This document shows, piece after piece, positions 1 through 64,000 of a stretch of 64,000 bases of DNA. The notes under the pieces are model-generated. The model saw nothing but the letters and a program-made list of their open reading frames with translations. It was not told the origin of the DNA and made no database searches. The stretch is from an alpha proteobacterium AAP38 (GTDB lineage: Bacteria; Pseudomonadota; Alphaproteobacteria; Azospirillales; Azospirillaceae). Position numbers and translations under genes: made by a program. Position 1 is the first letter of the stretch; each line of letters starts with the position of its first letter. Location of the stretch: contig LJHR01000037.1 of assembly GCA_001296005.1 (NCBI GenBank), positions 1 to 64,000 on the forward strand. Reading direction: 5' to 3'.

Positions 1-1264
1 CTCCACCCCCCATCCTTACCCCCACCCCCGCCAATATCCGCGCCGCCAGCGCCTCATAATCCCCGTCGAAATGATGGCCACCCTCGGTCGCCACCACCTC
101 CACGCCTGTACCGTTCAGCATCTCGCACGCCCCATCCGCATCCTCGCGCCCTTCAAAACATTGCAGTTTGCCGGGCGCAATGCGGTCCAGATCGGGCTTG
201 GTCGGCTGGGTGCTTTCGCTGTTGGCGGTCAGGAACTCGCCCACCGTCACCTCGAAATTGGCCTTGGCCGACAGGGCCAACAAGGAGACCTGCACCACGC
301 TGTCCCGCTGCTCCGCCGGCAGCAGGTTATAAAGGGCGGGCATGACATCGGCGCCGAACGAATATCCGATCAGCACCACCTTCTCCACGCCCCATGCCTT
401 GCGGTAATGCGCGATAAGGCGGGACAGGTCGGTGGCGCTGTCTTCCGGCGACCGCCAGGCCCAGTAATAGCGCAGCATGTCCAGACCGACCGTGGGCACG
501 CCCTGGGCCTGCAGATATTCCGCGATATCCTTGTCCAGATCGCGCCAGCCGCCATCCCCGGAATAGACGATGGCCAGCACCCCGTGCCGGGCGTCCGCCG
601 GCAGTTCGGTCAGCGGCAGGTCGGACAATTCATCCGCCCCCTGCGCGTCGGCCCGCCGCGTCATTTCGGCGATCAGCCTTTCGCCCGGCCGCCCACCACC
701 GCTGGGCCGTACCACCGGCACCTGTGCGCCTTGCGGGTTGGCGCAGAACGGCTTGGGCAGCGGCCCCTTGGCCTCGTCCACAGCCACGGCCCCACCCAGG
801 ATGGCGGGCGTGCCGGTGCCGGCCATGGCCACCGCCATATCCGCCCCCGCCCCGATCCCGGCCAGCACCGGCAGCTGATAGCGTTTCAGCCCCAGCCCCC
901 GCTGCGCGGCATGGGCCACATCTTGCAGGGCCCAGCTGGGGTCCACACATTCCCCATCCGCCGCCGCCACCCGCGCCGTCACCTCCTTCAGGTCTAGGCC
1001 GATGACGACAGTGCCCGCATGCACCAGACGGCGGGCCAGATGCAAGCTGCGCGTGTCCCATCCTTCCGGGCCGGACAGCAGCATGACCACCGGCCCATCC
1101 TGTCGCCCCATGGCCTGCATCACCCGCACGGGTCCCAGCAGCCCATCCACGGGCAGATGCACCCAGGAAGGCGCGATATCGTAACGATGCACCCACCAGG
1201 CGGGCACGGTCAGCGCCGCCAGCCCCGCGACCAGCAGGCCCATGATCACGCCGCGCATCGTCAT
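1..1264 (-). CDS. acvB: AcvB/VirJ-family protein, lysyl-phosphatidylglycerol hydrolase candidate (3' end outside window)
   Basis: No stop is met before the left edge, so about 421 residues are visible and the C-terminus is missing. The ATG at 1264 overlaps the mprF stop (ATGA), implying translational coupling. A hydrophobic N-terminus suggests export. The second half carries the VirJ-type alpha/beta-hydrolase region: VIYSGDGGWRDLD (about residue 235) and a nucleophile-elbow-like GYSFGAD. In Agrobacterium and Rhizobium, AcvB/AtvA is encoded beside the lysyl-PG synthase LpiA, and AcvB has been shown to hydrolyse lysyl-PG in the periplasm. The same gene pair here supports that role, which is inferred. 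The gene reads through roughly the length of the long AcvB form rather than the short VirJ form. Confidence 0.85.
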   Translation of the reverse strand, partial: MTMRGVIMGLLVAGLAALTVPAWWVHRYDIAPSWVHLPVDGLLGPVRVMQAMGRQDGPVVMLLSGPEGWDTRSLHLARRLVHAGTVVIGLDLKEVTARVAAADGECVDPSWALQDVAHAAQRGLGLKRYQLPVLAGIGAGADMAVAMAGTGTPAILGGAVAVDEAKGPLPKPFCANPQGAQVPVVRPSGGGRPGERLIAEMTRRADAQGADELSDLPLTELPADARHGVLAIVYSGDGGWRDLDKDIAEYLQAQGVPTVGLDMLRYYWAWRSPEDSATDLSRLIAHYRKAWGVEKVVLIGYSFGADVMPALYNLLPAEQRDSVVQVSLLALSAKANFEVTVGEFLTANSESTQPTKPDLDRIAPGKLQCFEGREDADGACEMLNGTGVEVVATEGGHHFDGDYEALAARILAGVGVRMGGG

Positions 1265-3837
1265 TTCCCCACCACTCCCCGCAATCCGCCGGCAATCAGG
1301 ACGGTAATATCGGCCAGGGCCAGCATCGGGTTCAACCCGCCCGGCACCGCCATATAGCGTGCTTCCCATTCCGGCCCGAACTTGGACTTGAAGGTGCGCA
1401 ACCCGCTGAAATTATAGAACCGGTCCCCGCGTTCATAGACGGCCCGGCCCACCTGCTGCCACAGACCCACGGCACTGGCCGACAGGCCCGATAGCGGCGC
1501 CATGCCCAGGTTGAAGCGCTTGTACCCCTGTTCCTTGAACATCAGGATCAGGCGCATCAACAGATATTCCATGACGGCGGGCGGCGCCTTGCTGGAAAAC
1601 CGCATCAGATCGATGCTGGCCTCTTCCGCCTGCCCGGTCAGCATCAGGCTGGCAAAGGCCACCACCTGCCCGTCACGGCGCAACACGGCGACGGGCCGCA
1701 GCGCGATATAGTCGGGAATGAAGGCCCCCAGGGAAAACCGCTTCTCCCGTACATTATGCGCCGCCATCCAGTCATCAGACACGGCGCGCAGTTCATCCAG
1801 AAGGGCCGGCACCCCCGCCGCCGGCACCATCTCGAACTGCACGCCCGCCTTTTCACAGCGGTTGGCGGAATTGCGCAGATTGGCCCGCTTCGATCCTTTC
1901 AGGTCGAAGGTGGTGAGATCTACCTGCGCCTCCTCCCCCAGCTTGAAGGCCACCAGCCCCATATCGGCATAAAGCGCCAGGTTTTCCGGGGCCACCTGAT
2001 AGAACACGGCCCGCCCGCCCGACGCTCGCGCCATCTCCACGAACCGCCAGATCAGGGTTGCCCATTCGACCGAAGGCCCCACCGGATCGAACAGCGCGAT
2101 CCAGGACCGTCCCTGGCGGGCATACATGATGAAGGCCTGACCATTCTCGGAAAAAAGCAGCTTCTTGTCGCCCAGCAGCGCCAGCTGCGCCCCCGGTCGG
2201 CGCTGCGCATCCACAACGGCCAGCGCGCGGGCCAGCGCGTCCTCGTCCGGGTCCGGAAGATCGGCCATCACGGCGGGCCGCAGCAGTGCCCACCCGGCCC
2301 CCAGCCCCGCCAGCAGCGCCACGCCCAGCAGGGCCCGCAACCCCCGCGGGGCCTCGCCCGAAAACTCGAACTGCCACCACAGATCATGGGTGTAATCGAC
2401 ACCCTTATAGACAAAAAACAGCACCGACAGTGCCGCGATCAGCAGCAGGCCGACCGCCACCAGCCAGGGCCGCGTCAGGGCCGAATGCAGCAGCGACGCC
2501 TTCCGCGTGAACTCCCGCCGCGACAGCAGCAGCAGGCCCAGCAGCACCGCCAGCAGCACCATCTCCGTCAAGGCCAGCGCCTTGGCCAGCGCCAGCACCA
2601 TGGCCGCCAGGACGATGGACACCGCCGCCCACCACGCCCCGTCAAGCCGGTATGTCACCCCCCGCGCCACCACGAACAGCATCAGGCCCAGCACCGACGA
2701 CAGGAAATGCGCCCCCTCGACCAGGGGCAGGGGCAGCAGGCCCGACAACAGGTCAAGGCGCGCATCATCGGCGGGCGTGACCCCGGAAAAGACCAGCATG
2801 CTGGCCAGCAGCAGGGTCAAGGCCCCCAGCACGGGCGGAGCCAGCCGGCGACCGGCCCGCACCACGCGCGTATCGGCCAGCATGACCGCTACCCGCCGCG
2901 TCTCCAGCAAGGCCACGGCAACACCCGCCAGCAACAGCGGCACGACGTGATAGACCACCCGGTACAGCAGCAGCGCGCCCAGCACCTGTTCGGTATCGGC
3001 CCGTCCCGCCACCGCCGCCATCACCACCGTCTCGAACACGCCCAGCCCGGCGGGCACATGGCTCAACACGCCCAGCCCGATGGCGACCGCATAGATGGCG
3101 ATGAAGGATGGCAGGTCGATAACGGCACTGGCCGGCAGCAGCACCCACAGCACGGTCCCCGCCGCCGCAATATCCACGATGGTCGCCAGAAACTGGATGA
3201 TCAGCAGGCGCGGCGCCGGCGGCTCCACCGACCAGCGGCCGATCGTCACCGCCTGATGCCGCCCCGACGCCACGACCAGAGCCGCCAGCAGGCAGAGGCC
3301 GACCGCCCCAACCCCATGCCCGATCCAGCCGGGCATCCCCATGCCCGTGACATCGCCGGCAATAAACAGGCCCAGCGCCGTCACCCCCGCCACGCCCAGC
3401 CCGAAGGTGGCGGTAACGAACCCGACGATCCGCGCCACATCCTCCGGTTCCAGCCCGTGCGGGGTGTAAAACCGATAGCGGATGGCGCCCGCCGTCAGCG
3501 GCCCGAACCCGACCGTGTTGCCCACCGCATAGGCACAGAAGGAGGTGAGGCCGATCACCGGATAAGGGACCCGCCGCCCGACATAGCGCAGCGCCGTCCA
3601 GTCATAGAAGGTCAGGGCCAGGAAACTGACGCAAGTGGCGGCCAGCGCCACCCCCAGCGCCCATCCCGGCGTGGCACGCAGGGCGTCAACCACCTCCTGA
3701 TACGAAATCTCCGCCGCCAGGTGCGACAAGGCCGTCCAGGCCAGCGCGCCGACAGCCAGGATGACCAGCCCCGTCAGCCCACCCTTGACCCAGCCGCGCC
3801 AGGGAACACGCCCCGCCTCACCCGCCACATCCGCCAT
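1261..3837 (-). CDS. mprF: Phosphatidylglycerol lysyltransferase/flippase MprF (LpiA)
   Basis: The 858-residue product has the full MprF layout: an N-terminal multi-helix flippase-like part (UPF0104 type, about residues 15-330), a further set of membrane helices to about residue 530, and a cytosolic DUF2156 acyltransferase-like domain containing FSENGQAFIMYARQGRSW and FNLGMAPLSGLS. The family transfers lysine (or alanine) from aminoacyl-tRNA to phosphatidylglycerol and flips the product, lowering surface negative charge and raising resistance to cationic peptides and acid. It is the first gene of a two-gene operon with the acvB-like gene. A divergent promoter region of about 130 bases separates it from the aminotransferase gene. 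Confidence 0.93.
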   Translation of the reverse strand: MADVAGEAGRVPWRGWVKGGLTGLVILAVGALAWTALSHLAAEISYQEVVDALRATPGWALGVALAATCVSFLALTFYDWTALRYVGRRVPYPVIGLTSFCAYAVGNTVGFGPLTAGAIRYRFYTPHGLEPEDVARIVGFVTATFGLGVAGVTALGLFIAGDVTGMGMPGWIGHGVGAVGLCLLAALVVASGRHQAVTIGRWSVEPPAPRLLIIQFLATIVDIAAAGTVLWVLLPASAVIDLPSFIAIYAVAIGLGVLSHVPAGLGVFETVVMAAVAGRADTEQVLGALLLYRVVYHVVPLLLAGVAVALLETRRVAVMLADTRVVRAGRRLAPPVLGALTLLLASMLVFSGVTPADDARLDLLSGLLPLPLVEGAHFLSSVLGLMLFVVARGVTYRLDGAWWAAVSIVLAAMVLALAKALALTEMVLLAVLLGLLLLSRREFTRKASLLHSALTRPWLVAVGLLLIAALSVLFFVYKGVDYTHDLWWQFEFSGEAPRGLRALLGVALLAGLGAGWALLRPAVMADLPDPDEDALARALAVVDAQRRPGAQLALLGDKKLLFSENGQAFIMYARQGRSWIALFDPVGPSVEWATLIWRFVEMARASGGRAVFYQVAPENLALYADMGLVAFKLGEEAQVDLTTFDLKGSKRANLRNSANRCEKAGVQFEMVPAAGVPALLDELRAVSDDWMAAHNVREKRFSLGAFIPDYIALRPVAVLRRDGQVVAFASLMLTGQAEEASIDLMRFSSKAPPAVMEYLLMRLILMFKEQGYKRFNLGMAPLSGLSASAVGLWQQVGRAVYERGDRFYNFSGLRTFKSKFGPEWEARYMAVPGGLNPMLALADITVLIAGGLRGVVGK

Positions 3838-3969
3838 GATCCGCGATCACCCCTCTGGACCTTGCTGCCTGCGGGTCCTTTCCGGTTGTCATCGGCCAAC
3901 TTCCTGCACACGGCAAATTACTTCTATGTCATCCTGTGCCCATCGTTAACAAGATGGAGCCACCGTGTC

Positions 3970-5298
3970 GTGACCGGAACCGCGCACCCGTCCACCAACA
4001 ATCTCGATGCTTTCTGGATGCCGTTCACGGCAAACCGGCAATTCAAGCAGACGCCGCGCATGCTGGTTTCGGCCAGCGGCATGTATTACCGCACCGATGA
4101 TGGCCGCCCCATTCTGGATGGTACCGCCGGCCTCTGGTGTGTGAATGCAGGCCATTGCCGGCCGGAGATTGTGAAGGCCATTCAGGCACAGGCCGCCGAA
4201 ATGGACTATGCGCCCGCCTTTCAGATGGGCCATCCTGGTGCGTTTGAATTCGCGTCACAGCTCACGGCCCTGCTGCCCGCCGGCCTGGACCATGTGTTTT
4301 TCACCAATTCCGGCTCAGAATCGGTGGATACCGCGCTCAAGGTGGCGCTGGCCTATCACCGCGCGCGCGGAGAGGGGCAGCGCACCCGCTTCATCGGGCG
4401 CGAACGCGGTTATCATGGCGTGGGTTTCGGCGGCATTTCCGTCGGCGGCATCGTCACAAACCGCAAAGCGTTTGGCACCATGCTGCCCGGCGTCGATCAC
4501 CTGCCCCACACCCATGACCGGTCACGCCAGGCCTTCTCACGCGGCCAACCGGAATGGGGCGCTCATCTGGCGGATGAGCTGGAACGCATCGTCGCCCTGC
4601 ACGACGCCAGCACCATAGCCGCCGTGATCGTCGAACCGGTGGCCTGCTCCACGGGCGTGCTGGTCCCGCCCAAGGGTTATCTGGAACGATTGCGCGCGAT
4701 TTGCGACAAGCATGGCCTGCTGCTGATCTTTGATGAGGTGATTACCGGTTTCGGTCGCCTGGGCACGCCGTTCGCCACCGATTATTTCGGCGTGGTGCCC
4801 GACATCATTACCGCGGCCAAGGGCCTGACCAACGCCACCGTCCCCATGGGCGCTGTTTTCTTCCAGAAGAAGATCTACGACGCCTTCATGACAGGGGCGG
4901 AACATATGATTGAGCTGTTCCACGGCTACACCTATTCCGGCCACCCCTTGGCCGCCGCCGCCGGTCTGGCGACGCTGAAGGTCTATAAGGATGAAGGCCT
5001 GCTGACCCGCGCGGCGGACCTCAATGATTACTGGGCCGACGCAATCCATTCGCTGCGGGATGCGCGCCATGTCATCGACATCCGCAATCTGGGCCTGATC
5101 GGCGCCATCGAACTGGAACCCCTGCCCGGTCAGCCGACCAAGCGCGCCTTCTCCACCTTCCTGAAATGCTTCGAAAAGGGCGTCCTGATCCGCACCACGG
5201 GCGACATCATCGCGCTCTCCCCACCGCTGATCGTGGAGAAACCCCAGATCGATCAGATCGTGGAAACCATCCGCGACGCGTTGGCAGGTATCGACTGA
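3970..5298 (+). CDS. Class III aminotransferase, beta-alanine/omega-amino acid:pyruvate type
   Basis: The product is a PLP fold-type I aminotransferase of about 442 residues. The PLP-contacting Asp lies in LIFDEVITGFGRLG (about residue 255) and the Schiff-base Lys in TAAKGLTNATVPMGA (about residue 284). DAFWMPFTANRQFK near the N-terminus is typical of omega-amino acid:pyruvate transaminases. The reading frame is open far upstream, but homology starts just before NNLDAFW. The GTG at 3970 is therefore chosen, with a GGAG about 11 bases ahead. It would move the amino group of beta-alanine or a related omega-amino acid to pyruvate. The exact amine substrate cannot be read from sequence. It stands alone and is divergent from mprF. 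Confidence 0.88.
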   Translation: MTGTAHPSTNNLDAFWMPFTANRQFKQTPRMLVSASGMYYRTDDGRPILDGTAGLWCVNAGHCRPEIVKAIQAQAAEMDYAPAFQMGHPGAFEFASQLTALLPAGLDHVFFTNSGSESVDTALKVALAYHRARGEGQRTRFIGRERGYHGVGFGGISVGGIVTNRKAFGTMLPGVDHLPHTHDRSRQAFSRGQPEWGAHLADELERIVALHDASTIAAVIVEPVACSTGVLVPPKGYLERLRAICDKHGLLLIFDEVITGFGRLGTPFATDYFGVVPDIITAAKGLTNATVPMGAVFFQKKIYDAFMTGAEHMIELFHGYTYSGHPLAAAAGLATLKVYKDEGLLTRAADLNDYWADAIHSLRDARHVIDIRNLGLIGAIELEPLPGQPTKRAFSTFLKCFEKGVLIRTTGDIIALSPPLIVEKPQIDQIVETIRDALAGID

Positions 5299-5315
5299 TA
5301 GACCGTTCCCTTTGG

Positions 5316-5369
5316 CCAGGATACGCAGAATCCAATATGAAAATTTCGGTCAGAACATGCGTATCCTGG
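5316..5369. repeat. Perfect 12-bp inverted repeat with 30-base loop
   Basis: CCAGGATACGCA at 5316-5327 is repeated inverted as TGCGTATCCTGG at 5358-5369. It lies between the aminotransferase stop and the next start at 5405. There is no T-run, so it is not an ordinary terminator. It could be a paired operator, a recombination boundary or an unusual transcript end. Confidence 0.7.
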
Positions 5370-5404
5370 TGGGAAGATACGGGTAGACAAGGAAAAATAG
5401 GCGC

Positions 5405-6487
5405 ATGATTTTCGATCACAATGTTGAACCGCTGAAAGCGGCAAGACAGCGTCAGGCACTTGGCCTGTTACGGGATAGCCATACCCTTTACGGACTTGCA
5501 CTTGCCACCTGCGCTACAGAGGCGGAACGGGAGTCTGCCCGTTATGGATTAAGACAGACGGCCCGCATTCTTGCCCGCCGGGATTGCCCTGCCGAATGGA
5601 TTCTGACACGGCATTTCGACGATCAATCGGCAGAGCACCAGGAAAGCAGCCGGAAATATTATAACCGTTTCGAGGACTTTGCCTTGAGCGGCGTCAAGGT
5701 GGACAAGATCGCCGATCCCAATCGTATCCATTTTCCGTACCGGCACGTATTCTATAGCTTTAGCGACGAAGCGCAGGAACTGGAATATGTAAAAACCTCG
5801 TTCTATCGTGGCTTCTCCACAGTCATGATAAAATCTGACGAGTGGTATACTGCTGAAAACAATATCGACGAATTCATCAAATATGTTGACGTTGTTATTT
5901 ATAGCTATTTTTCTGCTGAGATAGCCAAATACAAAAAGTGCATTTATATTCCCCTGATGTTCCTCATGAATGGCTTTCTGCCTCCCCCTGATGAACAGAG
6001 TGAGAAATATGATAGGCCCGCAAGCGCCCGACCCTACACATGGTCGTTCATGGGCGGCATCAATAAATCCAGCCGCAAGCAAATGTTTGATTCTATGCAA
6101 GCAGTCCCCAACGGCGCCCACCATCTGACCATGGGCTGGATGACGGAAGATGCCTTGGCCCCCCGGGATTACAGGACGGTCATGGATAATAGCGTCTTCG
6201 TCCCATGCCCCGCGGGATGGAGCAATCTTGAATCCTACCGGGTATGGGAGGCTCTGGAGGCCGGATGCATTCCCCTGGTGGAGCGGCGGGAAGGGTACGA
6301 TTATTTCTCCCTTGCGTTGGGAAACCATCCCCTGCCAACCTTCGACTGCTGGGATCAAGTGCCGGGATTCATCGCCGGCCTGGATCCGTCTGCTGTCGAA
6401 GGTTTGCGATCCACTTGTTCGGCATGGTGGAAGAATTACAAATTGTCACTGAAGGACAAGATCGCGGCGGAAATGCTGAAGCTGTAA
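5405..6487 (+). CDS. Exostosin/GT47-like glycosyltransferase family protein
   Basis: The 360-residue protein has no signal peptide. Its C-terminal half carries TWSFMGGINKSSRKQM followed by MDNSVFVPCPAGWSNLESYR and VWEALEAGCIPLVE. This is the nucleotide-sugar binding pattern of exostosin (GT47) C-terminal domains: serine-rich, 'E-EAL-aGCIPV'. It would transfer a sugar onto a surface or intracellular glycan; donor and acceptor are unknown. Start ATG 5405 follows AAGGA. The gene is visibly richer in A+T than both neighbours, stands alone, and is preceded by a 12-bp inverted repeat, all of which suggest acquisition. The fold assignment is fairly secure, the substrate is not. Confidence 0.7.
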   Translation: MIFDHNVEPLKAARQRQALGLLRDSHTLYGLALATCATEAERESARYGLRQTARILARRDCPAEWILTRHFDDQSAEHQESSRKYYNRFEDFALSGVKVDKIADPNRIHFPYRHVFYSFSDEAQELEYVKTSFYRGFSTVMIKSDEWYTAENNIDEFIKYVDVVIYSYFSAEIAKYKKCIYIPLMFLMNGFLPPPDEQSEKYDRPASARPYTWSFMGGINKSSRKQMFDSMQAVPNGAHHLTMGWMTEDALAPRDYRTVMDNSVFVPCPAGWSNLESYRVWEALEAGCIPLVERREGYDYFSLALGNHPLPTFDCWDQVPGFIAGLDPSAVEGLRSTCSAWWKNYKLSLKDKIAAEMLKL

Positions 6488-6581
6488 TCCGCTAAGGGGC
6501 CTCGGTCGCCCTGCCTGCCATCATCCGGATGGTCTCGGGCCAGATGCATTTCGGTTCAATCAGGAACGGGGGCAGGCGCAC

Positions 6582-8039
6582 GTGACAGGAACCATCGACA
6601 GCAATTCGGAAATCTGGAACCCCGATCTCGCCCCGGTCCCGGCAGAACGGCGCACCTGGACCTGGGTGCATTACGCCTCGCTGTGGATCGGGATGGTCAT
6701 GTGCATCCCCTCCTACCTTCTGGCCTCAGGCCTGATACAGCAGGGCATGTCGGCGGGACAGGCGGTGACAACCGTGCTGGCCGGCAACCTGATCGTGCTG
6801 GTGCCCATGGTTCTGATCGGCCATTCCGGCGCCCGATACGGCCTGCCCTTCGCCGTCATCGTGCGCTCCAGTTTCGGGACACGCGGCAATAAACTGCCCG
6901 CCGCCCTGCGCGCGCTGATCGCCTGCGGCTGGTTCGGCATCCAATGCTGGGTGGGCGGCAGCGCCATCTATGCCATCGCCAACATCATGACGGGCGGCGC
7001 CCTGGCAGGGGACAAGATCGCGGCGCTCGGCATCGATGGCGGACAGCTGACCTGTTTCCTGTTCTTCTGGGCCCTGCATCTCTGTTTCATCAAACGCGGG
7101 CCGGACAGTATCCGCTGGATCGAAACGGTTACCGCCCCCTTGAAGATCCTCATTATGCTGGCCCTGCTCTGGTGGGCCTGGGACAAGGCCGACGGCTTCG
7201 GCCATCTCCTTTCCGCCCCCTCTCAGTTCGTGACCGGTGGCGCCAAGGAAGGGCAGTTCTGGGCCGTGTTCTGGCCGGGACTGACGGCCATGGTCGGCTT
7301 CTGGTCCACGCTGGCCATCAATATCCCCGACTTCACGCGTTTCGCGAAAAGCCAGAAGGATCAGATGCTGGGACAGTCGGTGGGCCTACCGATCCCCATG
7401 GCGCTGCTGGCCTTCGTCTCCGTCGCGGTCACCTCGGCCACCATCATCATCTATGGCGAAGCGGTGTGGGACCCGGTCGATCTGGCGGGACGGCTGGAGG
7501 GCATTGCGGTTGCCATCGGCCTGATCATCATCACCATCGACACTTTGTGCGTCAACCTGGCCGCCAACACCGTTGGCCCCGCCTATGATTTCTCCGCCAT
7601 CTTCCCCCGCCATGTCAGTTTTGCAACCGGCGGCTACATCACGGCGGGCATCGGCATCGCCATGATGCCCTGGAAACTGATCGAGACGACCGACGGCTAT
7701 ATCTTCACCTGGCTGATCGGCTATGGCGCACTGCTGGGTCCGCTGCTGGGCATCATGCTGGCCGATTACTGGCTGATCCGCCGACAGGTGCTGAACGTCC
7801 CCGCCCTGTTCGATGCGCAAGGCGAATATCGCTTCCGGTCTGGCTGGAACCCTGCCGCCCTGATCGCCTTTACGCTCGCCGTGCTGCCCAACCTCCCCGG
7901 CTTCCTGCACGCTGCCTTCCCTGGCGCTTTCGCGGGCGTGCCGGGCTTCTTCGTCGAACTCTACAACTACGCCTGGTTCGTGGGGCTGGGCATTTCGGCG
8001 TTGGTGTATCTGGGGCTGATGCGGGGGCGATCCGGTTAG
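6582..8039 (+). CDS. NCS1-family nucleobase/hydantoin/allantoin-type permease
   Basis: The 485-residue product is an inner-membrane protein with about 12 helices. NLVFGL-like and GxRYGLPFAV signatures of NCS1 transporters are present (HSGARYGLPFAVIVRSSFG), as is FWSTLAINIPDFTRFAKSQ, which fits the Mhp1/PucI/CodB group. NCS1 carriers import purines, pyrimidines, allantoin, hydantoins or thiamine precursors with Na+ or H+. The start codon is GTG 6582 behind a GGGGGCAGG stretch. No catabolic partner gene lies next to it, so the substrate is open. Its 3' end overlaps the end of the convergent secreted-protein gene by four bases. Confidence 0.85.
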   Translation: MTGTIDSNSEIWNPDLAPVPAERRTWTWVHYASLWIGMVMCIPSYLLASGLIQQGMSAGQAVTTVLAGNLIVLVPMVLIGHSGARYGLPFAVIVRSSFGTRGNKLPAALRALIACGWFGIQCWVGGSAIYAIANIMTGGALAGDKIAALGIDGGQLTCFLFFWALHLCFIKRGPDSIRWIETVTAPLKILIMLALLWWAWDKADGFGHLLSAPSQFVTGGAKEGQFWAVFWPGLTAMVGFWSTLAINIPDFTRFAKSQKDQMLGQSVGLPIPMALLAFVSVAVTSATIIIYGEAVWDPVDLAGRLEGIAVAIGLIIITIDTLCVNLAANTVGPAYDFSAIFPRHVSFATGGYITAGIGIAMMPWKLIETTDGYIFTWLIGYGALLGPLLGIMLADYWLIRRQVLNVPALFDAQGEYRFRSGWNPAALIAFTLAVLPNLPGFLHAAFPGAFAGVPGFFVELYNYAWFVGLGISALVYLGLMRGRSG

Positions 8040-8665
8040 GGCGCTAGAAAGCCACGATCACCCACCAGGAACACTTCCATAAGCGTCCGATCCTTGGTCG
8101 GGTTCGGTTGCTCGTTCCAGGCACCACCGGAGGCCGTGACGCCGTATAGCTCATGATACAGGAAATAAACGACCGGACCCGGTTTCGGGCTTTTGCGACG
8201 ACCACCATCAACTGCACGGCAATATGGGGGTCCATCTTCATCTAAAACAAGCCACTGGCAATCAGCCATGATCAAAGCCGACTCACATTTCGGCTTGCGC
8301 TCGGGCGGATAGGCCATGTGAACATCAAGCCGCTCCTTGCATTCCAGCACCGTGAAGAAGGTGTTTTCCACGCGATAGGTGGCACCGGTCGACAGCTCGC
8401 CGCGCGGTACCGCCATGAGATTGTGCATGCTGGCGACACACCGGTACTCCGCCGTCGAACAATCCCGCAATAACGGATCGTCTCCCCGCGCGGCTGGATC
8501 GAATGGTGAAAGAGTCAGAGTGCCGTTGCGGTAATATTCTATGTAGAGCCGGCTGGGATCTGCATAGACATAGTCACCGGGATAAGGGCGAAAGGTCTCG
8601 GCCTCGACATTTCCTGCCCAGCATATCATCGATATTGCCAACAGCCCGAAGAACCCGCGTCGCAT
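8036..8665 (-). CDS. Secreted protein of unknown function
   Basis: I do not recognise this family. The start at 8665 is chosen over an upstream in-frame ATG because GAGGGG sits 4-5 bases ahead and a clean signal peptide follows (MRRGFFGLLAISMICWAGNVEA, cut before ETFRPYP if written as two parts). The mature part is about 187 residues with six or more cysteines (for example RDCSTAEYRCVAS, LECKERLD, KPKCESALIMADCQWL), pointing to disulfides in the periplasm. It begins seven bases after the kynB stop, so it is probably the third gene of the kynA-kynB operon. Whether it has any link to tryptophan breakdown is unknown. Confidence 0.7.
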   Translation of the reverse strand: MRRGFFGLLAISMICWAGNVEAETFRPYPGDYVYADPSRLYIEYYRNGTLTLSPFDPAARGDDPLLRDCSTAEYRCVASMHNLMAVPRGELSTGATYRVENTFFTVLECKERLDVHMAYPPERKPKCESALIMADCQWLVLDEDGPPYCRAVDGGRRKSPKPGPVVYFLYHELYGVTASGGAWNEQPNPTKDRTLMEVFLVGDRGFLAP

Positions 8666-8672
8666 ACGCCCC

Positions 8673-9299
8673 TCACATCTCCCGAAGCACCGCCCTGACC
8701 GGGGCCGCATCCGCACCCTCCAACCGGATCGGCAGCGCGATCAGCTCATAAACCCCGTCCGGCACCCCGTCCAGGACCAGCCCTTCTAAAATGCGCATGT
8801 CATGCCGACGCACGGCATGGTGGGCGTCCAGGGTCTTGCTGTCCTGCGGGTCCACCGATGGCGCATCCGTGCCGATCAACCGCACGCCCCGTTCGGCCAG
8901 TGCCGTGATCAGGCCCGCATCGATGGCCGTAAAGTCACTGACCCAACCGTCCGGGAACCGCGCGAACGTATGCAGCAACACCCGCGTAATCCCCGCCCGC
9001 AAGACTGGCACCACATGCTCAACCGTGACCAGTCCGGCAGCCGGCAGCACCGTCACCACCTGCGCCGGCCCCAGATAGACCTCCAGGTTCAGCGCCCCGA
9101 TCCCCGCACCATCTGCATCATAATGTAGGGGCGCGTCGGCATGCGTGCCAGTATGGGTGGACAGGGTCAGGCGGCTGACATTGACGGGGCATCCCGGCCC
9201 AATGGCCCAGGTTCGGTCCTCCTGATAGGCGGTGTCGCCCGGCCAGACGGGGATGCCCGGCTGCACCTTCTGGCTGATATCCCAGATACGCCTGCTCAA
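8673..9299 (-). CDS. kynB: Kynurenine formamidase (arylformamidase, cyclase family)
   Basis: The 208-residue protein has the metal-binding cyclase motif [12 protein letters not shown], with His49, His53, Asp55 and His59 as zinc ligands, and [10 protein letters not shown] typical of KynB. It hydrolyses N-formyl-L-kynurenine to L-kynurenine and formate in the cytoplasm, the second step of tryptophan catabolism. Its ATG overlaps the kynA stop (ATGA), so the two are translationally coupled. No kynureninase gene (kynU) lies nearby in the window. Confidence 0.93.
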
Positions 9300-10129
9300 A
9301 TCGCCGTCCTCACACTCAGCAGTTCAGGGAAGAAGGACAGGCTCAACGCCTTGACCAGATAGGAGACGCCACCCGTCCCGCCCGTGCCCATCTTGTACCC
9401 GATGATGCGTTCCACGGTCTTCATATGGCTGAACCGCCATTGCTGAAACCGGTATTCCAAATCCACCAGCTTCTCGGCCAGCTCATACAGCTCCCAATGC
9501 GCATGCGGGTCGCGATAGACGGTGGACCACGCCGCCTCCACCCGCTTATCCGCCTGATAAGGCTGTGACCAGTCACGATCTAGCGCCTTTTCCGGCATGT
9601 CAAACCCCCGCCGCGCCAGCAGCGCCAGGCATTCATCATAAAGCGAGCGTTCATTCAGCGCCGCCGTCAGGCGCGCATGGATCTCCGGCATGCCCTGATG
9701 GACCGTGATCATCCCGGCATTCTTGTTGCCCAGCATGAATTCCAGCAGCCGGTACTGATAGCTCTGAAAGCCCGAACTCTGGCCCAGATGCGGACGGATG
9801 CGGCTGTAATCGGCCGGCGTCATGGTGGACAGCACGTCCCAGCCCTGGATCAGCTGCTGCTGGATACGCGCCACCCGCGCGATCATCTTAAAGGCCGGCC
9901 CCAGATCATCCTGTTTGATCTGCTGCCGGGCCGCCGCCAGCTCATGCAGGCACAGCTTCATCCACAATTCGGACGATTGGTGGATGATGATGAACAGCAG
10001 CTCATCATGCTCACCCGACCGCGCATGCTGACACGACAGCAGCGGTTCCAGCCCCAGATAGGCGCCATAGGACAGGTCGGGCGCCTGATGCACCCCCTCC
10101 TGGGACAGATCGACGGCATTGGGCTTCAT
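9296..10129 (-). CDS. kynA: Tryptophan 2,3-dioxygenase
   Basis: The 277-residue haem enzyme opens the indole ring of L-tryptophan to N-formylkynurenine. Family signatures are [16 protein letters not shown] near the N-terminus, [13 protein letters not shown] with the proximal haem His, and the active-site loop [14 protein letters not shown] 10129 is preferred to the GTG four codons upstream, because AGGGG is placed for the ATG. It is the first gene of kynA-kynB-secreted protein. A copy of repeat A occupies most of its upstream region. Confidence 0.94.
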
Positions 10130-10206
10130 GGAACCGGGCACCCCTAGGGATCAGTGTCGCCCGACCATTTCATCTGCAACGATTGTCGTCAATCACCAAG
10201 CTCGCT

Positions 10207-10311
10207 CCCTCACCGTCCCAAACGCTTGCGCGTTCAGGCCCCTCCCTCTCCCGCCTAGCGGGCGAGGGAAGAAGTTTCAGCCCCTCGCCCACGAAGGTGG
10301 GAGAGGGAGGG
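10207..10311. repeat. Dispersed repeat family A, copy 1 (right arm truncated)
   Basis: This copy shares GGCCCCTCCCTCTCCCGCC, CGGGCGAGGG, CCCCTCGCCCACGAAGGTGG and GAGAGGGAGGG with the copies at 19562 and 22190. It keeps the left side hairpin AACGC-TTGC-GCGTT and the main stem, but lacks the right side hairpin. It fills most of the 200 bases between the GH15 gene end and kynA. Confidence 0.85.
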
Positions 10312-10332
10312 AACCCCGCCCCCCCGCCACCC

Positions 10333-12729
10333 TCACTTCCCATACCGCGCCACGACGGGCGCATACAGGTCCCACACCTGCCGGTCACGCACCGACCGCA
10401 GCAGCTTCACATATTCGGCGTGGCTCCAGGCCAGCGGCGTGGCACTGTTGGTGCCCTCGCCCAGGTGATAGCCCTTGGGCATAACGCCGACCCCGTCCCA
10501 CACCTGTTCGGGGATCATCATCCCCTCATTGGCGAACTTCTCCATGCCGCGGACATAGGTCATGCGGATGCTGTCCAGCTCTGCCGCCGTCATGCCGCCG
10601 GGCTTGGCACTGGCACGGGCCAGCTCATAATGCCCGCGCTCACCGGTAAAGATGGGCCAGACGCGCCCGCGCTGCCCCACGCCCATGCCGCCTTTCAGCT
10701 CGCCCGTGCCGTAATTGCCGCCATTGCGGATATCCTCGCCATAGCCGTCATTGCCATAACGGCGCCAGCCGGGATATGTGGCCGGGTCACCGGCAAACTT
10801 GAACTCATACTTCACGCGGAAATGGTCCGGGATGGACATGTCGTCCAGCTCACCCAAACTGTCCACGATGCTGTCGGCATTGGGTGCCCGCACGCCGTAG
10901 CGCACCAGTTCCAGGAACCCGCCATCCAGATAGACATTCTCCGTCAGGCCCTGCTGCCCATTGGCAGCATTCACCGGCCCCTTGTCATTGGGATTGTCGT
11001 TCTGGTTGACGCGCAGGAAGTAGCGGCCATTGCCATAGATACCGGTCGTCGTGAACATCCGCGCCTCGATGGCGCTATTGATGGCATCTGCGGTCGCGCG
11101 ATAGGTCTTGGCGTCGTCGGCCTGGCCCAACTTGTCGGCGATTTCCGCCGCACTGATCAGGCCCGCCACGATGGCGGCGGTGGTGGAGGGCGAATGGCCC
11201 GGCTGTTCTTCCCAGCGTTCCTGCTGGCTGTTGGGCGGGGTGATGGTCTTGTCGTTCCAATCCAGCCCGATCTTGCCGCCCTTGACCAGGAAATCCGCCG
11301 CCGGCTTCAACATGGTCGGGTACATGGCCTTCAACGTGGCCTCATCCACCACGCCCGCCTGCCACAGCTTCCAGCCCAGCATGATGGGCATGGCCGTCTG
11401 ATCCAACTGCACGCCGACCCATTCGATGGTGCCATCCACATGGGTCTTTTGCAGGAACCAGCCATTGGCGCCCTTATTGCCCTTGGTCTGGGCCGAAACC
11501 TGCACCGTCTTCAGATAGTTGAAGGCGGCCAGCGGCGTCTCCTTGTCGCCCAGCGCCAGCAGCGCCATGGCGCATTGATAGAAATCGCGCGGCCAGACGG
11601 CCTTGTACCCGGTGGCCAGCTTCTCGGTCGACACCGTATCGCCCCACGGTGCCGACAGCGACGCGATCAATGCGCCGGCATAGCTCTTGTCTTCCTGCGC
11701 CTTCAACACCAGGGCCGACACGAAGGCCAGACTGCCGCCGTCCGTCGCCATGGCCGCCAAATCCTTCAGCGGGGCCAGACCCTGGATATAATCTTCCCAG
11801 CCCACGGCCTCGCCCTGGCCGTTAAACTTGGCCAGCGTGGCGGCATATCCGGCCTTCAGGCTGGCATCGGCGACGGCATTGGCGGCGGCACGGTCGGCCC
11901 CGAACGCCACCACCACATCATAGGTGGCCTCCTGCCCGGCGGTCAGGGCCGGCAGTTCGCCCGCCAGCGCGACATTGCCGGCCTTGGACCCCGTGGTGTC
12001 ATAAACGGTCAGCGCCCCATCCCGGCGCAACTGGCTCAACCCGTCCGATGCGCCGACAAAGCCGACGCTGGCCTTCACAAACGGCTTATCGGCCTTGATG
12101 ACCAGCGTGTGCGTGCCCTCCACGGCGTTCAACGTGCCGCCGACCGTGTCGGCTTTGTCATTGCTGCCCGTGCCCGCCATCTGCGGATCGGCCAGCAGGA
12201 CGGGCGTGATCCCCGTCTTCAGGGCGCGGAAAATGGTCCGCACGAACAGCGTGTCGCGGTCGGGATCGGTGAAGACATGCTTCTCGATCTCATACCGGCC
12301 CTGACGGTCACGGTTCACGATCCTGTAGGCCAGCGACAAGGGTCGCCCGGCTGCATCCTTGTGCAGGTAATCGACATGGGTTTCCATGTCGTCATATTCG
12401 GTATGGACGAACCCGTCGCCCTTCACAGCAAATTGCAGCTCGCGCAGCTGCGCCTCATGGATCATGCCCTGCATGGTCTCGGTAATGACACCATGGGCCA
12501 GCGAGAACCAGACCTTGGACACCGGACCGGTCACGCCGCCATCCTGATACCGGCCCTTCACATAGGCCTCGTACGAGGTGCCGATCCCGTCCTTGCCGGA
12601 ATAGGAGAAGGTGGGCTTGGCCCCCGGCGCGCCCGGTGCCGTCGCGGCCAGGGCGGTGCCGCTCATCAACAGGGCGGCAAGGGTGCCAGCGGCGGTGAGT
12701 GCGGCGGCGCTGCGCAAGGTCCTGGACAT
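10333..12729 (-). CDS. Secreted glucan 1,4-alpha-glucosidase (glucoamylase, GH15)
   Basis: The product is about 798 residues: a signal peptide (MSRTLRSAAALTAAG onward, cut near ALAA), an N-terminal beta-sandwich glucodextranase-type domain (about 35-300) and an (alpha/alpha)6 catalytic domain. Catalytic Glu region 1 is ERWEEQPGHSPSTTA. The second lies near EQVWDG, and ATPLAWSHAEYVKL closes the domain as in bacterial GH15. It releases beta-glucose from non-reducing ends of starch or maltodextrin outside the cytoplasm. ATG 12729 has GGGGAGAG in place; the frame is open another 51 codons without homology. Two identical AATACGTATG boxes stand upstream. It belongs with the transporters, LacI and glucokinase that follow. 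Confidence 0.9.
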   Translation of the reverse strand: MSRTLRSAAALTAAGTLAALLMSGTALAATAPGAPGAKPTFSYSGKDGIGTSYEAYVKGRYQDGGVTGPVSKVWFSLAHGVITETMQGMIHEAQLRELQFAVKGDGFVHTEYDDMETHVDYLHKDAAGRPLSLAYRIVNRDRQGRYEIEKHVFTDPDRDTLFVRTIFRALKTGITPVLLADPQMAGTGSNDKADTVGGTLNAVEGTHTLVIKADKPFVKASVGFVGASDGLSQLRRDGALTVYDTTGSKAGNVALAGELPALTAGQEATYDVVVAFGADRAAANAVADASLKAGYAATLAKFNGQGEAVGWEDYIQGLAPLKDLAAMATDGGSLAFVSALVLKAQEDKSYAGALIASLSAPWGDTVSTEKLATGYKAVWPRDFYQCAMALLALGDKETPLAAFNYLKTVQVSAQTKGNKGANGWFLQKTHVDGTIEWVGVQLDQTAMPIMLGWKLWQAGVVDEATLKAMYPTMLKPAADFLVKGGKIGLDWNDKTITPPNSQQERWEEQPGHSPSTTAAIVAGLISAAEIADKLGQADDAKTYRATADAINSAIEARMFTTTGIYGNGRYFLRVNQNDNPNDKGPVNAANGQQGLTENVYLDGGFLELVRYGVRAPNADSIVDSLGELDDMSIPDHFRVKYEFKFAGDPATYPGWRRYGNDGYGEDIRNGGNYGTGELKGGMGVGQRGRVWPIFTGERGHYELARASAKPGGMTAAELDSIRMTYVRGMEKFANEGMMIPEQVWDGVGVMPKGYHLGEGTNSATPLAWSHAEYVKLLRSVRDRQVWDLYAPVVARYGK

Positions 12730-12821
12730 GTCTCTCCCCAATCCAACCGATTTCCGCCCGGCTTCAGGGCCGGCGCGTTTATCGTTCATAGATCGGGTAT
12801 CAACGCCGGTTTTACCGGCTG

Positions 12822-12864
12822 AATACGTATGTTGTGCGCTGCGAAGCGTACCGAAATACGTATG
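12822..12864. promoter_or_regulatory. Two AATACGTATG boxes, candidate LacI-type operators
   Basis: The same 10-mer occurs at 12822-12831 and 12855-12864, 33 bases apart (about three helical turns), 93 and 126 bases upstream of the GH15 start. Each holds the palindrome ATACGTAT with the central CG typical of LacI-family sites. Assignment to the regulator at 17306 is inference. Confidence 0.5.
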
Positions 12865-12891
12865 CGGGCGGGCATGCACCATGCCGCCCGC
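12864..12891 (-). terminator. GC-rich hairpin after the tandem-repeat protein gene
   Basis: GCGGGCGGGCATG pairs with CATGCCGCCCGC around a 3-base loop, with one bulged base. It lies eight bases past the stop of the minus-strand gene ending at 12900. There is no T-run, so termination is uncertain. Confidence 0.4.
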
Positions 12892-12899
12892 CCCGCACC

Positions 12900-14018
12900 T
12901 TACTTCGTCATATCCAGAACATAGACCTGCCCGATCTCCACCACCTGCTTGGCGGCGGCGATCTGAAAGCCCAGGACGCCCTTGCCGGCATCAAGGGTCA
13001 TGTTGGACCGCATCTTCACCTGATGCAGTTTCCAATCCGCCCCCACGGACAGCATATTGTCGCCAAACCCGGCATAGGGGGCGGCATTCTCCTGCATCCG
13101 CAACCCGATGCGCCCCTTGCCGTCCGGGGTTTCCGCCGAAATGGTGCGGGCCCAGAAGGCCACGGTGATATCCCGCTCGGGTGCGATGGCGGCGACCAGC
13201 GGCACCGACACGCCGATATTATACGGCTTCTCGTCCGCCGATGGGCTGCTCACCCGCAAGGCATAACCGCCGCCGGCATCCGGTGTCTCCACCTTGGCAT
13301 TGCTCTGGTTGGCGCCATAGACGGGCCAGTCGATGCTGGCCGCATCGTTCAGCAGCTTGCCCGGAAGACCCTGCGGCACCGGCATGCGGATGGATGTAGC
13401 CCCACCGCCGGTGGGCGCCGCCGCCGTGGCTTTCATACCCATATCCAAGACGAAGATTTGTCCAATCTCCACCACTTGTTTGGCGGCAGCCACCTGAAAG
13501 CCCAGAACGGCCTTGCCGGGATCGACGCTGATGCTGGCCTGGGCCTTAACCTCATACATTTTCCATTCCGGACCGATGGCCAGCATCGTGTCTCCAAACC
13601 CGCTATAGGGCGCTTCATTCAGCTGCAGCCGCAGGCCCAGCTTGCCATTACCGTCCGGCGTGTCGGCTGACACCGTCCGTGCCCAGAAGGCCACCGTGAT
13701 GGCTTGGCCCGGCGTGAAGCCCGCCGTCAGGGGCACATTGATACCGATATTATGGGCCGCATCCGACGCGGATGGCGACGTCACCTGCATCGCGGCCCCA
13801 CCGCCAATGCCCGGCGTCTTCACGCGCTTGTTCTTCTGCCCCTGGCCATAGACGGTCCAGTCCAGCACCGTCGGATCATTCATCAGCTTGCCCGGCAGTT
13901 GCGCCTGCAAGGCCGCCAGGGCCGCCGCATCCGCCATGGCCCGCGTGGGCACAGCAATCCCACTACCCGCCAGCAGGGCAAATGCCACCACCGGCAGGAC
14001 CCAACGCTTCCCGCACAT
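12900..14018 (-). CDS. Secreted protein of two tandem jelly-roll (CBM-like) repeats
   Basis: The 372-residue product has a signal peptide (MCGKRWVLPVVAFALLAGS...) and no catalytic domain. It consists of two repeats of about 155 residues. Both contain ITVAFWART, SA(D/E)TPDG, APY(S/A)GFGD and AAAKQVVEIGQ, and both begin with LPGKL(M/L)ND. The pattern resembles the CBM4/CBM9-type beta-sandwich carbohydrate-binding module, but I cannot name the family. Start 14018 follows GGGAGG; an upstream in-frame ATG at 14111 lacks a leader. The gene lies directly upstream of secreted GH15, on the same strand, with LacI-like boxes ahead. A polysaccharide-binding helper is the likely role. Confidence 0.7.
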   Translation of the reverse strand: MCGKRWVLPVVAFALLAGSGIAVPTRAMADAAALAALQAQLPGKLMNDPTVLDWTVYGQGQKNKRVKTPGIGGGAAMQVTSPSASDAAHNIGINVPLTAGFTPGQAITVAFWARTVSADTPDGNGKLGLRLQLNEAPYSGFGDTMLAIGPEWKMYEVKAQASISVDPGKAVLGFQVAAAKQVVEIGQIFVLDMGMKATAAAPTGGGATSIRMPVPQGLPGKLLNDAASIDWPVYGANQSNAKVETPDAGGGYALRVSSPSADEKPYNIGVSVPLVAAIAPERDITVAFWARTISAETPDGKGRIGLRMQENAAPYAGFGDNMLSVGADWKLHQVKMRSNMTLDAGKGVLGFQIAAAKQVVEIGQVYVLDMTK

Positions 14019-14098
14019 GTTTCCTCCCTTATCCCGTTCCCCGGGTTCTTGGACAGGAGCAGTAAAGCGTTCCTTTGGACCTGGATCAATCAAAAATG

Positions 14099-14110
14099 TG
14101 AGCGCTATCA
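14099..14110. promoter_or_regulatory. LacI-type operator candidate upstream of tandem-repeat protein
   Basis: TGAGCGCTATCA is a near-palindrome with an AGCGCT core, the form of many LacI-family operators. It sits 81 bases before the start at 14018. Confidence 0.45.
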
Positions 14111-14281
14111 TCTACAGCGGGATGCGAACTCATGCCAACCGGCTCTTCCCATAAATAGCGCACCCTTGGATACTTTAATCCTATGAGAATTTACTTATAT
14201 AATTTCCACCAAAAATCAGGAACCGCAGGCCACTCCTGACCACGGATTTGTCATACATGTCCACCTGTTGGCCGACTATGC

Positions 14282-14295
14282 TGACAACGCTAGCA
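14282..14295. promoter_or_regulatory. LacI-type operator candidate
   Basis: TGACAACGCTAGCA resembles the box at 15845 (GACAGCGTTGTC read on the other strand is GACAACGCTGTC). It stands between the symporter stop at 14300 and the repeat-protein gene start. Confidence 0.45.
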
Positions 14296-14299
14296 ATTC

Positions 14300-15652
14300 T
14301 TACCGCCGCCCCAACCGCTCCACGATGCCGGCATGGCGGCGCAGGTCCAGGCGGTAATTGCGCATGATGAACATGGCGGCCAGGATACCGGCCAGCGGGA
14401 TAACCCCCATCACCACGCGCAGACCCGTTTCAGACGCCTCCCCCTGCCCCTTGGTCACGTCAAACCCGTGGAAAACCGCGGCCATCAGCAGGCCGGACAG
14501 GCCCAGGGCGGCCTTTTGCAGAAAGGCGGCCAGTCCGAAAATCTTGCCCTCATCGCGGCGCCGGAACCGCCATTCGCTCCAATCCACGGTATCGGGCAGC
14601 ATGGCCCAGATGCACACGGCATAGGCGGTATGGCCCGCACAGGCGACGGCCAGCGGGATGAACCCGCCCCAATAGCTCCATTCCGGCATGACTGCGAATC
14701 CGAGAGAGCCAATGGCGAATAAAGTGCCCCCCACCATGAAGCCCGTCAGCTTCTCCGTCCGCCGGATCAACCAGACCCAGAGCGGGACGCACAGCACATT
14801 GATGGCCCCGAACAGCGCCATGGCCTGGTCGGCGCGGCTCATGTCGCCAATGCCATATTTGAAGAAATACAGGTAGTTACGGGCCTGCAACGGCACCATG
14901 ATCTGGGAAATCAGGATACAGAGGTAAAGCTGCACCGTCGGCCCGCCGCGCCGGACCAGCGCCAGAAAGCCCTTCAGATCGTCCCAAAAACCCTCATCCC
15001 GCGCCATGCGCGACGCCGCCACTGGCTGTTCCCGCACGATCAGGAAACACAGGACAAAGGCCACCGCCGACACCGCCCCGATGATGGATGCCGCCACCGC
15101 ATAGCCCTGGGCACCGTCCAGATCGGCGAACTGCTTGGCCAGAACCGGCATCATCCAGGAGACCACCGCCCCGCCCAGAAACGCGAACTGCATGCGCCAT
15201 CCGGTCAGCGATGTGCGCTCGTCGGCGTTACTGGTCATGCGGGCCGACAGGCTGGAATAGGGGATGGCCACCACCGTATAGGTGGTGCGCAACAGCATAT
15301 GCGTGGCCAGCCCGTACATCACCGCCGCCGGGCCTGTGAAGCCGGGGGCCGTGAAGGCCAGGGCCAGACTGGCCGCCAGCGGCACCGCGCCGAACAGCAG
15401 ATAGGGCCGGTGGCTGCCCCATCGCCCACGCGTGCGGTCGGCGATCAGTCCCATGATCGGGTCAGTGATCCCGTCCCACAGGGCCGCCACAAAGAAGGTG
15501 ACGCCCGCCCAGACGGGCGAAATCCCCATGATCTCTGTCTGGAAAAAGGTCAGGAACAGGCCCATCCCCTGCCAATGCAGGTTCAGACCGAAATCCCCCA
15601 GCCCATAGCCGAATTTCCGGCCCAGGCTCAACGTGCCAGCCTTACTCTCCAA
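14300..15652 (-). CDS. GPH-family sugar:cation symporter (MFS)
   Basis: The 450-residue protein has about 12 helices. It carries the GPH/MelB signature region WDGITDPIMGLIADRTRGRWGSHRPYLLF (spans about residues 60-88), with the cation-site Asp and the RxxxGxxRP loop, and a mirror motif in the second half. Such carriers bring oligosaccharides or glucosides in with Na+ or H+. Flanked by GH15, the tandem-repeat protein and glucose genes, it probably imports maltose or a related glucan fragment. It is transcribed away from the glucose transporter gene, with about 250 bases between them. Confidence 0.82.
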   Translation of the reverse strand: MESKAGTLSLGRKFGYGLGDFGLNLHWQGMGLFLTFFQTEIMGISPVWAGVTFFVAALWDGITDPIMGLIADRTRGRWGSHRPYLLFGAVPLAASLALAFTAPGFTGPAAVMYGLATHMLLRTTYTVVAIPYSSLSARMTSNADERTSLTGWRMQFAFLGGAVVSWMMPVLAKQFADLDGAQGYAVAASIIGAVSAVAFVLCFLIVREQPVAASRMARDEGFWDDLKGFLALVRRGGPTVQLYLCILISQIMVPLQARNYLYFFKYGIGDMSRADQAMALFGAINVLCVPLWVWLIRRTEKLTGFMVGGTLFAIGSLGFAVMPEWSYWGGFIPLAVACAGHTAYAVCIWAMLPDTVDWSEWRFRRRDEGKIFGLAAFLQKAALGLSGLLMAAVFHGFDVTKGQGEASETGLRVVMGVIPLAGILAAMFIMRNYRLDLRRHAGIVERLGRR

Positions 15653-15842
15653 CGGCTTGTCCTCCCAGGGACGCCCCGGTAGCGGTGGTTTCCACCTGTC
15701 CCCAGGGCTTCTTGTTAGTCATCACTGAACATGCTTGGCATCGTTCTGCCAAGACCGTTTACGAAATTACCCGATCTTCCCCCTTTTCTTGTTGCATCAT
15801 TACGGATTTCGGCAGAAAACAAACCGTTCATGCAAAACGGTG

Positions 15843-15858
15843 TCGACAGCGTTGTCAA
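15843..15858. promoter_or_regulatory. LacI-type operator candidate in the divergent sugar promoter
   Basis: TCGACAGCGTTGTCAA contains the palindrome GACA-gcgt-TGTC and lies 46 bases upstream of the TTG start at 15904, in the intergenic region shared with the symporter gene. It resembles known TGACAACGTTGTCA-type LacI-family sites. Confidence 0.55.
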
Positions 15859-15903
15859 TTTCTGCGACATGTCGGGACAAAATCAAAACGATGGGAGGTC
15901 GCC

Positions 15904-17181
15904 TTGGCGCAGTCCGGTCCTATTGCCGCATCCGGGGGGGACAGCACGTTCCCGGTGGCCCGTTCGATGCTGCCTTTCACCTTCATGCTGTTCTTCGTCG
16001 TGGGTTTCGTGACCGTTCTGGTCGATCCGCTGGTGGCGAAGTTCAAGGCGGCCTTCAGCCTGGGCTATGCCGAGGCGATGCTGACGCAGTTCTGCTATTT
16101 TCTGGCCTATTTCCTGATCTCCCTGCCGGCCAGCCGCGTGCTTGACCGTCTGGGCTATCTGCGCGGCGCCATTGTCGGCTTTGTCACGGTCGGCCTGGGC
16201 ATCCTGTTGTTCGTGCCCGCCATTGAGATTGCCCAATATTGGGTGTTCTTGTTGGCCCTGTTCATCATCGCCACCGGCGTGACGATGATCCAGGTGGTGA
16301 TGAACCCGCTGACCTCGGGCCTGGGCTCGCCGGAAACGGCGCCGCAGCGTCTGACCCTGGCGCAGGCCTTCAATTCGGTCGCCACCTTCATCGGCCCGCT
16401 GCTGGCCGGCGCCATCATCTTTGATGCCGTGACAGAGGTTGTGCCCGCCGGTGAGGGGTCGGCCACCACCATGCTGCGCGTTCTGGAAACGCCCTGCATC
16501 GTGCTGGCCGGCATGATGTTCGCAGTGGCCGCCTTGTTCTGGGCGCTGCGCGGCAAGGAAAAGGTGGTGCGTCGGGAGACGGCCCACTGGCACATGCCGT
16601 CCTTGAAGGAAAATCCGCGTCTGGCCTTCGGCGCGCTCTGCATTTTCGTCTATGTGGGCGCGGAAGTGGCCATCGGCTCGCTGATGATCAATTACTTAGG
16701 CCTGGAAAGCACCCTGGGCCTGACCGAGGAACAGGCAACCAAATATCTCGCCTTCTATTGGGGCGGGGCCATGGTCGGCCGTTTCATCGGCTCTGCCGCC
16801 ATGTCAAAGATCGCGCCGTCCCGCGTGCTGGCTTTCTGCGGTATCATGACCGCCCTCCTGGCCGCCATCTCGGGCTTCACCACGGGCCCGGTCTCGGCCT
16901 ACAGCGCCATCGCCATCGGCCTGTTCAACTCCATCATGTTCCCCACCATCTTCTCGCTTTCGGTGAAGGACATGGACGACCAGACGCCCGCCGCGTCCGG
17001 CCTGCTCTGCCTGTCCATCGTCGGTGGGGCCATCATCCCGGTGCTGACGGGCCTGTTCGCCGATGCCACCAACCTGCATCTGTCCATGATCGTGCCGGTT
17101 GCCTGCTATCTGGTAATCGTGGCCTTTGGCCTGAAATGCACCAACGGGACGCTGGAAAACGGCTACGGTCGCATCCGCTGA
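15904..17181 (+). CDS. FucP/GluP-type sugar MFS transporter
   Basis: The protein is about 425 residues with 12 helices. VMNPLTSGLGSPETAPQRL followed by LAQAFNSVATFIGPLL matches the glucose/galactose transporter (GluP/FucP) signature in helices 4-5. TTG 15904 is chosen because GGGAGG stands six bases upstream, whereas the frame runs open to 15685 with no homology. It would bring glucose or another hexose into the cytoplasm with H+, feeding the glucokinase two genes downstream. A strong hairpin terminator follows the stop. Confidence 0.8.
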   Translation: MAQSGPIAASGGDSTFPVARSMLPFTFMLFFVVGFVTVLVDPLVAKFKAAFSLGYAEAMLTQFCYFLAYFLISLPASRVLDRLGYLRGAIVGFVTVGLGILLFVPAIEIAQYWVFLLALFIIATGVTMIQVVMNPLTSGLGSPETAPQRLTLAQAFNSVATFIGPLLAGAIIFDAVTEVVPAGEGSATTMLRVLETPCIVLAGMMFAVAALFWALRGKEKVVRRETAHWHMPSLKENPRLAFGALCIFVYVGAEVAIGSLMINYLGLESTLGLTEEQATKYLAFYWGGAMVGRFIGSAAMSKIAPSRVLAFCGIMTALLAAISGFTTGPVSAYSAIAIGLFNSIMFPTIFSLSVKDMDDQTPAASGLLCLSIVGGAIIPVLTGLFADATNLHLSMIVPVACYLVIVAFGLKCTNGTLENGYGRIR

Positions 17182-17200
17182 CCGGGTCCGGGCTTGTGCT

Positions 17201-17240
17201 GGTGGCGGGGTCTTCCAACCCCGCCACCTTTGCGGCTTTT
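17201..17240 (+). terminator. Rho-independent terminator after sugar transporter
   Basis: GGTGGCGGGG at 17201-17210 pairs perfectly with CCCCGCCACC at 17219-17228. TTTGCGGCTTTT follows. Confidence 0.75.
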
Positions 17241-17305
17241 GATAGTGGACCCGGCAACCGAATAAGCAGACAATTGCACCGGTCAAACCGGGGGAATCTT
17301 CAAAG

Positions 17306-18385
17306 ATGGCGCAGCCGCATCGCAAGCCAACGATCAATGACGTGGCGGCCCTGGCCGAAGTGTCGATCAAGACCGTCAGCCGCGTCATGAACAAGGAACC
17401 GAACGTCCGCGACGTGGTACGTCAGCGGGTGCAGGCCGCCATCACGCAGCTGGGTTATCAGCCCTCCCTGTCGGCGCGTAGCCTTGCCGGCGAACGCTCC
17501 TTCCTGATCGGCCATTTCTATGGCGATACCGGCGGCCAATATACGCACGATATTCAGCTGGGCATGCTGAACCGCTGTCGTGCCGCGGGTTACCATCTTC
17601 TGATCGAGGAAATTGCCTATAACGCCCCGGATGTGGAGGAACGCGCCGCCGCCCTGGTCAATCAGGTGCGCATGGCCGGCGTGGTGCTGACCCCGCCCGT
17701 GACCGACAATCCCATCGTGCTGGGCGTGCTGCAACGGGCCGGCGTGCCCTATGTCCGCATCGCGCCTGACCGCGATATCGACACCTCGCCCATCGTCCGC
17801 ATCGACGAATGGAAGGCGACGCGCGACCTGACCGAACATCTGATCAATCTGGGCCATCGGCGCATCGGCTTCATCAAGGGCAAGGCGCAGCATGCCGCCA
17901 CGCGCCTGCGCTATGCCGGCTTCTGCGAGGCGCTGGCCGATCACGGCCTGGCCCCCATGCCCGACCTGATCGAGGTGGGTGAATTCAACTATGCCTCCGC
18001 CCTGCCCGCCGCCACGCGCCTGTTGGAACGGGCCGACCGGCCCACGGCCATCCTGGCATCCAACGATGAAATGGCCGCCGCCACCCTGGCGGTGGCGCAT
18101 GGCATGGGCATCACCGTGCCCGAACAGCTTTCGGTGGTCGGGTTCGATGACATGCCCATCGCCACCATGGTCTGGCCACAGCTTGTGACCATCCGCCAGC
18201 CCGTGATCCAGATGGCAGAGGCCGCCGCCGACATTCTTCTGGAACTGATCAAGCGTAAGGATGCGGGCGTATGGGAGAACCCCATGCCCCACCGGCAGCT
18301 TGACCATTCTCTGATCATCCGCGGGTCCACCGGCCCGGCCCCCGGCCAGCCCGGTGCAGCCTTGCGCCCCGTGCGCAGTGCCTGA
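17306..18385 (+). CDS. LacI-family transcriptional regulator of the sugar island
   Basis: The 359-residue repressor has the N-terminal HTH TINDVAALAEVSIKTVSRVM, the hinge YQPSLSARSLAG, and a periplasmic-binding-like effector domain containing ILASNDEMAAATL and VVGFDDMPIA. Such regulators sense a sugar or sugar phosphate and bind CG-centred palindromes. Several fit nearby (14099, 14282, 15843, and the pair at 12822). It lies 45 bases ahead of glucokinase and is probably cotranscribed with it. Substrate sensed: glucose, maltose or a related glucoside, by context only. Confidence 0.88.
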   Translation: MAQPHRKPTINDVAALAEVSIKTVSRVMNKEPNVRDVVRQRVQAAITQLGYQPSLSARSLAGERSFLIGHFYGDTGGQYTHDIQLGMLNRCRAAGYHLLIEEIAYNAPDVEERAAALVNQVRMAGVVLTPPVTDNPIVLGVLQRAGVPYVRIAPDRDIDTSPIVRIDEWKATRDLTEHLINLGHRRIGFIKGKAQHAATRLRYAGFCEALADHGLAPMPDLIEVGEFNYASALPAATRLLERADRPTAILASNDEMAAATLAVAHGMGITVPEQLSVVGFDDMPIATMVWPQLVTIRQPVIQMAEAAADILLELIKRKDAGVWENPMPHRQLDHSLIIRGSTGPAPGQPGAALRPVRSA

Positions 18386-18430
18386 CCCATCGTCAAACCA
18401 CACCTATCTCCGCCTGCCTGGAACGACACC

Positions 18431-19402
18431 ATGACCGATGGTACCGCCCCTTTCCTGATCGCCGATATCGGCGGCACCAACGCCCGCTTCGCCCTGGTCG
18501 GGCCGGCCGGCGCCCCCTATAATGAACAGGTGCTGCGCTGCGCCGATTATCCCACCTTGCAGGATGCAGCCTTCACCTATCTGAAGATGCAGGATCTGGT
18601 GGGCAAGGTGCAGGTTGCCACCTTTGCCGTCGCCTCCCCCGTGACGGGCGACCTGATCCGCATGACCAATCTGGCCTGGGAATTCTCCATCAAGGCCGTG
18701 GCCCATGATCTGGGTCTGGCCCGCCTGGACCTGATCAACGACTTCACCGCCGTGGCACTGGGCATCCCGGAACTGAAGCCGGAAGATTACGTGCAGGTGG
18801 GTGAGGGCGATCCCATCGGCGGCGCCCCCATCGCGGTTCTGGGGCCGGGATCGGGCTTGGGCGTTTCCGCCCTGGTGCCTGACAGCGCTGGTCATTTCAC
18901 GGCGCTCGCGACAGAGGGCGGGCATGTCACCATGGCCCCCATCACCGACCGCGAAAGTGCCGTCCTGGGACAGTTGCGCAAGCAGTTCGAACATGTCTCC
19001 GCCGAACGCCTCGTCTGCGGCCCCGGCCTCGTGAACCTTTATGAGACGCTCTGCTTCCTGGACGGGGTGGAGCCTGAAAAGCTGACCGCCGCCGAAATCT
19101 CCGACCGGGCCGTGGGCAAGCGTGACGCGATTTGCGTGGAAGCGCTGGACATGTTCTGCGCCATGCTGGGGTCCGTGGCCGGCAACCTCGCCTTGTCACT
19201 CGGCTCTAGAGGCGGCGTCTTCATCGCCGGCGGCATCATCCCCCGCTTCATGGCATGGTTCCAGCACAGCCGCTTCCGCAAGCGCTTCGTGGAAAAGGGC
19301 CGCATGCGCGCCTTCCTCGGCCCCATCCCCACCTATGTCGTGACCCACCCCTACCCGGCCTTCTTGGGCCTCGCCGCCCATGTGCGGCGCGTGGGGCGGT
19401 AA
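18431..19402 (+). CDS. glk: Glucokinase (ROK-independent, Glk type)
   Basis: The 323-residue enzyme carries the phosphate-binding loop FLIADIGGTNARFAL at the N-terminus, LINDFTAVALGIP with the catalytic Asp (about residue 103), and VLGPGSGLGVSAL. It phosphorylates glucose to glucose 6-phosphate with ATP. It is the last gene of the lacI-glk unit and completes the route from external glucan through GH15 and the hexose transporter. Repeat elements of families B and A start directly behind its stop. Confidence 0.94.
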   Translation: MTDGTAPFLIADIGGTNARFALVGPAGAPYNEQVLRCADYPTLQDAAFTYLKMQDLVGKVQVATFAVASPVTGDLIRMTNLAWEFSIKAVAHDLGLARLDLINDFTAVALGIPELKPEDYVQVGEGDPIGGAPIAVLGPGSGLGVSALVPDSAGHFTALATEGGHVTMAPITDRESAVLGQLRKQFEHVSAERLVCGPGLVNLYETLCFLDGVEPEKLTAAEISDRAVGKRDAICVEALDMFCAMLGSVAGNLALSLGSRGGVFIAGGIIPRFMAWFQHSRFRKRFVEKGRMRAFLGPIPTYVVTHPYPAFLGLAAHVRRVGR

Positions 19403-19512
19403 CACCAACGGTCATAACGAATGACCGTTGGTGCGGCGGCGACCGCCGCCGCACGGCCCATGCCGCGTGAAGCCAAGCCAACGGATGTTGGCGCCGGCGC
19501 TTGAGGCGCTGA
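19403..19512. repeat. Dispersed repeat family B, copy 1
   Basis: It starts right after the glk stop with CACCAACGGTCAT-AACGA-ATGACCGTTGGTG (arms perfect over 13 bp). GCGGCGACCGCCGCCGC, TGCCGCGTGAAGCCAAG, the hairpin GCCAAC-GGAT-GTTGGC and GCCGGCGCTTGAGG follow. Relatives lie at 50411 and 53256. Confidence 0.85.
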
Positions 19513-19561
19513 ACATAACTGTGTGACGGGGGTGTGTGACGTCACACCCTCGACCGTTGAT

Positions 19562-19698
19562 CCCTCACCCTCCCAAACGCTACCGCGTTCGGGCCCCTCC
19601 CTCTCCCGCCAAGCGGGCGAGGGACTAAGTTTCGCCCCTCGCCCACGAAGGTGGGAGAGGGAGGGGCCCATTGACGCCAGTCAATGGGAGGGTGAGGG
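19562..19698. repeat. Dispersed repeat family A, copy 2 (complete)
   Basis: Outer arms CCCTCACCCTCCCA and TGGGAGGGTGAGGG pair over 14 bp. Inside are side hairpin AACGC-TACC-GCGTT, a 17-bp main stem GGGCCCCTCCCTCTCCC with GGGAGAGGGAGGGGCCC, and side hairpin CCCATTGAC-GCCA-GTCAATGGG. It folds as a cloverleaf-like form between two converging genes. Confidence 0.88.
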
Positions 19699-19722
19699 CT
19701 ATACCCTACCCAGGGCAGTGCC

Positions 19723-20934
19723 CTACCCCGCCACCCCCATCGACACGATGAACACCACAAAGGTAATGCTGGTCATCAGCGTGATGAACAGCAGCGCCAC
19801 CGTGCGCCACAGTGCCCCGAAATTGGACAGGCGATAGGTGCCGCGCAGCTGAAAGAACATGTGCACCGGTGGCGCCAGCAGGATCAGTGACGCAATCGTC
19901 CCTTCCCATGTCGGCAAAAACTTGATCACCAGCGAGATGACGATGAACAGCAGCGACATAAAGGACAGGGAATAGAGCGAGAAGATGGCATGGTCATACA
20001 TGGCCACACCACGCTTCCAGAAGAACAGCAGCCATAGGAACGGCAGCGAGATGGGGATCAGAAGCCAGGAGAACTTATAGGCCGTGTTCTGCATCTTATA
20101 GAGCAGCAGTTCCGGATTCTTCAGCTTCTTCTTGATCTTGGCTTCAAGCTCCGGGTTACCGATATTGATGTTCAGGTCTTCATCGAAATTACGGACCAGC
20201 ATGTCCGACAGGTTCTCGGTGGTGACGGGGCCATTGGTGACGACCTTGGGCAGGTCAGGCACACCCGGCTTCTCCCCCGGCTTGGGCGGGGTGGGGGGCA
20301 CGATGGCGACACCGGCGGCGGCCAGGGCCGCATCGATGGCCTCCACCGATTTCGTCGCCGTTTCCAGGCGCCGCTGCGCCCGGTCGCGCTGCTTGGTCTC
20401 GGCCTTCACATCCTCTCCGGCGCCAAGCGCCTGGGCCAGCTCCGCCTCCGCCTCCGCCAGATCGGCGCGCGCCTCTTCCAGACCCTGGCGGGCATGAGTC
20501 AGGGCCTCGCGCTGTTCCTCTGCCGGTATGGCCACCGGCACATTCGTGCTGATGCCCAGCAGGGAGAAACTCATGAACATCACGAAGACCGAGAACAGGA
20601 ACATGGCCATGGGCGTGACATAGCGCGCCCGGTGGCCATGGATGTAATCATAGGTCAGTTTGCCGGGCTTGAACGCCAGCAGCGGCAGGGTGCGCCAGGC
20701 CTTGCTGTCAAAATGCAGGATGCCGTGGAAGAATTCCTCCACGATATGCAGCATGGACCGGTGTAGATGACCCGCCTGACCACAGGCGTGACAGAAATTG
20801 CCAGTCAGTCTGGTGCCGCAATTGGCACAAGCACCATGCGCCCCGTGCCCGTGCTTGCCGCTTTCGCCCTCAATGGCCGCCGCCGCCATGCCCGCCGTGG
20901 CCATGGCGCCCACAGATTCGATCCCGTCGCTCAT
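19723..20934 (-). CDS. DUF3667-type membrane protein with zinc ribbon and coiled coil
   Basis: The 403-residue protein begins with a CANC...CHAC zinc-ribbon (about residues 37-55). The DUF3667 core follows (LLAFKPGKLTYDYIHGHRARYVTP in two pieces) with a first helix, then about 75 residues predicted to be coiled coil (EEQREALTHARQ onward, rich in E/A/R/Q), then four more helices at the C-terminus. Start 20934 gives the shortest leader to the zinc ribbon and has GGGGG upstream; the frame is open to 20997. Function of the family is unknown. It lies 3' of the HlyD-type adaptor on the same strand, about 95 bases away. Confidence 0.75.
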   Translation of the reverse strand: MSDGIESVGAMATAGMAAAAIEGESGKHGHGAHGACANCGTRLTGNFCHACGQAGHLHRSMLHIVEEFFHGILHFDSKAWRTLPLLAFKPGKLTYDYIHGHRARYVTPMAMFLFSVFVMFMSFSLLGISTNVPVAIPAEEQREALTHARQGLEEARADLAEAEAELAQALGAGEDVKAETKQRDRAQRRLETATKSVEAIDAALAAAGVAIVPPTPPKPGEKPGVPDLPKVVTNGPVTTENLSDMLVRNFDEDLNINIGNPELEAKIKKKLKNPELLLYKMQNTAYKFSWLLIPISLPFLWLLFFWKRGVAMYDHAIFSLYSLSFMSLLFIVISLVIKFLPTWEGTIASLILLAPPVHMFFQLRGTYRLSNFGALWRTVALLFITLMTSITFVVFIVSMGVAG

Positions 20935-21027
20935 GCAATCCCCCGTCCCCACGCAAGGCGCAGGGTGCCAGGGAAACCCTATGAAGATCAAGGACAAGCG
21001 TGGGGCAACGCCCGTCTACATCACCGA

Positions 21028-22095
21028 TCAGCTCACCTTAGGGTCCAGTTCGACCTCCTGCCCCTCGCGCAGCCTTTCCGCCCCACGCACCACGGTGCGG
21101 TCGCCATCGCGGACATCGCCCGTCACCTGTACCCAGTCGCCGATGCTGGTCCCGGTCTTCACGGCCACCCGCTCGGCCTTGTTCTGGGCATTGATGCGGA
21201 ACAGCCAGGTGCCGTCCCCGCGCAGGACCAGGGCGTCGCGATGCACCGCCACCACCTGTTCGGCGGTGGCCGAGGGCAGGCCGACCTTGACCGCCGACCC
21301 GACGATCCAGTTCGCCTCCCCGCGCGGCAGGGCCACCCGCACCTCGAAGGTCCGCGACTGCGCCTCGCCGATGCCGATGATGCGCGTCACCTTGCCCTGG
21401 GCCGGCTGGCCTTCGACATCCAGGGAAACGCTGATCCCTTCGCTCAGGTGGCGGGCGATGGAAACCGGCGCCTGCGCCCGCACCTCCACCTGATCAACCG
21501 CCACCAGCCGCGCCACCTTCACGCCGGGGGCGGAATATTCACCGACCTCCAGCATGCGCGCCGCCACTTGGCCCCCGAACGGCGCCTTCACGACGGTGCG
21601 TTCGATCTCCAGGGCGGTGCGGTCGCGGCTGGCCTGGGCGCGGACCAGATCCTGGACCAGGACGTCGCGGCGGCTATTGGCCTCCTCCAGCTTGACGATG
21701 GTCGCCGTACCGCGCTCGGCCAACTGCCGCTGCCGCTCCAACTCGCGTTCCTGGAACGTCAACTGGCTTTGCAGGCTTTTGATCTGCGCCTCATACTGGC
21801 GCAGTTCCAGGCGCAGCAGCCGGTCATCGACCCGCGCCAATGCCTCGCCCGCCGCCAGCTTCGTGCCGGCTTCGGCCACCCAGGTCACCCGCCCCGACAC
21901 TTCCGCTGCCACATCCGCATCCTGGCGCGACATCACGCTGCCCGGCACCTGCAGCACCGGCGCCATCTGCCGCAGGCTGGCCGCCTCCACCTTCACCTTG
22001 GCGGCGGGTGCCGGCGCCTGCTGCGCGCTTGCCGGCAGCACAAAAGCACCCAGCAACAGGGCGGCGGCGATCTGATGCGCTATGCGGCGGGTCAT
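21028..22095 (-). CDS. Orphan HlyD/RND-type membrane fusion protein
   Basis: The 355-residue periplasmic adaptor has a signal peptide (MTRRIAHQIAAALLLGAF...). A barrel-sandwich half follows (DADVAAEVSGRVTWVAEAGTK, split across about residues 55-75), then a helical hairpin (about 90-165), the second lipoyl half and a beta-barrel region. Adaptors link an inner-membrane RND or ABC pump to an outer-membrane channel. Neither pump nor channel gene is present on either side here, which is unusual. ATG 22095 is preferred over 22113 since GAGG precedes it and the leader follows at once. Confidence 0.8.
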   Translation of the reverse strand: MTRRIAHQIAAALLLGAFVLPASAQQAPAPAAKVKVEAASLRQMAPVLQVPGSVMSRQDADVAAEVSGRVTWVAEAGTKLAAGEALARVDDRLLRLELRQYEAQIKSLQSQLTFQERELERQRQLAERGTATIVKLEEANSRRDVLVQDLVRAQASRDRTALEIERTVVKAPFGGQVAARMLEVGEYSAPGVKVARLVAVDQVEVRAQAPVSIARHLSEGISVSLDVEGQPAQGKVTRIIGIGEAQSRTFEVRVALPRGEANWIVGSAVKVGLPSATAEQVVAVHRDALVLRGDGTWLFRINAQNKAERVAVKTGTSIGDWVQVTGDVRDGDRTVVRGAERLREGQEVELDPKVS

Positions 22096-22189
22096 GGCGA
22101 TGTCCTCGAACATGGTTTACAGCATCCTTGTAATCAAAACCCCGTTACCTGCGGGTTTCGAACTGTAACGGGGATGTAAAGCCGTCCTT

Positions 22190-22293
22190 CCCTCACCCTC
22201 CCGTCAAGCGGGAAAGGGGCCAAACTTCACCCCTCGCCCACGAACGTGGGAGAGGGAGGGGCCCAAGCCTGCAAAGGCTTGGGAGGGTGAGGG
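22190..22293. repeat. Dispersed repeat family A, copy 3
   Basis: Outer arms CCCTCACCCTCCC and GGGAGGGTGAGGG are kept. The left side hairpin is missing. The right side hairpin is CCCAAGCCT-GCAA-AGGCTTGGG, quite unlike copy 2 in sequence but fully paired. It lies in the divergent region between the adaptor gene and hutG. Confidence 0.85.
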
Positions 22294-22346
22294 AACAACC
22301 GATCCCAAGGCAAAGATAACCCGCCCCGGAACAGGAGAACCCAACC

Positions 22347-23171
22347 ATGGACCAGGACTGGCTGATCATCCATCAGGGCACCGCCCCCCTGATCCTCTCC
22401 ATCCCGCACGCCGGAACGGAGATTGAGTGGGCGTTGGAGGATACGCTGGCCGATCCCTGGCGGGCGCGCAAGGATGCCGACTGGTGGGTGGGGCAGCTCT
22501 ATTTCTTCGCCCGCGACCTGGGCGCCACCATCGTGCAGACCAGCCTGTCGCGCACCATGATCGACGTGAATCGCCCGCCCGACGGTGCCTCGCTCTATCC
22601 CGGACAGGCCACGACCGACCTGTGTCCGCTGACCACGTTTGACGGCGAACCGCTCTACAATCCCGGCCAGGAACCCGACGCGATGGAGGTGCTGCGCCGG
22701 CGGGAGCTGTTCCACGCCCCCTATCACGCCGCCTTGATGGCCGAAATCCTGCGACTGCGCCGCACATATCCGCGCGTGGTGCTGTACGACTGCCACTCCA
22801 TCCGCTCCTGGGTGCCGCGCCTGTTCGACGGTTTGCTGCCGCATTTCAACATTGGCACGTTCGAAGGCAAAAGCTGCGATCCCGGCCTGACCCGCGTGAT
22901 TGAGGCGGCGTGTGACGCCACACAGTTCACCCGCGTCACCAATGGCCGCTTCAAGGGCGGCTATATCACCCGCCATTACGGACAACCCGCCAAGGGCGTG
23001 CATGCGGTGCAGATGGAGCTGGCGACACGCGGCTATCTGCTGGAACCAGACGACGATCCCGCGCCCGACAATTGGCCCCCCGCCTATGACACGGCGTATG
23101 CCGCACCTATGGAAAAGGCCCTGCGCACCATCCTGACCGCCTGCATCGGCTGGGCGACGGACCCCAAGTAA
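22347..23171 (+). CDS. hutG: N-formylglutamate deformylase
   Basis: The 274-residue protein is of the N-formylglutamate amidohydrolase family: LILSIPHAGTE at the N-terminus, TSLSRTMIDVNR, and VVLYDCHSIRS with metal-binding His residues. It hydrolyses N-formylglutamate to glutamate and formate, the last step of the five-step histidine route that uses HutF. AGGAG precedes ATG 22347. It is followed after 12 bases by hutU, forming an operon. hutH, hutI and hutF are not in the window. Confidence 0.92.
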   Translation: MDQDWLIIHQGTAPLILSIPHAGTEIEWALEDTLADPWRARKDADWWVGQLYFFARDLGATIVQTSLSRTMIDVNRPPDGASLYPGQATTDLCPLTTFDGEPLYNPGQEPDAMEVLRRRELFHAPYHAALMAEILRLRRTYPRVVLYDCHSIRSWVPRLFDGLLPHFNIGTFEGKSCDPGLTRVIEAACDATQFTRVTNGRFKGGYITRHYGQPAKGVHAVQMELATRGYLLEPDDDPAPDNWPPAYDTAYAAPMEKALRTILTACIGWATDPK

Positions 23172-23183
23172 CCGAGGGAAAAC

Positions 23184-24851
23184 ATGTCTCGCATCGACAA
23201 TACCCGCGTGATCCGCGCCCCCCACGGCACCGACCGCACCGCCAAGTCCTGGTTGACGGAAGCCGCCTTGCGCATGCTGATGAACAACCTTGACCCCGAC
23301 GTGGCCGAACGGCCCGAAGAACTGGTGGTCTATGGCGGCATTGGCCGCGCCGCGCGCGACTGGGCCAGCTTCGACCGCATCGTCGCGGCGCTGCGCGAAC
23401 TGGAGGATGACCAGACCCTGCTGGTGCAATCGGGCAAGCCGGTCGGCGTGTTCCGCACCCATACCGACGCCCCGCGCGTCCTGATCGCCAATTCCAACCT
23501 CGTCCCCCATTGGGCCACTTGGGACAAGTTCCATGAGCTGGATGCCAAGGGCCTGATGATGTACGGCCAGATGACGGCGGGCAGCTGGATCTATATTGGC
23601 ACCCAGGGCATCGTCCAGGGCACCTATGAGACGTTCGTGGAGGTTGGCCGCCGCCATTATGGCGGCAACCTGGCGGGCCGCTGGATCCTGACCGGCGGTC
23701 TGGGCGGCATGGGCGGGGCACAGCCGCTAGCCGCCGTGATGGCCGGTGCATCGTGCCTGGCCGTCGAATGTCAGCCCTCGCGCATCGACATGCGCCTGCG
23801 CACCGGTTACCTGGACCGCGCCACCGACAGCCTGGATGAGGCGCTGTCCATCATCGATGAAAGCTGCAAGGCCAAAAAGCCGGTCTCTGTCGGCCTGCTG
23901 GGCAATGCGGCGGATGTGTTCCCCGAACTGGTCCGCCGTGGCGTGCGCCCCGATGCCGTCACCGACCAGACCTCCGCCCATGATCCGATCAACGGCTACC
24001 TGCCCGCCGGCTGGACGCTCGATCAATGGCTGAAGGCGCGCGAAGACGACCCCAAGAGCGTGGAGAAGGCATCGCGCGCCTCCATGGCCGTGCAGGTCAG
24101 CGCCATGCTGGATTTCTGGAAGGCCGGCGTGCCCACCCTGGATTACGGCAACAATATCCGGCAGATGGCACTGGAAGAAGGCGTGGCCGACGCCTTTGCC
24201 TTCCCCGGCTTCGTGCCCGCCTATATCCGCCCGCTTTTCTGTCGCGGCATCGGTCCCTTCCGCTGGGCGGCCCTGTCCGGCGACCCGGAAGATATCTACA
24301 AGACCGACGCCAAGGTGAAGGAACTGCTGCCCGACAACGCCCACCTGCATAACTGGCTGGACATGGCGCGGGAAAAGATCAAGTTCCAGGGCCTGCCCGC
24401 CCGCATCTGCTGGGTCGGTCTGGGCGACCGCCACCGTCTGGCGCTGGCCTTCAACGAGATGGTGGCCAAGGGCGAACTGAAGGCCCCCGTGGTCATCGGT
24501 CGCGACCATCTGGACAGCGGCTCCGTCGCCTCCCCCAACCGGGAGACGGAGGCCATGCTGGACGGTTCCGACGCCGTCTCCGACTGGCCCCTGCTGAACG
24601 CCCTGCTCAACACCGCCTCGGGTGCCACCTGGGTATCGCTGCACCATGGCGGCGGTGTCGGCATGGGCTTCTCCCAGCATAGCGGCGTCGTCATCGTCGC
24701 CGATGGCACCGACGCCGCGGCCCGCCGCCTGGAACGGGTCCTGTGGAACGACCCCGCCACCGGCGTCATGCGCCACGCCGACGCCGGCTACGACATCGCG
24801 AAGGACTGCGCACGGGAAAAGGGCCTGAACCTGCCGGGGATCTTGGGGTAA
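23184..24851 (+). CDS. hutU: Urocanate hydratase
   Basis: The 555-residue cytosolic enzyme uses NAD+ as an electrophile to hydrate urocanate to imidazolonepropionate. Seen are [16 protein letters not shown], the NAD loop [13 protein letters not shown], the DQTSAHDP region, and [17 protein letters not shown] near the C-terminus. Length is normal for the family (about 555). It follows hutG with GAGGG ahead of its ATG. Confidence 0.95.
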
Positions 24852-24950
24852 GGGGGCCTGCCCGACGTACCTGTGACGGCCCTCATTGCATCCGTTGGGG
24901 CGCATGATAGCGTGGGGCGACTTCCGCCCCCGCCTCCCGGTGCCCGCCCC

Positions 24951-25982
24951 ATGGTCTCCCTGCCGGAAAGCCCCGCCCTTCCCACCCCGTCCACCCCCAT
25001 CTGGCGGCATGTCCGCGCCTGGGTCCTGGTGCTGCTGATCGGCAGCACGCTGGGCTTTCCCATAGCACATTGGGCTGGCGTCTCGCTGCCCGTCTCCATG
25101 GTGCATGGCGCCTTTATCGGCGGCCTGTGTCTGGCCTTCAAACATGGGTTGCTGCTGCGCACCTCGCGTGACCGTATTGCCGATCTGCCGCGCGGGCGCG
25201 CCCTGCTGGCGCTCTACGCCACCTATATAATGCTGATCCTGCTGGGAATCGCGCTGGCCCTGTCGACGGAGGCGCTGGTCGGCATGGATGGGGATGACAG
25301 CCCCAATATCGATTTCTTCCAGGTCTTCACCTATGCCGCCGCCTCCGTCATCCTGTTGCTGCTGCTGGACCAGAGCCGCAGCCTGATTGGCAATCAGGTG
25401 TTCTTCGCCCTGATCACAGGCCGCTATGCCCGCCCGCTGGAGGAACAGCGCCTGTTCCTGGCCATCGACATGGCCAATTCCACGGCGCTGGCGGCCCGGC
25501 TGGGCGATCGGGAGGCTATGCGCATCGTGGGCCGTTTCCTGCACGCCCTGGGTGAGCCGGTTCGCGCCCATGGCGGCTCCATCGACAAATATGTGGGCGA
25601 TCAGGCCATCATCAGCTGGCGATTGACCCCGCAACGCCCCGACGCGCCGGCCCTGGCCTGTGCGCTCGCCATCCGCCGCACCCTGACGGCGCTGCGGCGG
25701 GATATGGGGGTGGAGCTTGGCTTCCGCATCACCCTCCATGCCGGCCCGGTGATCGTGGCACAGGTGGGGGATCAACGCCGCGAGATCACCTATTTCGGCG
25801 ACACGATCAATTCTCTGTCCCGCCTGGACGCCATCGCCAAGGAGGCGGGCCGCGACCTGATCCTGACCGCCGATGGCTGGCAGCGCTGCCGCCCCGTCCT
25901 GGGCGTAACCCCCCTCCCCCTCGGTCCCGTCATCCTGCGCGGACGGGAAGCACCGCTGGAGATTTTGGGGGTGGAAGGGTAA
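24951..25982 (+). CDS. Membrane-anchored class III adenylate/guanylate cyclase
   Basis: The 343-residue form starts at ATG 24951; GTG 24873 is also in frame and neither start has a clear ribosome site. Four or five helices (about residues 20-145) precede one class III catalytic domain (about 165-340). Both metal-binding Asp residues are present (FLAIDMANSTALA and SIDKYVGDQAI, the latter also holding the substrate Lys). So are the transition-state Asn and Arg (FGDTINSLSRL), so an active homodimer is expected. Whether ATP or GTP is the substrate is not settled. It is alone on its strand, after hutU. Confidence 0.85.
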   Translation: MVSLPESPALPTPSTPIWRHVRAWVLVLLIGSTLGFPIAHWAGVSLPVSMVHGAFIGGLCLAFKHGLLLRTSRDRIADLPRGRALLALYATYIMLILLGIALALSTEALVGMDGDDSPNIDFFQVFTYAAASVILLLLLDQSRSLIGNQVFFALITGRYARPLEEQRLFLAIDMANSTALAARLGDREAMRIVGRFLHALGEPVRAHGGSIDKYVGDQAIISWRLTPQRPDAPALACALAIRRTLTALRRDMGVELGFRITLHAGPVIVAQVGDQRREITYFGDTINSLSRLDAIAKEAGRDLILTADGWQRCRPVLGVTPLPLGPVILRGREAPLEILGVEG

Positions 25983-25989
25983 CCATCCC

Positions 25990-27246
25990 TCACACCATCC
26001 AGAATGAAGCCGCCCCCGCCGTGACGGCGGCCAGGCTGGGGATGCCAACGGACAGGCCCAGGCTGCGGCCACCCACACTGCCGGCCATGACCGATTTGGT
26101 GATGGTATTGACGCCCACGGCCAGAAGGATGCAGGCGGCGGCCAGGGACAGGCTTTCCGGCTTGGTGCCCAGGCGCGCCATGGCGACGGTGATGGCATCG
26201 ACATCGGCGATGCCGGCAGCAGCAGCGGCGACCAGCAGGCCCGCATCGCCCACGAAACGCTGGATCAGTTCGGCCGCCACCAGAACCAGGGCGATGAAGC
26301 CCGCCAGTTTCAAGGCGGTACCCAGTTCCAGCGGGTTGGACAAAGCCGGGGTCGTATCCTCCGGCCCCGTGCCGTCGCGGCGCAGCAGGATCAGGGCGGA
26401 AAGGCCCATCACGGCCAGCGCCGCCCCGGCGGGCGCCACCAGCGGCAGCATCAGCGCCCGGTTCAGGATCAGGGCAACCAGCAGCACACGCAGCACGCTG
26501 ACCATGCCGGACAGCAGAATGCCGGCAGCCAGCAGGGGCGACGCCGCCGGCTGCGCCTTGGCCACGCGCGACAGGGTCAGCGTGGTGGCGGTGGAGGAGG
26601 CAAGGCCGCCGGCCAATGCTGCTACCAGCACGCCACGCTTTTCCCCGAACAGCTTCACCGCCACATAGCCACCGAAGGAAATGGCGGCGATCAGGATAGC
26701 CAGGAGCCAGATCTCCGCGGGGTTCAGCACGCCCCAGGGATCGACGGGACCATTGGGCAGGACGGGCAGGGCCAGAAAACTCATCACTGCCAGGATCAGG
26801 ACGGCACGGATTTCCACCCATTGCAGTCGCCGCAGCCATTCATGCAGCGGATCACGCAGGGCCAGCAGCAGGGTCGCGGCCACACCCGCCGCCACAGCGA
26901 CGCGGATTTCCCCCAGCATGGCATAGGCACCCAGCAGGAAGACCAGCAGGCCGGAGACGACACCGGTAACTGAATTCTTGCCCTCTTCCCGCGATTCCAG
27001 CCAGTGGAAGGCCGTGAATGCACCCGCAAAGCCCAGGAAGGAGAGGCCCAGGAACAGGAGATTGTCCAGCCCATGCGCTAGCGCGCCGGCCACACCGCCC
27101 AGCAGGCCCGACAGCGCAAAGGTGCGCAGGCCCGCCGCGCGCTGCCCATCGGCCAGATCGCGCGACCGCCAGCCCCGTTCCAGCCCGACCAGCAGGCCGA
27201 TGGCCAGCGCCGTGCCCAGACGCATCAGGATTTCAAGATCGTGCAA
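25990..27246 (-). CDS. MgtC/SapB plus DUF4010 integral membrane protein
   Basis: The 418-residue protein has an N-terminal MgtC-like half (LGTALAIGLLVGLERGWRSRD, split around residue 20) and a C-terminal DUF4010 half (GLASSTATTLTLSRVAK; GIADVDAITVAMARLG), with about 12 helices. The family is widespread, without an agreed biochemical role; a link to Mg2+ or general ion stress is assumed from MgtC. The TTG start at 27246 has GGGGAG eight bases ahead and keeps the MgtC-type N-terminus; ATG 27225 is the alternative. It converges with the cyclase gene. Confidence 0.8.
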   Translation of the reverse strand: MHDLEILMRLGTALAIGLLVGLERGWRSRDLADGQRAAGLRTFALSGLLGGVAGALAHGLDNLLFLGLSFLGFAGAFTAFHWLESREEGKNSVTGVVSGLLVFLLGAYAMLGEIRVAVAAGVAATLLLALRDPLHEWLRRLQWVEIRAVLILAVMSFLALPVLPNGPVDPWGVLNPAEIWLLAILIAAISFGGYVAVKLFGEKRGVLVAALAGGLASSTATTLTLSRVAKAQPAASPLLAAGILLSGMVSVLRVLLVALILNRALMLPLVAPAGAALAVMGLSALILLRRDGTGPEDTTPALSNPLELGTALKLAGFIALVLVAAELIQRFVGDAGLLVAAAAAGIADVDAITVAMARLGTKPESLSLAAACILLAVGVNTITKSVMAGSVGGRSLGLSVGIPSLAAVTAGAASFWMV

Positions 27247-27316
27247 GGCTCAAGCTCCCCATTTGCGGGGCACAGCATGCGACGGGCGGCAGGGAAAGGG
27301 CAAGCAGGCGGAGGGG

Positions 27317-27375
27317 TTAGAGTTTGTCGTGTGATTCACGCTTCAAATGTACCCATTTGAAGCGATCACACTCTA
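27317..27375. repeat. Dispersed repeat family C, copy 1
   Basis: On the minus strand it reads TAGAGT-GTGTGAT-CGCTTCAAATG with the matching arms CATTTGAAGCG, ATCACAC and ACTCTAA. The inner arms pair over 11 bp without mismatch. The terminal TAG is the stop codon of the PilZ gene. The partner copy is at 52966. Confidence 0.85.
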
Positions 27376-27711
27376 CGCCCGCGCCAGCGAGTGGTTGAAC
27401 AGTTCCAGCAGCAGCGGGAAGGCCGACAGCCGGTCCACCAGCATGACGCCCAGTGCCCCCCCATCCTCATGATCGACATGGCGGATGGTGACGGGCAGAC
27501 GGGCCCAGCTATGCCCGTCGGGGCGCAGGATCGTGACATCCACACGCTGTCCCACGATGAAACCACCGGCCTGTTCCGGACGGACGCGCAGGCCCCCGAA
27601 CGACCAGTCAAGCAGACGGGACGGGCGGCCGGCAACCATCAGGAAGATGGGTTCTGTCGGGTTACGCGGATGTATCCGGCGTTCGGCCGGGGTGTCGGAC
27701 ATGGCAATCAT
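27373..27711 (-). CDS. PilZ-domain protein
   Basis: A small cytosolic protein of about 112 residues. It has ERRIHPRNP (the RxxxR half of the c-di-GMP site) and LDWSFGGLRV (the D-x-S-x-x-G half), so cyclic di-GMP binding is expected. Partner unknown; it is a stand-alone PilZ of the size that acts as an adaptor. The start is uncertain: 27711 (MIAM...) or 27702 (MSDT...), neither with a clear Shine-Dalgarno. The frame extends to 27840 but crosses the terminator of the TonB receptor gene, so that longer form is rejected. The stop lies inside repeat C. Confidence 0.78.
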   Translation of the reverse strand: MIAMSDTPAERRIHPRNPTEPIFLMVAGRPSRLLDWSFGGLRVRPEQAGGFIVGQRVDVTILRPDGHSWARLPVTIRHVDHEDGGALGVMLVDRLSAFPLLLELFNHSLARA

Positions 27712-27807
27712 GAACGCAATTTTACCAAAATACCTGTCAATCCGATACTGCCCAGAGGAAATAGAAAGATCATTACCGGCCCCGGCGGCTGCAAGGCTGC
27801 CATAACG

Positions 27808-27834
27808 AAAAAAGGCGGCCCGAAGGCCGCCTTT
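27808..27834 (-). terminator. Rho-independent terminator of the TonB receptor gene
   Basis: AAAGGCGGCC-CGAA-GGCCGCCTTT is a perfect 10-bp stem with a tetraloop. On the minus strand it is followed by a run of T. It starts 32 bases after the receptor stop. Confidence 0.9.
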
Positions 27835-27865
27835 CCCCAACTCATTGATCCTGCTTGAAGAAGGA

Positions 27866-30800
27866 TCAGAACTCGTACTTCACACCCAGCTGGATCTTCC
27901 AGACCGAGGCGCGGTTGCTGACCTGTTCGGTAACGTCGCGGCCAGCAGCGGTGAACACATATTTGCCATCGGTCCCGATCGTCGCGGTCGGGCCGGCGAC
28001 GGACTGGAAGAAGGGCACGCTCTGCTGACGGCCCCAGTTCTTGTTGAGCAGGTTGGTCAGGTTGAGGATGTCCATCGTCACGATGGCCTTGTGGCCTTCG
28101 ATCGGCGCCGGGATTTCCTGAGCCAGCTTGGCATCGACGGAGTAGGTCCAGGAGCTTTCGAACGCGCCACGCGGCAGGATGCTGCCACGGTACTTGTCCA
28201 GGCCATTGCGGGAGATATAGGCATCCATCGCATCAGCCTTGACCGTGCTGGCCGTCCAGTTGACCAGCGGGTCGCTGGCGCCGGTCGGGACATACATGGC
28301 TTCACGCGAACGGTTGGCGCGGCAGGCCGGGTCACCGAACGGATTGGCCGTGCTGGAGCAGGTGAAGCTGAAGGTGTACGGCTTGCCCGACGAGGCCTGA
28401 CCGAACAGCGACAGCGACGACTTGTACCCATCGAAATATTCGATGCTGTAGCTGGTATTCGCCGTGATGCGGTGCTTCGTCTCATAAGAAGACGTGCCCA
28501 GCAGATCCGTGTTGGGATCGGTGGTCACGAACTGCTCATAGTTGGAGCTGGCAACAGAGCTGGTGCCCTGGCTGGCATCCTTGCTGTCCTGGAAGGCGTA
28601 ACCGGCACCGAAGTCGATATCGCCATAATCCGTCGTCCAGTTCTTCGAACCGTAGATCGTCAGGATCAGGCTTTCACCCTTGTCGGTGTTGGTCAGCAGC
28701 AGGTCGGAACCATTGCCACGCGTGTCGCCGGCCTGGATGTTCTGCGTGTAGATCGGGCGACCATCGGGGGCCGTACCGGTCTTGGTCAGACGCAGGTCCT
28801 TGTAGAAGTTGGCGTCCTTCACGCGGGTATAGATCGCCTCGGCAGTGAACAGCCAGTCGTCACCCAGAACCGGGATGTCCAGCTTCTGGTCAACAGCCAT
28901 GCTGAGCTTCCAGGAGGAGGGCATCTTGTAGTTCGGGTCCAGCGCGTTCACGAAGCCTTCGCCGACCGAGGTCAGACGGCCGTTGGCGGCGGTGGGCACC
29001 TGGCCCGTCACGCCGTTCAGCAGCAGGGCGTTGTTGGCCGGCACGGTACCGGTGGCCGGACGGGTAATATCCAGCGAACGCTGGGTCACGCCGTCATTGC
29101 TGTAGCCGTTGGACAGCCACACGGCGGCACCGACACCGGAGAACAGGCCGGCGCCACCGCGGACAACCGTGCTTTCCGTGGCTTCATAGGTGAAGCCAAC
29201 GCGCGGCAGCCACAGGTCCTTGCCGTCGATCGTAGCGGCATTGGTGATGCCGTAGCGCGACAGGAAGTTGGCATTGGCCAGCGGGGCGTCGTTGGTCTTG
29301 TACAACTCGTAACGCAGACCGCCCTGCAGCTGGAAGCCGGGGCTCACGTCCCACGTATCTTGCAGGTAGAAGGAGTGCTGCGTGTAGGCCCACTTGGCCG
29401 CCGCGTCTTCGGGGTTGCCCGAAACGGCATTGGCATACCGGAAGCGCTGCGCCTGACGGTTCTGGAAGGCCTCGATCGAGGCGAATTCCCAGTAGCCAAG
29501 GCTGCGCTGCAGGAACAGGTTGTAGTAGTCGATCTTGTCGTATTCGTAGCCGCCGGTGATCTTATGATCGCCCAGCAGGTACGTGCCCTTGAACTTACCG
29601 CTGTCGGTCTTCGTACGCAGCACATTGCTGTGCGACGAGATATCCGGGCCGAACACGACCTGACCGAAGCCGTTATTGTTGACGGCCAGACCGGTCGGAT
29701 TGGTGCTGACGCGCATTTCGCCGAAGCCGAAGCCGTTCAGCGGCAGACGCAGGCTGTCCACTTCCTTGCGGGCCAGCTTGACTTCGGTGGAGAAGTCAGA
29801 CGTCCAGTCAGAGAACAGCTGGAGCGAGTAGCTGTCCATGATCTGGGTGTAGTTGTACATGTTCGACTGCAACGACAGCGTGCGCGGGGTCGCGCTGGTG
29901 CTGGACGAAGCGTCGCGGATGTTATTGCCCTCGTTGCGCTGGTAGGCGAACGACGCGCGGTGGCTGTCGTTGATGTTCCAGTCCAGCTTGGTGAGGATCT
30001 TCTCGTCTTCTTCCGGCAGGGAGCCGTCGGCCAGACCCAGCGTGTCATAACCATAGACGCTCTGCGCGATCTGACGGATACGCTCAACCTGGGCCGTGGT
30101 GATGCCGGCGACGGGATTACCGAGGCCGCTATCGGAGGTGCCGAACACCACCGGAGCCTGGCTCTTGAACTTCTCGTAGTTCACGTAGAAGAACAGCTTG
30201 TCCTCGACCAGCGCGCCACCCAGCGAACCGCCCCAGGTCTTTTCCTTGTAGGGGCTGATCAGGTTGGTGCGGCCACCCGAACGGTCACCCGACAGGCTCT
30301 CATCGCCATAATAATAATAGAAGGAGCCGTGCGGGGTGTTGCCGCCCGACTTGGTCACGATGTTGATCGTGCCGCCCTGGAAGCCGGAATATTCGACGTC
30401 ATAGGGAGCCGTCAGCACGGACAGGCCTTCGATGGCGTCGATCGACAGCGGCGAGCGCTGGGTCGGGTAGCCACCGGCGTTCAGACCGAAATCGTCGTTC
30501 TGCTTCACACCGTCGATGGTCAGGCTGTTGAAGCGGTTGGACGAGCCAGCGATCTGAATGGCGCTGGAGTTCGTGACGTCGATGAAGACCTTCGGATCGT
30601 TGCGGACAATGTCCTTCAGGTCGCGGCTGATCGACGGTGCATTGGTGATCTGCTGCTGGCCGAAATTGGTGCCGATGCCGACCGTGGTCGGGGCAGCGCG
30701 CTCACCGGTCACCACGATCTCTTCCATCTTGGCGCCCAGCGCCAGATCCAGGGCGAACGGCTCGCCGAGCGAGATGAAGATGCCTTCCAGCACCTGCGGC

Positions 30801-31117
30801 TCAGCGCCGGCGGCGGTGATGGTCACGGTGTAGGGGCCGCCGACGCGCAGACCGCCGGCCTGGAAACGGCCCTGGTCATTGACGTTGGTGACCGAACGCG
30901 TACCGGACGGCGTATGGACGATGGTGACTTCTGCGCCAGCAGCCGGGGCGCCGGCGGCGGTCACGATCTGACCCGTCATGGACGAGGTCGTCTGCTGCGC
31001 GATGGCCGGGACGGCCCAGGAAGAAGCGATGGCCAGCGCCAGGGCGCCAGTGCCGATATTCAAAGCGGACAGGTGACGGCGCAGGATCGACGCCGCCTTC
31101 TTATTCTCGATGGTCAT
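27866..31117 (-). CDS. Oar-like TonB-dependent outer-membrane receptor
   Basis: The 1083-residue protein has a signal peptide ending in VPAIAQ, a carboxypeptidase-regulatory-like beta-sandwich (about 45-125), a plug domain with EEIVVTGERA and the SLTIDGVKQNDDFG segment, and a large beta-barrel ending in GVKYEF with the terminal Phe used by the BAM machinery. This is the Oar type, which takes up large ligands such as peptides or glycans through TonB. Substrate unknown. It is transcribed divergently from cpdB and is alone in its unit, with its own terminator. Confidence 0.9.
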   Translation of the reverse strand: MTIENKKAASILRRHLSALNIGTGALALAIASSWAVPAIAQQTTSSMTGQIVTAAGAPAAGAEVTIVHTPSGTRSVTNVNDQGRFQAGGLRVGGPYTVTITAAGAEPQVLEGIFISLGEPFALDLALGAKMEEIVVTGERAAPTTVGIGTNFGQQQITNAPSISRDLKDIVRNDPKVFIDVTNSSAIQIAGSSNRFNSLTIDGVKQNDDFGLNAGGYPTQRSPLSIDAIEGLSVLTAPYDVEYSGFQGGTINIVTKSGGNTPHGSFYYYYGDESLSGDRSGGRTNLISPYKEKTWGGSLGGALVEDKLFFYVNYEKFKSQAPVVFGTSDSGLGNPVAGITTAQVERIRQIAQSVYGYDTLGLADGSLPEEDEKILTKLDWNINDSHRASFAYQRNEGNNIRDASSSTSATPRTLSLQSNMYNYTQIMDSYSLQLFSDWTSDFSTEVKLARKEVDSLRLPLNGFGFGEMRVSTNPTGLAVNNNGFGQVVFGPDISSHSNVLRTKTDSGKFKGTYLLGDHKITGGYEYDKIDYYNLFLQRSLGYWEFASIEAFQNRQAQRFRYANAVSGNPEDAAAKWAYTQHSFYLQDTWDVSPGFQLQGGLRYELYKTNDAPLANANFLSRYGITNAATIDGKDLWLPRVGFTYEATESTVVRGGAGLFSGVGAAVWLSNGYSNDGVTQRSLDITRPATGTVPANNALLLNGVTGQVPTAANGRLTSVGEGFVNALDPNYKMPSSWKLSMAVDQKLDIPVLGDDWLFTAEAIYTRVKDANFYKDLRLTKTGTAPDGRPIYTQNIQAGDTRGNGSDLLLTNTDKGESLILTIYGSKNWTTDYGDIDFGAGYAFQDSKDASQGTSSVASSNYEQFVTTDPNTDLLGTSSYETKHRITANTSYSIEYFDGYKSSLSLFGQASSGKPYTFSFTCSSTANPFGDPACRANRSREAMYVPTGASDPLVNWTASTVKADAMDAYISRNGLDKYRGSILPRGAFESSWTYSVDAKLAQEIPAPIEGHKAIVTMDILNLTNLLNKNWGRQQSVPFFQSVAGPTATIGTDGKYVFTAAGRDVTEQVSNRASVWKIQLGVKYEF

Positions 31118-31398
31118 ACGAAAGCCCCCAATAAGCCGGACCGGATCGCGCGGACAACACCAGATGCCCGTGACGCTTAGGTAACGAATAAATTACAGTT
31201 CCATGACAAGCACCTCTGCAGCTATGCCTGCAGGGGCTTGAACGGCTATATCTCAACCAGCGTATCATTACCGCCACAGTTTTGCGGCGCAGCATGCCGG
31301 TTCGGAGGGGCGAGACCCGCGTCTCCTGCATTTCTTAACCGTGATTGCTGCGACGCACCTGCTGCCGGGCGGCAACAGAACCCGATGGAGCGCCTTCC
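31118..31398. other. Divergent promoter region, TonB receptor / cpdB
   Basis: These 281 bases hold no gene. A hairpin with arms CCTCTGCAG (31213-31221) and CTGCAGGGG (31228-31236) around a 6-base loop is the only clear structure. AT-rich DNA at 31185-31200 probably holds the receptor promoter. Confidence 0.5.
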
Positions 31399-33369
31399 GT
31401 GATTCGTAATCTCCCCTCCCGTGCCCTGATGGCGGGCGCCCTGTTCCTGTCGATGGCGGGTGCCGCCACAGCACAGGAGAAGATCGACTTGCAGGTACTG
31501 GCCACCACCGACCTGCATATGTATTTGGAGGATTACGATTATTATGCCGACAAGCCGGATGCCGGTGTCGGCCTGATCCGGGTCACGCCGCTGATCCGCG
31601 CCGCACGCGCCGCCAATCCCAACACGCTGCTGCTGGACAATGGCGATCTGATCCAGGGCACGCCCATGGGCGACTGGGTCGTGCGCGAGCGCGGGGTGGG
31701 CAAGGACAAGCCCACCCATCCCGCCATGGCCACCATGAACCTGCTGGGCTATGACGCCGCCGTCCTGGGCAATCATGAATTCAATTTCGGCCTGGACGTG
31801 CTGCACAATGTCTATGCGGGGGCGAAGTTCCCCGTGCTGGCCGGCAATGTCTTCAAGGTCGATGGCGACAAGGACCCGGCCAACGATCCCACCCTCTACC
31901 CCGCCTATGTCATCCAGGAACGCACCCTGGTCGATGACAAGGGCGCCAAGCAGAAGGTGAAGGTTGGCATCCTGGGCCTGCTGACCCCCCAGATCATGAC
32001 GTGGGACAAGGACAAGCTGGAAGGCCGCGTCACCACCCGCGACATTATCGACATGGCCAATGTCTATGTCCCGCGCATGAAGAAGGAAGGGGCCGATGTC
32101 ATCATCGTTCTGTCCCATTCGGGACTGTCCTTCTTCCCGCGTGAAGGGGGCGAGGAAAATATCTCCAACGCCCTAACCGAGGTGCCGGGGGTCGATGCCG
32201 TCATCACGGGCCACAGCCACCGCGTCTTCCCCGGCAAGGATTACGAGGGCCTGCCCAAGGCCGACCTTGCCAAGGGCACCGTCAATGGCAAGCCGCTGGT
32301 GATGTCCGGTTCCTATGGCAGCCATCTGGGCATGATCCAGTTGAAGCTGGAAAAGAAGGGCAAGGGCTGGCAGGTGGTGGAGGGTACGGCCATGGCCAAG
32401 CCCATCCAGGAACGCCAGGACGGCCGCATGGTGGTGGCCGAACCCGACGCCGAGGTCGGCACCCTGCTGGCCCCCAGCCATCAAGGCACGCTGGATTATG
32501 TCCGCCGCCCTGTAGGCAAGGTGACGGCGCGCATCCATTCCTATTTCTCCTTCCTGGGCGACAGCGCCGGCGTGGAGCTGGTGGCCGAGGCGCAGCGAGC
32601 CTATGTGGCGCGTGCCCTGGCCGGGACGGAGCTGGCCTCCCTGCCCATCCTGTCGGCGGCGGCACCGTTCAAGTCGGGCGGGCGGCCGGGTCCCGCCTTC
32701 TATACCGACATTGCCGCCGGCAGCGTGGCCATCCGCAATGTCGCCGACCTTTATGTCTATCCCAACCAGCTGGCCGTCGTGAAACTGACGGGGGCGCAGG
32801 TGCGTGACTGGCTGGAAATGTCGACCCGCGCCCTGTCGGTCATTGATCCCAACAAGAAGGAGCCGCAGTCGCTGGTGAATGTGCGGGTGCCGGCCTATTC
32901 CTTCGATATTATCGATGGCGTGACCTATACAATCGACCTGACGCAGCCCGAACGGTTCGACCGCGACGGCAAGCCGGCCAATGACAAGGCGCACCGCATC
33001 AAGGACCTGATGTTCCAGGGCAAGCCCATCGACGACAAACAGGAATTCCTGGTCGTCACCAATAATTACCGCGCCAATGGCGGCGGTGCGGTGCCGGGCC
33101 TGGATGGTAGCACTGTCGTCTATCAGTCGCCCGACACGGTGCAGTCGGCCATCATCGAATATATCCGCGCCAAGGGCGTGGTGGAGCCGTCGACCGACAA
33201 TTCCTTCCGCATCGCGCCCATGCCGGCGGGGGTGAATGTCTATTTTGACAGTTCGCCGCTGGCCCAGGAACTGTTGTCCGAACAGCCGGCCCTGTCCTAT
33301 GAAGGCCCGGCACCGGATGGCTTCGCGCGCTACCGCGTCGATCCGTTGAAGATCGGCGGCGTACAGTGA
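31399..33369 (+). CDS. cpdB: 2',3'-cyclic-nucleotide 2'-phosphodiesterase/3'-nucleotidase
   Basis: The periplasmic enzyme is about 656 residues. The GTG start at 31399 gives a signal peptide (MIRNLPSRALMAGALFLSM... cut after ATAQ); TTG 31345 is possible but spoils the leader. Metallophosphatase motifs are TTDLHMYL, DNGDLIQGTP, GNHEFNFG and GHSHRVF, and the C-terminal substrate domain contains NNYRANGGG. It opens 2',3'-cyclic nucleotides and removes the 3'-phosphate, giving nucleosides and phosphate. Its stop overlaps the start of the deoxyribosyltransferase gene (GTGA), so both are coupled in nucleoside salvage. Confidence 0.9.
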   Translation: MIRNLPSRALMAGALFLSMAGAATAQEKIDLQVLATTDLHMYLEDYDYYADKPDAGVGLIRVTPLIRAARAANPNTLLLDNGDLIQGTPMGDWVVRERGVGKDKPTHPAMATMNLLGYDAAVLGNHEFNFGLDVLHNVYAGAKFPVLAGNVFKVDGDKDPANDPTLYPAYVIQERTLVDDKGAKQKVKVGILGLLTPQIMTWDKDKLEGRVTTRDIIDMANVYVPRMKKEGADVIIVLSHSGLSFFPREGGEENISNALTEVPGVDAVITGHSHRVFPGKDYEGLPKADLAKGTVNGKPLVMSGSYGSHLGMIQLKLEKKGKGWQVVEGTAMAKPIQERQDGRMVVAEPDAEVGTLLAPSHQGTLDYVRRPVGKVTARIHSYFSFLGDSAGVELVAEAQRAYVARALAGTELASLPILSAAAPFKSGGRPGPAFYTDIAAGSVAIRNVADLYVYPNQLAVVKLTGAQVRDWLEMSTRALSVIDPNKKEPQSLVNVRVPAYSFDIIDGVTYTIDLTQPERFDRDGKPANDKAHRIKDLMFQGKPIDDKQEFLVVTNNYRANGGGAVPGLDGSTVVYQSPDTVQSAIIEYIRAKGVVEPSTDNSFRIAPMPAGVNVYFDSSPLAQELLSEQPALSYEGPAPDGFARYRVDPLKIGGVQ

Positions 33370-33887
33370 GGCCGCGGCTTTATCTGGCAGGACCCGATGT
33401 GTTCCTGCCCGACCCGCTGGCGGCGGCAGCGTCGATGAAGGCCATCTGTGAGGAGTTGGGGCTGGAGGGCGTGTTCCCCATGGATAACGCCCTGTCGCCT
33501 GCGGACGGCGAGGGTGGGGCGGCATTCGCCGCCCGCATCAGGCAGGCCAACCTGGACCTGATACGGGGGGCCGACGGCGTGATCGCCAATTGCATGCCCT
33601 TCCGGGGACCGTCCGTCGATGATGGTACGGCCTATGAGATGGGGTTTGCCGCGGCCCTGGGCAAACCCGTCTTCCCCTGGTCGGGCGATATCCGCCCCCT
33701 GCTGCAACGCACCCAGTCGCGCCAGTATCTGGCCCATGATGGCCGCGTCTGGCGCGATGCCGACCAGATGGAGGTGGAGGAATTTGGCCTGCCCGTGAAC
33801 CTGATGCTGGTCGACCCGGCTACAGGTCCCGTGCAGGGCAGCTTCATCCAGGCAGCCAGGGCGGCGGCGGTTTGGTTCGGGGCGTAG
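33366..33887 (+). CDS. Nucleoside 2-deoxyribosyltransferase
   Basis: The 173-residue protein is of the NDT family: PRLYLAGPDVFLPDP at the N-terminus, GADGVIANCMPFRGPSVDDG, and the catalytic Glu in GTAYEMGFAAALGKPV. It exchanges or hydrolyses bases on (deoxy)nucleosides. The GTG start overlaps the cpdB stop by four bases, a strong sign of joint use on nucleosides made by CpdB. Only about 35 bases separate its end from that of the convergent kinase gene. Confidence 0.88.
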   Translation: MRPRLYLAGPDVFLPDPLAAAASMKAICEELGLEGVFPMDNALSPADGEGGAAFAARIRQANLDLIRGADGVIANCMPFRGPSVDDGTAYEMGFAAALGKPVFPWSGDIRPLLQRTQSRQYLAHDGRVWRDADQMEVEEFGLPVNLMLVDPATGPVQGSFIQAARAAAVWFGA

Positions 33888-33922
33888 GTTTCAGCTCTGC
33901 TTTTCGCCGTCACGGACCTACC

Positions 33923-36900
33923 TTACGCCGCACGCCCCCGCCGCTTCTCGGCCAGCATATGGCTCAACAGCGCGCGCAGGGCACCCGGCCTTACCGGCTT
34001 GTAAAGCACCCGGCACCCGGCCTGCGCCACGCTGTCCTTCACGGCTTCCGTGCGGTCAGCGGTGATCACGGCGGCGGGCAGGTCGGCCCCGAACCGCGCC
34101 CGGATCAGGGACAGGGCGTCCAGCCCGCTCATCCCATGGTCCAGATGGTAATCGGTCAGCACGACATCCGGCACCCGGTCGCCCAGGGCGGCCAGCGCAT
34201 CCGCCCCCGTTGCCCCCCATACCACCTCGCATGACCATCCCGACAGGAGCGCAATGGTCGCCTCCGCGATGGCCGGCTCATTCTCCACGCACAGGACCAG
34301 CGTGCCTTCCAGGCCCGTGACGCTGGCCCCCACGGCGGGCCGTGCCGGGTCGGCGGCGCGGGCCGACAGCGGCACCTCGACGGCAAAGCACGATCCCTTG
34401 CCCTCCACCGACCGCAGGCTGACGCGGTGGCCCAGGATGGCCGCGAACCGTTCCACGATGGACAGACCCAGGCCCAGCCCCTTGTCGCGGTCGCTCTGCC
34501 CGTTGCCCAGCTGCCGGAACTCCTTGAAAATCTCTTCGCGCTTATCGTCGGGAATGCCCGGTCCCGTATCCCATACCTCCACCCGCACGGCCCCCGCCAG
34601 CCGCCGGCACCCCACCAGGATGCGCCCGCGCGGGGTATAGCGCAGGGCATTGGCCAGCAGATTCTGCACGATCCGGCGCAGGAGGACGGCATCGGTATCC
34701 ACCGTGGCCCGGCTTGGTACAAAGCGCAGCTGCAACCCGTGCCGCTGCGCCACCACGGCCAGCTCGTCCGTCAACGGATGCAGCACGTCATCAATGGCCA
34801 CCGCCGTCCGGTTGGGCTTCACCACGCCTGTATCCAGCTTGGTGATGTCCAGCAGATCGCCCAGCAACTGTTCCACCGACCGTAGCGCCGCGTCTGCCTG
34901 CGTCACCAGCGCGTCCGGCCCCCGGTCCAATGCAGCGGAAATGAACAGGCGCGCCGCATGCAGCGGCTGCAAAAGGTCGTGGCTGACGGCGGCCAACAGC
35001 CGCGTCTTGGCCTGATTGGCACGGTCGGCCTCCGACTTGGCGATGGCCAGATCGATGGTGCGCTCGGCAATCCCCCGTTCCAGCCCCTCATTGGCGGCGC
35101 GCAGCGCCTCTGCCGCCCGGTGCCGGTCGGTGACATCGGTATAGACGGCCACGAAGCCGCCATCAGGCAACGGGTTGGACATAATCTCCAGCACCACGCC
35201 ATCGGGCCTTGTGCGGTGGAAACTGTCGGGCATGTCACGGCGCTTGGGGTCCAGACGGCGGGCGAACAGGGTTTCCATCTCGCCTTCTTCCCCGAACTCC
35301 CCCTGGCTTTGCAGATAGGCGACCAGCTCGCCCATGGGCGTGCCCACCTTGATCAGGCCTTCCGGCACTTCCAGCATCTCCAGGAACCGGCGGTTCCACA
35401 GACGCAGGCGGAAATCCTTATCGACCGCACAGATGCCCTTGCCGACATTTTCCAGCGTGGATCGCATCAGCACATGGCTGTCCAGGATGGCGCGCGACGC
35501 CTCATCGATGATCGACCGCGCGTCGGACCGCGACAGGCGCCGGTCCGACAGCAAACTTGCCACCACCACGCGCGCCGACGCCGACCCGATGGCCCCGGCC
35601 AGCAGCCATTCGGTCGCCTGCACGGCCTCCTCATCGATGCGCCGCTTCAACCCCTCCTCGAACAGGTCCTTGCCCTCATCGGCGCCCAGGCCCACCAGCT
35701 CACGGAACACCGGTTCCGCGCGGCTGCGCCCGACATAGCGCAGCGCCAGTTCGTACAGGTCGCCCAGCGTCACCCCGCGCGCCGGTGCCACCCCGTCCCG
35801 CGCGTCGTGGCGCATGGAGACGAAGCGGCGGGCCTGCTGCTTTTCCAGGTCGGACTGGCCCGTGATGCCGGACACCAGCACCATCATGAACAGGTTCAGT
35901 GCCAGGCTAGTCAGCGCGCCATGGGCCAGCGTGTCCAGATCATGGATGCCGCCCAGACCCGTGGGGGTCAGCCAGCCCAGCCCGAACAAGCCCTGATCCA
36001 TCAGATGCCCCGGCACCAGCCCCGCCACCGCAAAGGACGGGATCAGTACCGAATAGACCCAGGCGACAAACCCGGCCACCAGCCCCGTGATGGCCCCCGC
36101 CTTGGTCACCCGCCGGAAGAACAGTCCCATCAGCAGGGCCGGTGCGAACTGCGCCACACCCGCGAAACTGACCGTGCCGATGGTGGCCAGCGGGAAGGTG
36201 GTGCCAATCATCAGATAATAGAGATAGGCCATGCCCAGCAGCGCCACCACGGCCACCCGCCGCACCGTCAGCAGCATGGGCTTGGGATCATGCTGCCACC
36301 GCCGCATAGCCGACGGGATCGCCATCAGGATGGGCACGATCAGATCGTTGCAGACCATGGTGGACAGGGCGACCGCGCCCACAATGATCATGCTGGTCGC
36401 CGCCGACAGCCCGCCCAGAAAGGCCAGAACCGCCATCCAGTCATGGCCCAGGCGCTGCGGAATGGTCACCAGGAAGGTGTCGGCATTCACGCTGCCATCC
36501 GGGAACATCATCAACCCGGCCAGCGCGACCGGCAGCACGAAGATGTTAATAGCCACCAGATACAGCGGGAACAGCCAGCTTGCGGTGCGGATATCCCCGA
36601 CATGGGTGTTTTCCACCACCGTCACATGGAACTGCCGCGGCAGGCAAAGGATGGCAAGGGCCGCCAGCAGGGTGATGGACCACCACCCGGCCCCGAAATG
36701 CGGGGTCAGCAGATGGACCAGGCGCGGATCGCCCGCCGCCCGCTCGAATATCCCCGACGGTCCGCCGGCAACCGCAAAGACGATGCCCCCGCCCACCAGG
36801 ATGGCCGCCCCCAGCTTGACCATGCTTTCGGTGGAAATCGCCATCATCAGGCCGCGATGATGCTCATTCGCATGGATATTGCGCACCCCGAACAGGATGG

Positions 36901-37423
36901 CGAACAGGGCCATGGCACAGGTGATGATGAAGGTCGTCTCGCCCGGAATATCCATCACCCGGTTGGCAAACGGGTCCCCGGCCAGCGCCTCCAGGCTGAT
37001 GGTGATGGCCTTCAGCTGTAGCGCGAAATAGGGCAGCACCACGGTAACCGCCATGACCGTGATCAGTGCGGCCAGCACCCGGCTCTTGCCATAGCGGGCG
37101 GAGATGAAGTCAGAGATGGAGACGGTGTTTTCCGCCTTGGCCACCCTGACCATCTTGGCCAGGATGGGCCAGCCCAGCGAGAAGACCAGGATCGGCCCCA
37201 CATAGATGGACAGAAAATCCCACCCGCTGGCCGCCGCCCGCCCGATGGCGCCATAGAAGGTCCAAGACGTGCAGTAGACCGCCAGCGACATGGCATAGAG
37301 CAAGGGCGCACGCCGCTCCTGCACCTCGGGCTGCCGCGCCGCATACCGGTCCCCCCACCAGGCAATGGCAAACAACGCCGCCAGATACCCCAGCGCCAAC
37401 CCCAGAACCGGCCAGCTCGACAT
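33923..37423 (-). CDS. SSS-domain hybrid sensor histidine kinase, CrbS/MxtR/CbrA-like
   Basis: The 1166-residue protein comprises a sodium:solute symporter-like region with about 13 helices (about 1-500), a linker, a PAS domain (about 645-770, FRLRLWNRRFLEMLEVPEG), a dimerisation His box (LLAAVSHDLLQPLHAARL), an HATPase domain (NLLANALRYTPRG; DTGPGIPD; GLGLGLSIV) and a C-terminal receiver with phospho-acceptor Asp in VVLTDYHLDHGMSG. CrbS/MxtR kinases have this plan and, with LuxR-type CrbR/ErdR, control acetate use. A fitting regulator gene lies at 47628. The symporter half may sense or carry a carboxylate. Assignment to CrbS rather than CbrA rests on the receiver and that regulator. Confidence 0.88.
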   Translation of the reverse strand: MSSWPVLGLALGYLAALFAIAWWGDRYAARQPEVQERRAPLLYAMSLAVYCTSWTFYGAIGRAAASGWDFLSIYVGPILVFSLGWPILAKMVRVAKAENTVSISDFISARYGKSRVLAALITVMAVTVVLPYFALQLKAITISLEALAGDPFANRVMDIPGETTFIITCAMALFAILFGVRNIHANEHHRGLMMAISTESMVKLGAAILVGGGIVFAVAGGPSGIFERAAGDPRLVHLLTPHFGAGWWSITLLAALAILCLPRQFHVTVVENTHVGDIRTASWLFPLYLVAINIFVLPVALAGLMMFPDGSVNADTFLVTIPQRLGHDWMAVLAFLGGLSAATSMIIVGAVALSTMVCNDLIVPILMAIPSAMRRWQHDPKPMLLTVRRVAVVALLGMAYLYYLMIGTTFPLATIGTVSFAGVAQFAPALLMGLFFRRVTKAGAITGLVAGFVAWVYSVLIPSFAVAGLVPGHLMDQGLFGLGWLTPTGLGGIHDLDTLAHGALTSLALNLFMMVLVSGITGQSDLEKQQARRFVSMRHDARDGVAPARGVTLGDLYELALRYVGRSRAEPVFRELVGLGADEGKDLFEEGLKRRIDEEAVQATEWLLAGAIGSASARVVVASLLSDRRLSRSDARSIIDEASRAILDSHVLMRSTLENVGKGICAVDKDFRLRLWNRRFLEMLEVPEGLIKVGTPMGELVAYLQSQGEFGEEGEMETLFARRLDPKRRDMPDSFHRTRPDGVVLEIMSNPLPDGGFVAVYTDVTDRHRAAEALRAANEGLERGIAERTIDLAIAKSEADRANQAKTRLLAAVSHDLLQPLHAARLFISAALDRGPDALVTQADAALRSVEQLLGDLLDITKLDTGVVKPNRTAVAIDDVLHPLTDELAVVAQRHGLQLRFVPSRATVDTDAVLLRRIVQNLLANALRYTPRGRILVGCRRLAGAVRVEVWDTGPGIPDDKREEIFKEFRQLGNGQSDRDKGLGLGLSIVERFAAILGHRVSLRSVEGKGSCFAVEVPLSARAADPARPAVGASVTGLEGTLVLCVENEPAIAEATIALLSGWSCEVVWGATGADALAALGDRVPDVVLTDYHLDHGMSGLDALSLIRARFGADLPAAVITADRTEAVKDSVAQAGCRVLYKPVRPGALRALLSHMLAEKRRGRAA

Positions 37424-37568
37424 GGATGCCCCTATGGTGCTTTTTGATTGGGGCCTATCCTACGCCCGTTGCGGGGCCGGCGTCATGGGGGCGATGGTCG
37501 GGGGATGGGTTGCGCAATCATGCCCGCCTGCGCCAGTCTGGTCATGAATTCGCCCAACCGGAGCCGCC

Positions 37569-38189
37569 ATGCGCACCGTAGTCCGCCGCGTTCTAACCGC
37601 CCTGCTGCTTCTGCTGCCGCATCCGTCATGGTCCTGCGAGATGGTGGAGGATGAAAGCCAAGCATCCGTCTACGAACTGGTGGCCCGCGCGGACCTGATA
37701 CTGCTGGCCCGTGCCACCGGGTCCTGGCCGCTACGGCCCGATCTGACGAAGACCTTCACAGGGCCACCCGAGGTCGGGTTCAAGCCGATTGAAGTGGTAA
37801 AGGGTACGACCGGCGTCACTGTGCCCGTGGTGGGGCGCCTGGACGATGCGCTGCTGACACTGAGCCCGGTCTGCCCCCTACCGGTCTATACACGTAATGC
37901 CCCTTACCTGCTGTTCCTGCGCCGACAGGGCGACCAGTTCACGACCATCCTGGACAGCCGCGGCGATGGCACGCGGCCATTTCAGCTATCCGTCGGGAAC
38001 GACACACCCCTGTCCTTGATCCGGCTGTTCGTGCAGGTGCAGCGACAGAACACGCAGGAACAGCAACGTCAGATGCTGGAAGCCCTGGCGGTGCAACGTC
38101 TGCGCCCCGACGCCAGCGCCGGGGAAAAGCTGGAGGCGCGCCATATCATGGACTATCTGCGCTCCCTCTCCACCCCACCGCGTAACTGA
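37569..38189 (+). CDS. Secreted protein of unknown function
   Basis: A 206-residue product with a signal peptide (MRTVVRRVLTALLLLLPHPS, cut before CEMVED or at WSC). I do not recognise it. The stretch VYELVARADLILLARATGSW followed by a region on 'EVVKGTTG' recalls the small beta-barrel (NTR/TIMP-like) proteins with 'ADxVFxGxV' openings, but that is weak. Three cysteines remain in the mature form. GGAG precedes ATG 37569. It is divergent from the kinase and convergent with phoD. Confidence 0.65.
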   Translation: MRTVVRRVLTALLLLLPHPSWSCEMVEDESQASVYELVARADLILLARATGSWPLRPDLTKTFTGPPEVGFKPIEVVKGTTGVTVPVVGRLDDALLTLSPVCPLPVYTRNAPYLLFLRRQGDQFTTILDSRGDGTRPFQLSVGNDTPLSLIRLFVQVQRQNTQEQQRQMLEALAVQRLRPDASAGEKLEARHIMDYLRSLSTPPRN

Positions 38190-38215
38190 TGCCATCGGCA
38201 GGGGTGGCCTGAACC

Positions 38216-39817
38216 TCACCCCTTCTGCACCCCCGGCTTACCCGGATCGACCGCGAATTTGGCGCGGCTGGACAGCTTGCCGCCGTGCGTGGTGACCTGA
38301 TCCAGAACCTTCAGGTCCATGGTCAGGTGCTTGGGCGTGACCTCGCAGATGCCATAGCCGCGCTGGTCGTTGATCAGCTTGATATGCGGGTTCTCGGCCA
38401 ACATGCCCTTGGCGGCGGGCCGCTGGTCGCCGCCATCGCCACCAGACGAGATGGAGGTGACCACAAACTCGCTGGCCACGACGGCGCTGTTCGGGTCCTT
38501 GTCGTCGAAGATCACGTTGCCGACGATGTTCTGATGCTCGTCACCGGTCAGGACGACGGTGTTGCGGATATTGTTGCCCTGGATATGCTTCAACAGGCGG
38601 GCGCGGGCCACGCGGTACGGGTCCCAGGTGTCCAGGTTGCGGATATTGGCCTCGCCCGGCTCCCGGTCGCACGGCATCAGCATCACCTGCTGTGCCAGCA
38701 GGTTGAACCGCGCCTTGCCTTGGGCCAGCCCGTCGAACAGCCACTTTTCCTGCGCCTCGCCCAGTACCGTCAGGTTGGGATTGTCCACATCCGGGCAGGC
38801 CGGGCGGAACCCATCGCGACACGGTTGGTCGCTGCGATACTGGCGGGTGTCCAGCACATGCATGTCGACCAGATCGCCGAACGCGAACTTGCGGAACAGC
38901 TGCATGCGCGCGCCGTCGGGCAGGGAGGAGCGCCGGAACGGCAGATGCTCATAATAGGCCTGGGCGGCCGCCGCGCGGCGCAGGCGGAAGATATCGGGCG
39001 GGGTATTGTCCCAGTTGAAGTCCGACGCCCAGTTATCCACGATCTCATGATCGTCCCAGACGGCGATCCAGGGGGCGGCGGCATGGGCCTTCTGCAGGTC
39101 GGTATCCAGCTTGTACTTGGCATAGCGCCGGCGATATTCGTCCAGCGACACCGGGTCGGGCAGGTCGGCGCGGCGCGGGCTGGGCACCGTATCTTCCAGA
39201 TGCCGGCTGAAATAGAAGGGCCGCGACTGCCCCTCATAGATGTAGTCGCCATAATGATAGACGAAATCCACCTCTTCGCGGGCCAGATGGTCAAAGGCCG
39301 TGAACAGGCCCTGATCGTAATTCTGACAGCCTGCGACGGCGAAGCGCAGCTTGGACAGCGGCGCGCCGGCAGCGGGTGCCGTCACGGCCCGGCCCTGCAT
39401 CGACCGATGGTCGCCACAGCGGAACCGGTACCAGTAGGGACGACCCGGCAGCAGCCCGGAAACCTCCACATGTACCGCATGGCCCAGTTCGGGATGGGCG
39501 AGGCCCGTGCCCTTAGTCACCACCTTGCGGAACAGCCGGTCCTCCGCCACCTCCCAATCCACAGGGATGATGTCGCTGGACATGCCGTAACCGGGTTCAA
39601 GCGGCCGGGGTGCCAGCCGCGTCCAGATCACGAACCCATCGGGCCAGGGCTCACCCGACGCCACACCCAGCTGGAACGGGTAATCGATGAAATTGACCGC
39701 ACCAAAGGCCAGACGCGGCGCCACCGGAATGGCCAGCGCCGCCACCGCCAGCGAACCGGCCCCGCGCAGCAGTTGGCGGCGGGACAGGGCGAGCGTGGAC
39801 GGCAGCACGGATTTCAT
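38216..39817 (-). CDS. phoD: Alkaline phosphatase/phosphodiesterase PhoD
   Basis: The 533-residue protein starts with a Tat leader (LSRRQLLRGAGSLAVAAL). The PhoD N-terminal domain (FQLGVASGEPWPDGFVIWTR) and the metallophosphoesterase domain follow: FAVAGCQNYDQG, YHYGDYIYEG, WDDHEIVDNW, TGDEHQN. PhoD uses Fe3+ and Ca2+ and hydrolyses phosphomono- and diesters in the periplasm. ATG 39817 keeps the twin-arginine close to the start. It is downstream of phoX on the same strand, with about 200 bases between; a single GTGACAG half-site at 39930 is too little to call a Pho box. Confidence 0.92.
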   Translation of the reverse strand: MKSVLPSTLALSRRQLLRGAGSLAVAALAIPVAPRLAFGAVNFIDYPFQLGVASGEPWPDGFVIWTRLAPRPLEPGYGMSSDIIPVDWEVAEDRLFRKVVTKGTGLAHPELGHAVHVEVSGLLPGRPYWYRFRCGDHRSMQGRAVTAPAAGAPLSKLRFAVAGCQNYDQGLFTAFDHLAREEVDFVYHYGDYIYEGQSRPFYFSRHLEDTVPSPRRADLPDPVSLDEYRRRYAKYKLDTDLQKAHAAAPWIAVWDDHEIVDNWASDFNWDNTPPDIFRLRRAAAAQAYYEHLPFRRSSLPDGARMQLFRKFAFGDLVDMHVLDTRQYRSDQPCRDGFRPACPDVDNPNLTVLGEAQEKWLFDGLAQGKARFNLLAQQVMLMPCDREPGEANIRNLDTWDPYRVARARLLKHIQGNNIRNTVVLTGDEHQNIVGNVIFDDKDPNSAVVASEFVVTSISSGGDGGDQRPAAKGMLAENPHIKLINDQRGYGICEVTPKHLTMDLKVLDQVTTHGGKLSSRAKFAVDPGKPGVQKG

Positions 39818-40015
39818 CAAGGACAACCCACCAATAACGCCCCGCCCAGGCCGCCTCCCTGGCGGGCCGTTCGCAAGACGTGAATGCGAAGAAGAACGAA
39901 CCGGCATGCCGGTTTCGTCACCTTTGCTTGTGACAGAGGTCAGGGCGGATTGGCAAGTGTCCGATACGTTGCAACGAGATGACGGGACCGTGAGGGCGCT
40001 ACGCCCAGCGAAACC

Positions 40016-42082
40016 TCACACCCCGATCACCCCGCCACCCTTCTTGGTGATCACCACCACCGATGGCCGCGCCGGCATATTGTCCTTGAAGTCCGGCCAG
40101 CGGGTGCCCGGATCGGCGAAGGTGCCCTGGCGGTTGCCGGATTTGGTCACCTTGTCCACCGCGTCCGATCCCGGATGCTGGATCGATACGAACAGCGTCT
40201 GGTCATCGGGCGTGAAGCTGGGACCCGTCAGTTCGGCCCCCACCGGCACGCGGAAGAACAGGCGGGCGGTACCGCGCAGGGGACCTTGCGTCTCCATGGC
40301 CCAGATGCCATCCGACGATCCGGAGGTCCATTGCCACTTGGCTCCCTGGTCGGTACCCACCCACAGCCGTCCCATGCTGTCGAAGGCACAATTATCGGGA
40401 CAGGAGAACCAGCCATTTTCCGTGGTGGCCTTGTTGAAACTGGCCCCCGTCTTCGGGTCGGCGGGATTGCCGGCCTTGACCAGGATTTCCCACTTGAACT
40501 TCTGTGCCGCATGGTCGCCGCCGGGCGGCACCATTTCCACAATATGGCCCCAGCTATTGGCCGGGCGCGGGTTGGCGGCATTGGGGCGGATCTGGGCCGG
40601 GTGGATGGGATCGTCGGGCAACCGGTCGTCATTATTGGTCAGCATGACATAGACCAAGCCGGTCTTGGGATTGACCTCCACATCTTCCGGCCGGTCCATG
40701 CGGGTGGCTCCCACCAGGGTGGCGGCGATGCGGGCCGCGATGACTACATCACCCTGATCCTTGAAGCCATTGGCCGGGGTCAGCGGCCCCTGCCCCTGCA
40801 CCAGCGGCAGCCAGGTGACGGTGCCATCAGCGTCAAACCGCGCCACCGACAGGGTGCCCTCGTCCAGCAGCTTCATATTGGCCTTGCGGTCCGCCGGGTC
40901 ATACTTGCCCTTGGACACGAACCGGTACACATGCTCGAACCGCTGATCGTCGCCCATATAGACAACGGCCCGGCCATCCTTGTTCAGGGTGACGCCCGCG
41001 CCTTCATGCTTGAACCTTCCCAGCGCCGTCAGCTTGCGCGGCGTGCTGGTCGGGTCATAGGGGTCGATCTCCACGATCCAGCCATAGCGATTCGCGGCAA
41101 ACGGTTCCTTGTTGATATGGAACCGGTCATGGAACCGGCCCCACTGATACCAGGGGGACGGCACCGTCATGCGGTCGTAATTGCGCTGTTCGGGATGGGT
41201 CTGGTCGATGGTGCCCATGAAATAGCCATCGATATTCTCCTCCCCCGACAGCACCGTGCCCCAGGGGGTGACGCCGCCCGCGCAATTATTCAGCATGCCG
41301 ATGACGGTCCGGCCCTCGGGATCATCCTTGGTCTTCATGCGGGCATGGCCGGCGGCCGGGCCCGTGAACGCCATCTTGGTGTTGAGCGCATTGAGGCGGC
41401 GGTTGAACTTGCCACCCTTCACATAGGCCCACTTCCCATCCTTGCCTCGGCGGACCTCGACGATGCTGCCCGAATGGGCCGCCATCTCGATATCCACCAT
41501 CTCCTTGGTCACGGACTCGGGCGGGTATTTGTCCTGCCCCTCGGGCGCCAGGCCGGGGAACATCATCTCGGCCTGGGTATATTCATGGTTCACCCATAAC
41601 AGCCCATGATCGGCGCTGTTGCTGCCCTGCGGCAGGGGATAGAAGGCGGTGAAGTCACAATTATAGCCGAACTGCTTCAACTGGCTGTCGGCGGTCTGCT
41701 TGTAGGGATCGAAATCCGGGCTGTCGGCGAACAGCGGATCGCCCCAGCGGATCAGGACATCCGCATCATATCCCGGCGCCACATGATGATTACCGTCGAT
41801 GCCGCGCGTCAGTTCCTCAAAATTGAACCCGAATCCGGCCTGGGCCCCGGCCTTGCCGGCGGCACCCGCTGCCTGGGCCTTTGCCTCACCGGCCATCAGG
41901 GCCACGGGCAGGGCAGGCGCAAAGGCCGCGATGGCGCTGGTGCCCAGCATCCCGCGCAGGATGTCGCGCCGCCCCAGCCGGGCCTGCACCACCTCGCCAA
42001 AGGTCGGCTCACTGTCCGGCGACGCACCCTTGTCCTGGATGGCTTCAAACTCTTCATGGGTCAGGAAACGGTTCTCGGACAT
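40016..42082 (-). CDS. phoX: PhoX-family alkaline phosphatase (DUF839)
   Basis: The 688-residue protein has a Tat signal (LGRRDILRGMLGTSAIAAF) and the PhoX core: HHVAPGYDADVLIRWGDP, GGVTPWGTVLSGEEN, RFKHEGAGVTLN, SCPDNCAFDSMGRLWVGTD. The calcium- and iron-dependent enzyme releases phosphate from many monoesters. Start ATG 42082 has GGAG about 11 bases upstream; the frame adds three more codons. An apparent PhoB box 58 bases ahead suggests induction on phosphate starvation. It precedes phoD. Confidence 0.92.
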   Translation of the reverse strand: MSENRFLTHEEFEAIQDKGASPDSEPTFGEVVQARLGRRDILRGMLGTSAIAAFAPALPVALMAGEAKAQAAGAAGKAGAQAGFGFNFEELTRGIDGNHHVAPGYDADVLIRWGDPLFADSPDFDPYKQTADSQLKQFGYNCDFTAFYPLPQGSNSADHGLLWVNHEYTQAEMMFPGLAPEGQDKYPPESVTKEMVDIEMAAHSGSIVEVRRGKDGKWAYVKGGKFNRRLNALNTKMAFTGPAAGHARMKTKDDPEGRTVIGMLNNCAGGVTPWGTVLSGEENIDGYFMGTIDQTHPEQRNYDRMTVPSPWYQWGRFHDRFHINKEPFAANRYGWIVEIDPYDPTSTPRKLTALGRFKHEGAGVTLNKDGRAVVYMGDDQRFEHVYRFVSKGKYDPADRKANMKLLDEGTLSVARFDADGTVTWLPLVQGQGPLTPANGFKDQGDVVIAARIAATLVGATRMDRPEDVEVNPKTGLVYVMLTNNDDRLPDDPIHPAQIRPNAANPRPANSWGHIVEMVPPGGDHAAQKFKWEILVKAGNPADPKTGASFNKATTENGWFSCPDNCAFDSMGRLWVGTDQGAKWQWTSGSSDGIWAMETQGPLRGTARLFFRVPVGAELTGPSFTPDDQTLFVSIQHPGSDAVDKVTKSGNRQGTFADPGTRWPDFKDNMPARPSVVVITKKGGGVIGV

Positions 42083-42139
42083 GGGACGCACAGGCTCCAG
42101 CGGGAAAAGGGGCTTTGTCAGCCTACATACGCCTATGAG

Positions 42140-42157
42140 GCTACAGTTATTTGACAG
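42140..42157 (-). promoter_or_regulatory. Candidate PhoB box upstream of phoX
   Basis: On the minus strand CTGTCAA-ATAA-CTGTAGC fits two 7-base PhoB half-sites with a 4-base spacer. TATGTA stands about 10 bases further down as a possible -10. Confidence 0.55.
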
Positions 42158-42356
42158 GCCTGTGCCTCACAGGCAGGGCGGCGATGTGACACAGGCGACA
42201 GATTCCGCATCGCCAAACGGAAAGGCCGGCTTTGTCACCTTGCCGTGCGCCTGCGAACTGGCTAGCTTCACAGGCTGGTAAGATTGCTGGGACCCTTTCC
42301 CGGTGGCGCCCGCATCGGGAAGGCCGCCAGGGGTTCCCCTGTTCGGAACGGAGCCG

Positions 42357-43364
42357 ATGAAGTTTACCCGTCGTGCCGCCTGTGCGGCCCTTGCCCTTTT
42401 CATGTCCACCGCCGCCACGGTTGCGCCCGCCTTCGGGTTCGAACCGGCCATCGTCTTCGACATGGGCGGGCGGTTCGACAAGTCGTTCAATGAAGGGGCC
42501 AATAACGGCGCCGAACGGTTCAAGAAGGATACGGGCACCAATTTCCGCTGGTTCGAGGTCACGAACGAGGCACAGCGCGAGCAGTTCCTGCGCCGTCTGG
42601 CCAGCCGTAACGCTGACATCATCGTCTCGGTCGGTTTCTCCATGGCCCCGTCGGTGGAAAAGGTGGCGAAGGAGTTTCCGAATGTCCGCTTCACCCTGAT
42701 CGACGGCAATGTGAACCTGCCCAATGTGCAGTCCATTGAATTCGCCGAACATGAAGGCTCCTATCTGGTCGGCGTTCTGGCCGCCATGGCGTCCAAGACG
42801 GGGACGGTGGGCTTTGTCGGCGGCATGGATATCCCGCTGATCCGCCGCTTTGCCTGCGGCTATGAACAGGGCGTGAAGGCCACCAACCCCAAGGCCAATG
42901 TGCTGGCCAACATGGCCGGCTCCACACCCGCCGCCTGGGCCGATCCCACGCGCGGTTCCGAACTGGCCAAGAGCCAGTTTGACCGGGGTGCGGACGTGAT
43001 CTTCGCCGCCGCCGGCCAGACGGGCATGGGCGTCCTGCAGGCAGCGTCTGATGCCGGCAAGCTGTCCATCGGTGTCGACAGCAACCAGAACCACCTGTTC
43101 CCCGGCAAGGTGCTGACCTCCATGGTCAAGCGTGTGGACGTGGCCGCCTATGAGGCGTTCAAGACCGCGCAGGACGGCACCTGGAAGGCGGGTCACCGCC
43201 GTCTGGGCCTGAAGGAGGATGGCGTGGGCTGGGCCTTCGACGACAATAACAAGGCGCTGATCACGCCCGCCATGAAGGCGGCTGTGGACAAGGCCACCGC
43301 CGACATCAAGTCCGGCGCCCGCATCGTCGCCAATTATGACGACGCCAAGGGCTGCAAGTACTGA
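42357..43364 (+). CDS. BMP-family nucleoside ABC transporter substrate-binding protein
   Basis: The 335-residue periplasmic protein has a signal peptide (MKFTRRAACAALALFMSTA...). The BMP signature FDMGGRFDKSFNEGANNGAERF places the conserved base-stacking region at the start of the mature form, and GFVGGMDIPLIRRFACGYEQG follows. BMP/PnrA proteins bind purine nucleosides. ATG 42357 has GGAG ahead. It is first in an operon with the ATPase and both permeases, matching the BmpDEFG/NupABC import systems. It is not assigned to a specific base. Confidence 0.9.
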   Translation: MKFTRRAACAALALFMSTAATVAPAFGFEPAIVFDMGGRFDKSFNEGANNGAERFKKDTGTNFRWFEVTNEAQREQFLRRLASRNADIIVSVGFSMAPSVEKVAKEFPNVRFTLIDGNVNLPNVQSIEFAEHEGSYLVGVLAAMASKTGTVGFVGGMDIPLIRRFACGYEQGVKATNPKANVLANMAGSTPAAWADPTRGSELAKSQFDRGADVIFAAAGQTGMGVLQAASDAGKLSIGVDSNQNHLFPGKVLTSMVKRVDVAAYEAFKTAQDGTWKAGHRRLGLKEDGVGWAFDDNNKALITPAMKAAVDKATADIKSGARIVANYDDAKGCKY

Positions 43365-43400
43365 TCGTCCCCTGACTGACTTAGCGCCTGAGCAGGACCC

Positions 43401-44972
43401 ATGTCGGCCGCCCCCCCTTCCGTTTCCTCCGCCTGGGCGGTCGAACTTGTCGGCATCGACAAGCGATTCGGCCCCGTCCATGCCAACCGCGACGTAACGC
43501 TGCGTTTCGCCCCTGCCAGCATCCATGGGCTGGTGGGGGAAAATGGCGCCGGCAAGTCGACCTTGATGAGCATCCTCTACGGCTTCTATGAGGCTGACGG
43601 GGGTGAGATCCTGGTGCGCGGCAAACAGGTGAATATCCGCACGCCGCAGGACGCGATCCGCCTGGGCATCGGCATGGTGCATCAGCATTTCATGCTGGTG
43701 GAGACCTTCACCGTCTTGGAAAACCTGCTGCTGGGGCATGAGGGCGGGCCGGTACTGGGCCCCGCCATGGCGCGGGCACGGGCCGAGGTGCAGGCCCTGG
43801 AACAGCAATTCGGGCTGGAGGTGCCGCTGGACGCGCTGGTCTCCGACCTGCCCGTCGGCGTGCAGCAGCGCGTGGAGATCCTGAAGGCGCTCTATCGCGG
43901 GGCAGAGGTGCTGATCCTGGACGAACCCACCGCGGTTCTGTCCCCGCCGGAGGTGGAGCAGCTGTTCCGTATCCTGGAACGGCTGCGCCAGCAGGGGCGC
44001 ACCGTCCTGCTGATCACGCATAAGCTGAAGGAAATCATGGCCATCACCGACCGCGTGTCGGTGCTGCGCCGGGGTCAGGTGGTGGCGGAGTTTGTCACCA
44101 AGGAAACCGACCGACAGGCCCTGGCCGACGCCATGGTGGGGCGTAAAACCTCGCTTGCCGTGGACAAGGCCCCGGCCACTCCCGGCCCTGTCCTGCTGTC
44201 GGCGCAGAATGTGAACGTCATTGATGCGCGCGGCGTTACAACCCTGAAGGATGCCTGCCTGAGCGTGCGGGCCGGTGAGATTGTCGGCATCGCCGGTGTC
44301 GCCGGCAATGGCCAGTCGGAATTGCTGGAGGTCTTGTCTGGCATGTGCCGTTTCGATAGCGGAACGGTCACGCTGAAGGGCGACGAAATCGGCCCGGCCA
44401 CGAAATATGATGCCGCCGATGCGCGGCGCCGGGGCCTGGCCCATGTGCCCGAAGACCGGCTGAAACTGGCCGTGATCAAGGAATTCCCCGCCCATGAAAG
44501 TGCCATCCTGGGCTATCACCAGGACAAGGGCCTGTCCAAGGGCTGGCGGCTGGACTGGAAGCGGGTGGTCGCCAAGACCGTTTCGTTAATGGAACAGTTC
44601 GACGTGCGCCCCGGCAACCCCAATCTGCGCACTTCGCTGTTCTCCGGCGGCAATCAGCAGAAGCTGGTGATGGCCCGCGAAATGGACCGGGAACCGGACA
44701 TCCTGCTGGTGGGACAGCCGACGCGCGGTGTCGATATCGGCGCCATCGCCTTCATCCACCGCCAGCTCGTGTCGCTGAGGGATCGGGGCAAGGCCATCCT
44801 GCTGGTCTCGGCAGAACTCGACGAGATCCTGGCGCTGTCCGACCGCATCCTGGTGATGTGCGACGGGGAGATCGTGGGCGAACTGTCGGCGGCAGAGGCC
44901 ACGGAGGGCCGGATCGGCACGATGATGGCGGGCATCAAGGACACACCCGCTGTTGAAGGGGTTTCGGCATGA
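43401..44972 (+). CDS. Nucleoside ABC transporter, tandem ATPase subunit
   Basis: The 523-residue protein has two ABC modules. Module 1 has Walker A GENGAGKST, Q-loop VHQHFMLVETFTV, a signature variant LPVGVQQRVEILKAL and Walker B VLILDEPTA. Module 2 has a degenerate Walker A (GVAGNGQSELLE), the signature FSGGNQQKLVMARE and GVDIGAIAFI. This is the RbsA-like arrangement found in BMP-linked importers. It follows the binding protein by 36 bases and overlaps the next gene by four. Confidence 0.93.
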   Translation: MSAAPPSVSSAWAVELVGIDKRFGPVHANRDVTLRFAPASIHGLVGENGAGKSTLMSILYGFYEADGGEILVRGKQVNIRTPQDAIRLGIGMVHQHFMLVETFTVLENLLLGHEGGPVLGPAMARARAEVQALEQQFGLEVPLDALVSDLPVGVQQRVEILKALYRGAEVLILDEPTAVLSPPEVEQLFRILERLRQQGRTVLLITHKLKEIMAITDRVSVLRRGQVVAEFVTKETDRQALADAMVGRKTSLAVDKAPATPGPVLLSAQNVNVIDARGVTTLKDACLSVRAGEIVGIAGVAGNGQSELLEVLSGMCRFDSGTVTLKGDEIGPATKYDAADARRRGLAHVPEDRLKLAVIKEFPAHESAILGYHQDKGLSKGWRLDWKRVVAKTVSLMEQFDVRPGNPNLRTSLFSGGNQQKLVMAREMDREPDILLVGQPTRGVDIGAIAFIHRQLVSLRDRGKAILLVSAELDEILALSDRILVMCDGEIVGELSAAEATEGRIGTMMAGIKDTPAVEGVSA

Positions 44973-46099
44973 GTGCGGGTGCGGGTTCCGACAATCTTCC
45001 CTGGTGGGCGACCGGCCTGCTGCTGCCCGTGGTGAATGTCACCCTGGCGCTGCTGGTCTCGGCCCTGGTCATCTTCGCCATCGGGGAGGACCCGGTGGGC
45101 GCGCTCGGCACCATGCTGCGCGGTGCTGTCGGCACGGGCGAGGGCATTGGCTATACGCTCTATTACGCGACCAGCCTGATCTTTACTGCGCTGGCCGTGG
45201 CCATCGCCTTTCATGGCGGGCTGTTCAATATCGGCGGTGAGGGGCAGGCCTATATTGGCGGCCTGGGCGTCGGTCTGGTCTGTCTATCCCTGCCCGGATG
45301 GCCCTGGTGGGCGGCTCTGCCCTTGTCGGTGCTGGGCGGTGCGGCCTTTGGTGCGCTCTGGGCTGCGATCCCCGGCTGGCTGCAGGCCTATCGCGGCAGC
45401 CATATCGTCATCACGACCATCATGTTCAATTTCATCGCGTCCTCGCTGATGGTCTATCTGATGGTCAATGTGCTGATCAAACCGGGGCAGATGTCGCCAG
45501 AAAGCGAGACGTTCAGCGCGTCGATGTTCCTGCCCATGATGGCCGACATGATGGCCGGCATCGGGATTGAGATGGCGTCCTCGCCGCTGAATTTCTCGCT
45601 GTTCCTGGCGCTTTTGGCCTGTGTCGGCGTCTGGGCCTTCATCTGGCACACGCGCTGGGGCTTCGCGCTGCGCGCCACCGGCGCCAATGAGAATGCGGCC
45701 CTTTATGCCGGCATCGACCCCCGGCGGGTCATCGTCATCACCATGGCCCTGTCGGGTGCCTTGGCGGGTCTGCTGGGCGTCAATGAACTGCACGGGGTGC
45801 AGCACCGGTTGATGCTGAATTTCCCGGCCGGTCTGGGCTTTACCGGCATCGCTGTGGCCCTGATGGGTCGCAACCATCCCGCTGGCATCATCCCTGCCGC
45901 CCTGCTGTTCGGCGCGCTGTATCAGGGCGGGACGGAGTTGGTCTTCGACTACCCGACCATCAGCCGGGAGTTGGTGGTGGTGATCCAGGGCGTGGTCATC
46001 CTGTTCGCGGGCGCCTTGGAACATATGTTCCGTCCGGCCCTGGTGCGCCTGTTCTCCCGCCGCCCCAGCGCGGTGACTTCCAAGCCGGCGGGGGCCTGA
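44969..46099 (+). CDS. Nucleoside ABC transporter permease 1
   Basis: The 376-residue inner-membrane permease belongs to the BPD_transp_2 (RbsC/NupB-like) family: FHGGLFNIGGEGQAYIGGLG, RGSHIVITTIMFNFIA, and GFTGIAVALMGRNHPAGII. It pairs with the second permease to form the channel. ATG overlaps the ATPase stop (ATGA). The next start follows four bases behind its stop. Confidence 0.92.
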   Translation: MSAGAGSDNLPWWATGLLLPVVNVTLALLVSALVIFAIGEDPVGALGTMLRGAVGTGEGIGYTLYYATSLIFTALAVAIAFHGGLFNIGGEGQAYIGGLGVGLVCLSLPGWPWWAALPLSVLGGAAFGALWAAIPGWLQAYRGSHIVITTIMFNFIASSLMVYLMVNVLIKPGQMSPESETFSASMFLPMMADMMAGIGIEMASSPLNFSLFLALLACVGVWAFIWHTRWGFALRATGANENAALYAGIDPRRVIVITMALSGALAGLLGVNELHGVQHRLMLNFPAGLGFTGIAVALMGRNHPAGIIPAALLFGALYQGGTELVFDYPTISRELVVVIQGVVILFAGALEHMFRPALVRLFSRRPSAVTSKPAGA

Positions 46100-46103
46100 T
46101 CCC

Positions 46104-47075
46104 ATGGACATCTTCTTGACGCTTCTGTCGCTGCTGGATAGCACGGTCCGCCTCGCCACGCCCTTGCTGCTGGCCGCCTTGGCCGGTTTCTATTCGGAAC
46201 GGGCCGGCGTGGTCGATATCGGGCTGGAGGGCAAGATGCTGGTGGCGGCCTTTGCCGCCGCCGCCACCGCCGCCATCCATGGCTCGGCCTGGCTGGGCCT
46301 GGGTGCCGGCATCCTGGCCTCGGTCATCCTGGCCCTGCTGCATGGTTTTGCCTGCATCACGCATAAGGGCAATCAGGTCGTGTCCGGCGTGGCGCTGAAC
46401 ATCGTCGCCCTGGGCCTGACGGCGGTGCTGGGCAATGCCTGGTTTGAGATGGGGGGCCGCACCCCCAACCTGCCTGCCGATGCCCGCTTCGGCGAGATCA
46501 TCCTGCCTCTGGCAGAAGCGCTGCGCGGCGTCCCCCTGCTGGGTCCCCTCTATTTTGAGCTGATCAGCGGCCATAACATCCTGGTCTATCTGGCACTCGC
46601 CATCGTGCCGCTGACCTGGTGGATCGCCTATCGCACCCGTTTCGGCCTGCGCCTGCGCGCCGTGGGCGAAAACCCCGCCGCCGTCGACACCGCCGGCATC
46701 TCCGTCACCAGACTGCGTTATCAGGCTGTGCTGATCGCGGGATTGCTCTGCGGCATTGCCGGCGCCTATCTCTCCACGGCGCAAGGGGCCGGGTTCCAGG
46801 CCAACATGACGGCGGGCAAGGGGTTCCTGGCCCTGGCCGCCTTGATCCTGGGCAAGTGGAAGCCGGTGCCGACCCTGTTCGCCTGCCTCCTGTTCGCCTT
46901 CGCCGACGCGTTGCAGACAAGGTTGCAGGGCGTGGCCCTGCCCGGCATCGGCGAGGTGCCGGTGCAGCTGATCGAGGCCCTGCCCTATCTGCTGACCGTC
47001 CTGCTGCTTGCCGGCTTCGTGGGCAAGGCCATCCCGCCCAAGGCCAGCGGGCGGCCCTATGTGAAGGATCGATAA
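46104..47075 (+). CDS. Nucleoside ABC transporter permease 2
   Basis: The 323-residue permease has the same fold as its partner: GFYSERAGVVDIGLEGKMLV, HKGNQVVSGVALNIVALGLT and RLRAVGENPAAVDTAGIS. It is the last gene of the importer operon. Directly behind its stop lies a copy of the 3' end of the LuxR-type regulator on the opposite strand. Confidence 0.92.
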   Translation: MDIFLTLLSLLDSTVRLATPLLLAALAGFYSERAGVVDIGLEGKMLVAAFAAAATAAIHGSAWLGLGAGILASVILALLHGFACITHKGNQVVSGVALNIVALGLTAVLGNAWFEMGGRTPNLPADARFGEIILPLAEALRGVPLLGPLYFELISGHNILVYLALAIVPLTWWIAYRTRFGLRLRAVGENPAAVDTAGISVTRLRYQAVLIAGLLCGIAGAYLSTAQGAGFQANMTAGKGFLALAALILGKWKPVPTLFACLLFAFADALQTRLQGVALPGIGEVPVQLIEALPYLLTVLLLAGFVGKAIPPKASGRPYVKDR

Positions 47076-47093
47076 GAGGCAGTTCCGTAGGTC

Positions 47094-47150
47094 GCCTGCG
47101 TCTCCGCGACGGGCGCCAATTTCGACCCCGCGATGGCGGCCTGGGTGCAC
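47094..47150 (-). pseudogene. Remnant of a crbR-like 3' end
   Basis: Read on the minus strand this gives TQAAIAGSKLAPVAETQA, against TQAAIVASKLALAPVVETQA at the end of the regulator at 47628. The DNA matches over about 57 bases apart from a 6-base deletion and scattered changes. No HTH or receiver upstream is recognisable, so it is a truncated duplicate left about 540 bases from the intact gene. Confidence 0.65.
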
Positions 47151-47383
47151 TTGGCTTCCCCCGCAGGCGCTGCGCGTCGCGGTCGCTGCCGGAGTGGTTT
47201 CCGGTCAACCGAGAGCCATTCAAATTTTAACAGGCACAGGCCAACTGAAGCGCGCAACACAACGGGAATGATTAGTAGTATAAACTTATATATTTACATC
47301 CTTTAATAATTGACTCACTCTTTTGACGACATTAGCCTCCATCCACAATAACTTGACTCTGCGTCGTGGCTTCGGGGGAACAA

Positions 47384-47539
47384 ATGTCAAAACTGATTAG
47401 TCTTATAGGTCTTGCTATTGTTGGCGCTGTTATTATTGGACTATTGTATGCATTTGGGTGGGGTGCTGTTGGGGTTTTCCTGGCATTCTCTGCCTGCGCT
47501 GCGCTCGGGAGTTTAGTGATCCGCTTTTTCAAGAGCTAA
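47384..47539 (+). CDS. 51-residue hydrophobic membrane peptide
   Basis: ATG 47384 follows GGGGGAACAA. The peptide MSKLISLIGLAIVGAVIIG continues through LLYAFGWGAVGVFLAF and ends in VIRFFKS, giving two hydrophobic stretches of about 18 residues separated by a Gly/Trp turn. It is in an A+T-rich stretch (about 47210-47600) unlike its neighbours, between the regulator remnant and intact crbR. I do not recognise it; a small stress or toxin-like membrane peptide is possible. The good ribosome site and the clean hydrophobic pattern favour a real gene. Confidence 0.5.
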   Translation: MSKLISLIGLAIVGAVIIGLLYAFGWGAVGVFLAFSACAALGSLVIRFFKS

Positions 47540-47627
47540 CGCATTGTTGCAAAACAAAGGTATCTGATCTTTCCCTGCTCGGGCAGGAACGCGCATGTAT
47601 TGCCGTATTTTTTGAGCGGGCGGCCCC

Positions 47628-48296
47628 CTACGATGCCTCCGCCTGCGTCTCCACAACCGGCGCCAGGGCCAGCTTGCTCGCCACGATGGCGGCCTGGGTA
47701 CGGCTGACCACGCCCAACCGGCGCAGGATCACCGTGACATGCGCCTTCACAGTGGTTTCCACCACGCCCATCTCATACGCGATCTGTTTGTTCAGCTTGC
47801 CCTCCGCGATACCGGCCAGCACGCGCAGCTGCTGCGGCGTCAGGCCCGCCACGCGGGCGGCCATGTCGGCATCGGCCACGGGGGCCTGGGCATGGGCCGG
47901 CGTGCCGGCACTGGGCAGCCAGACGGCCCCGTCCAGAACGGCGCGGATGGCGTCGCCGATATGGGTGATGGGCGCTGATTTCGGCACGAAACCCGCAGCA
48001 CCATATTCCATGGCGCGGTGAATGGTGGCCGCATCCTCGGATGCCGACACCACGATGATCGGAATGGTCGGATGTTCGTTGCGCAGAAGCGCCAGACCGA
48101 TCAGCCCGTTCATGCCCGGCATATGCAGGTCCAGCAGGATGGTGTCGATGGCCGGCTCGCGCTTCAGCACGGCCTCCACATCGCCGAAACTGGCCGCCTC
48201 CACGGTCGTCAGGTCGGGCATGGTGCCCGCCACCGACTGGCACAGGGCTGCACGCATCAATGGATGGTCGTCGGCCACAAGCACCCGGATCGACAT
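47628..48296 (-). CDS. LuxR-type response regulator, CrbR/ErdR-like
   Basis: The 222-residue protein has a receiver (IRVLVADDHPLMRAAL; phospho-acceptor in ILLDLHMPGMNG; Lys in GFVPKSA) and a LuxR HTH (LTPQQLRVLAGIAEGKLNKQ, then VVETTVKAHVTVILRRLGV). 'GKLNKQIAYE' and 'SRTQAAIVASKL' are typical of ErdR/CrbR, which together with an SSS-type kinase activate acetyl-CoA synthetase and acetate permease genes. The fitting kinase is at 33923. The start 48296 is chosen at the receiver; the frame runs open to 48428. It is next to an MHS carrier gene on the same strand. Confidence 0.85.
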   Translation of the reverse strand: MSIRVLVADDHPLMRAALCQSVAGTMPDLTTVEAASFGDVEAVLKREPAIDTILLDLHMPGMNGLIGLALLRNEHPTIPIIVVSASEDAATIHRAMEYGAAGFVPKSAPITHIGDAIRAVLDGAVWLPSAGTPAHAQAPVADADMAARVAGLTPQQLRVLAGIAEGKLNKQIAYEMGVVETTVKAHVTVILRRLGVVSRTQAAIVASKLALAPVVETQAEAS

Positions 48297-48396
48297 CTGT
48301 TCCGCCCCTCCCGCAATTGTCCCCGTGGCTGTTCCGCCACTGTTGTTAACCACCGATTCAATGCCCTTCACGCCCGCGACGCAAGCACGCTTTTGA

Positions 48397-48434
48397 CAAA
48401 AAAGAATATGGCGGGTGGTTTTCACCACCCGCCA
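48397..48434 (-). terminator. Rho-independent terminator of the MHS transporter gene
   Basis: GGCGGGTGGT-TTTC-ACCACCCGCC forms a perfect 10-bp stem. On the minus strand it is followed by ATATTCTTTTTTG. It lies about 40 bases past the stop. Confidence 0.88.
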
Positions 48435-48471
48435 AGGCTTTCAGGGGGAAATCGCAACCACCGACCGATGA

Positions 48472-50184
48472 TCAATCATCGGCGTAGATGTCGATATCCT
48501 TGGTTTCCTTCACGAACAGCATGCCGATGACCAGCGTGCCTGCCGCGATGATGATCGGGTACCAGAGACCGGAATAGATGTCGCCAGTGGCCGCCACGAT
48601 GGCCAGGCTGGTGGTCGGCAAGAACCCGCCGAACCAGCCATTGCCGATGTGATAGGGCAGCGACATGGAGGTGTAGCGGATGCGGGTGGGGAACATTTCC
48701 ACCAGCATGGCGGCGATGGGGCCGTACACCATGGTGACATAGATGACCAGGATGGTCAGCAGCAGCACCAACATGGGCTTGTTGATGGCCGCATTGTCAG
48801 CCTTGGCCGGGTAGCCGGCGGCGACCAGCGCGTCACCGACAGCCTTGGTGAAGGCGGCACCGGCGGCCTTCGGGTCAGCCGGGGCGGCGGACGGGCCATG
48901 GCCCAGGTTTACTTCCGTCTTGGTGACAACACCGCTGCCATCATAGCTCTCGATGCTGACGCCACCCACCCGGATCTGGGCGATGGTGCCGGCGGGGGCG
49001 GCCTCGTTGCTGTACGGAATGCCCTTGGCCACCAGGGCCGACTTGGCGATATCGCAGCTGCTGGTGAACTTGGCCGTCGCGGTCGGGTTGAACTGGAACG
49101 AGCATTCGTTGGGGTCGGCAACCACGACCACGGGGGAGGTGGCGACCGCCGTTTCCAGCGCAGGGTTGGCGAAATGGGTGATGGCCTTGAACAGCGGGAA
49201 GTAGGTGATGATGGCCAGCACCAGACCCGCCATGATGATGGGCTTGCGACCGATCTTGTCCGACAGGCTGCCGAAGAAGATGAAGAAGGGCGTGCCGATG
49301 GCCAGCGCGACCGCGATCAGGATGTTGGCCGTAAACGCATCAACCTTCAGGATGGAGGTCAGGAAGAACAGGGCATAGAACTGACCCGTGTACCAGACCA
49401 CCGCCTGACCGGCGACCAGGCCGAACAGCGCCAGGATGACGACCTTCAGATTCTTCCAGTTGCCGAACGCTTCGGTCAGCGGCGCCTTGGAATGCTTACC
49501 CTCTTCCTTCATCTTCACGAAGGCCGGGCTTTCATTCAGCATCAGGCGGATCCAGACGGAAATGCCCAGCAGGACGATGGAGATCAGGAACGGGATACGC
49601 CAGCCCCAGTTCTCGAAGTCTTCCACCGACATCGACGTGCGGCAGGCCAGGATGATCAGCAGCGACAAGAACAGGCCCAGCGTCGCCGTGGTCTGGATCC
49701 AGGCGGTGTAATTGCCGCGCCGTCCATGGGGTGCATGCTCGGCCACATATGTCGCCGCACCGCCATATTCACCGCCCAGCGCCAGACCCTGCAACAGGCG
49801 CAGGACGATCAGGATGACCGGGGCGGCAATGCCGATGCTGGCATAATTGGGCAGGATACCGACGATGAAGGTCGAGGCGCCCATGATCAGGATGGTAACA
49901 AGGAAGGTATATTTGCGGCCGATCATGTCGCCCAGGCGACCGAACACCAGCGCACCGAACGGACGCACGAAGAAACCGGCGGCAAAGGCCAGCAGCGCGA
50001 AGATCAGGCCGGCGGTGGGGTTCACGCCGGAGAAGAACTGCTTGGCGATGACGGCTGCGAGCGAGCCGTACAGGTAGAAATCATACCATTCGAACACGGT
50101 GCCAAGCGAAGAGGCGAAGATCACCTTCTTCTCTTCCTTGGTCATCGGGGCTGGTGCCGCCCCGCCCACTGCCACATTAGCCAT
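48472..50184 (-). CDS. MHS-family MFS transporter with a large periplasmic insert
   Basis: The 570-residue protein shows the metabolite:H+ symporter pattern: GTVFEWYDFYLYGSLA at helix 1, FFVRPFGALVFGRLGDMIGRK, and LQGLALGGEYGGAATYVAEH. MHS carriers move dicarboxylates, proline, betaine, shikimate or similar acids. About 130 extra residues (about 335-465) split the second half. They contain two cysteines (NECSFQFN and SSCDIAK), are rich in Ala/Gly/Pro and must face the periplasm. The gene stands upstream of the CrbR-like regulator, so a short-chain acid may be the substrate. GGGAGG precedes ATG 50184. Confidence 0.85.
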   Translation of the reverse strand: MANVAVGGAAPAPMTKEEKKVIFASSLGTVFEWYDFYLYGSLAAVIAKQFFSGVNPTAGLIFALLAFAAGFFVRPFGALVFGRLGDMIGRKYTFLVTILIMGASTFIVGILPNYASIGIAAPVILIVLRLLQGLALGGEYGGAATYVAEHAPHGRRGNYTAWIQTTATLGLFLSLLIILACRTSMSVEDFENWGWRIPFLISIVLLGISVWIRLMLNESPAFVKMKEEGKHSKAPLTEAFGNWKNLKVVILALFGLVAGQAVVWYTGQFYALFFLTSILKVDAFTANILIAVALAIGTPFFIFFGSLSDKIGRKPIIMAGLVLAIITYFPLFKAITHFANPALETAVATSPVVVVADPNECSFQFNPTATAKFTSSCDIAKSALVAKGIPYSNEAAPAGTIAQIRVGGVSIESYDGSGVVTKTEVNLGHGPSAAPADPKAAGAAFTKAVGDALVAAGYPAKADNAAINKPMLVLLLTILVIYVTMVYGPIAAMLVEMFPTRIRYTSMSLPYHIGNGWFGGFLPTTSLAIVAATGDIYSGLWYPIIIAAGTLVIGMLFVKETKDIDIYADD

Positions 50185-50410
50185 GTGCCCTCCCTTTTGC
50201 GCATATCGGCGACAAACGGACCGGCCCCGGCGATATTATGCGCCGCCCGCCGGGCAGCCTGTTATGGGCGTCCGGGTCGATCCTTGAGGTTTCCACGATG
50301 GGACAGGCGGAAGGTTAACGCAGCCCCGACCTTGGTCGCTTCGACCTTGGTCCAGAAGCTTGAAACCATTAGCTAATTTGTGCAGCGCAACAAGCGGGGC
50401 GTTAACGGAT
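50185..50410. other. Promoter region of the MHS transporter gene
   Basis: No reading frame with coding character is present here. It holds the upstream region of the transporter and borders repeat B. No operator could be named. Confidence 0.4.
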
Positions 50411-50518
50411 AAGGCCAAGGGTCATCAATCGTGACCTTTGGCACGGCGGCGACCGCCGCCGCGCGGCACGTGCCGCGTGAAGCCAAGCCAACGGATGTTG
50501 GCGCCGGCGCCTGAGGAA
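50411..50518. repeat. Dispersed repeat family B, copy 2
   Basis: GCCAAGGGTCA-TCAATCG-TGACCTTTGGC (one G-T pair) replaces the left hairpin of copy 1. The GCGGCGACCGCCGCCGC core, GCCAAC-GGAT-GTTGGC and GCCGGCGCCTGAGG are kept. It lies 10 bases behind the GAF gene stop. Confidence 0.85.
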
Positions 50519-50527
50519 CAGAAAAAG

Positions 50528-51037
50528 CTAACCCCGCCTCCGGCTCTCGATATGCAGGTCGAAGGCCACCCCCAGCATGATGGCCATCTGTTCCAGATAG
50601 GCGGCATCCGGGTCCGACCACAGGCGCTTGCGGCCCCCCTGTTCACAGCACAGCACAGCCACGGCCCGCCCGCCCGTGGAGACGACATGGTCCAGAAGCG
50701 AGCGTACATCGCGTTGCAGCAGATAATTCTTCAGGCACGCGGTCGCGGGATGGGTCATGGCATCATCGGCCACCACGCGCTTTTCGCGGCGCAGCGCCTC
50801 GAAATAGGGGGCGCTGTCGGCCTCGCGCAGTTTGGTGCCGCGCAGGACGCGGGCGTCGCGGGCATCATAAAGGGCGGCACATTCGATGGCCTGGCCATCG
50901 CCCTCATCAAAAAACCAGACGCTGCCGCTGCTGACGCCCAGATCCTCGACAATGTCCCGGCAGGCCGCCTCGAACACGGGGGGCAAATCCTCGGCCCGCC
51001 CGCGAAACGCCGCCAGGGCCGACCGCAAATGCCGCAT
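50528..51037 (-). CDS. GAF-domain protein
   Basis: The 169-residue soluble protein is almost wholly one GAF domain: SSGSVWFFDEGDGQAIECAA, LLDHVVSTGGRAVAVLCCEQ and ERRRG-type end (SRRRG). GAF domains bind small ligands or act in dimerisation. No output domain is attached. ATG 51037 has GGAGG five bases ahead; the frame is open to 51100. It follows the ParB-like gene by 76 bases on the same strand. Function unknown. Confidence 0.75.
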   Translation of the reverse strand: MRHLRSALAAFRGRAEDLPPVFEAACRDIVEDLGVSSGSVWFFDEGDGQAIECAALYDARDARVLRGTKLREADSAPYFEALRREKRVVADDAMTHPATACLKNYLLQRDVRSLLDHVVSTGGRAVAVLCCEQGGRKRLWSDPDAAYLEQMAIMLGVAFDLHIESRRRG

Positions 51038-51113
51038 GCACGCCTCCGCCGCCCATCCCGTACACAAGAATGCTGGGGCCGCGACGTTGCGGCAATGCAA
51101 TTATTGAACGGGA

Positions 51114-51932
51114 TCAGCCCATCAGAGCGCTGATACGCCGCGACAGGGCGGCCAGATGCGCGCGCTGCCCGTCGGTCAGGCCCGATGGCCCCACTTTCAG
51201 CTGTTCCAGCGCCGTGACGGTGCGGTCCACGTGGCGCAGGGCCACCGTCACCTTGTCGCTGGACAGGCCTGCCGTGGCCGGGTTGGCGGGGGCGTTGCCC
51301 GCCTTCTCGGCGCGAATCGCGCGCACTGTCAGCGATCCCTGACAGGCGCGGTCCCACAGCGCCATCTGGCGTTCGGGCTCATCGATGGTGGCCAGTTCGA
51401 CCAGCATGGAGCGCGAAATCTGCCGCTCATGCTGCGGGTAGGTTTTCAGGATGTCCGGATGCAGGGTCAGCAGGCGCAGCGTGGAACTGATCTGCCCCTG
51501 GGTGCGACCGATGGCCCGGCCCAGCGCGTCCTGCGTGTAATGATGCTTGTCCATCAGGCGCTGCAACGCGCCCGCCTCTTCCAGGGCGTTCAGTTCCTGG
51601 CGCTGCAAATTCTCGATCAAGCTGATCTCATCGACATCGCCCGCCGTGACCAGAACGGGCAGCCAGTCCCAGCCCAGCTTGCGCGCCGCGCGCCAGCGCC
51701 GTTCGCCGGCCACGATGTCGTAAAGCCCCAGCTCCCCTTCCGCCACCCGCACCAGCAGCGGGTGCAGGATGCCGACGCGCGCCATGCTGCCGGCCAGTTC
51801 GTCCAGCGCTTCCAGATCGAAATATTTGCGCGGCTGGTCGGGCCGGGGCCGCAAGCGGTCGATGGCCAGTGACAGGATCAACGGCGGGCCGGGCACGGCT
51901 TCATCGGGATAGGTAGACATGGCTTCTGGCAT
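51114..51932 (-). CDS. Orphan ParB/Spo0J/Noc-family protein
   Basis: The 272-residue protein has the N-terminal ParB nuclease-like domain with LRPRPDQPRKYFD (box I) and YDIVAGERRWRAARKLGW (box II, CTP-binding motif GERRWRA). ENLQRQELNALEEA and an HTH with ALGRAIGRTQGQISSTLRLL follow. No parA gene and no parS-like cluster were found nearby. It may act like Noc or as a transcription factor, or belong to a secondary replicon. An alternative start is 51920. The next gene upstream on the same strand encodes an HTH protein. Confidence 0.85.
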   Translation of the reverse strand: MPEAMSTYPDEAVPGPPLILSLAIDRLRPRPDQPRKYFDLEALDELAGSMARVGILHPLLVRVAEGELGLYDIVAGERRWRAARKLGWDWLPVLVTAGDVDEISLIENLQRQELNALEEAGALQRLMDKHHYTQDALGRAIGRTQGQISSTLRLLTLHPDILKTYPQHERQISRSMLVELATIDEPERQMALWDRACQGSLTVRAIRAEKAGNAPANPATAGLSSDKVTVALRHVDRTVTALEQLKVGPSGLTDGQRAHLAALSRRISALMG

Positions 51933-51971
51933 TAGATCAATCGCACCCGCGGGTCAATGCGGGCGCATGCC

Positions 51972-52622
51972 TCACGACACAAGGCAATCCAGCGGCGTGA
52001 AAACCGGCAGGGCGGGCAGCGACATATAGGCCGACGGCGTCACCGTGCGGCGTTCATAGATGCAGACCGGCGTGCCATCGGCCAGCTTCATGGGCACCCA
52101 GCGGGTCAGGGCATGGCGCACCGTCATGCCCCCCTGCACATATTGCAGCCAGATCATGCGGACGGTGGCCACCGCCATCTCCCCGCCAAAGAACCGCCCC
52201 TGGGCGTTCAGCATAGCGTCGATCTCCGCCGTCAGGTCGGCCTGCTGCTGGGTACGATTGGCAAAAAACACATCACGACCGAACGGCTGATCGGCGACCA
52301 GCGTATCGCTGACTTCCAGAATACGGCTGGGCTTGCCGGCCAGGGGATCGCGGTCGGTGCGGAACACATGGCGCGGGGCCTTGCCATGCCGGATTTGCGA
52401 ACACAGGTCCGCCGTGCCCACCGGCTGTTCCAGAAGATCGCGAACCAGACGCTGTGCCGACAGATCGGGCATATCAGCGCCACTTTCCCAGCGGTGAAGG
52501 GTGCTGGGCGGGACCTTCAGCTGGGCCGCCATCTGGGCAAAGGTCCAGAACCGGGTGCCGCGCACCAGACGCAGCATCTCCGGCCAACAGACCTTATCGC
52601 TTGCAACCAATTGCCCTTGCAT
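51972..52622 (-). CDS. HTH (XRE-like) DNA-binding protein with unknown C-terminal domain
   Basis: The 216-residue protein has an N-terminal helix-turn-helix (TFAQMAAQLKVPPSTLHRWE, about residues 27-46). About 120 residues follow of a mixed alpha/beta domain (SRILEVSDTLVADQPFGRDV, then RMIWLQYVQGGMTVRHALTR), reminiscent of PAS-like sensor folds, though not clearly one. It could sense a ligand and control the parB-like gene 39 bases downstream. GGGG precedes ATG 52622. Confidence 0.65.
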   Translation of the reverse strand: MQGQLVASDKVCWPEMLRLVRGTRFWTFAQMAAQLKVPPSTLHRWESGADMPDLSAQRLVRDLLEQPVGTADLCSQIRHGKAPRHVFRTDRDPLAGKPSRILEVSDTLVADQPFGRDVFFANRTQQQADLTAEIDAMLNAQGRFFGGEMAVATVRMIWLQYVQGGMTVRHALTRWVPMKLADGTPVCIYERRTVTPSAYMSLPALPVFTPLDCLVS

Positions 52623-52728
52623 GGTCCCCGGCGCGCCCTGTCACATCAGCAGTGATTATTACACTGATTCCAAACAGGGGACGAAGCGGGAAATAGGCGT
52701 GGTAAACAAAAAATGAAGCAGGCGCGCC

Positions 52729-52763
52729 GAAAACAAGGGGACGCCAAGGCAAGGCATCCCCTT
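52729..52763 (-). terminator. Terminator after the fix operon's last gene
   Basis: On the minus strand AAGGGGATGCC pairs with GGCGTCCCCTT (one T-G pair) around 7 bases, followed by GTTTTCGG. It starts 8 bases past the stop at 52771. Confidence 0.7.
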
Positions 52764-52770
52764 TTCCTTC

Positions 52771-52953
52771 TTATACCCTTTGCGTACCGTGCGGATAATC
52801 CTGGGCGATCAACCAGAAATTCAGCGCGACTCCGAACAGGCAGAACAGCATCCCGCCCAGGAACATGCCCAGATCCTTGGCGCCCGCCGCCAGGAACAGA
52901 CCCACAAAGCCGAGCACAACGCCCAACAGGCGCAACGAAACGTTACCGATCAT
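52771..52953 (-). CDS. Small two-helix membrane protein
   Basis: A 60-residue protein with two hydrophobic helices (LLGVVLGFVGLFLAAGA and FLGGMLFCLFGVALNFWLIA). I do not know a name for it. AGGAGAG precedes ATG 52953. It comes after ccoS on the same strand with repeat C between, and is followed by a terminator, so it probably ends the fixGHIS unit. A role in cbb3 oxidase assembly is only suggested by place. Confidence 0.65.
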   Translation of the reverse strand: MIGNVSLRLLGVVLGFVGLFLAAGAKDLGMFLGGMLFCLFGVALNFWLIAQDYPHGTQRV

Positions 52954-52965
52954 GATACTCTCCTA

Positions 52966-53030
52966 TTAGAGTGTGATCGGTTTAAATGGATTCATTTAAA
53001 CCGTGAATCACACGACGGAACAAACTCTAA
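52966..53030. repeat. Dispersed repeat family C, copy 2
   Basis: TTAGAGT-GTGTGAT-CGGTTTAAATG pairs with CATTTAAACCG, ATCACAC and ACTCTAA, the same three helices as at 27317. Two base pairs of the inner stem differ from copy 1 and both are compensated. The right end supplies the TAG stop of ccoS. Confidence 0.85.
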
Positions 53031-53209
53031 CCACCCGTTTTCGGGTGGGGTGGGCTGGGCGGCAGGGGCCGCTCATCATCGAACAGGACGCGGGCACCGG
53101 CCCCGTCCAGGTCTTCGAACTGTCCGCTGCGCACGGACCACAGAAAGGCCAGAAGACCGATCAGGCCCATGCCCAGCGCGATGGGGATCAGGAACAGCAG
53201 GCTGGTCAT
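53027..53209 (-). CDS. ccoS: cbb3 oxidase assembly protein CcoS
   Basis: The 60-residue protein has one helix (LLFLIPIALGMGLIGLLAFL) followed by the CcoS pattern WSVRSGQFEDLDGAGARVLFD, split here around residue 30. It is needed for maturation of the cbb3 oxidase haem/copper centre. The ATG overlaps the fixI stop (ATGA). Its stop codon TAG is the end of repeat C, so the Pro-rich tail DERPLPPSPPHPKTGG may be partly a late extension. Confidence 0.88.
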   Translation of the reverse strand: MTSLLFLIPIALGMGLIGLLAFLWSVRSGQFEDLDGAGARVLFDDERPLPPSPPHPKTGG

Positions 53210-55707
53210 CCACGCATCTCCCTTGGTGCTGTTTTAGGCTGACCGGAAACAGTACCGGCGGCGACCGCCGCCGCGCGGCCCGTGCCGCGTCGCCCAAGCT
53301 GCGGATGCAGCGCCGGCGCTTGAGGAAAACGCAAAGGTGCCCCCGACAACCTCAGCGCATTGCCCAGCACCACCAGCGAGGAGGAGGACATGGCCAGTGC
53401 CGCGATCAGCGGTGTGGCATGGCCCAGCATGGCGATGGGCACCGCGCACAGGTTATAGAGCAGCGAGAAACCCAGGTTCTGCAGCACCAGCCGGTCGGCC
53501 TTGCGCGCCACCGTCAAAAGCTCTGCCAGCGGGGCCAGAAGGTCACCCTGGAACACGGCATCGGCGGCGGTCTGCGCCACATCCACGGCACTGCCGGGGG
53601 AGGCAGAGACATCCGCCGCCGACAGGGCCGCCGCATCGTTCAGCCCATCGCCGACCATCAGGACATGGCGGCCCTCATCCTTCATCGCGGCCAGCGCCGC
53701 TGCCTTGCCCGCCGGGTCCACGCCGGCCCGCCAGTCTGTAATGCCCAGGCGGGCCGCCATGGCGGCCACCACCGGTTCCCGGTCGCCGGAAATCAGGGCC
53801 AGCCGGTATCCCTTGCGGCGCAGGGTCGCCACCACGGTCACGGCATCGGCACGCGGCGCATCGGCAAAGGTGAAGCGCCGTGGCTGCCAGCCAGGACGCG
53901 CCAGCCACAGTTCCGGCCCCTCGATGATGCTCCCCGGCACGCTGACCGGCCCGACAAAGCCGCGCCGGCCCAGGCGCACCATACCGTCCGGCCCCTGCCA
54001 TTCCAGGCCGGCCCCCGGCACCTCCCGCACGCCGTCGGCCACCGGTCCCGGCCCTGCGGCCCGCGCGATGGCACGCGACAGCGGATGCCGGCTGGCCCGC
54101 GCCAGTGTGGCCGCCAGTTCCAGGTCCGCCGCATCGCGGTCCCCATCGGGCAGAAGGTCGGGCCGGCCCAGGGTCAGCGTGCCTGTCTTGTCAAAGACAA
54201 TGGTATCCACCTTGGCCAGCCGCTCCAGCGCCGTGGCCGATTTCAGCAGGATGCCGCCGCGCAGCAGCCGCCCCGTCGCCACCACCTGCACCGCCGGTAC
54301 CGCCAGCGCCAGGGCGCAGGGGCAGGTGATGATCAGCACCGCCACCGCGATGAACAGCCCCTGCTGCCAGGCAATCCCCACGCCCAGCACCCAGGCCAGG
54401 AAGGTCGCCAGGGCGGCGGTATGGACCACGGGCGTATAGGCCCGCGCCACCCGGTCGGCCAGCGCCACATAGCGCGCGCGGCCCTGTTCGGCGGCCTCCA
54501 TCAACCGCACGATCTCGGCCAGCAAGGTGCCCTCACCCCGCGCGGTCACCGTCACGCGCAGCGGGGCCGACAGGTTGACCATGCCGGCAAACAGCGTGTC
54601 GCCGGGCCGCACCGGCTGTGGATGGCTTTCCCCGGTGACCAGCGAGGTGTCGATATCCGACACCCCGTCCGCCACGGCCCCATCCACCCCGATCCGCTCC
54701 CCCACCGCGACCAGGACCATGGCCCCCACCGGCACCTGCGCCGGGGCCGTGGGCACGGCCATGCCCGCCTCGTTCAGCATCATCACGGGTGCCCGGCCCA
54801 GTGCCAGCAGATGTTCTGCTGCACTCCGCGCCCGGCCCCGCGCACGCGCATCCAGAAACCGCCCCACCAGCAGGAAGAACAGCAGCATGACGGCGCCATC
54901 GAAATAGGCATGTTCCCCATGCCGCGCCGTCTCCCACAGGCTGACCGTGGTCGCCAGCGTCACGCCCAGAGAGATTGGCACATCCATATTGGTTCGCCCG
55001 GCCTTCAGCGCAGTGATGGCCGACCGGAAGAAGGGCCGCGCCGCATAGGCCACGACCGGCACGGCGATCAGGGCCGACAGCCAATGCATCAGGGTGCGCG
55101 TGGCATCGCCCATGCTGCCGGCATGGCCGGACCAGACCGACACCGACAGCAGCATGATATTCATCATGCCGAACCCGGCCACCGCCATGGCCCGCACCAG
55201 TTCACGTTCGGATTTCTTCTGCGGATCATCCGCCCCTTCTGTGCCCGCCACGGCGGGGCGATAGCCCAACCGCCGCACGATGCCGGCCAGATGCCCCGCC
55301 ATGTCCGGCGCACCCTCCCGCCACGTCACGGACAAGCGCCGCGTCGTCAGGTTCACGCGCGCCGCCGTCACGCCCGCTTCCCGGCGCAACGCACTTTCAA
55401 TCAGCCAGACACAGGCCCCACAGGTCACCCCATCCACGACCAGCCGCAGACACTGCGCCCCGTCCGGTAGCGTCTCCACCGCGCCCGACAGGTCCAGCGC
55501 CGCCGCCTCTTCTCCTGCCGGGGCCGGGGCATTGGCGTCGCGGCGCGCGTAATAGGCATCCAGCCCCAGATCATGGATCAGGGCATAGGCACCCGCGCAA
55601 CCGGTACAGCAGAAACGCTCCCCCGCCGCCACCGGCTGCCCGCAATGGATGCAGCCTATGTCATGTGCGTGATCGGTCACGATTACGGGGGATGTGGCGC
55701 GGGTCAT
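53206..55707 (-). CDS. fixI: Cu+-exporting P1B-type ATPase FixI/CcoI with repeat-encoded tail
   Basis: The 833-residue pump has an N-terminal CIHC/CTGCAG cluster, a heavy-metal domain (DGVTCGACVWLIE), eight helices with the ion motif ITCPCALALAVP, phosphorylation loop VFDKTGTLTLG and hinge MVGDGLNDAAALSAADV. It supplies copper for the cbb3 oxidase. The natural end seems to be near VVLGNALRLSGAP. The following PQAPALHPQLGRRGTGRAAA plus VAAG is a translated copy of repeat B. The frame then reaches SGQPKTAPREMRG and overlaps ccoS by ATGA. It is coupled to fixH by ATGA at 55704. Confidence 0.93.
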   Translation of the reverse strand: MTRATSPVIVTDHAHDIGCIHCGQPVAAGERFCCTGCAGAYALIHDLGLDAYYARRDANAPAPAGEEAAALDLSGAVETLPDGAQCLRLVVDGVTCGACVWLIESALRREAGVTAARVNLTTRRLSVTWREGAPDMAGHLAGIVRRLGYRPAVAGTEGADDPQKKSERELVRAMAVAGFGMMNIMLLSVSVWSGHAGSMGDATRTLMHWLSALIAVPVVAYAARPFFRSAITALKAGRTNMDVPISLGVTLATTVSLWETARHGEHAYFDGAVMLLFFLLVGRFLDARARGRARSAAEHLLALGRAPVMMLNEAGMAVPTAPAQVPVGAMVLVAVGERIGVDGAVADGVSDIDTSLVTGESHPQPVRPGDTLFAGMVNLSAPLRVTVTARGEGTLLAEIVRLMEAAEQGRARYVALADRVARAYTPVVHTAALATFLAWVLGVGIAWQQGLFIAVAVLIITCPCALALAVPAVQVVATGRLLRGGILLKSATALERLAKVDTIVFDKTGTLTLGRPDLLPDGDRDAADLELAATLARASRHPLSRAIARAAGPGPVADGVREVPGAGLEWQGPDGMVRLGRRGFVGPVSVPGSIIEGPELWLARPGWQPRRFTFADAPRADAVTVVATLRRKGYRLALISGDREPVVAAMAARLGITDWRAGVDPAGKAAALAAMKDEGRHVLMVGDGLNDAAALSAADVSASPGSAVDVAQTAADAVFQGDLLAPLAELLTVARKADRLVLQNLGFSLLYNLCAVPIAMLGHATPLIAALAMSSSSLVVLGNALRLSGAPLRFPQAPALHPQLGRRGTGRAAAVAAGTVSGQPKTAPREMRG
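53256..53325. repeat. Dispersed repeat family B, copy 3, inside fixI
   Basis: It shares CGGCGGCGACCGCCGCCG, GTGCCGCGT and GCCGGCGCTTGAGG with copies 1 and 2. The inner hairpin is GCTGC-GGAT-GCAGC instead of GCCAAC-GGAT-GTTGGC: different arms, same loop. It lies wholly within the fixI reading frame. Confidence 0.85.
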
Positions 55708-56183
55708 TTTGTCACCACGATCCGCTGGACCAGCAGATATTGCTCATCGCCATGGCGCAGGGCCGCCTTAACATCCCACTGGCCGGGATGCGGTGTGTTC
55801 AGCGGCGCCACGAACCGCCCCGCCCCCGTGGCGGTGAAGACCAGGGAAAGCGGCGCCTCATTGCTGACGGGGCGTTCCAGCCGGCCGGTAATGCCCACGC
55901 GATCCAACGGCTGCCCGTCCCGGTCCTGGATGCGCAGGACCAGTTGGCCCCCCTCCACATTCACCGACACGCGCCAGCCCAGCGCGTCCTGCCCCTTTTG
56001 GGCCGCCAGCACGTCATTATAGCGCACGCCCCGCTCATAGGGCTTGTCCACCGCCAGCCCGGAATAGGAATTGATGGCATAGGTCACCATCACGGCATTG
56101 ACGAGGATGACGACCAGCATGGCGCCCACAAAGACCCAGGGGATCCAGCTGCTCTTGCGCGGTTGATCGATGGTCATGGCCAT
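55704..56183 (-). CDS. fixH: FixH/CcoH family protein
   Basis: The 159-residue protein has one N-terminal helix (WVFVGAMLVVILVNAVMVTY) and a periplasmic beta-domain with GLAVDKPYERGVRYND, the FixH pattern, and GQWDVKAALRHGDEQYLL. It aids assembly and stability of the cbb3 oxidase with FixI. ATG 56183 sits three bases after the fixG stop. Confidence 0.92.
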   Translation of the reverse strand: MAMTIDQPRKSSWIPWVFVGAMLVVILVNAVMVTYAINSYSGLAVDKPYERGVRYNDVLAAQKGQDALGWRVSVNVEGGQLVLRIQDRDGQPLDRVGITGRLERPVSNEAPLSLVFTATGAGRFVAPLNTPHPGQWDVKAALRHGDEQYLLVQRIVVTK

Positions 56184-56186
56184 GGC

Positions 56187-57731
56187 TCAATCCCTGTCGT
56201 GATGGTGGCGGACATGCGGGCCGACGAACACCGCGTCATAGGCGTCGCCTTCCCCGCGCACCGGGTTGGTCAGCACGAATTCAATCTCCACCCGCTCATC
56301 CCGTTCCTTGTCGGGCGGGGCGGTCACGAACACGCGGAAGGTGGCCACCTTGTCGGGCTTCACAGGCAGGATCACCGACTGGCCTTCGCCCGCCTCGCCC
56401 ACATCCTGAACCAGCAGATGCCCATCCTTCATGCCTTTCAGGCTCAACAGGAAATCCACTGGCTCCCGCCGCTTGTTCAGAACCTTCAGCGTATAGCCAT
56501 TGCGCACCCCACCGTCCGACAATGTCACGAAAAGGGGTGCCCGGTCACGCAGCACATTCACTTCCACGGTCGTCCGTAGCAGCAATGCCGCCAGCATCAC
56601 GGCGCAGACCAGGACCAGCAGGCCTGCATAAAGCGTGGTGCGGGGCCGCACGATCTTCCACTTAGCACGCCCGCCCTTGGCGCGCGCCTGCTGCCGCGCC
56701 TCGGTATCAAAGGTGATCAGCTCACGCGGGCGGCCCACCTTGTCCATGATCTGGTTACAGCTGTCGATGCACAGGCCACAGCCGATACATTCCAGCTGCA
56801 ACCCGTCGCGGATATCGATGCCCGTGGGGCAGACGGCCACGCACTGCCCGCAATCGATACAGTCGCCGCGCCCGTCCCAACTGGTGCCCGCCTTATGCGG
56901 CCCCCGCTTCTCCCCGCGCCAGCGCTCATAGGTGACCACCATCGACTGATCGTCCAGCATGGCGGCCTGGAAACGCGGCCAGGGGCACATATAGGTACAG
57001 ACCTGTTCGCGCGCCCATCCGGCCAGGACATAGGTGGTGGCCGTGAACAGACCCACGAAGAAATACTGGACCAGCGTCGCCTGACCCGTGAAGAACTCCA
57101 CCACAAAGGTCGGCGCATCGTTGAAATACAGCGCCCAGGCACCGCCGGTGGCCAGCGCGATCAGCAGCCATGCCACATGCTTGGCCGCACGCTTGGTGAA
57201 TTTCTCGACACTCATCGGCGCCTTGTCCAGGCGCATGCGCGCCCCCCGGTCGCCTTCGATCCAGCGTTCGACTAGCATGAACAGGTCGGTCCATACCGTC
57301 TGCGGACAGGCATAGCCACACCACAGCCGCCCGAACAGGGAAGTGACCAGGAACAGGCCCAGCGACCCGATCACCAGCAGGCCCGTGATGAAATAGACCT
57401 CCTGCGGCCAGATCTCGATCCCGAACAGATAGGCGCGCGGTGCACCGATATCGATCAGCAGGGCCTGTGACGGCGCATCCGGCCCCCGGTCCCAACGCAC
57501 CCACGGGGCAAGGTAGTACAGCGTCAGACAGAAGATCAGGACGGCCCATTTGATGGTGCGGTACTTGCCCGTCACCGATTTGGGCTGCACCTTGACCCGC
57601 GCCGCATAAAGCGAGGGCGGCGGCACATCGGCCCCCTTGGGCGCCGCCGCCGGCTTGCGCACATTCTCAAACGCCGCCTGCGCCGCATCGGCAGCAGCCG
57701 CCTTCTCCAGCAATGTCTCCGGCCCGGCCAT
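56187..57731 (-). CDS. fixG: FixG/CcoG iron-sulfur protein
   Basis: The 514-residue membrane protein has five or so helices and two 4Fe-4S sites (CIDCGQCVAVCPTGID and CIGCGLCIDSCNQIM), then a C-terminal Ig-like FixG domain (LRDRAPLFVTLSDGGVRN). It acts as a cupric reductase in cbb3 assembly. AAGGGG precedes ATG 57731. It is first in the fixGHIS unit, with an FNR/FixK-like box 86 bases upstream. Confidence 0.94.
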   Translation of the reverse strand: MAGPETLLEKAAAADAAQAAFENVRKPAAAPKGADVPPPSLYAARVKVQPKSVTGKYRTIKWAVLIFCLTLYYLAPWVRWDRGPDAPSQALLIDIGAPRAYLFGIEIWPQEVYFITGLLVIGSLGLFLVTSLFGRLWCGYACPQTVWTDLFMLVERWIEGDRGARMRLDKAPMSVEKFTKRAAKHVAWLLIALATGGAWALYFNDAPTFVVEFFTGQATLVQYFFVGLFTATTYVLAGWAREQVCTYMCPWPRFQAAMLDDQSMVVTYERWRGEKRGPHKAGTSWDGRGDCIDCGQCVAVCPTGIDIRDGLQLECIGCGLCIDSCNQIMDKVGRPRELITFDTEARQQARAKGGRAKWKIVRPRTTLYAGLLVLVCAVMLAALLLRTTVEVNVLRDRAPLFVTLSDGGVRNGYTLKVLNKRREPVDFLLSLKGMKDGHLLVQDVGEAGEGQSVILPVKPDKVATFRVFVTAPPDKERDERVEIEFVLTNPVRGEGDAYDAVFVGPHVRHHHDRD

Positions 57732-57816
57732 CGGGGCACCCCTTGGAAACGGTCATGAACAGTTCGGTGGGCAACCCACCCTGACCGTACCCTAGGCCTG
57801 TGCGCCGCGGCGCGCG

Positions 57817-57830
57817 TTGCGATAAATCAA
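57817..57830. promoter_or_regulatory. FNR/FixK-type box upstream of fixG
   Basis: TTGCG-ATAA-ATCAA matches the TTGAT-N4-ATCAA consensus well on one side. It lies 86 bases upstream of the fixG start. Confidence 0.6.
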
Positions 57831-57954
57831 ATGACGGGGGAATGATTGGGATGGGGATGTTTGGTCGCAGGGGGGAACCGTTTGGACCATACCACGCTTG
57901 CCCAGCACCAAGTCTTACGTAAAATACAGAAGATGCGTAACCGGAGAAGCTAAC

Positions 57955-58224
57955 ATGGTTGTGGTCACATCAGCCGAGTTCGTCCGGCAGTTCGGCACCT
58001 ACCAGCGCAAGGTTCAGCGGGAAGAGGTTGCCGTCACCTCTTACGGGAAAGTCGTGGGCTACTACGTCTCCGCCGAGGATTTTGAAATCCTCCAACAGGC
58101 CAAGGCCGCGCGGCAAGCCTATCATCCGGGTGAGTTGACGGAGGATATGTGGGCCGATATTGACCGCGCAGAGCCCAGTGCCGATGCCCACAAGCTGGAT
58201 CATCTGATGGGCGGGGCTGAATAA
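57955..58224 (+). CDS. Type II antitoxin, Phd/YefM-like
   Basis: The 89-residue protein has the Phd/YefM N-terminal DNA-binding pattern (VVVTSAEFVRQFGTYQRKVQ) and VTSYGKVVGYYVSAEDFEIL. A Lys/Glu/Asp-rich tail follows that would wrap a toxin. ATG 57955 has GGAG nine bases ahead. Its stop overlaps the next start (TAATG). The pair lies on the plus strand between two minus-strand oxidase units. Confidence 0.78.
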   Translation: MVVVTSAEFVRQFGTYQRKVQREEVAVTSYGKVVGYYVSAEDFEILQQAKAARQAYHPGELTEDMWADIDRAEPSADAHKLDHLMGGAE

Positions 58225-58427
58225 TGGTCCTGCCACCCCCGGCACCGGGGCTGGTTGTCCATTTCTCGTACCTCTGGCGCAACCAGTTTGAGCAGGGTGA
58301 GGAGACGGGACGAAAAGTGCGCCCCTGCCTGATCATCTATGGCGAAATCCCGGCCAGCCTGCTTCGCCAAGTACTGACCGCCATTAAGGCGCTGCGGCCA
58401 CCGCCCAAGGCCACACCCCGGACCTGA
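58224..58427 (+). CDS. Shortened PemK/MazF-like toxin remnant
   Basis: Only 67 residues are encoded. The first half, GLVVHFSYLWRNQF then EETGRKVRPCLII, fits the start of PemK/MazF-like toxins, which normally run to about 110-150 residues. The end, EIPASLLRQVLTAIKAL, resembles their C-terminal helix. The middle beta-strands with the RNA-cleavage residues are missing, as after an internal deletion. It is probably inactive while the antitoxin is intact. The comparison is from memory of the family. Confidence 0.55.
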   Translation: MVLPPPAPGLVVHFSYLWRNQFEQGEETGRKVRPCLIIYGEIPASLLRQVLTAIKALRPPPKATPRT

Positions 58428-58466
58428 CAAAACAAAACACCCCACCGGTCTCTCTCCGGCGGGGTG
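58428..58466 (-). terminator. Terminator of the ccoNOQP operon
   Basis: On the minus strand CACCCCGCCGG pairs with CCGGTGGGGTG (one G-T pair), followed by TTTTGTTTTG. It starts about 30 bases past the ccoP stop. Confidence 0.85.
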
Positions 58467-58497
58467 CAAGTCTTGTGGGGGCTAGAAGGGTCGGGGG

Positions 58498-59367
58498 TTA
58501 CTGCCCACCCCCCAGCGCATGAACATATGTGGCCAGCACCTTCACCGTGGCCGGGTCCAGGCGTTCGCTCCAGGCCGGCATGTTGCCGCGCCGCGCATAG
58601 GTGATGGTCTCCACCACCGTTTTCCGGTCGCCGCCATACAGCCAGATGCCGTCCGACAGGCGCGGGCCGCCCATATCCTGGATGCCCTCGCCCTTCTCGC
58701 CATGACAGGCCGCGCAATTCTCGGCAAAGACCAAGGCCCCGCGTTCCACGGCGTCGGCCTTGCCCGTAGTGCCCGACAGCGACAGGACATAATCGGCGAC
58801 GTCACCGATCTGTTCCTTGGTCAGCAGGCTGTCGGCGCCAAAGCGCGGCATGTCGGAGACGCGGCTGTTCTCATTGGTATTGCGGATGCCATAGGTGATG
58901 GTCTGCAGAATCTGGTCCGGCTTGCCGCCCCAGATCCAGTCATCATCGGCCAGCGTGGGGAAGCCCACGGCACCGGCCCCGCCCGCCCCATGACAGCCCG
59001 CGCAATTATCGGCAAAGGCCACGCGGCCCGCCGCCTGGACATAGCCCATCAGGGCCGGGTCCTTGCGGATGCTGTCAATGTCCATGGCCACGATCTTTTC
59101 GCGCAGTTCGGCCTGGCCGGCCTTCTGCGCTGCCAGATCCGCCGCCACCTCGCCACGCCTTGAATAGCCGGCGGTGCCACCGAAATGGCTGGACAGGGTG
59201 GGCCAGGAGGGGAACAGGACCGTATAGATCACGCCCCAGACGATGCAGGCATAGAAGGTGTACAGCCACCATTTCGGCAGCGGCGTATTCAGTTCCTTGA
59301 TGCCGTCCCACTCATGGCCCGTCGTTTCCGTGCCCGTGGTGGCGTCCTTTTCGATCTTGGTCGGCAT
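58498..59367 (-). CDS. ccoP: cbb3 oxidase dihaem subunit CcoP
   Basis: The 289-residue protein has the N-terminal helix pair region (LPKWWLYTFYACIVWGVIYT) and two c-type haem sites, CAGCHGAGG (about residue 120) and CAACHGEKG (about 220), with Met ligands in later loops. It passes electrons from soluble cytochrome c to CcoO and CcoN. AGGTG precedes ATG 59367. It follows ccoQ by four bases. Confidence 0.95.
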   Translation of the reverse strand: MPTKIEKDATTGTETTGHEWDGIKELNTPLPKWWLYTFYACIVWGVIYTVLFPSWPTLSSHFGGTAGYSRRGEVAADLAAQKAGQAELREKIVAMDIDSIRKDPALMGYVQAAGRVAFADNCAGCHGAGGAGAVGFPTLADDDWIWGGKPDQILQTITYGIRNTNENSRVSDMPRFGADSLLTKEQIGDVADYVLSLSGTTGKADAVERGALVFAENCAACHGEKGEGIQDMGGPRLSDGIWLYGGDRKTVVETITYARRGNMPAWSERLDPATVKVLATYVHALGGGQ

Positions 59368-59371
59368 GGGA

Positions 59372-59539
59372 TCACCTGTTGTTTCGGGCGGGGCTGGGAT
59401 CGTCGTTCAGGGGGATCATGGCGTTGGCCTCAAACCGGCGCTTGGCGCCGGGCCGAAAGGCCCAGAACACGATCCCAAGGAACAGAACCAGGAACCAGAC
59501 CAGCCAGAGCTGTTTCAGAAGGGGGAGAAGTTCGTGCAT
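59372..59539 (-). CDS. ccoQ: cbb3 oxidase subunit CcoQ
   Basis: A 55-residue single-helix protein: MHELLPLLKQLWLVWFLVLF, then VFWAFRPGAKRRFE, the usual CcoQ pattern. It stabilises the interaction of CcoP with the core. GGGGGACGCC precedes ATG 59539. It lies between ccoO and ccoP in the standard order. Confidence 0.92.
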   Translation of the reverse strand: MHELLPLLKQLWLVWFLVLFLGIVFWAFRPGAKRRFEANAMIPLNDDPSPARNNR

Positions 59540-59549
59540 GGCGTCCCCC

Positions 59550-60278
59550 TCACTGCTTCAGGTCTTCGGGATTGATCTTGGTGAAATCGACCAGCGTGCC
59601 CAGCATCTGGAGATACGCGACCAGGGCGTCCATCTCCGTCACCTGTTCCGGCTTGCCGTCGAAATCGCCCAGCGCGGCCTTGGGATAACGGGCCATAAGC
59701 GCCGTTGTATCCTCGTCCGGCAAAGCACCCGCCTGGACCTTCAGGTCCTTCTGGGCATTGGCGATATCATCCTCCGAATAGGGCACGCCCAACGTGCGCA
59801 GCGTCTTCAGATGTTCTGCCGCATCGTCGAAATTCAGCGGCCGGTTCAGGAACTGGTAGGTGGGCATGATCGATTCCGGCACCAGGGCGCGCGGATTGTT
59901 CAGATGCGCGACATGCCAGTCGTTGGAATATTTGCCACCAACGCGCGCCAGATCGGGGCCGGTACGCTTCGACCCCCATTGGAACGGGTGGTCATACATG
60001 CTCTCTGCCGCCAGGCTGTAATGGCCATAGCGCTCGACCTCGTCCTTGAAGGTACGGATCTGCTGGCTGTGGCAGAGATAGCAGCCTTCGCGGACATAGA
60101 TGTTGCGGCCCGCCAGTTCCAGCGGGCTGTAGGGGCGCACCCCTTCCACCCGCTCGATGGTGGTTTCCACCGTAAACAGCGGCACGATCTGCACCAGACC
60201 ACCGATGGAAACGGTGATCAGGGTCAGGACGGCCATCAGGATGACGTTCTTTTCGATGATCGCGTGGGAGAACTTCAT
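59550..60278 (-). CDS. ccoO: cbb3 oxidase monohaem subunit CcoO
   Basis: The 242-residue protein has one N-terminal helix and one c-haem site ([13 protein letters not shown]). The CcoO stretch [20 protein letters not shown] and the Met ligand region [12 protein letters not shown] follow. It relays electrons from CcoP to CcoN. ATG 60278 is chosen since GGGGGACGG precedes it; the longer frame adds 12 residues without homology. It starts 13 bases after the ccoN stop. Confidence 0.95.
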
Positions 60279-60291
60279 GGTTCCGTCCCCC

Positions 60292-61776
60292 TTATTCGGC
60301 GGCCACAGCGGCACCCTGCGTCACCGGCTCCAGGGCCGGGCTGCTGGTGACCGTGCGGATCAGGTTGATGACCATCAGGATGGCGCCGGTCAGGAACAAC
60401 AGACCGCCGATGCCACGGATGACGTAGTAGGGATGCATGGCCTGCACCGTCTCCACGAACGAATACTGGAGGAACCCGTACTCATCATAGGCGCGCCACA
60501 TCAGGCCCTGCATGATGCCGCTGACCCACATGGCGGTGATGTAGAAGACGATGCCGACGGTCGCGGTCCAGAAGTGCCATTCCACCAGACGGGCGGAATA
60601 GAGCCGCTGCTTCTTCCACAACACCGGCACCAGATAATAGATCATGCCGAAGCAGATGAAGGCGACCCAGCCCAGCGCGCCGGAATGCACATGGCCGATG
60701 GTCCAGTCGGTATAGTGCGACAGGCCGTTGACCGCCTTCACCGACATGACCGGACCTTCGAACGTGCTCATGCCATAGAAGCCGACGGCAGTGACGGAGA
60801 AGCGGAGCGACGGATCGGTGCGCAGCTTGTCCCAGGCGCCCGAAAGGGTCATGATCCCGTTGATCATGCCGCCCCAGCTGGGCATCCACAGCACGACCGA
60901 GAACACCATGCCCAGCGTCTGCGTCCAGTCGGGCAGCGCCGTATAGTGCAGATGGTGCGGACCCGCCCAGATATAGAGGAAGATCAGCGCCCAGAAATGG
61001 ATGATCGACAGACGGTAGCTATAGATGGGCCGCTGTGCCGCCTTGGGGATGAAATAGTACATCATGCCCAGGAAGCCGGCGGTCAGGAAGAAGCCCACCG
61101 CGTTATGGCCGTACCACCACTGGATCATGGCATCCTGCACGCCGGCCCAGGCCACATAGGACTTGGTGCCCGTCAGGCTGACCGGCAGGGCTGCGTTATT
61201 CACGATATGCAGCATCGCAATGGTCAGGATGAAGGCCAGATAGAACCAGTTGGCCACATAGATATGCGGCTCCCGGCGCTTGATGATAGTGCCGACAAAC
61301 ACAACCAGATAGACGACCCAGACGATGGTCAGCCACAGATCGACATACCATTCCGGCTCGGCATATTCCTTGCCCTGGGTGATGCCCAGCAGATAGCCGG
61401 TGGCGGCCATCACAATGAACAGCTGGTATCCGAAGAAGATGAACCAGCCCCATTCGCGCCCGCCGAACAGCGGCGCGCGGCAAGTGCGCTGCACCACGTA
61501 AAGCGACGACCCGATCAGGGCGGACCCGCCAAAGGCGAAGATCGCGGCGGATGTGTGCAGCGGGCGCAGCCGCCCGAAGGTGGTCCATTCCAGACCCAGA
61601 TTCAGGTCGGGAAAGGCCAGCTGGAAAGCGATATAGACACCGGCGGCAAATGCCGCGATGCCCCAGAACATGGCGGCCACGACGAAGGCGCGGACAACGT
61701 CCTCGTGATACGCCTCGACGGGAGCGGCCGTTTGGCCCGCGCCCCCATACGCCCCGTCGGCGATTGCTACACCCAT
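60292..61776 (-). CDS. ccoN: cbb3 oxidase catalytic subunit CcoN
   Basis: The 494-residue protein has 12 helices. It has the low-spin haem His ([15 protein letters not shown] and [14 protein letters not shown]), CuB ligands in [11 protein letters not shown] and [12 protein letters not shown], and the normal haem-copper core length. It reduces O2 to water at low oxygen. ATG 61776 with GGGGG upstream is chosen over the frame's first codon at 61824. First gene of ccoNOQP, with an FNR/FixK box 97 bases ahead. Confidence 0.96.
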
Positions 61777-61872
61777 GACAAACCCCCGGTGTCGGCGGAA
61801 TTTTTGGATAAGGACCGGACCCATGCCCGATCCCCGACCCTGCCTTCATGGGCCATGCCGGGGGCATGCGCA

Positions 61873-61886
61873 TTGACATGCATCAA
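61873..61886. promoter_or_regulatory. FNR/FixK-type box upstream of ccoN
   Basis: TTGAC-ATGC-ATCAA fits the TTGAT-N4-ATCAA consensus at nine of ten defined positions. Its distance to the ccoN start resembles that of the box ahead of fixG. Confidence 0.75.
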
Positions 61887-61961
61887 GGCGGTGATGGTTC
61901 AGGCGGAAAACATCAAGGTGATGCAGGATCAAGGGGGTGGGGAGTGCACCGTCCCCCGTTC

Positions 61962-61997
61962 TCTTCGTCATTCCGGCTGTCGTTGGGATGACGAAGA
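61962..61997. repeat. Inverted repeat in the ccoN/DUF2189 divergent region
   Basis: TCTTCGTCATTCC at 61962-61974 pairs with GGGATGACGAAGA at 61985-61997 (one T-G pair). A smaller GGGGG/CCCCC pairing precedes it. The rest of 61777-62114 holds no gene. Confidence 0.65.
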
Positions 61998-62114
61998 TAT
62001 TTCCACACCCCTAATATTCACCAAAAGCATAGCCCCCCTTCCCACGCCCAGAAAACCTGCCATACTCAAGAAAAGCCGCGAAAAGCGACACTTGGCGAAC
62101 TATTGGGGATGGAA

Positions 62115-62915
62115 ATGACTGTCGACCATGAAGATGATGCCGGCCACGTCCCTGTATTCAGCGGACCAGTGCCCCATATCCGTCACGTTCCCGTGGACCG
62201 GCCCTGGCACTGGCTGCAACTGGGCATGGCCGATCTGGGGTCCGCCTGGCGGGTCAGCCTGACCTATGGCGCGATCATCGCGGCGTTCAGCCTGGCGCTG
62301 ACCCTGCTGGTGGTGGGGTCCGGGCATGTCATGCTGATGCTGCCCTTGACCTCGGGCTTCACGCTGGTGGCCCCGCTGATCGCGGTCGGGCTTTACGCCA
62401 CGTCGCGCGATATCGGCGCCGGTCGCGTGCCCGATCTGGGCCGGGCGCTGCAGGCATGGAAGGTGAACCCCCTGCAGGTCGGGTTCCTGGGCGTGCTGCT
62501 CCTACTGCTGCACCTGTTCTGGGTGCGGGTGGCGACCTTGATGTATGCGTTGTTCTTCGCCGACTTGTCGCCGACCCTGGACAGCCTGACCACCACCCTG
62601 TTTCAAAGCGGGGCCAGCCTGCCCTTCCTGATCGTCGGCACCATCATCGGCGCCGCCTTCGCCGCTGTGGCTTTCGCGGTTTCCGTTGTGTCGATCCCCA
62701 TGCTGCTGGACCGCCGCACCAACGCCTTCACCGCCATGGCCACCAGCATCACGGCGGTGCGCGTCAACCTGCCCGCCATGGCGCTCTGGGCCTTCATCAT
62801 TGTCTTCCTGACCGCCGTGGGCATCGCCACCCTGTTCGTGGGCCTGATCGTCACCCTGCCCCTGATCGGCCATGCCAGCTGGCATGCCTACAAGGATCTG
62901 GTGACGGAAGGGTGA
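62115..62915 (+). CDS. DUF2189 integral membrane protein
   Basis: The protein is about 266 residues with six helices. It contains PWHWLQLGMADLGSAWRVSL and the DUF2189 pattern GFTLVAPLIAVGLYATSRDI and GHASWHAYKDLV. Members are common next to cbb3 oxidase genes but have no assigned role. Possible starts are 62109 and 62115; 62115 is preferred as GGGGATGG is then well placed. It is divergent from ccoN. Confidence 0.8.
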   Translation: MTVDHEDDAGHVPVFSGPVPHIRHVPVDRPWHWLQLGMADLGSAWRVSLTYGAIIAAFSLALTLLVVGSGHVMLMLPLTSGFTLVAPLIAVGLYATSRDIGAGRVPDLGRALQAWKVNPLQVGFLGVLLLLLHLFWVRVATLMYALFFADLSPTLDSLTTTLFQSGASLPFLIVGTIIGAAFAAVAFAVSVVSIPMLLDRRTNAFTAMATSITAVRVNLPAMALWAFIIVFLTAVGIATLFVGLIVTLPLIGHASWHAYKDLVTEG

Positions 62916-62931
62916 GGGAGGGGGTCAGACG

Positions 62932-64000
62932 CTATTTGGCGGCGGGTGGCACATTGCACTCTTCTGAGTTTTGGTCAATGCCCGTTCGCTCACAAATTAT
63001 TGGAATGGAATCACGCAGTATAGTCGCGATTCTATTCAGTTCTTTCTTGACATGAATTTGTGCGTTCTTGGAATTATTGTCCAGCGCCGAAATCGTCTCC
63101 CTAATTGAATCCGTTGACTGCTTAACATACCCTCTACTTTCATTTGAAATTCCACCCGCTGGTATATTAGAGGGCGCCAGAGCCGATGTTCCGGTAGCAA
63201 CGGGCGGACGTTGCTCCGGCGCCTCCAGCCTCTTGGTCTCCAATGCATCCAGTCTTTTAACCAGCGCTGCCACCTGTTCCTCTGCTGTAGCGATCTTCTC
63301 TTCGACCGGTGCCACAGACGCTTCTACAACCTTCCCCACATCCGCAGTCTGCCCGCCCCCGTTATGGGGGGCGAGGTAGACCGATGCGCTGACGGATATC
63401 GCAACCACCACCGCTGCTGCGGCAAGCCACCCCAGCAGCCTCGGCCATTGCGGCTCCTGTACGACGCCGGATGATTGTGCGCCGCCCTCTTGGTTATCGT
63501 GCATCAGTCGCCGCTCTAAGGAGCGAATTTGCAGGTTGGCCTGCTCGGCGGCCTCGCCCCGCATCTGCTCCATCAGGTAATCCCTGAGTTGCTGCAGCTT
63601 CTGATCCGACATTTCCTCATCCTCTTCAATGTCACTCGGGGCCGTCTGCTGGGGAGGGGCGATTGCCGCCATCTTTCTGGGCTGCGGGTCCCAGTCGAGT
63701 GAAATGATCTGCGCGTTCGGTATCCGCATGGCGGCGGCGATGACATGCGGCTCCGCACTGATGTAGATTTCGCCGAACTGGTTATATTGCGGTCTGGTCT
63801 GCGCATTATCCAGGAACTTAGCGATAATGCCGGGGCGGCTTTCTGGCGAAAGGCTGCTGATATCAATGATCCCCACCGCGTACGCGCCTGTGGCAAGGGA
63901 AAGTCCAGCGCCTTCCTGGTGCGGAATGGCTTCGGCCCTCACCTTGTCGCCCACCGCTTTGATAATCTGACCCACATCGGCTTTTGCGGTCGCCCGCTGA
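62932..64000 (-). CDS. Unknown membrane-anchored coiled-coil protein (5' end outside window)
   Basis: The frame is open to the right edge, so the N-terminus is missing; 347 residues follow the first in-window start-like codon at 63975. About 110 residues of a mixed alpha/beta domain (SLATGAYAVGIIDISSL; FGEIYISAEPHVIAAAMRIP) are followed by an acidic linker (DIEEDEEMSDQ), a helix-rich stretch, one membrane helix (LLGWLAAAAVVVAISVSAS, about residue 190) and a coiled coil to the C-terminus, which ends with two cysteines. I do not recognise it. Base composition is lower in G+C than the oxidase genes, suggesting an accessory gene. Confidence 0.6.
   Translation of the reverse strand, partial: QRATAKADVGQIIKAVGDKVRAEAIPHQEGAGLSLATGAYAVGIIDISSLSPESRPGIIAKFLDNAQTRPQYNQFGEIYISAEPHVIAAAMRIPNAQIISLDWDPQPRKMAAIAPPQQTAPSDIEEDEEMSDQKLQQLRDYLMEQMRGEAAEQANLQIRSLERRLMHDNQEGGAQSSGVVQEPQWPRLLGWLAAAAVVVAISVSASVYLAPHNGGGQTADVGKVVEASVAPVEEKIATAEEQVAALVKRLDALETKRLEAPEQRPPVATGTSALAPSNIPAGGISNESRGYVKQSTDSIRETISALDNNSKNAQIHVKKELNRIATILRDSIPIICERTGIDQNSEECNVPPAAK

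Follow-up and report, generated by a model that had tools for sequence, protein, structure and literature searches.

A dispersed palindromic repeat read in frame near the 3' end of fixI in the alphaproteobacterium AAP38

In the genome of the alphaproteobacterium AAP38 a dispersed repeat lies within the open reading frame of the copper pump gene fixI, which raises the question of how it came to be there and whether such translated copies are regular in the repeat family. The locus was studied in a 64,000-nt stretch of DNA, called the window below, together with the rest of the genome and a set of related genomes. The gene (53206-55707, minus strand) is an ORF of 833 codons, including the extra tail, for a copper-translocating P-type ATPase, and belongs to the cbb3 oxidase operon. 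Its product matches TIGR01511 with 469.4 bits (cut-off 397). The next gene, ccoS (53027-53209, minus strand; TIGR00847, 74.2 bits against a cut-off of 28.35), shares an ATGA overlap with it, and ccoG (TIGR02745) is encoded upstream; by these three features the gene was identified as fixI/ccoI, located in the operon for assembly of the cbb3 oxidase. The nearest named records of the protein come from Niveispirillum (97, 91, and 83% identity), which places the host in that genus. FixI is under purifying selection, dN/dS being 0.082 in comparison with genome G005 and 0.074 with genome G006, and the codons on its own branch having 35 synonymous and 7 nonsynonymous changes.

Comparison of the junction between fixI and ccoS with that of G006 and other orthologues revealed an insertion of 111 nt, or 37 codons, at positions 53225-53335 (minus strand; limits relative to G006), the limits 53230-53340 being equally acceptable due to a GCACC repeat at both edges. 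After residue 780, the frame of the AAP38 gene continues for 53 codons, compared with 16 in G006. The repeat model R1, supported by covariation in the alignment, matches positions 53223-53328 of the same strand with 108.2 bits, and describes three GC-rich hairpins and a terminal hairpin. All of them can be recognized in the sequence of the minus strand: the first (53298-53311, GCTGC-ATCC-GCAGC inside a 3-bp outer stem; model helices 1 and 2), the second (53274-53289, with a CGCGGC stem; helix 3), the third (53256-53273, with a CGGCGGC stem; helix 4), and the terminal hairpin (53225-53255; helix 5), which is the part varying most in sequence between copies and in which both sides are changed in 10 of 12 pairs. 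Since the length of the insert is a multiple of three and the frame used has no stops, fixI stays open, and beyond the insert 19 native bases with the fixI stop and the ccoS start are kept. The locus thus encodes FixI with a 37-codon additional tail, and from the sequence we infer that this longer protein is produced. A preliminary description of the locus had stated that a dispersed repeat is read in frame at the end of fixI and that the frame goes on to the ATGA overlap with ccoS; the match to the model in a frame open through the repeat and the ATGA retained after the insertion agree with both statements. The 70-base core delimited there (53256-53325) does lie inside the fixI frame, but the complete insert, as defined against G006, is longer.

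The C-terminal part of the junction was compared in 19 loci. In 13 of them, the frame ends 15-20 codons past residue 780; the other six are the AAP38 locus itself and those of G009, G005, G021, G017, and G013. The fixI frames of G021, G017, and G013 extend 48 codons past this residue, entering ccoS in another frame, and in G005 the contig ends before the fixI stop, native-like sequence being already read beyond the insertion site. A codon-aligned fixI tree of 16 sequences joined AAP38 first with G005 (support 0.999; 94% DNA identity in fixI) and then with G006 (support 1.000; 92.5%). Neither of the two closest orthologues has the insert, G005 as far as its contig reaches, so that the insertion in AAP38 is recent. 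The comparison of FixI with and without the tail, suggested in the preliminary description, thus yielded close orthologues that end without the insert, and among the 19 loci no FixI from a distant genus was found with the same tail.

The FixI protein of N. lacus (G009) runs 49 codons past residue 780 and contains an open insert of 33 codons, which, judged by eye, has the position of the AAP38 insert within about a base. It was rejected as an ordinary copy of the repeat, as model R1 reported nothing there at E ≤ 5 and the DNA of the insert is single-copy in G009; it had no match in G000 or G006 either. Locally aligned with the element consensus, the insert runs collinear with positions 15-109 of its 109, with a score of 59, compared with 26.6 (s.d. 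4.7) for shuffled sequences, none of 1000 of which reached it. We read the N. lacus insert as a probable old, decayed copy of the element, and refer to it as a decayed look-alike, since it is linked to the family only by the collinear alignment against shuffles. Two separate gains at the junction would be more economical in events than a single gain followed by at least two precise losses. In the fixI tree, however, the node that sets the position of G009 has a support of only 0.222; one old insertion with precise losses may account for the inserts of AAP38 and N. lacus, and this is counted against the recent-insertion reading.

The alignments with the long solved relatives of FixI stop at residues 787-792. 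In an AlphaFold2 model of the protein (28 sequences, mean pLDDT 72.4, pTM 0.56), the last predicted helix comprises residues 766-785, and residues 795-833 have pLDDT below 50, so that the tail is predicted to be disordered. As it would come after the last predicted helix and be disordered, the tail is probably neutral.

Other copies of the repeat have the same organization. In 30 copies, the conserved CCTCA is followed by a first hairpin enclosing ATCC, then by hairpins of the CGCGGC and CGGCGGC types, and finally by a terminal hairpin of variable sequence, while some copies carry an additional hairpin at the opposite side. The 28 copies of alignment A2 show no variation in the CCTCA near one end, and the mean length of the element is 111 nt (100 copies). 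Compensatory changes are frequent: in 26 copies, both sides were altered in 14 of 33 pairs, and the number of compensatory cells was 50, compared with 11.9 in shuffles (none of 500 shuffles reached 50); it dropped to 2-11 when the partners were slid by 1-3 columns. Changes that keep the hairpins in this way suggest that the folded single strand matters, either for the spread of the element or as RNA at gene ends. The covariance model gave at least 106 matches at E ≤ 1e-5 in the AAP38 genome. This is a lower bound, as 150 of 11,339 first-look candidates were scored, and the E-values of the model are rough. Flanking sequences covered 100 of the 106 copies, and the six copies without flanks were excluded from the analyses of position.

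The copies are concentrated at gene ends. The stop of the facing gene was found within about 10 nt of the element end in 65 of the 100 copies (tolerance -8 to +8 nt on the left side and -8 to +12 nt on the right), compared with 4.4% of random intergenic bases of G006 and 28% when one random point per gap was taken (tolerance 10 nt in both cases), and many copies overlap the stop codon at their edge. The neighboring genes are in tandem on the plus strand in 36 cases, convergent in 32, in tandem on the minus strand in 20, and divergent in 9, one side being undetermined in 3. By a second criterion, a coding-scored gene stopping at the element end, the share was 60/100 in AAP38 and 25/49 in G006, and the lower share in G006 is counted against the gene-end insertion reading. 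Genes were called here by a codon score devised for this analysis and trained on 27 ORFs of the window. Among 26 sites empty in G006 (gap in G006 of less than 30 nt; three sites were dropped), 17 were within 15 nt of the facing stop, compared with 12.7 expected under uniform placement inside these gaps (simulated P 0.005); the gap does not exceed 26 nt at 11 of the 26 sites, and at two of the sites it is a 4-nt overlap. Such tiny gaps force part of the stop proximity, which is also counted against this reading. The stop-adjacent placement may reflect either targeting or survival.

Comparison of sites between AAP38 and G006, spanning 2.0 Mb of the latter, points to recent movement of the family. 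Orthologous G006 DNA was available for 50 AAP38 copies: 16 sites were filled in both genomes, 29 were scored as empty in G006, and five were complex, including the fixI site, which is empty in G006 according to a hand alignment. Of the 29 sites scored as empty, three retained remnants of the element in G006 (C62:56823 and the neighboring C32:23916 and C32:24007). These differences between filled and empty sites indicate movement of the family after the divergence of the two genomes, through insertion or partly through loss. Among the 100 copies, no fixed-length target-site duplication, a feature of DDE-type MITEs, was found: at least 5 bases were common to both edges in 46 copies, compared with 34.7 in permutations of the edges, the maximum of which was also 46 (reached by 2 of 200). 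The GCACC repeats at the fixI insert were therefore rejected as a 5-bp target duplication, such repeats being nearly as common in permutations. The AAP38 genome contains one weak match to the tyrosine transposase family PF01797 (24.5 bits, cut-off 23), and none of the 10 other genomes of the genus has any; a RAYT was thus rejected as the current mobiliser in these 10 element-bearing genomes.

We consider it likely that the FixI tail results from the insertion of a REP-like, gene-end element that fell short of the stop codon, and that it is recent, in frame, and probably neutral. A mobile REP-like repeat of ~110 bp with four adjacent hairpins would have inserted in the lineage of the strain 16-21 nt ahead of the fixI stop codon, at a junction which, due to the ATGA overlap, has no spacer, and would have preserved the final native codons and the start of ccoS; elsewhere, the element lies mostly immediately outside stop codons, where the adjoining genes are in tandem or convergent. 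As almost all other copies examined are situated directly outside genes, the fixI case looks like a rare, probably harmless accident and not like a regular source of new protein parts.

Repetitive extragenic palindromes (REPs) provide the closest parallel. As described by Di Nocera et al. (2013; PMC3733652), the REPs of the GTAG and CGTC super-families are dispersed palindromes, most of which follow a gene and separate it from a tandem or convergent ORF. Their ends supply stop codons, and a minority is found within ORFs, some at the C-terminus. The element shares with them the gene-end positions, the dispersed palindromes, and the stop-supplying ends, whereas it is ~110 bp long with four contiguous hairpins, and a REP is one hairpin of 20-40 bp. 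The CGTC REPs, according to the same source, are frequent among alphaproteobacteria and lack a dedicated transposase. Their stem has 8-9 bp, starting with A-T pairs, and a loop of 4-5 nt; the element has no such stem, its first hairpin after CCTCA starting with GCC/GGC and consisting of 3+5 pairs interrupted by an internal loop. CGTC or GACG is present in 36 of the 100 copies, but the conserved CCTC resembles a listed variant of the CGTC tag (TGTC, CCTC), and the element may be distantly linked to CGTC REPs. GTAG or CTAC was found anywhere in 24 of the 100 copies with no such conserved column in alignment A2, and the element differs from GTAG REPs in lacking the end tag and, in the 10 other genomes of the genus, a RAYT tyrosine transposase, to which AAP38 has the one weak match. 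A more general definition describes REPs as usually extragenic, palindromic, short (14-40 nt in E. coli) and present in multiple copies (PMC12306157); the gene-end position, the covarying hairpins, and the number of copies of the element correspond to it, and its mean length of 111 nt does not. REP elements abutting gene ends are a better comparison than the palindromic elements (RPEs) of Rickettsia, to which the preliminary description had likened the repeat.

Other palindromic repeats share particular features with the element. RU-1 (ERIC) extends the amidase ECA3499 C-terminally beyond its conserved domain (Delihas, 2007; PMC2759123), and there, too, a small mobile palindromic repeat was captured as a C-terminal tail of a conserved enzyme; however, RU-1 is an enterobacterial element, unlike the one described here, and in that case the normal stop was apparently lost, whereas fixI retains its native last codons and the overlap with ccoS. 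In Bradyrhizobium, the repeats Br-REP1 and Br-REP2 are situated in 3'-UTRs, Br-REP1 being in overlapping 3'-UTRs of convergent genes (PMC5082802). These alphaproteobacterial repeats resemble the element in their described position, and the part of that account considered here tells of no translated Br-REP copy.

The possibility that the repeat is RPE-like and adapted to translation, so that in-frame insertion is regular and tolerated and fixI is one of many such genes, is, in our opinion, very unlikely. RPEs are likewise palindromic repeats of 100-150 bp found in frame in housekeeping proteins, nearly half of them in ORFs according to a review (PMC10969869), with which the element is compared by description. 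Clear read-through by a coding-scored gene was seen in one of the 100 AAP38 copies, that of fixI, and in none of the 49 copies analyzed over 2.0 Mb of G006 (50 matches, one of them excluded as an opposite-strand overlap), most copies lying immediately outside stops; the idea that insertion at gene ends is commonly tolerated as translation is thus not supported, while the in-frame repeat near the end of fixI itself stands. At a laxer threshold, 11 further AAP38 frames entered a copy by more than 40 nt, but, with scores of 0.15-0.33 compared with 0.59 for fixI, they were taken for shadow frames. It is true that the sense frame, running from PQAPAP to RAAAVAA, is open in fixI as well as in both intergenic copies of the window, and that N. 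lacus FixI, too, has an open insert at about the same place. However, sense frames of the 100 copies were open in 202 of 300 cases, compared with a mean of 204.9 in shuffled sequences, and antisense frames in 74 of 300, compared with 143.1; as composition alone gives as many open sense frames, those of the intergenic copies carry little weight. Four loci in other genomes with matches to the tail peptide were rejected as translated copies: each of the four has its coding-scored gene on the opposite strand, ending at the element, and scores of only -0.41 to 0.10 were obtained for the sense frames.

It is somewhat more plausible, although still unlikely, that the repeat is a functional 3'-end element, whose hairpins act in the mRNA at the fixI-ccoS junction, for instance by lowering or coupling translation, with the tail as a side effect. 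The position near gene ends and the conserved folding would fit this, as would the E. coli REPs, reported to lower translation when situated at most 15 nt from the stop (PMC12306157). The fixI copy, however, lies before the stop in a translated frame, where ribosomes would presumably unfold the hairpins, and the sites differ between closely related genomes. A reading of the tail as a long-standing component of FixI, with decayed gene ends as the source of the other copies, is hardly credible. The decayed look-alike in N. lacus and the frames of G021, G017, and G013, which reach a comparable length by entering ccoS in another frame, could be cited for an old tail, whereas most of the 19 loci end 15-20 codons past residue 780, the closest orthologues have no insert, the copy at 19400-19509 (minus strand, 92.7 bits) follows the stop of an intact gene, matched by glucokinase models, at 18431-19402, which stops at the element end, and a coding-scored gene stops at the edge of the copy at 50410-50519 (minus strand, 88.0 bits), which is found at the orthologous place in G006 too. 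The misplacement of a repeat copy at the end of fixI by assembly or sequencing error might be suspected for a multi-copy element in a draft genome of 62 contigs, but it is highly improbable, as the insert is much shorter than would be expected from a contig break, has native sequence on both flanks, and differs from its best paralogue (92% identity).

It is possible, though doubtful, that the element forms a distinct class of mobile structured elements, with four contiguous hairpins maintained by compensatory change, no detectable tyrosine transposase, no target duplication of fixed length, and a stop-seeking insertion confined to the few nucleotides around stop codons and operating even at spacer-poor junctions, the fixI-ccoS junction having been hit twice in the genus; if so, the FixI tail would have arisen where such an insertion, at a pair of overlapping genes, ended up a few codons ahead of the stop. 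At this locus, a dispersed non-coding repeat was recently incorporated into the coding sequence of a conserved membrane protein, and the overlap with the next gene survived; the rarity of translation in this repeat family now has numbers. The interest of the fixI tail is modest, and that of the element family, which is abundant and recently mobile, is higher: should insertion prove to be directed to gene ends, the family would be a good system for studying how repeats come to mark the 3' ends of bacterial genes.

A search of seven loci in Rfam at E ≤ 1 gave three matches, all below the gathering scores, one of them over the element (P5 in L006, 27.6 bits compared with 60), and the open-access literature on Azospirillum, Niveispirillum, and alphaproteobacterial palindromic or mosaic repeats contained no title about the element. 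Under stricter filters, with 66 candidates scored per genome, 29 of 59 genomes had at least one match at E ≤ 0.001: all 11 genomes of the genus set (which includes records named Oleisolibacter, Aerophototrophica, and Azospirillum), 15 of 24 other members of the family, and 3 of 24 genomes outside it. Within the window, a degenerate fourth copy was found on the plus strand at positions 47128-47224 (37.7 bits, E 1.4e-6).

Two insertions of the four-hairpin element in the AAP38 genome (contig C53, 8773-8881, and contig C23, 219038-219150) are located where the genes of the close relative G006 share a 4-nt overlap, and in this respect both sites resemble the fixI-ccoS junction. Long C-terminal FixI tails also arise without any repeat, as the fixI frame in the compared genomes G021, G017, and G013 (fixI/ccoS loci L047, L048, and L049, respectively) remains open for about 30 codons into ccoS, in a different frame.

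The window holds a fourth copy as well, which is degenerate (47128-47224, plus strand, 37.7 bits). Outside the family Azospirillaceae, genome G034 was an outlier with 22 matches of the element model (E<=0.001), which could mean that the element has crossed from one family to another or that the repeat there is unrelated to it.

The window also contains three copies (10206-10315, 19561-19680, and 22190-22299) of a palindromic repeat family (CCCTCACCCTCCC...) that is distinct from the element in the fixI tail. With a single copy as the query, this family had 81 matches in the AAP38 genome (100 candidates, 40 scored), many of them being both strands of the same palindromic site, counted twice. 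Another palindrome lies immediately 3' of ccoS (52955-53025), with an inverted copy at 27326-27375; it had five matches in the same genome, two of which represent one site on both strands.
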